The notes beneath the pieces were generated by a model. It was not told where the DNA came from. It searched no databases and worked only from the letters and a program-made list of their open reading frames with translations. From Deltaproteobacteria bacterium (GTDB lineage Bacteria; Bdellovibrionota; JACOXK01), in the NCBI GenBank assembly GCA_016186995.1, contig JACPKQ010000004.1, positions 1-19,786 of the forward strand: DNA of 19,786 bases, given 5' to 3'. Below, one piece after another: positions 1 through 19,786 of the stretch. Every line of letters starts with the position of its first letter. Positions within the stretch are counted from its first letter, which is position 1. The position numbers and the translations under genes were made by a program.

Positions 1-1849
1 TGTGTTCTTTTGAAAACGTTTTCTTATCTTTTCTAAAATCCTCAATTCTTTCATAAACCCCACTACGCTTTCCTTTTTTATTATAATTATAAAAACCTTC
101 CTGTGTTTTTTTGCCGTATCGCTCTGCGGCATACACAACTTCAAGAAGTTCACATCTTTGAAATCGTTCTTTGAAAGCCTCTACAACTGTATTGGAAGCT
201 TTAATGACAACATCCAACCCCACTTCATCTAAAAGAGTAAAAGGCCCCATAGGCATCCCAAAAGAAAGAGCTGCTTGATCAACTTCTTCGACTTGAGCCC
301 CTTCTTCAACTAAATAGGCGGCCTCATTCATATAGGGCATCAATATTCGATTCACCAAAAAACCAGGTCTATTTTTTACAACTAAAGGTAGTTTACCTAA
401 AACTTTTGCAAACTGTACAGTTGTTGCAACAACTTCATCTGTCGTCTTTTCCCCACGTATCACTTCTACTAAAGGCATTTTGTGAACAGGATTAAAAAAA
501 TGCATTCCTACAAATCTTTCTGGGTGTTTTAAATCACGAGCCATATCATCTACAGAGATAGAAGAAGTATTCGTTGCCAAAATAGTTGACTCTTTAACTT
601 TCGTTTCCAACTCAGCAAAAACCTTCTTTTTAAGATTTAAATCTTCGATAACAGCTTCAATGACAATATCTAAACTGCGAAAACCAGCGTAAGTTAAAGT
701 AGGAGAAATTTTTGCCCATTTATTTTCAAACTCATGCCTTTGTATTTTTTTTCGCTGTAAAGCTTTCGTAAAAACAGAGCGTGCTTGAGAAAGGCCACGC
801 ACAATGGCGCCTTCGTTAATATCTTTAAGGTATACTTCTAAATCTTTATAGGCTGCAAGTTGTGCAATGCCACCACCCATAGCTCCAGCCCCTAACACAC
901 CCACACTTTTTATAACACGTGGCACGCTATCACTTCGAACACCTTTGTCTTTTTTCATTTCTTCACTTAAGAAAAAGAGTTTTACAAGATTGCTAGAAAT
1001 AGGTGTGATGCACAGTTTTCCAAAAGTTTGTGCTTCAAAAAGAAGGGCTAACTTTTGAGATACAGAAACAGTTTTTTTAACAACTTGAATTGCCGCTAAA
1101 GGTGCGGGGTAATGCCCTTTTGTTTGAGAAAGAACGTTTTTTGTAGCTAAATGGAAAACAAGTGCTTTTCCTAAAGGGTTTTTTTCTAAAAGATAGTAGA
1201 AAAGATTTTTCTTTCCTTTAAAACCTTTTTGTGCCTTTTTAAAATTTTTATTTTTAATAAATTGAGCAGCTTTTTCCAAAAGAAATTCGTAAGGCACAAC
1301 ATCATCAGCCAAACCTATGTACCCTGCCTTTTTTCCTGAAACAGTTCCACCCGGTAAAATAATTCCTAAAGATTGTTGCAGCCCAATAAGTTTTGGCAAA
1401 CGCACACAACCACCCATGCCAGGAATAAAACCAAGTTTAACCTCAGGTAAACCTAAAACTGTTTTTGGGGAATCTGTTGCAATGCGATAATCACACGCAA
1501 GGGCTAGTTCAAGCCCACCGCCTAAACAAGCGCCATGAATGGCGGAAACAATAGGTTTTGAAAAACATTCTACTTCATCTGCAAAGGCTTGTGCATCGCG
1601 TGAAAGCTTTTCACCTTGTTCTTGTGTTTTAATGGTTTGGAAAAAGCTAATATCCACCCCTGCTATAAAAATATCTTTTTTCCCGCTATAAAAAATAACA
1701 GCTTTGACATCTTTATGAGATTCTAAACTTTTAAGATGATTTCTAAAATCATCCATGAGATCTAAAGTAAGTTTATTTACCTTTTCACCTGGCAAATCAA
1801 ATTTAAGATAGGCAATATGATTTTCAACGTGCACACTTAAAGCTTTCAT
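1..1849 (-). CDS. fadJ: FadJ/FadB-type fatty-acid oxidation multifunctional protein, C-terminus beyond window edge
   Basis: Bifunctional enoyl-CoA hydratase / 3-hydroxyacyl-CoA dehydrogenase, the alpha subunit of the beta-oxidation complex. I translated the minus strand from ATG at 1849 and found no stop down to base 2, giving 616 residues; the family is about 715 long, so roughly the last 100 are outside. The crotonase domain (about 1-190) has IAGVDI, the oxyanion-hole stretch HGACLGGGLE with Glu114, and GLPEVKLGFIPGMGG with Glu136, the two expected catalytic glutamates. The NAD-binding motif GVLGAGAMGGG follows near residue 315, the dehydrogenase His motif MHFFNPVHKMPLVEV near 446, and the C-terminal domain opens with NRPGFLVNRI near 487. 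Its ATG overlaps the thiolase stop by four bases (ATGA), with GGAG just upstream, so the two are probably translationally coupled. FadJ rather than FadB is preferred because the partner thiolase is FadI-like and lies upstream. Confidence 0.93.
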   Translation of the reverse strand, partial: MKALSVHVENHIAYLKFDLPGEKVNKLTLDLMDDFRNHLKSLESHKDVKAVIFYSGKKDIFIAGVDISFFQTIKTQEQGEKLSRDAQAFADEVECFSKPIVSAIHGACLGGGLELALACDYRIATDSPKTVLGLPEVKLGFIPGMGGCVRLPKLIGLQQSLGIILPGGTVSGKKAGYIGLADDVVPYEFLLEKAAQFIKNKNFKKAQKGFKGKKNLFYYLLEKNPLGKALVFHLATKNVLSQTKGHYPAPLAAIQVVKKTVSVSQKLALLFEAQTFGKLCITPISSNLVKLFFLSEEMKKDKGVRSDSVPRVIKSVGVLGAGAMGGGIAQLAAYKDLEVYLKDINEGAIVRGLSQARSVFTKALQRKKIQRHEFENKWAKISPTLTYAGFRSLDIVIEAVIEDLNLKKKVFAELETKVKESTILATNTSSISVDDMARDLKHPERFVGMHFFNPVHKMPLVEVIRGEKTTDEVVATTVQFAKVLGKLPLVVKNRPGFLVNRILMPYMNEAAYLVEEGAQVEEVDQAALSFGMPMGPFTLLDEVGLDVVIKASNTVVEAFKERFQRCELLEVVYAAERYGKKTQEGFYNYNKKGKRSGVYERIEDFRKDKKTFSKEH

Positions 1850-3141
1850 ACATTCTCCAAGAGTATGGCAGCACCTTGACCACCCCCTACACAAAGGGTT
1901 GCAAGTCCTCTTTTTGTATTACGTCTTTGCATTTCATTCATAAGAGTCAGCACAAGACGTGTTCCTGAAGAGCCTACCGGATGACCCAAAGCAATAGCAC
2001 CCCCATTGACGTTTAAAATGTTGGAATCGATTTTTGAAAGCGGGTATTCAATTCCCTTTTCTTCTTGCAGTTTTCTACTTTCAAATATTTTAAGGTTAGC
2101 AAGAACTTGTGCTGCAAAAGCCTCATTCATTTCTACAAGATCGATATCTTCCATTTTTAAATTTGTTTTTTTAAGTAAAACAGAGGTTGCATAACTGGGG
2201 CCCAATCCCATCCGTGCAGGATCAAGGCCTGCGAAAGCATATTGAACCATTCTTGCTTTAGGTTTAAGCCCCAACTCTTGTGCCTTTTCTTCTGTTGTGA
2301 CAAGGAGGGCTGCTCCCCCATCTGTAATAGGACATGAATTACCTGGCGTTACCGTTCCATGCTTTCTATCAAAAAAGGGTTTTAGCTTTGCGAGCGCTTC
2401 TAAAGTTTGATTTTTGCGTGGCCCCACGTCCTGAGATACAGCTTTATTTTCTAAAAAGAGAGGTACAATTTCATCTTTAAACAACCCTTTTTCTTGTGCT
2501 TGAGTTGTTTTCTCGTGACTTAAAAGAGCAAATTGATCTTGTTCTTCACGTGTTATTTTAAACTCTCTTGCCAAAACCTCTGCTGTTTGTCCCATGTTAA
2601 GGCCACATACTGGATCTCTTAACCCCTGTACAAGGGCTATAATAGGTTTTAAAAAATTCAAGCGAAACTGAGAGAAAACACCTATTTTTTGAAGTGGCGT
2701 TTTAGCACGTGAAAGTTTTGCAAGAAAATTAGAAAATGTTTTTGGAAAAAGAAGAGGAATATTACTCATGGATTCTATTCCACCGCAAAGATAAAGCTCT
2801 CCTTGCCCCGCTTGGATACTATCATAAGCACTTGCAATAGATTGCATTCCAGAAGCGCAATTTCTTTGAACGGTAAAGGCAGGAACTTTTTGTGGAATTC
2901 CCGCTCTTAAAGCAACTACACGAGTCACGTTTGCGGCATCTGCAGGTTGGCCTATATTTCCAAAAATGATTTCATCTAAAAGACTTGGATCAAGATTTGT
3001 TCGAGCAAGAGTTTCTTTAGCAACGGTAACACCTAAATCAACCACTGAAACATCATTAAAATCAGCCCCAGATTTTACGTAGGGTGTTCGGACCCCATCA
3101 ACAATGACAACCGTTTTTGACATATGTTTATGACTTAACAC
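1846..3141 (-). CDS. fadI: FadI-type acetyl-CoA acyltransferase (3-ketoacyl-CoA thiolase)
   Basis: Thiolase that releases acetyl-CoA from 3-ketoacyl-CoA, the last step of the beta-oxidation cycle, working with the adjacent FadJ. The 431-residue protein has the acylated nucleophile in NCASGMQSI (Cys95), NEAFAAQ, the base in NGGAIALGHPVG (His387) and the second active-site Cys in CVGGGQGAA (Cys417). Length and the long middle segment match FadI (about 436) better than FadA (about 387). The long reading starts at GTG 3141, preceded by AGGTGAAAGGTGA. An internal ATG at 3123 gives MSKTVVIVDGVRTP, closer to where thiolases usually begin, but has no ribosome binding site at normal spacing. I keep GTG with moderate confidence. 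It is the first gene of a fadI-fadJ operon; a repeat block lies immediately upstream and no clear promoter could be picked out. Confidence 0.95.
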   Translation of the reverse strand: MLSHKHMSKTVVIVDGVRTPYVKSGADFNDVSVVDLGVTVAKETLARTNLDPSLLDEIIFGNIGQPADAANVTRVVALRAGIPQKVPAFTVQRNCASGMQSIASAYDSIQAGQGELYLCGGIESMSNIPLLFPKTFSNFLAKLSRAKTPLQKIGVFSQFRLNFLKPIIALVQGLRDPVCGLNMGQTAEVLAREFKITREEQDQFALLSHEKTTQAQEKGLFKDEIVPLFLENKAVSQDVGPRKNQTLEALAKLKPFFDRKHGTVTPGNSCPITDGGAALLVTTEEKAQELGLKPKARMVQYAFAGLDPARMGLGPSYATSVLLKKTNLKMEDIDLVEMNEAFAAQVLANLKIFESRKLQEEKGIEYPLSKIDSNILNVNGGAIALGHPVGSSGTRLVLTLMNEMQRRNTKRGLATLCVGGGQGAAILLENV

Positions 3142-3170
3142 TCACCTTTCACCTGGTCAACGCTCGTCAC

Positions 3171-3227
3171 AAAAGATAGGGAAAGGGCTTCCCTCGGGTG
3201 CGGCACCAACCCTGATTCATATCTTCA
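3171..3227. repeat. Family B repeat, left-end fragment
   Basis: About 57 bases, from AAAAGATAGGG through CTTCCCTCGGGTGCGGCACC to ATATCTTCA. It matches 11572-11629 closely (same CTTCCCTCGGGT, GCACCAACCCTGATTCATATCTTCA) and resembles the left end of the complete family B element directly after it. Only the left part is present, so it looks like a partial or tandem copy. Confidence 0.7.
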
Positions 3228-3383
3228 TAAGAGATAGGGATAGTACTTGCCTCGGGTACGGCGTCACTTTTTTCCTGCGAAAAAGTGCGCCTCGCGTCTC
3301 AGGCAATCTGCTGCATATACTATGCAGACCAAGCCAGATTGCCTTCCGACACGACCCTCTGCAAGCACTACCCCTATCTCTTA
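3228..3383. repeat. Family B repeat, complete copy with 23-bp terminal inverted repeats
   Basis: The ends 3228-3250 and 3361-3383 are inverted repeats pairing at 21 of 23 positions (outer TAAGAGATAGGG against CCCTATCTCTTA). Inside are a hairpin at 3261-3290 (GCG, bulged T, CACTTTTT, loop TCCTGCG, AAAAAGTG, CGC) and a nested hairpin at 3301-3344 (AGGCAATCTG / CAGATTGCCT enclosing CTGCATA tac TATGCAG). The whole element could fold on itself. Related partial copies are at 3171-3227, 7084-7127 and 11572-11738. It is visibly richer in G+C than the neighbouring genes. It could be a non-autonomous mobile repeat or a structured RNA; the sequence alone does not decide. Confidence 0.8.
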
Positions 3384-3455
3384 AACTAAATTTTTCTATG
3401 AGACATAAAGATCCCAGTTTCAGATATTCATCATTATTCGTAGCCATGTGAAAAA

Positions 3456-3607
3456 ATGGTTACTGTCTGGAGCGGAAATAAAGCGCAGCACACGGTTTGT
3501 AAATATTCAAAACTGTGCATCCCGGACAGTGCTTTAGTACTTACGGGATAACAAAGAACTCATGTGGGATAACTACAGCGAGCCATGAAGCGAAAGATAG
3601 TAACCAT
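3456..3607 (+). repeat. Family A structured repeat, copy 1
   Basis: Bounded by terminal inverted repeats ATGGTTACTGTCT (3456-3468) and AGATAGTAACCAT (3595-3607), extended by A/T runs to 17 positions of which 16 are Watson-Crick and one is G.T. A central hairpin has the form ATCCCG-gac-AGTGC-TTTA-GTACT-tac-GGGAT (about 3519-3549). The stretch before it, GCACA..TTTG with CAAA..TGTGC, can also pair. The 5' flank TATTCGTAGCCATGTGAAAA is shared with copy 4, and the 3' flank TTTTTAAGAACTTAAGG is shared in variant form with the other copies. Confidence 0.8.
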
Positions 3608-3644
3608 TTTTAAGAACTTAAGGTTATTACAGGAAAAAGAACCA

Positions 3645-3676
3645 TTTCAAGAATCTAAGTTCGAGTGTTCTTGAAA
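3645..3676. repeat. 9-bp perfect inverted repeat upstream of the PspC gene
   Basis: TTTCAAGAA (3645-3653) and TTCTTGAAA (3668-3676) are perfect inverted copies with a 14-base spacer, 30 bases before the PspC-gene start. The left arm is also part of the recurring CCATTTCAAGAA.CTAAGT boundary motif of family A. A TTTTTT run follows at 3685-3690, so it could act as a terminator of leftward-independent plus-strand readthrough or as an operator; neither can be shown here. Confidence 0.45.
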
Positions 3677-3706
3677 GTTGGTGGTTTTTTGATATAGCTC
3701 TAGAAG

Positions 3707-4099
3707 ATGAAAATTCTTTACAGGTCAAAGACTAACAGAAAAATAGCAGGTGTGTGCGGCGGAATTGGAGAGTACTTTGGCATTGATCCAACTATTGTAC
3801 GTATTATTTGGCTTTCTGCCATTCTTCTCGCAGGCACAGGCATTCTCATTTATATTATTGCTTGGCTTGTCATGCCAGAAGGCCCTAACGAAATAGTCAT
3901 TTCTTCACATAAACCATTTCGACGATCTTCAAAACATCGGATTATTGCAGGAGTGTGTGGCGGACTTGGGGAATACTTTGAACTGGATCCTGTTATTTTT
4001 AGACTGGGGTTTGTTTTTTTAGCTATTACTTCTTTCGGGTGGGGAATTCTTATTTATATTATTCTTTGGATAGCAGTTCCACTTCAAAAATCTTCTTAA
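3707..4099 (+). CDS. Small membrane protein with two tandem PspC domains
   Basis: A 130-residue protein made of two copies of the PspC domain, residues about 3-57 and 70-127. Each has the signature AGVCGGxGEYF followed by a hydrophobic membrane segment containing GILIYIIxW. The two halves are obvious internal duplicates (IAGVCGGIGEYFGIDP and IAGVCGGLGEYFELDP). PspC domains occur in envelope-stress phage-shock proteins and in many stand-alone small membrane proteins; the classical PspC has one. No pspA, pspB or pspF lies nearby, so a phage-shock role is inferred from the domain only. The ribosome binding site is weak (TAGAAG directly before ATG). It sits downstream of the repeat block and runs convergently into the EamA permease, with only two bases between their stops. 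Confidence 0.88.
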   Translation: MKILYRSKTNRKIAGVCGGIGEYFGIDPTIVRIIWLSAILLAGTGILIYIIAWLVMPEGPNEIVISSHKPFRRSSKHRIIAGVCGGLGEYFELDPVIFRLGFVFLAITSFGWGILIYIILWIAVPLQKSS

Positions 4100-4101
4100 A
4101 G

Positions 4102-5061
4102 TTAAAATTGAAAAATTCTAAAAACGGGCTTTAAGGTATGCACAATTATTTTTTGAATTTTGATAGTTTTAAAATATTCTTTTGGAACTTGAATCAATAA
4201 TATTCCCATTAAAATACCAACAGACCCAACCCATTCATTCAAAGATAAAATATGGTTAAATATCACATAGTCTAAAATAAGAGTTATGATAGGACACACA
4301 TAGGTTGAAGCACTTGTTTTCACTGAGCCCCAGGTTTGAAGAATTTTAAAAAACATAAGCCAGGCAAGTGCTGTTGAAAAAAAACTCAAATAAATAACAG
4401 CCGCTAGCGCCTTTTTGGAAAGTAGTAATGTTGTTATAGGAAACCCTCTTTCAAAAAATAAAGTTACAAAAAATAAGAAAACGATAGAAGCAAGCTGCTG
4501 TTGGAAAAGATTACCAAAAAAATCAACCTTGTTATGCGATTTTAAAATAGAACGGGTTATAAGAACACCCACAGCATAGGAAAACGCAGCAATAACAACA
4601 GCTCCAACACCCCATATCAACCCATCAGATGAATTCATTTGTAATGTTGGAAGAAAAATCAAAAGGACGCCTAAAAAACATAAGATCAACCCTAAAACCT
4701 TCGCTAATGTTACCTCTTCATCATTCTTTAAAAAATAAAAACTCAAAATAAAAGCCCAAAGGGGAACTGTAGCAACAAGAATAGCGGAAAGACTTGGACT
4801 TACAACTTTCTGAGCCCAAAATAAAATGGCAAAAGGCAAACCCTGTAAAAAAATTCCAGCCAACCAGGATTTCCATCTCAGTTCCTTATGCACTGACATA
4901 TTTTTATTAAGCAAGAGAAAGAAAACAAAAAGAAAGAGTCCTGCGAAAGAGACTCGCATAAAGGCTGAAAAAACAACAGGAAGATCAGAAATAAGTATCT
5001 TGATGGCTATATAAGAGCCACCCCAAAACACAGAGATGAGTGAAAAATAAAGTAAATTCAT
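4102..5061 (-). CDS. EamA/DMT-superfamily permease
   Basis: A 319-residue, very hydrophobic protein of the drug/metabolite transporter superfamily. It has two EamA repeats and about ten predicted membrane spans. Characteristic are the N-terminal FWGGSYIAIK, the RVSFAG stretch, and a second half (about 145-295) with FSYAVGVLITRS and STALAWLMFFKILQTWGSVKTSASTYVCPIITLILDY written here only in part: ALAWLMFFKIL and TYVCPIITLILDY. These proteins export amino acids, metabolites or drugs; the substrate cannot be read from sequence. The C-terminal tail after VPKEYF is a short charged/hydrophobic extension. It is transcribed divergently from the ABC exporter, with 109 bases between starts. No convincing ribosome binding site precedes the ATG. 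Confidence 0.9.
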   Translation of the reverse strand: MNLLYFSLISVFWGGSYIAIKILISDLPVVFSAFMRVSFAGLFLFVFFLLLNKNMSVHKELRWKSWLAGIFLQGLPFAILFWAQKVVSPSLSAILVATVPLWAFILSFYFLKNDEEVTLAKVLGLILCFLGVLLIFLPTLQMNSSDGLIWGVGAVVIAAFSYAVGVLITRSILKSHNKVDFFGNLFQQQLASIVFLFFVTLFFERGFPITTLLLSKKALAAVIYLSFFSTALAWLMFFKILQTWGSVKTSASTYVCPIITLILDYVIFNHILSLNEWVGSVGILMGILLIQVPKEYFKTIKIQKIIVHTLKPVFRIFQF

Positions 5062-5170
5062 AAATTTTTAAAAGAATCCCTCTTAGAAAATAGAAAACGC
5101 AAGCTTATAACATATTGCTTTATTTAAATCAAAGTTTTAGTCTATAAGCGGGAATGACAAGTAAAAATCT

Positions 5171-6088
5171 ATGAACCACGTTATTGAAGCTCAAGGGCTT
5201 ACTAAAAAATTTCAAAACTTTGAAGCTGTACGGGGTATTGATTTTAAAATCCGTGAAGGCACGTGTTTTGGTTTTTTAGGCCCTAATGGGGCAGGCAAAA
5301 CAACAACTATAAGTATGCTCTACTGCTATGTCACCATCACCGAAGGTGAACTCACTATTTTAGGCCTACATCCAAAAACCGATGAGAGAAAAATAAAATC
5401 TCTACTGGGAATTGTTCCTCAAGATAATAATTTAGATCCTGATCTGACGGTTTATGAAAACCTCGTTGTTTATGCAAGATATTTTGGAATTTCACACACA
5501 CAATCTCGCCCTAAAATTGAAGAGCTTCTTCGTTATTTTAACCTCTCAGAAAAAAAACACGTCCGTATTACCCAACTTTCAGGCGGGATGAGAAGACGAC
5601 TCGTGTTAGCTCGTGCTTTTATACATGACCCTCACATCATTATTCTTGATGAACCTACGACAGGGCTTGATCCACAAGCAAGACATCTTATTTGGGAAAA
5701 ACTGGAAAATTTAAAAGCTCTTGGAAAAACTTTTGTTCTCACAACCCATTATATGGATGAAGCTGAGCGACTTTGTGATGAACTTGTTATGATGGATCAT
5801 GGAAAAATCTTGGCTCAAGGAACGCCAAGCGAGCTTATCTTGAAACATATTGGAAAAGAAACTATTGAAGTTAAAGTTCCCTCCCGTGAAGCACAGTTGA
5901 TTTTGAAGCACATCGAGGGGCTTCCCTTTAGCTATGAGCAAACAGAAGCACGGCTTTTTATTTATACTCATGATGGCGGAGATGTACTTAAAAAAATCAT
6001 TGAGCTCAAAGAATATGAATTTGTTCACCGTCGCAGTTCACTTGAAGACGTTTTTTTAAAACTGACAGGAAGGAAATTAAGAGAATGA
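5171..6088 (+). CDS. ABC exporter ATPase, NodI/CcmA-like
   Basis: ATP-binding subunit (305 residues) of an ABC-2 type exporter. Visible in order: Walker A GPNGAGKT (37-44), Q-loop VPQDNNL (Gln84), signature LSGGMRRRL (136-144), Walker B IIILDEPTTGLDP (catalytic Glu161) and H-loop TTHYMDEAERL (His193). A C-terminal domain (about 220-305) ends with SSLEDVFLKLTGRKLRE, typical of NodI-like ATPases, which are also about 305 long. The ATPase stop overlaps the permease start by four bases (ATGA), with AGGA upstream. Substrate unknown; NodI/NodJ-like pairs also occur in bacteria that have nothing to do with nodulation. A possible weak -10 box TATAAG lies at 5143-5148 without a clear -35. Confidence 0.95.
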   Translation: MNHVIEAQGLTKKFQNFEAVRGIDFKIREGTCFGFLGPNGAGKTTTISMLYCYVTITEGELTILGLHPKTDERKIKSLLGIVPQDNNLDPDLTVYENLVVYARYFGISHTQSRPKIEELLRYFNLSEKKHVRITQLSGGMRRRLVLARAFIHDPHIIILDEPTTGLDPQARHLIWEKLENLKALGKTFVLTTHYMDEAERLCDELVMMDHGKILAQGTPSELILKHIGKETIEVKVPSREAQLILKHIEGLPFSYEQTEARLFIYTHDGGDVLKKIIELKEYEFVHRRSSLEDVFLKLTGRKLRE

Positions 6089-6843
6089 TTTCACTTAAAA
6101 TATTTCGAATCTGGCAACGCCATATGATCGTGTGGCGAAAATATCTTAAAGAAGCTATTTTAGGAACAACAGGTGAACCCATTATTTATCTTTTAGCCTT
6201 AGGCTATGGAATGGGGCACTACATTGGTGACATGAATGGGCTCACTTATATTCAATACATTGCACCGGGGCTTTGGCTCTCTTCTGCTATGGGTGGAGCG
6301 AGTGCTGAATGCACCTATGGTGCTTATACTCGAATGACAACCCAACAAACTTATAATGCAATTTTAGCCGCCCCTATCAATACACATGAAATTGTAGGGG
6401 CTGAAATCCTTTTTGGGTCTACACGCAGTTTTATTAATTGCATGGTCATCTTAATTGTTTTTACTTTTGCTGGGCTTGTAAAAACACCTCTTCTTATTCT
6501 CATGCCTTTTTTAGGGCTTATTACAGGTGTTTTTTTTGCCTCTGTTGCGATGACTGTCACGGCCTGGTCAAAAGGATATGAGTTTTTTATTTACTATTAC
6601 ACCCTTTTTGTAACCCCTAGTTTTTTTCTTTCAGGTATTTTCTTTCCAATCGAACATTTTCCACAATGGCTTGAACGCATAGCTTTAACCCTTCCTTTAA
6701 CTCAAATGGTTTATGTTGCGCGTGAACTTTTTATTGGAAAGTTCGAGATGTTTTCTTTGTTTCGATGTGCCTACGTTCTCCTATTAGGATTATTCTTTTT
6801 TTGGATCTCTACAAAAATGATCCACAAACGGCTTATAAAATAG
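6085..6843 (+). CDS. ABC-2 type permease, NodJ-like
   Basis: Membrane subunit (252 residues) of the exporter whose ATPase is directly upstream. About six hydrophobic spans of the ABC2_membrane type. Features shared with NodJ/YadH-like permeases: early EPIIYLLALGYGMG, YIQYIAPGLW, the conserved AAPINTHEIVGAEI loop, and the segment FFLSGIFFPIEHFPQWLERI before the last spans. The start codon lies inside the ATPase stop, so the two should be made in fixed proportion as a two-subunit exporter. No dedicated substrate-biosynthesis gene lies next to it; the nearest envelope genes are kilobases away. Confidence 0.93.
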   Translation: MISLKIFRIWQRHMIVWRKYLKEAILGTTGEPIIYLLALGYGMGHYIGDMNGLTYIQYIAPGLWLSSAMGGASAECTYGAYTRMTTQQTYNAILAAPINTHEIVGAEILFGSTRSFINCMVILIVFTFAGLVKTPLLILMPFLGLITGVFFASVAMTVTAWSKGYEFFIYYYTLFVTPSFFLSGIFFPIEHFPQWLERIALTLPLTQMVYVARELFIGKFEMFSLFRCAYVLLLGLFFFWISTKMIHKRLIK

Positions 6844-6913
6844 GTTTTTGAAATGGCATAATAACAACCTTGGTTCTGAGTATGGAGAGTATTTTTTCGA
6901 TACTTAAGTTCTT

Positions 6914-6984
6914 GATGGCCTGGAGGTTCCTCAGGGGCCCCTCCGCCCAGTGTGGATCCTCCCCTTCAAAACCTCCAGCCCATC
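6914..6984. repeat. GC-rich 15-bp imperfect inverted repeat
   Basis: Arms GATGGCCTGGAGGTT (6914-6928) and AACCTCCAGCCCATC (6970-6984) pair at 14 of 15 positions around a 41-base loop that contains the palindrome AGGGGCCCCT. Strongly C-rich on one strand and unlike the AT-rich surroundings. It starts inside a family A boundary motif. No related second copy is visible in the window. Confidence 0.6.
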
Positions 6985-7023
6985 TTCACATGAACACGAA
7001 TTTAAACTCTCTCATGGACACGT

Positions 7024-7079
7024 GTCATTGCGAACGAATGTGAACCAATCCCATCATCGTTTTACTCCCTCGCGATGAC
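7024..7079. repeat. Short GTCATTGCGA palindromic repeat
   Basis: GTCATTGCGA (7024-7033) and TCGCGATGAC (7070-7079) are inverted with one mismatch. This is the common dispersed GTCATTGCGAGG-type repeat; another member, with internal hairpins, is at 14760-14858. It directly abuts a truncated family B end, suggesting insertion or recombination at that junction. Confidence 0.6.
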
Positions 7080-7083
7080 AGTC

Positions 7084-7127
7084 TGGCCTTCCGACACGAC
7101 CCTCTGTAAGCACTATCCCTGTCTTTT
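7084..7127. repeat. Family B repeat, right-end fragment
   Basis: Matches the right end of the complete element at about 3340-3383: TGGCCTTCCGACACGACCCTCTG, given here in part as CTTCCGACACGACCCTCTG, then AAGCACTATCCCTGTCTTTT. The left half and both internal hairpins are missing. Confidence 0.65.
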
Positions 7128-7192
7128 GCCCTATAGCTTTATTTCGAGTTTAGATTCTTGCACAAACACGACAAAATTCGTAACTATGCTCG

Positions 7193-7348
7193 GAAATGGT
7201 CAGTGTCTGGAGCGGAAGTAAAGCGCAGCCCATGTTTGAAAACACTCAGAACCCTCTCATCCCGGACAGTGCTTTAGCACTTACGGGATACAAAAAATCC
7301 AGTATGACAAGTGTAGCGAGCCATGAAGCGGAAGACACTGACCATTTC
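7193..7348 (+). repeat. Family A structured repeat, copy 2
   Basis: Perfect 16-bp terminal inverted repeats, GAAATGGTCAGTGTCT (7193-7208) and AGACACTGACCATTTC (7333-7348). Compared with copy 1, the inner TTACTG has become TCAGTG on the left and both arms changed together. The central hairpin is ATCCCG..AGTGC TTTA GCACT..CGGGAT. The 3' boundary motif CCATTTCAAGAACTTAAGTT ends on the first base of the ppdK stop codon (7361-7363, minus strand). Confidence 0.82.
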
Positions 7349-7360
7349 AAGAACTTAAGT

Positions 7361-9964
7361 TTACGATGACATGAGTGCTGCGCGAGCAGCGGCCAATCTT
7401 GCAACAGGTACCCTGTAAGGCGAGCAACTGACATAATCAAGCCCATTTTCAAAACAAAATTGAATGGATGCTGGATCTCCGCCATGCTCCCCACAAATAC
7501 CTACTTTTAAAGTGGGGTTGGCGGCCCTTCCATTCTGAGTTGCCATTGTAATCAGCTTTCCAACACCCTCTTTATCTAAAGAAATAAAAGGGTTTTCTGG
7601 TAAAATATTTTTTTGGACATATTCAAATAAAAAACTTCCTGCATCATCCCTACTTAAACCAAAGGTTGTTTGGGTTAAGTCATTCGTTCCAAAAGAAAAG
7701 AAATCAGCCTTTTTGGCAATTTCATCTGCCGTAAGAGCGGCACGAGGAAGTTCAATCATAGTACCTACAAAATACTTAACAGAAACATTATTCTTTTTAA
7801 GAATATCGTCACAGATTGCTCGAATATCCTTTTCGATAAATTCATACTCTTTAACATGAGAAATAAGAGGAATCATAATTTCAGGCCTCACATAAAGTCC
7901 CTCATTTTTTTTAAGCTCACACACTGCCTCCATCAGAGCTTGAACCTGAACATGATAAATTTCTGGATAAGAAATCCCAAGTCGACAGCCTCTGTGCCCA
8001 AGCATAGGATTATATTCCTGTAATGAAGCAATTCTTCTTTTTACTTCTTCCTCTTCACAACCTAAATCCTTCGCGAGGTCTTTAATGCCTTTTTCATCAT
8101 GGGGTAAAAACTCATGCAAAGGAGGATCTAAAAGTCTTACTGTTACAGGAAGGGGTGCCATAGCCCTAAAAATCCCAAGAAAATCCTCTTTCTGATAGGG
8201 AAGGATTTTTTCCAAAGCTTTTTTTCTCTCACTTTGGGTTTTTGAAAGAATCATTTCTCTCACAGCCAAAATGCGGTGTTCATCAAAAAACATATGTTCT
8301 GTACGACATAACCCGATACCCTCTGCTCCAAATTCACGTGCCTTGTAAGCATCTTGAGGTGTGTCTGCATTGGCTCTTACTTTCATAGAACGAAAATGAT
8401 CTGCCCATGCCATTAAAGTTTTAAACTCTTCTCCGCTCTCTGCCTCAATGGTTGAAACTTTTCCTTCAAAAACATCCCCCGTCGAACCATCAATGGTTAA
8501 AATATCTCCTTCACGATAAATATTTTCTCCAACTTGGAGACTTTTCTTTTTTTCATCAACAATAAGTTCTCCACACCCTACTACACAAGGTTTGCCCATC
8601 CCTCGAGCTACGACAGCAGCATGACTCGTCATTCCCCCTAATGTTGTTAAAATGCCACAAGCTGCATTCATACCATGAATATCTTCAGCCGATGTTTCCC
8701 TTCGAACCAAGAGGCATTTTTTTCCTTCTTCTTTCAATACAAGAGCATCGTCAGGGTTAAAAACAATTTCTCCACTCACAGCCCCTGGGCTTGCAGGAAG
8801 TCCTCTTGCTATTTTTTTCTTTTTCGTCTTAGGATCTATTCGAGGGTGAAGCATCTGATCAATATGTTCTGGTTTCACTCTTAAAACAGCCGTTTTTTGA
8901 TCAATAATTCCTTCTTCAACCATATCCACAGCAATTTTTATTTGAGCTTGCGCAGATCGTTTCCCAGTACGTGTTTGAAGTAAAAAAAGTTCACCATTTT
9001 GGATGGTAAATTCAATATCTTGCATATCTTTATAATGACCTTCAAGACGACTTTGGAGTGAAAGAAACTTCTTATAACAAGCTTTGTGTTTTTCTTTCAT
9101 AACATGTAAAGAAAGAGGGGTTCTCAAGCCTGCAACAACATCTTCTCCTTGGGCATTTTCTAAGAATTCTCCAAATATTTCTTTTTCCCCAGTTGAAGGA
9201 TTTCTTGTGAAAGCAACCCCTGTTGCACTGTTTTCCCCTAAATTTCCAAATACCATGGCTTGAACAGTGCACGCTGTTCCTAATTTGGAGGGAATATTAT
9301 TAAGCTTTCGATAGGTTTCAGCCCGAGGTAAATTCCAAGAATCAAAAACAGCCCCGATGGCCTTCCACAACTGCTGATGAACGTCTTGTTCAAAATCTTT
9401 GCCTGTTTTTTCTCGAATCAAAGCTTTAAAACTTTGTACAGTCTGTTTTAAGCTGGTAGATGTTCCGGCCAAATTTTCAAAAAGTTTGGCTTCAATCCCT
9501 AAAACAACACTTCCGAACATTTGAAGAAACCGTCTATAACAATCATAAGCAAATCTTTCATTGTGAGAAGTTTCAACTAAACCCTCTACTGTTTCATCAT
9601 TCAGTCCTAAATTAAGAACTGTTTCCATCATACCTGGCATACTTGCTTCCGCCCCACTTCTTACAGAAAAAAGAAGTGGCATCTTCCTATCTCCAAAACG
9701 AAGATTTAAAAGCTTTTCAAGTTTTTTAATATTGTAAAGAACTTCTGTTTTTAAATTCTGAGATATTCTTTTATCTGAGTTAAGATAGTGTACACACTCA
9801 TTTGTTGTAATGGTAAACCCAGGAGGAACAGGAATACCAAGAAGTGTCATTTCGGAAAGATGAGCGCCCTTCCCACCAAGAATTTTGGTCATAGAGGCAG
9901 AACCTTCTGCATACCCATTACCAAAAAAATACACTTTTTTTGTTTTTAAAAGCTTTGGATCCAC
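7361..9964 (-). CDS. ppdK: Pyruvate, phosphate dikinase
   Basis: Interconverts pyruvate, ATP and phosphate with PEP, AMP and pyrophosphate; cytoplasmic, in gluconeogenic or glycolytic carbon flow. The 867 residues are normal for the family (about 870-880). The N-terminal nucleotide-binding part begins VYFFGNGYAEG and LGGKGAHLSEM. The phosphohistidine swivel domain has GGMTSHAAVVARGMGKPCVVGC with catalytic His448, and the conserved Thr two residues before it. The PEP/pyruvate barrel has GLCRTEHMFF, GTMIELPRAALTA, SFGTNDLTQTTFGLSRDD and GICGEHGGDPASI with its conserved Cys. The start is GTG at 9964, chosen because GGGAGG lies seven bases upstream and MDPKLLKTKKVYFFG fits the family's N-terminus. 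Family A repeats lie on both sides in opposite orientation, with the same end facing the gene. Upstream on the same strand is glyQS. Confidence 0.97.
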   Translation of the reverse strand: MDPKLLKTKKVYFFGNGYAEGSASMTKILGGKGAHLSEMTLLGIPVPPGFTITTNECVHYLNSDKRISQNLKTEVLYNIKKLEKLLNLRFGDRKMPLLFSVRSGAEASMPGMMETVLNLGLNDETVEGLVETSHNERFAYDCYRRFLQMFGSVVLGIEAKLFENLAGTSTSLKQTVQSFKALIREKTGKDFEQDVHQQLWKAIGAVFDSWNLPRAETYRKLNNIPSKLGTACTVQAMVFGNLGENSATGVAFTRNPSTGEKEIFGEFLENAQGEDVVAGLRTPLSLHVMKEKHKACYKKFLSLQSRLEGHYKDMQDIEFTIQNGELFLLQTRTGKRSAQAQIKIAVDMVEEGIIDQKTAVLRVKPEHIDQMLHPRIDPKTKKKKIARGLPASPGAVSGEIVFNPDDALVLKEEGKKCLLVRRETSAEDIHGMNAACGILTTLGGMTSHAAVVARGMGKPCVVGCGELIVDEKKKSLQVGENIYREGDILTIDGSTGDVFEGKVSTIEAESGEEFKTLMAWADHFRSMKVRANADTPQDAYKAREFGAEGIGLCRTEHMFFDEHRILAVREMILSKTQSERKKALEKILPYQKEDFLGIFRAMAPLPVTVRLLDPPLHEFLPHDEKGIKDLAKDLGCEEEEVKRRIASLQEYNPMLGHRGCRLGISYPEIYHVQVQALMEAVCELKKNEGLYVRPEIMIPLISHVKEYEFIEKDIRAICDDILKKNNVSVKYFVGTMIELPRAALTADEIAKKADFFSFGTNDLTQTTFGLSRDDAGSFLFEYVQKNILPENPFISLDKEGVGKLITMATQNGRAANPTLKVGICGEHGGDPASIQFCFENGLDYVSCSPYRVPVARLAAARAALMSS

Positions 9965-10013
9965 TCTGATACCTCCCTATCATCCTGAACCGAATCAAAC
10001 TTAGGTTCTTAAA

Positions 10014-10153
10014 ATGGTCACTATCTTCCGCTTCATGGCTCGCTGTGTTTGTCCCACGCGGACTCCTTGTCATCCCTCAAGAAGGCAGGGATCCAGTATT
10101 CATTTTTTTACAAACCGTGTGCTCCGCTTGACGCAGCACCTTAGAGTAACCAT
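10014..10153 (-). repeat. Family A structured repeat, copy 3 (inverted, chimeric centre)
   Basis: Read on the minus strand it has the family A left flank ATGTGAAAAAATGGTTACT and right end CGAGCCATGAAGCGGAAGATAGTGACCAT. The left part between differs, and the centre carries a different hairpin, ATCCCT-GCCTTCTTG-AGGGAT, in place of the AGTGC/GCACT one of copies 1, 2 and 4. The terminal arms are less perfectly paired (mismatches inside ATGGTYACT). It fills the 224-base glyQS-ppdK gap. The boundary motif reads AACTTAGGTTCTTAAAATGG at 9998-10017. Confidence 0.72.
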
Positions 10154-10188
10154 TTTTTCACATAAATTCGCATTATTTCCCTGATAAC

Positions 10189-11508
10189 TCATTTAAACTT
10201 ATCTTCGAAATAATTTTCTAACTGATCTATTGATATCCTATCTTGCTTCATGCTATCACGATCTCTGACGGTCACTTTTTTATCTTCTAAAGAATCAAAA
10301 TCAATCGTAACACAATAAGGAGTTCCTGCTTCATCTTGTCTTCGGTAGCGCTTTCCAATACTTCCCGCCACATCAAATTGAGAAAAATATTTTTTAGAAA
10401 ATCTATTTTTAATATTGTGTGTAAGATTCATAAGATCGTCCTTCTTCGACAAAGGAAAAAAGGCGATCTGAACTGGAGCAAACTGAGGCTTTATTTTAAG
10501 AACCACTCTTTTTTCGTCTTTCACTTCTTCTTCGTGATAGGCATCACAGAGTACTGCGAGTAAAGTTCGATTCAGCCCAACTGCTGTTTCAATGACATAA
10601 GGTATATATTTTTCTTTTGTATCGTCATCAAGATATTGAAGTTTTTTTCCGGAAAATTCTTCGTGTCTTGAAAGGTCATAATCTGTTCTATTATGAATTC
10701 CTTCAAGTTCACTCCATCCAAAAGGAAATTCATATTGAACATCAAAAGCCTGCTTCGCATAGTGAGCTAGTTGATCTTTTCCGTGCTCATAAAAGCGCAA
10801 CTTTTGAGGATGAATCCCCAAACTTTTGTGCCATTTTATCCTTTCTTCTTTCCAGTAATCAAACCACTTCATATCTTCTTTTGGATTTACAAAAAACTGC
10901 ATTTCCATTTGCTCAAATTCACGAGTTCTAAAAATAAAATTGCCTGGGGTAATTTCATTTCGAAAGGCTTTTCCAACTTGAGCAATACCAAAAGGGGTTT
11001 TCTTTCGCATGGTGGTTTGGACATTTAAAAAATTGACATAACTTCCTTGTGCTGTCTCGGGGCGCAAAAAAATGCGACTTGCCTCTGTTTCTACAGGCCC
11101 CATGTAAGTTTTAAACATGAGATTAAATGCTCTTGCTTCTGTCAACTCTCCTCCACACTCCCCTGGGTGTTTACTTGGTTTTTCAGGACAGCAGGCCTCA
11201 CTTAAAGCATCAGCACGAAATCGTGCCTTACATTTTTTGCAATCAATTAAAGGGTCTGTAAACCCTTCTACGTGCCCAGAGGCTTCCCACACCCGTGGGT
11301 GCATCAGAATACTGGCATCCACTCCCTCAATATCATCACGAAGGGTCATGGTATCCCACCAATATCGTTCAATATTTTTTTTAAGCTGTACTCCTAGTGG
11401 ACCATAATCCCAACAGGAATTAAGACCACCATAGATTTCACTACTTTGGAAGATAAACCCACGTCTTTTGCAAAGGGAAACAAGGGTTTTCATATCAAGG
11501 AGGGACAT
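10189..11508 (-). CDS. glyQS: Glycyl-tRNA synthetase, single-chain class II type
   Basis: Charges tRNA-Gly with glycine. At 439 residues this is the homodimeric class II enzyme related to archaeal and eukaryotic GlyRS, not the alpha/beta GlyQ + GlyS type of most proteobacteria. N-terminal [19 protein letters not shown] and DYGPLGV match the family. A Cys-rich insertion has Cys90, Cys93, Cys107 and Cys118 as likely zinc ligands. Motif 2 region [14 protein letters not shown] (147-160) is followed by [30 protein letters not shown] given here only as [10 protein letters not shown] and REFEQME. Motif 3 is [14 protein letters not shown] near 310, then a C-terminal anticodon-binding domain from about 345. 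The start is uncertain: neither ATG 11508 nor ATG 11493 has a good ribosome binding site. It lies upstream of ppdK on the same strand. Confidence 0.96.
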
Positions 11509-11571
11509 GCAAAATTCGTATCACGAGGCCCCTCTGTTTTCAACAGTTCTTGAAATAGTCTGTGGCACAGG

Positions 11572-11738
11572 AAAAGATAAGGGGAGTACTTCCCTCGGGT
11601 ACGGCACCAACCCTGATTCATATCTTCACTGGTATCTTTATTCCAGCCCGCGTCAAATTCCCCTGCGAGGAATTTGCGCTTAACCTCAGCCTCGCTCTTT
11701 TTTACTTCGTAAAAAAGCCATGCCCGCTCGGCTTCCGA
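11572..11738. repeat. Family B-related repeat, left end plus two hairpins
   Basis: Bases 11572-11629 repeat the left-end fragment at 3171-3227. Then comes hairpin 1 at 11650-11679: GCG, bulged T, CAAATTCC, loop CCTGCGA, GGAATTTG, CGC. It corresponds to 3261-3290 in layout, bulge and loop, but most of the stem has different bases that still pair. Hairpin 2 at about 11688-11733 has an outer AGCC/GGCT and inner CTTTTTTAC ttc GTAAAAAAG, followed by TTCCGA as in the first locus. The right terminal inverted repeat of family B is missing here. Confidence 0.7.
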
Positions 11739-11810
11739 ATGACTTACATAAAGACACCAGTTTCAGATATTCATTAATCTTTAATCCATTATTCGTAGCC
11801 ATGTGAAAAA

Positions 11811-11962
11811 ATGGTTACTGTCTGGAGCGGAAGTAAAGCGCAGCCCACGGTTTGTAAATATTCAAAACTTTGCATCCCGGACAGTGCTTTAGCACTTACG
11901 GGATCAAGCGGAGTTAGTGTTGGATAACTACAGCGAGCCATGAAGCGGAAGATAGTAATCAT
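11811..11962 (+). repeat. Family A structured repeat, copy 4
   Basis: Left arm ATGGTTACTGTCT (11811-11823), right arm AGATAGTAATCAT (11950-11962), differing from perfect pairing only by two G.T positions. Central hairpin ATCCCG-gac-AGTGC-TTTA-GCACT-tac-GGGAT. The upstream flank (CCAGTTTCAGATATTCATTA to CATGTGAAAAA) is shared with copy 1, so the relative order of B-type and A-type parts is the same at the two loci. The 3' flank TTTTAAGAATTTAAGTATCG is the boundary motif. Confidence 0.8.
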
Positions 11963-11982
11963 TTTAAGAATTTAAGTATCGA

Positions 11983-12053
11983 AAAATGATCACTGTGCCT
12001 GAGAAATATACTAGGTAACTTTATGTAAATTAGCCATTTCAAGAACGTAGAGT
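11983..12053. repeat. Possible degenerate family A relic
   Basis: AAAAATGATCACTGTGCC near 11984 resembles a family A left arm (ATGGTCAGTGTCT in copy 2), and CCATTTCAAGAACGTAGAGT at 12034-12053 resembles the right boundary motif. The centre is lost, leaving about 70 bases. This may be a deletion derivative. Confidence 0.35.
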
Positions 12054-12102
12054 ACGAGGAATAGTTGCGAAGAATGTTTTAATACAATAAAGTAACAACG
12101 CT

Positions 12103-12651
12103 ATGAACAAAGCCGTTTTCCTAGATAGAGATGGAACTATTAATAAAGAGGTATCTTATCTTAACTCGATAGACCAAATAGCAATCCCTCAAAACAGTAT
12201 TAAAGCTCTTCAACTGCTTCAAAAAGACGGGTTTAAACTTATAGTTACAACAAATCAATCAGGTATTGCTCGAGGTTTTTTAACTGAACAAACGCTCCAC
12301 AATATTCACAAATACTTTGACATTCTATTTTCATCACACAACATAAAAATAGACGATTACTTTTACTGCCCTCATCTTCCAGAAGAAAACTGCCTTTGCA
12401 GAAAACCCAAAACAAAAATGATAGAAGAAGCACTCAAAAAATACAATATTGATAAATCACGATCTTTTTTTATTGGAGATAAAATGGTGGATGTCGAATG
12501 TGGATACAATGCCGGGATAAAAACAATTCTTGTTCTTACAGGCTATGGACAAAGTTTTAAAAAAGAAGCCCAAAAAAAAGTTTCATTCATAGCAGAAGAT
12601 CTTTACGCCGCCGCCTCGTGGATTATGAGTAAACCTTCTCAATCTCTTTAA
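12103..12651 (+). CDS. gmhB: GmhB-like HAD phosphatase (heptose 1,7-bisphosphate 7-phosphatase)
   Basis: HAD-IIIA phosphatase of 182 residues that removes the 7-phosphate from glycero-manno-heptose 1,7-bisphosphate during ADP-heptose synthesis for the LPS inner core. Seen: HAD motif I FLDRDGTINKE with nucleophile Asp8 and acid/base Asp10, motif II TTNQSGIARG, the zinc loop CPHLPEENCLCRKPK with Cys89, His91, Cys97 and Cys99, and motif III/IV FIGDKMVDVECG with Asp126 and Asp130. The zinc loop is typical of GmhB but also of the histidinol-phosphatase half of HisB. A stand-alone protein with no his genes nearby favours GmhB. No other heptose gene is in the window. It stands between glyQS and recO on the opposite strand to both, and its last 29 bases overlap the end of recO. 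No strong ribosome binding site. Confidence 0.85.
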   Translation: MNKAVFLDRDGTINKEVSYLNSIDQIAIPQNSIKALQLLQKDGFKLIVTTNQSGIARGFLTEQTLHNIHKYFDILFSSHNIKIDDYFYCPHLPEENCLCRKPKTKMIEEALKKYNIDKSRSFFIGDKMVDVECGYNAGIKTILVLTGYGQSFKKEAQKKVSFIAEDLYAAASWIMSKPSQSL

Positions 12652-13369
12652 TATATCTCACTGATTTAAAATCATATCCGTGCTGAAAAGAAAAATAAGA
12701 GTGTAAAAAATCTTGAAGTTTCAAATTCTCTGGATCTTTTAATTTTTCTATTTCAACAGGCTCATTCCTTAAAAAATCAAAAACAGATTTTTCTAAACGC
12801 CAGTCTATTTTTTTGCCTTGTGAACATGAAAAACAATAAAGCCCACCTTGTATAAAAGATAAATCATAGTATTCCTGAAAAGATATTTTCTTCTGACATC
12901 CTAGACACGATTCTAATAAAGGGAATAAGCCTATTTTTTTTAAAAGGAATATTTCAAAAAAACGAATATATTTTTTGAAACCAAGTTCTGTATTTAACCG
13001 TCCCAACACATTTTTAAAAACATTAAAAAGAGAAGGATCCCCTTCTCTTTCAGGTGTCATTTTCATAATGAGTTCACACAAATATCCCGCATAAGCACAT
13101 CTTAAAGGTGAGCTTTTCATAGATTCAAAGTTTTCGATAAGCTCAACATGTTTGAAGAAAAAAAGCGATGTGCGTTTTTTTTCTTCAAAGTAAAGGTTTA
13201 CCAAAGAAAAATAATCCAAACGTCCACCAAATCTTTTACGACTGTGTTGTGCCGCTTTTGCCATTCCTGTGACTCTTCCTTTTTTTTCAGAATAAACAGT
13301 GACAATCTTATCAAGCTCTCCATAAGGTCTAAAATTGAGTACAACCGCTTGAGATGATTCTAGTGACAT
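12623..13369 (-). CDS. recO: DNA repair protein RecO
   Basis: Recombination mediator that loads RecA onto SSB-coated single strands with RecR and anneals DNA in the RecF pathway. The 248 residues are normal. The N-terminal OB-fold (about 1-80) has the typical opening QAVVLNFRPYGELDKIVTVYSEKKG, written here in part as VVLNFRPYGELDKIV, and the basic GMAKAAQHSRKRFGG. The helical domain carries a zinc-finger set CLGC (Cys155, Cys158) and CFSC (Cys179, Cys182). Its ATG is one base after the mgtE stop, with no good ribosome binding site of its own, so it is probably translationally coupled to mgtE. Its 3' end overlaps the convergent GmhB-like gene. Confidence 0.93.
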   Translation of the reverse strand: MSLESSQAVVLNFRPYGELDKIVTVYSEKKGRVTGMAKAAQHSRKRFGGRLDYFSLVNLYFEEKKRTSLFFFKHVELIENFESMKSSPLRCAYAGYLCELIMKMTPEREGDPSLFNVFKNVLGRLNTELGFKKYIRFFEIFLLKKIGLFPLLESCLGCQKKISFQEYYDLSFIQGGLYCFSCSQGKKIDWRLEKSVFDFLRNEPVEIEKLKDPENLKLQDFLHSYFSFQHGYDFKSVRYIKEIEKVYS

Positions 13370-13370
13370 A

Positions 13371-14735
13371 TTAAATATGTAAAAATAAATGAACTAAATT
13401 AAAAAAGATGAGAGTGCTTACAACATCAATAGCTGTTGTAATAAAAGGCCCTGTTGCTAAAGCAGGATCAAATTGAAACTTTTTAAAAATAATAGGGAGA
13501 AAAGCTCCTAAAACAGCTGCTATTGTCATCACTAAAAAAAGGGATGTACCCACAACAATACCTAGACGAGGATGCTCTCCTGAAATCAGCTGCACACCAA
13601 AACCCAAAACAACTCCGTAAAGAAGTGCAAGCACACCCCCTACTTTTAACTCTTTAAAAAGGACTTTCCACAGCTGATCAAGAACAACACGACCTGTTGC
13701 AAGCCCCCGCACAATAACAGCAGAGGTTTGTGTTCCTACATTCCCTCCCATACCTAAAATAATAGGAATAAATCCAGAAAGTACCGCCATTTTGCCTATA
13801 GTTGATTGAAATTTACCAATAATAGAAAGTGCAACAAGTCCACTTAAGAATGAAGCCAGAAGCCATGGAAAACGTGCACGAACACTTTTTAAACTTGAAA
13901 GATCTAAAACATCCACATTCCCCACAGAAGCCATTTTTAAAATGTCTTCTGTGGCTTCTTCTCTCATAACATCGATCACGTCATCAACTGTTACAATACC
14001 CACTAGTTTATTGTTCTCATCGACAACGGGAACAGCTAAAATATTATATTGGCTGACCAACTTTGCAACTTCTTCTTGGTCTTCATGAGTAGTCACACGA
14101 ATCACATCAGTACTCATAATCTCACTCAGCTTTTTTTGAGGTTTGACTGTGAGAAGTTGTCTTAAAGAAATAACACCCACAAGTTGCCCAATACTATTTA
14201 CAACATAAATATAGAAAACCATCTCTTGCTCGCTCGACTCTTCTTGTAACTTTTGAATAGCTTCACCTACTGTCATATTCTCATCGAGTGCAAAAAACTG
14301 AGGGTCCATGATACCCCCAGCAGAATCTTCTTCATATTGGAGAAGATCTTCAACCTCTTCAGACTGTGCTGCTTCCATGAGTTTCAGAATTTCTGAAGAC
14401 ATGGGTTCTGGTAAAAGAGTTAAAATATCAGCTACATCATCTGAGCTCATCTCTTTAAAAATTCTGCATACTTTTTCTGTCTCAAGCCCTTCTAAAACAA
14501 GAGGAATATCCCCTTCTTCCATCTCACTTAAAACATCAGCTTGAATGTGAGAAGATTTTATAAATGAAAAAACAGCTTGCTTTTCTTTAGGATCTAAATG
14601 GTGAAGCATCAATGCGACATCTGAAGCATGAGTCTTATCGATAAGATTTTTAAGATGTGGTACAGCCTGACGTCTTAAAAGTTTTTTCGACGTTTCAACT
14701 AAAAGTTTTATTTTCTCAGCTTGAGCTAATTGCAT
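13371..14735 (-). CDS. mgtE: Magnesium transporter MgtE
   Basis: Mg2+-gated Mg2+ channel/transporter of the inner membrane. The 454 residues match the family (about 450). The N domain (about 1-130) is a helical repeat superdomain with MLHHLDPKEKQAVF and LTLLPEPMSSEIL. A pair of CBS domains follows (about 140-260, e.g. VVNSIGQLVGVISLRQLL and VVDENNKLVGIVTVDDVIDV). The membrane domain (about 285-454) has the conserved GMGGNVGTQTSAVIVRGLATG and, in the last helix, Asp437 in TTAIDVVSTLIFF, corresponding to the pore aspartate of the family. A TAGAG-like ribosome binding site precedes the ATG. No Mg2+-sensing leader (M-box) can be recognised upstream; that region is a palindromic repeat. Confidence 0.96.
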   Translation of the reverse strand: MQLAQAEKIKLLVETSKKLLRRQAVPHLKNLIDKTHASDVALMLHHLDPKEKQAVFSFIKSSHIQADVLSEMEEGDIPLVLEGLETEKVCRIFKEMSSDDVADILTLLPEPMSSEILKLMEAAQSEEVEDLLQYEEDSAGGIMDPQFFALDENMTVGEAIQKLQEESSEQEMVFYIYVVNSIGQLVGVISLRQLLTVKPQKKLSEIMSTDVIRVTTHEDQEEVAKLVSQYNILAVPVVDENNKLVGIVTVDDVIDVMREEATEDILKMASVGNVDVLDLSSLKSVRARFPWLLASFLSGLVALSIIGKFQSTIGKMAVLSGFIPIILGMGGNVGTQTSAVIVRGLATGRVVLDQLWKVLFKELKVGGVLALLYGVVLGFGVQLISGEHPRLGIVVGTSLFLVMTIAAVLGAFLPIIFKKFQFDPALATGPFITTAIDVVSTLIFFNLVHLFLHI

Positions 14736-14759
14736 AAAGACACTCTAAAAACTTCTTTC

Positions 14760-14858
14760 GTCATCGCGAGGGTTCTCAAAAGAACCCGTGGCGATCTTCT
14801 CAAAATTTTTTATAAATTTTGAGAGATTGCTTCCTCACTTTCAGTTCCTCGCAATGAC
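14760..14858. repeat. GTCATTGCGAGG-type palindromic repeat with internal hairpins
   Basis: Outer arms GTCATCGCGAGG (14760-14771) and CCTCGCAATGAC (14847-14858) pair at 11 of 12. Inside are GGTTCT CAAA AGAACC (14771-14786) and a perfect 11-bp stem TCTCAAAATTT / AAATTTTGAGA (14798-14808 / 14814-14824). The right half runs into the 3' end of the UPF0104-like gene; the left half is in the mgtE leader. No U-run follows the stems, so it is not a classical terminator. Confidence 0.72.
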
Positions 14859-15817
14859 AAAGGAATGACAAAAGAAGATTTAGTTATACTTCCCCGTTTT
14901 AAACGAACGTAATAAAAACCACCTATCAAAAAATTAAGAACCAATATACACACATGAACAAGGGTTGCCACCTCTGCACCTGATACATGGGTTCCCAATC
15001 CTAATAATTTAAAAAGTACTAAAAAGGCAGCCTGCCCCACACCTAAACCAGCGGGTGTTAAAGGCAAAGCCATAATTAAAGTCCCATAAGGAACAATAAT
15101 TAAAAAAGGTAATATGCCCCCTTCATACCCCAGTGCTAAGGCAGATAAATAAAACATAAAAATCGTTAAAAAATGCGGGGTAAAACTTAAAAAATAAGTT
15201 TTTAAAACCCATTTATTTATTTTTTTTAAAGTAAATATTTTACTGCCTAGATTTAACAATGTTATTTTTTTAATAGCTTCATCACTTACAGTATGAATGA
15301 GTATATAAAAAATAAACCCTAAAAAACATATAAGAGAAACAATCCAACTCATCTTCAATAATAATGGAACTTTTGTTACAAAGGTATAATTTAAAAAAAA
15401 GATGATCATAGCACAGGATATCAGGCCAAAAAGCCCAACCACTCTATCTAAAAATACAGAAAGTATGGCAGCTATTTTTTTTTGTTTTTCTTTTTCTTCT
15501 GCATAAATATAATAAGCTTTAATAAAATCTCCGCCCACAGCGCCCGGTAAAAAAGTATTAAAAAAAATCCCTATTGAAGAAAGTTGGAATACTTCTTTAA
15601 AAGAATATCGGAATCCCAAACCTTTAAGAAGAAATTGCCAACGCCATGAATTATTAAAAAGAATGATAAAATATAAACATATCATCCCACAAAAAAGATC
15701 TACTCTTAAAAAACCCTTTAAAAGGCTTTTTGTTTCTATATGACCTGCTTGAATAAGATAAACAAAGATCCCTAAAATAAGTGCACTTTTTAATATAAAT
15801 TTCAAGATATTTGACAT
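14810..15817 (-). CDS. UPF0104/YbhN-like (LPG-synthase TM-type) flippase-domain protein
   Basis: A 335-residue integral membrane protein with about eight hydrophobic segments. The family is recognised by FNTFLPGAVGGDFIKAYYIY (67-95 region), the internal SVFLDRVVGLFGL, and the C-terminal LPLTPAGLGVGQAAFLVLFKLLG, quoted here only as PLTPAGLGVGQAAF. Such proteins include the flippase domain of lysyl-phosphatidylglycerol synthase and many stand-alone homologues near polysaccharide or lipid-glycan genes. This one has no aminoacyl-transferase domain. It is divergent from ugd-uxs, compatible with an envelope-glycan role, but that is inference. The ribosome binding site AAGG is about six bases before the ATG, inside an inverted repeat. 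The last 17-19 residues (VIPLSLRGTESEEAISQNL) are encoded by the palindromic repeat at 14760-14858, which also supplies the stop. Confidence 0.87.
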   Translation of the reverse strand: MSNILKFILKSALILGIFVYLIQAGHIETKSLLKGFLRVDLFCGMICLYFIILFNNSWRWQFLLKGLGFRYSFKEVFQLSSIGIFFNTFLPGAVGGDFIKAYYIYAEEKEKQKKIAAILSVFLDRVVGLFGLISCAMIIFFLNYTFVTKVPLLLKMSWIVSLICFLGFIFYILIHTVSDEAIKKITLLNLGSKIFTLKKINKWVLKTYFLSFTPHFLTIFMFYLSALALGYEGGILPFLIIVPYGTLIMALPLTPAGLGVGQAAFLVLFKLLGLGTHVSGAEVATLVHVCILVLNFLIGGFYYVRLKRGSITKSSFVIPLSLRGTESEEAISQNL

Positions 15818-16075
15818 AAAACAACCTTAAGTTATTAATAACAAATAAGTTAAGGTTGTCATCCCTGAAGAAGGGTCATCCTGAGAACAAGCGAAGGATC
15901 GATATTTTTTGTCGACTTTCGTTCGTGTCACCCTGAATGCTTTCCCTGTCACCCTGAACGTAGTGAAGGGTATAGTTACGAATTATATCTTTCGCTGCGC
16001 TCAAGATGACAAGAGGGATGCTCAGAATGACAAAGAACTCGAAGTATTATTCTGAGGAACGACAAAGAGAAAACG
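15818..16075. other. Divergent intergenic region made of short palindromic repeats
   Basis: 258 bases between two divergent starts. After the inverted repeat at 15821-15859 come pieces of the common dispersed palindrome type: TCATCCTGAG..AAGCGAAGGATC (from about 15877), GTCACCCTGAACGTAGTGAAGGG (split as GTCACCCTGAAC and GTAGTGAAGGG, about 15949-15970) and CTTTCGCTGCGCTCAAGATGAC (seen as TTTCGCTGCGCTCAAGATGA, about 15988-16011). I could not pick a promoter for ugd with confidence. Confidence 0.65.
15821..15859. promoter_or_regulatory. 16-bp imperfect inverted repeat covering the RBS of the UPF0104-like gene
   Basis: ACAACCTTAAGTTATT (15821-15836) and AATAAGTTAAGGTTGT (15844-15859) pair at 15 of 16 around a 7-base loop. 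In the minus-strand transcript the AAGG ribosome binding site of the UPF0104-like gene lies in the arm nearest the start codon, so the hairpin would hide it. As DNA it could equally be an operator between the divergent genes. Confidence 0.5.
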
Positions 16076-17371
16076 ATGAATATTACTGTATTTGGCACTG
16101 GATATGTTGGACTTGTGGCGGGGGTATGTTTTGCTGATGCTGGCCATCATGTCATCTGTGCTGATATTGATAAAAATAAAATTGAAAAATTAAATAAAGG
16201 TACACCTACTTTCTTTGAACCCGGCCTTGAAGATTATCTTAAAAAGGGTTTAAAAAAGAAAACCCTCACTTTTACAACTCAACTAGAAGAAGCAGTGTAC
16301 AAATCTAAAATTATCTTTATAGCTGTTGGAACTCCACAAGATCCAAATGGCAAAGCAGATCTCACCTATATATTCAATGTTGTGGGTACCATTGTTGATA
16401 ATGCAAACGAAGAAAAAACAATTATTATGAAAAGCACTGTTCCCGTAGGAACACATAAAAAAATAGAAAAGCTTCTCAAAAAATCGAAATTCCCGCTTCA
16501 CTATGTTTCTAATCCTGAGTTTTTAAGAGAAGGAAAAGCTGTTGAGGATTTCTTAAAGCCAGAAAGAGTTGTTTTAGGAGGTACCCATAAAGCAAGCATT
16601 GAAACATTGAAAGGTCTTTATAAACCTTTTTTAAGTCTTGATAGACCTATTCTTACTATGACACAGGCGAGCGCAGAAATGGCAAAATATGCTTGCAATA
16701 CCTATCTTGCAACTCGCATTTCTTTTATTAATGAAATGGCAAATCTTTCAGAACGCTTGGGAGCAAATATCAAAGATGTTAAAAAAGTTATGACACATGA
16801 CAAAAGGATTGGTCACCGTTTTCTCTACCCAGGAGTTGGATATGGTGGCAGTTGTTTTCCAAAAGATGTTTCTGCTCTTATTCACACAGCAGATGAATCC
16901 GACTGCGATCTAAAGATCCTCAAAGCAACCCATCAAACCAACGAAGCTCAAAAGCTCATTCTATTTTATAAAGTATTAAAATATTTTTTAGGGGAGCTTA
17001 AAGGTAAAAAAATAACACTGTGGGGGATCTCTTTTAAACCCCACACAGATGATATCAGAGAAGCTCCAAGTGTAGTTATCATACAAAAACTCCTTAAAGA
17101 AAAAGCACATGTTTCTACTTATGACCCCATCGCACAAGATAACCTTAAAAAGGATTTTGGAGATTGTATCGAATATGCCAACGATCCCTATGAGGCGCTG
17201 CACAATAGCGAAGCTCTTCTGATTCTTACAGAATGGAATGAGTTTAGAACCCCTGACTTTTCTCTTATGAAAGAAAAAATGAAAAACCCCGCACTTTTCG
17301 ACGGAAGAAATATCTATGAACGAAAAACAATAGAAAAATGTGGCTTTTACTATGAAGGTATCGGAACATGA
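16076..17371 (+). CDS. ugd: UDP-glucose 6-dehydrogenase
   Basis: Oxidises UDP-glucose to UDP-glucuronate with two NAD+; cytoplasmic. The 431 residues are typical of the bacterial enzyme. N-terminal Rossmann motif [15 protein letters not shown](Q) segment [15 protein letters not shown], central SNPEFLREG (145-153), [13 protein letters not shown] with Lys204 and Asn208, and active-site [12 protein letters not shown] with nucleophile Cys260 and Asp264. The C-terminal nucleotide-sugar domain has [18 protein letters not shown] and LTEWNEF. A modest AAAGAG ribosome binding site precedes ATG 16076. Its stop overlaps the next start by four bases (ATGA), so its product is probably passed straight to the decarboxylase. 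Confidence 0.97.
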
Positions 17372-18312
17372 AAACTATTCTTATTACAGGTGGAGCTGGC
17401 TTTTTAGGTTCTCACCTCTGTCGATACTTTTTAGAAAAAAATAATAAAGTATTCTGTGTTGATAACTTTCTTACAGGAAACAACTCCAACATAGAAGATT
17501 TAAACACCCACCCTCAGTTTCATTTTATTCACCACAATATGTGTCATCCTCTTTATATTGGAGAAAAATTAGATGCTATCCTCCATTTTGCCTCTCCTGC
17601 AAGCCCCATTGATTATCAAAAAGTGCCTATCCCTACTCTTAAAGTAGGGGCTTTAGGAACACATAATGCTTTAGGATTAGCAAGAGCTCACAATGCCTCT
17701 ATCCTTCTTGCTTCGACATCTGAAGTTTATGGAGATCCTCAAATTCACCCACAAAAAGAAGATTATTGGGGACATGTAAACCCTATTGGGCCAAGAGGTT
17801 GCTACGATGAAGCCAAAAGATTTTTAGAAGCACTCACTTTTGCCTACCATCGAACTCACAAGCTTAAAACAAGTATTGTTCGTATTTTTAATACCTATGG
17901 CCCTAACATGCGTCTTCAAGATGGAAGAGCTGTTCCTAACTTTATTTCTCAAGCTCTCGAAAACAAAGATATGACAATTCATGGGGATGGTTCACAAACT
18001 CGAAGCTTTTGTTACGTTCTCGACCTTGTAGAAGGTATTGCAAAAGCCCTTGAAGTCAATCAGCCAGATCCTATTAACCTGGGAAATCCTCAAGAAATGA
18101 CGGTGCTTCAATGTGCACAAAAAATTATTGAAGCAACCCTTTCACATAGTAAAATAGTTTTTGAAAAACGCCCTGTTGATGACCCCAACGTGCGGCGCCC
18201 TGATATCACTCGTGCCAAAGAAATCTTAGGGTGGAAACCAACGACCACTCTTTCAGAAGGACTTAAAAAAACTATCCCCTACTTTAAAAAAGTACTTTCT
18301 ATTTCAGAATAA
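17368..18312 (+). CDS. uxs: UDP-glucuronate decarboxylase (UDP-xylose synthase)
   Basis: Short-chain dehydrogenase/reductase-type enzyme of 314 residues converting UDP-glucuronate to UDP-xylose through a 4-keto intermediate. NAD site [12 protein letters not shown] (6-17), substrate region [11 protein letters not shown] typical of [14 protein letters not shown] with Thr117 and Glu119, the YxxxK pair Tyr146 and Lys150 in GCYDEAKR, then [11 protein letters not shown] and [12 protein letters not shown]. The ASPASP and [10 protein letters not shown] segments distinguish it from UDP-galactose 4-epimerases. The ugd-uxs pair makes UDP-xylose from UDP-glucose, for a cell-surface glycan or a pentose-modified LPS; no xylosyltransferase is in view. 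Its last 34 bases overlap the end of the convergent secreted-protein gene. Confidence 0.93.
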
Positions 18313-19643
18313 GTGATAAAATATTCTTTATGAGGAAAAAGTTTTTGAACCTTCTCATCTTTTGTAAGACTACCACTTAAATATCTTTCAAATAATTCTT
18401 CTCTGTGTCTTGCTATTTTATGATTGAGTTGAATTTGTATTAAATTTCTTTTAATAAACTCATTTAAAGATACTTCTTTTACAATATTTCCTTTTTCATC
18501 ACGATCCACATCCACAGTATCAGCCCATGAAAAAAGCTCTTGGTGTTTTTCTAAAGTTCTTAAAAGAAAAAAACTTGGGTTTGGAATGTTAGGAATCCAC
18601 AGTAACCAACGCTCTTGATCCTCTTTAGTTTTAGGAAAAGCAAAGCTTCCATGAATATCAGGATGAATATCACTCGTCACCGTTAAAGGTGTTAAACCCT
18701 CAATCACTCTTACACTGACAAGCCCTGGAAAAAGTGCATTATAAAAATTTTGAAGTTCTAATGCTTTTTCCTGATAAAGAGCATTGTCAGTAATATCTTT
18801 AAGAGCTTTGTAAAAAGCTAAAACAAAAATACGATTATGTAATTCATAAGCAAGTCCATTGTTTTGGGAACCCAGTAGAGAATCAACATCTATCCCTTGT
18901 GCTTCCAAATCTTCTCTATAAAGAAGCACTGATTCTCGAATAGAAAGCCCATCTTCACGATCATAAACCTTGTGCCATAAATCAAGCTTAACTTCGGCAT
19001 TAAGTTTAACTTGTTGATCTAAAACACGAAAAAAAGTCTTTTGTAATTGTGCTTTTAATGTATCTTCTATTTTATTTCTTTCAAAAGAAATATTTAAAAT
19101 ACTGTCATTTAGTATTTTAATTTCATAAAGAGTGACACTGCGCGTTTTAATAAATTCTTCTTGATGCGCGTGATAAAAATCTCGAACCTCCCCTGGGGTA
19201 ATATAAATTTGAGAAGCAAACTGTGTAAATAAATATTTTTCAACTTCTTTTTTAACCCTTTTTCTTTCTTGAACCGCATCCTCTCCAAAAAGAACTGATT
19301 TTTTTCCTTTATTAAATAAAAATATTTTTGAATCTGGAACTTTTTTCTTCGTAAAAACAAAAAGCCTTTCACCTTCAAATAAAAATAACTCTTCTTCAAA
19401 AACCTCTAAAAGTTTTCGTTTAATAAGATGAGTTGCCGCCTTTTCACTCTGAGGGTCCTCTGAATCTTTAAAAGTAGTATAAGCAATTTTTTCAGTAGAA
19501 TTTAAATAATACCCTGTAACATCATGTAAAAAGAGGAGTTGCTTTTCTCCTAAAAAAACAAGTTCACTTGTATGAGATATTTCTTGTGCTTTTAAAAAAG
19601 AAATGAAAAATAAAATAAGAAAAGAAAAGGTAATATTTTTCAT
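18279..19643 (-). CDS. SurA/PpiC-like secreted protein, PPIase domain not recognisable
   Basis: From ATG 19643 the protein has 454 residues and begins with a signal peptide ([20 protein letters not shown]), so it should be periplasmic or otherwise exported. Around residues 148-175 the segment [17 protein letters not shown], then TLYEIKI, is what joins the SurA N-terminal chaperone domain to the parvulin domain in SurA/PpiD-type proteins. The rest is rich in charged helices ([28 protein letters not shown]) and ends with [19 protein letters not shown], which resembles the C-terminal helix of SurA. I cannot recognise a complete parvulin domain with its usual motifs. A chaperone-like role in outer-membrane protein maturation is inferred. 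An in-frame extension to ATG 19724 exists, but its start lies in a palindromic repeat and lacks signal-peptide character, so the later start is preferred, although no strong ribosome binding site is seen. Confidence 0.75.
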
Positions 19644-19696
19644 AAGAATCAAGTGGTTATACACCACTCTTAAAGTTTTTTCTAATTGTTTTTCCC

Positions 19697-19786
19697 TTGT
19701 CATTCCCGCAATCCCCTCTGTCATTCTCGTGAAGACGGGAATCCAGGATTTTAGATCCCGGATATTGCTAACGCAATTCCGGGATG
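19697..19786. repeat. Palindromic repeats at the right edge
   Basis: Two units: TTGTCATTCCCGCAATCCCC with GTCATTCTCGTGAAGACGGG and AATCC (19697-19743), then a strong hairpin 19755-19785, ATCCCGGATATTGC taac GCAATTCCGGGAT, with a single bulge. The second has the same outer ATCCCGG/CGGGAT as the central hairpin of family A copies. The unit may continue past the window. Confidence 0.7.

Follow-up and report, generated by a model that had tools for sequence, protein, structure and literature searches.

Dispersed hairpins with a fixed core and long variable stems in a poorly known bacterial class

Family A in the window and across its genome

The window, which is the whole stretch of 19,786 nucleotides that was analysed, carries four copies of a repeat, family A, at the positions and in the orientations reported by the first-pass annotation. 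Copy 1 (3436-3622, + strand), delimited from its sequence and an alignment of 40+ copies, starts with a shared outer end, ATTCGTAGCCATGTG (3436-3450), and continues with the left variable arm AAAAAATGGTTACTGTCT (3451-3468), the first core half H1 GGAGCGGAAATAAAGCGCAGC (3469-3489), a central hairpin ATCCCGGACAGTGCTTTAGTACTTACGGGAT (3519-3549), the second core half H2 GCGAGCCATGAAGCGAAAG (3578-3596), the right variable arm (3595-3611) and the shared right end AAGAACTTAAG (3612-3622). The arms pair over 17 bp with one G.T. H1 is kept in all full copies and in two other genomes (G002 and G004), while the central hairpin is a replaceable module that is different or absent in other copies. In copy 2 (7191-7359, + strand), the left arm (7193-7208) is followed by H1 (7209-7229), the central hairpin (7259-7289), H2 (7316-7334), the right arm (7333-7348) and the right end AAGAACTTAAG (7349-7359), which adjoins the end of a PPDK-like open reading frame (7361). 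Its pairing is perfect over 16 bp. Copy 4 (11806-11976, + strand) has the same layout (left arm 11808-11823, H1 11824-11844, central hairpin 11874-11904, H2 11933-11951, right arm 11950-11965), and its 16-bp pairing includes two G.T. Copy 3 is inverted (9998-10158, - strand; arms 10145-10156 and 10011-10022, H2 10025-10043). Its pairing is reduced to 12 bp, with one G.T, because the sequence of the inner left arm is ACTCTAAGG. In place of the central hairpin stands a generic GTCATCCC..GGGATCC palindrome.

The covariation of TTACTG and TCAGTG that had been noticed in the arms is real, as is the observation that copies 1 and 4 depart from perfect pairing by G.T only. The arms had also been taken for the ends of the element; however, homology runs further out into common ends (left ATTCG..ATGTG, right AAGAACyTAAG in the alignment of 40+ copies). 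The conserved part of family A is not the arms but a bipartite core, GGAAGTAAAGCGCAGC ... GCGAGCCATGAAGC (core A), with conserved unpaired purine-rich internal loops.

The family is also much larger than the four copies first described. Genome-wide work was carried out by pattern and blastn searches, fetching of stretches and counting of pairs. Blastn with copy 1 gave 44 matches in the 1.68-Mb genome of the window (G000, 93% complete), and H2 was found at 57 places with up to three mismatches. Removal of duplicates left 55 distinct core places, so that the family has at least 55 copies. They are about 150 bp long, dispersed in both orientations and mostly intergenic. In the named structure, 92.9% of cells are paired genome-wide (87.0% in shuffles), 71 cells are changed on both sides (20 in shuffles) and the covariation score is 0.189 (0.094 in shuffles), values matched by none of 500 shuffles. 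The signal is lost when the partner is shifted by 1-3 columns. When arms are exchanged between copies, the mean pairing score falls from 30.5 to 21.9, with none of 10,000 permutations equalling the real arms. Thus, the covariation is statistically supported and the copies are not limited to four, two points that the annotation had left to a genome-wide search.

Core B and further cores in the same class

The window also contains one copy of an element with a different core, core B (6903-7001, - strand), which shares the outer ends of family A and has core GGGAGGATCCACACTGGGCGGAGGGGCCC between arms GATGGGCTGGAGG and CCTCCAGGCCATC. When the genome was searched with the common right end alone, the motif proved frequent and, core A aside, nearly all finds with paired arms were core B.

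Other genomes of the class carry the same cores on other stems. Core A is found in G002 and G004 on stems of 18-37 bp, which are nearly perfectly paired and different in sequence at each locus. Core B sits atop different arms in G002, G004, G005, G006 and G007. Over 13 loci 82% of arm cells are paired (57% in shuffles) with a covariation of 0.686 (0.215 in shuffles), levels attained in none of 500 shuffles. The retention of pairing through sequence change, read by the first-pass annotation as a sign of selection or of copying that acts on the folded form, is supported in relatives with unrelated arms and, as described below, at orthologous loci. Further unrelated cores are present in G004 (core C) and G003 (cores E and F). 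Several unrelated cores are thus shown to cap locus-specific, nearly perfectly complementary stems. Decayed stems also exist (loci L252 and L254), and cores are found nested or swapped within other repeats.

Inverted repeats with arms of at least 20 bp were counted 11 times over 250 kb of G004 and 10 times over 245 kb of G003. A 400-kb portion of G002, which has shorter arms, gave none, and in the outgroup G011 a single case with arms of at least 17 bp was seen over 400 kb. Long inverted repeats are frequent only where there are cores of this kind. A wide distribution was rejected, as single-mismatch H2 matches in other parts of the phylum do not exceed background; H1 was absent from all 30 fetched H2 single-mismatch matches of other families, and core B had no match in the rest of the phylum. 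The repeats belong to a set of scattered hairpins from a single, poorly known bacterial class, with a short fixed core on a long stem that varies between places and between species. That the stems are variable, yet complementary, suggests that each half is copied from the other or that both are under joint selection.

Maintenance of complementary arms

Two orthologous loci allow arms to be compared directly. In the gap between purS and purQ in G005 and G004, the core is identical at 28 of 29 positions and the arms at 39 of 72, with nine pairs altered on both sides and still Watson-Crick. G006 and G007 likewise share an orthologous locus with a retained core and arms that have altered jointly, four pairs being changed on both sides and still Watson-Crick. 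Taking core B at both loci, 17 both-sided changes are found vs 14 one-sided changes, which is above chance (pooled Fisher p = 3e-6). In 13 cases one Watson-Crick pair has replaced another, and six of these are transversions, which are reached by no G.U intermediate. Both loci therefore show what is expected of a hairpin maintained by template switching, namely compensatory changes at the DNA level that are not limited to G.U, with the loop unchanged. No template-switch event was seen directly in the two loci compared.

Covariation of this kind would also arise if the elements were structured RNA or single-strand DNA with a core read by a protein, with the stem under ordinary compensatory selection and the element spread in the past. 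This is possible rather than probable. The tight stems of the class-mates contain 607 Watson-Crick pairs, 9 G.U and 9 A.C (G.U:A.C of 7:2 with core A and 2:7 with core B). G.U and A.C being equally rare, RNA-level selection alone is insufficient to explain the pairing and, judged from these sequences, complementarity in class-mate stems holds at the DNA level. The six transversional double changes, the length of the stems (up to about 37 near-perfect bp, beyond what RNA selection should maintain) and the lack of an Rfam match argue in the same direction: in Rfam 15 there was no match at the gathering score and nothing convincing at lax E-values, and assignment to a known RNA family was rejected, these scans being empty or trivial.

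The genome of the window gives a different picture. Family A has 23 G.U vs 6 A.C there (about 11 vs 6 when counted as distinct changes), core B has 8 vs 5, and elements lie in sense orientation to neighbouring genes 33 times vs 16. The G.U excess and the sense bias hint at selection on RNA or on a single strand. Folding z-scores on the + strand are -5.8 for copy 1 and -3.1 for copy 2, compared with -2.1 for the opposite strand of copy 1, which also favours a structured RNA. So do the unpaired purine-rich loops of the core, which is nearly unchanged between genera; template switching does not require such a core. A role as transcription terminators was rejected, as 13 of the 44 core A copies in G000 lie between divergent genes.

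The favoured reading is that, at the DNA level, one arm serves as template for the other, perhaps in combination with selection for the fold. Template switching is known both to generate hairpin stems and to repair them with the loop retained (PMC8794818). The hairpins of Monttinen and Loytynoja 2022 resemble the present ones in their block compensatory changes and in keeping loop and fold; they are in RNA genes, however, whereas here a dispersed class with a conserved core has arms of 18-37 bp (PMC8794818). The reading proposed here, to which a probability of about 0.5 is given, is that a conserved core tips a stem of free sequence, that the arms are re-copied by template switching and that the core is probably kept by selection. 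The core hairpin would cause the newly made DNA strand to fold back on itself as replication proceeds, and one arm would be re-copied from the other by intrastrand template switching. Such switching would correct the stem in blocks and could extend it into flanking host DNA, sparing the core, whose constancy is probably kept by selection for the folded form or by a core-reading protein. The core, or the core with the inner arm, would also have reached new sites, one of them in frame within comEC, and in the genome of the window whole units of core and arms with common outer ends would also have multiplied, giving about 40 similar family A copies. A bolder version, offered tentatively, is that each core is a replicating hairpin seed: on arrival at a new site it would cause the polymerase to snap back and copy neighbouring host DNA in inverse form, so that the stem is built from the target and rewritten thereafter, and several unrelated cores in one class would have arrived at this or share it. 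The origin of the arms and the mobility and function of the elements are inferred.

Probable spread of the elements and their relation to known repeats

In G004, comEC carries an in-frame insert of 19 aa relative to three same-family orthologues of equal length. The insert is exactly the core with 11 nt flanking it on either side and nothing left over, and the outer, imperfect arms fall in native codons. This is the only usable insertion, and no target duplication was seen at it. An open selB frame of G002 also carries an insert, although the alignment of SelB orthologues is poor around it and the site cannot be placed. The SelB and ComEC frames share a recurrent peptide, GSKAQP..GRAMKR. The limits of the comEC insert, together with the nesting and swapping of cores in other repeats, could be taken to mean that the core is a mobile unit inserting at the tips of pre-existing palindromes, the arms belonging to the target. 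Arms still co-change after insertion, however, and only few of the long inverted repeats seen in G003 and G004 lack a recurrent core, so that suitable empty targets are scarce; insertion into palindrome tips is thus unlikely.

Rickettsia palindromic elements are palindromic repeats of about 150 bp with many copies in several families, some of which are inserted into coding genes without a frameshift and give a recurrent peptide (PMC10969869). The elements described here are alike in length, copy number, several families, in-frame insertion and recurrent peptide, a likeness of features, with in-frame insertion found for the comEC and selB copies only. They differ in taxon, in that most copies in the genome of the window are intergenic, and in that class-mate stems are locus-specific, the core alone being common.

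Dispersed, mostly intergenic repeats of about 150 bp with inverted repeats in both orientations might also be REPINs or MITEs moved by RAYT or another transposase that recognises the inverted repeats, but this is very improbable. The Y1 transposase (PF01797) is absent from G000, G003, G005 and G007, all of which have elements, whereas G001 has Y1 genes and neither core A nor core B. Reverse transcriptase (PF00078) was found only in G001 and in none of G000 and G002-G007, and a reverse-transcriptase origin of the hairpins was rejected on this count. No enzyme for spread was found in searches of these two families. REP/REPIN sequences are extragenic palindromes with many copies and mosaic arrangements (PMC3116915), and in these respects the present repeats are similar. 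They differ in that the genome of the window has no RAYT-type gene, relatives show no correlation with Y1 genes and stems are not conserved, for which reasons a RAYT/REPIN reading was rejected. A MITE-like element had been suggested by the first-pass annotation. The repeats are indeed short and dispersed, with inverted repeats and no gene inside, but a MITE in the usual sense, double-stranded and recognised through terminal inverted repeats that are conserved and shared with an autonomous element, is not supported: conservation is lowest in the inverted repeats and highest in the loop core; no parent transposon was found among the Y1 and reverse transcriptase families. Bacterial stem-loop families are repeats with a common predicted fold, often intergenic, that were obtained by clustering similar sequences (Cozzuto et al. 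2008, PMC2267715). The common fold is alike; unlike in those families, stems here are unrelated in sequence between loci. Integron attC sites were rejected on anatomy, as copies are scattered in both orientations without shared attC boxes, as was carriage by phages or plasmids, the core patterns being absent from viral contigs, phage records and plasmid records. No description of hairpin families with a conserved core and a free stem was found in the open-licence papers searched.

Covariation is normally taken as proof of selection on RNA structure. The repeats described here form a natural set that spans many loci and includes several independent cores as well as orthologous pairs, and in which DNA copying can be separated from RNA selection by counts of G.U vs A.C and of transitions vs transversions. 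If copying is confirmed, it would generate false signals of covariation, and would give palindromic repeats a simple route to persist in compact genomes and to enter coding genes.

Family A in the window and its genome

All four copies of family A that the first-pass annotation placed in the window (3456-3607, 7193-7348, 10014-10153, inverted, and 11811-11962) were recovered when its sequence was checked, and all lie between predicted genes, as it had stated; the end of copy 2 adjoins the end of a PPDK-like ORF. The two arms, the complementary stem halves, pair over 17 bp with one G.T in copy 1, 16 bp without exception in copy 2, 12 bp with one G.T in copy 3 and 16 bp with two G.T in copy 4, which agrees with the perfect 16-bp stem of copy 2 and the G.T exceptions of copies 1 and 4 described earlier. 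A further palindromic repeat family is found at 3164-3395, 7086-7140 and 11565-11730, with arms AAGAGATAGGGATAGTACTTGCCTCGGGT / ACCCTCTGCAAGCACTACCCCTATCTCTT enclosing an inner TGCGAAAAAGTGCG hairpin, and has further loci in the same genome (L171).

The genome that includes the window (G000; 1.68 Mb, 30 contigs, 93% complete) carries 44 matches for copy 1 and 57 occurrences of the core half GCGAGCCATGAAGCGGAAG at ≤3 mismatches (0 for the reversed control), and the family is thus not limited to four copies. Alignment of the G000 copies shows two fixed core halves, GGAAGTAAAGCGCAGC and GCGAGCCATGAAGC, with a replaceable centre, variable arms and common outer ends. The centre is modular: ATCCCGGACAGTGCTTTAGCACTTACGGGAT is present in most copies, CTGGATCCC..GGGATGACA palindromes are alternatives, and a short tctatgaggccttgccgaataaaga is found in L159, L163, L164 and L166. 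The CTGGATCCC..GGGATGACA palindrome, a generic one that also occurs at many G000 loci, substitutes for the central hairpin of window copy 3 at 10060-10105. Arm types include TTACTATCT/AGATAGTAA, TTGCTATCT/AGATAGCAA, TCAGTGTCT/AGACACTGA, TCTCAAGTCT/AGACTTGAGA, TCTATGTCT/AGACATAGA and GCTAACCTTTCAAATTTTGC/GCAAAATTTAGGAAGGTTAGC, the last unrelated to the others.

The arm covariation first proposed from the window copies holds genome-wide: 11 of 17 arm pairs show compensated changes, whole-structure pairing measures exceed both shuffles and slid controls, and arm swaps among copies paired as well as the real arms in 0 of 10,000 permutations. Recombination among copies also occurs, since L028, L030 and L032 each mix two arm types within one copy. 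In L172, a family A copy encloses a repeat of another kind, CCATGAGAGCGTAGG..CCTACTCAGAACCAAGGT, just upstream of the core half at 802; the right end of this inner repeat resembles the right ends of families A and B.

Cores A, B and others in relatives

Within the class, core A is found at 4 places in G002 and 13 in G004. Elsewhere in the phylum its 15-mer counts are at control level, and the other core half is missing from the fetched examples. The G002 and G004 loci have only the core in common (in G004, plus a few inner arm bases), and their nearly perfect arms of 18-37 bp differ at each locus. Each of the two genomes largely has an inner loop of its own (CCCTTCAAGGG in G002; in G004, mostly GGCGCCGTGTCGCAAGACACGCCGCC). 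Several of the assemblies are incomplete; for glycyl-tRNA synthetase, the closest named relative is a Deltaproteobacteria-labelled assembly (69% identity).

At 6903-7001 (minus strand) the window carries one core B element, with outer ends as in family A and a different core, GGGAGGATCCACACYGGGCGGAGGGGCCC. All core B copies are in the class (G000 16, G002 2, G004 12, G005 4, G006 1, G007 1), and G001, G003 and the remaining genomes of the 368 searched have none. Its arms are locus-specific at nearly every class-mate locus. At 13 of these loci 82% of arm cells are paired, with 119 cells changed on both sides (42 in shuffles), covariation of 0.686 (0.215 in shuffles) and all four Watson-Crick types along the stem. 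The core can outlive its stem, as copies at L252 1501 and L254 1501 have a decayed stem or have lost one arm.

Long inverted repeats were searched for in 250 kb of G004, 245 kb of G003, 197 kb of G001 and, as outgroup, 400 kb of G011. Most of those in G004 and G003 are topped by one of a small set of loops that recur (cores A, B and C in G004, E and F in G003), so that part of the class is characterised by architecture rather than by any single sequence. Inverted repeats with arms ≥17 bp number one in G011 and two in G001; G002 examples are fewer and shorter, and include an additional core A hairpin with 19-bp arms (L284). Core C (CCCTTCAGRACCGGCAGTCGCC..CTTCAGGG, about 105-115 nt; L222 3513-3690 and L236 9597-9780 in G004) has locus-specific arms of 28-37 bp. 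The recurrent cores of G003, which is without cores A and B, are CGGCATTG..CGAG (core E) and CTAyAGGGAGTTGGAACGAGGAG, with long variable arms (L262 3474, L264 8005, L265 14847, L274 8541, L278 17033 and 17230; L267 104 and 9437). A common dispersed G003 repeat, GTCATTCTGA..CAGGATGAC, is flanked by locus-specific inverted arms (L264 641-774, L269 14722-14850). A perfect 56-bp inverted repeat at a G004 contig start (L233 1-174) is probably an assembly artefact. Such an origin is unlikely for the elements themselves, as independent assemblies share the same cores, and so do orthologous loci.

Stem change in place and insertion into genes

In-place evolution was assessed at two orthologous pairs. 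L243 (G005) and L257 (G004) are orthologous across 2.2 kb (71% identity), with the element in a short intergenic gap between purS-like and purQ-like genes (named from translation by eye). Of the 29 core sites one differs between the two, compared with 33 of the 72 arm sites; 16 stem pairs are the same in both, and another 9 differ on both sides yet keep Watson-Crick pairing. The second pair, L244 (G006) and L245 (G007), has 4 such changes. With both pairs pooled, the two arms co-change much more often than chance would give (Fisher p = 3e-6), and transversions make up 6 of the 13 double changes; thus the stem has been rewritten after insertion with the hairpin kept.

Cores are also found in genes. 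In a ComEC-like frame of G004, the span between fixed points is 67 residues, compared with 48 in three same-family orthologues (manual count from the alignment). The 19-residue insert (57 nt) corresponds to the core plus 11 nt each side, and the outer, imperfect pairing falls in native codons. That core also lies within a SelB frame of G002, which is unbroken. These insertions parallel the Rickettsia palindromic elements (PMC10969869).

Proposed copying mechanism and level of pairing

The elements thus combine a fixed core with free yet complementary arms that co-change in place, and they are dispersed. Template switching makes and mends stems while sparing the loop (PMC8794818), and snap-back template switching would account for the complementarity of the arms, with the elements spreading by some further means. 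Neither Y1 transposases nor reverse transcriptases track the elements in G000 and its relatives, and no Rfam family matches them.

If selection acted on RNA, G.U should outnumber A.C on the active strand. The class-mates' tight stems have 607 Watson-Crick pairs, with 9 G.U and 9 A.C among the exceptions (A 7:2, B 2:7, neither significant). In G000, where copies are related, the ratio is 23:6 for family A (about 11:6 as distinct changes, manual count) and 8:5 for core B. By tally, 33 elements have the same orientation as neighbouring genes and 16 the opposite. As G.U and A.C exceptions are equal in the class-mates, stem pairing there is best explained by DNA-level copying, and some single-strand selection may be acting in G000.
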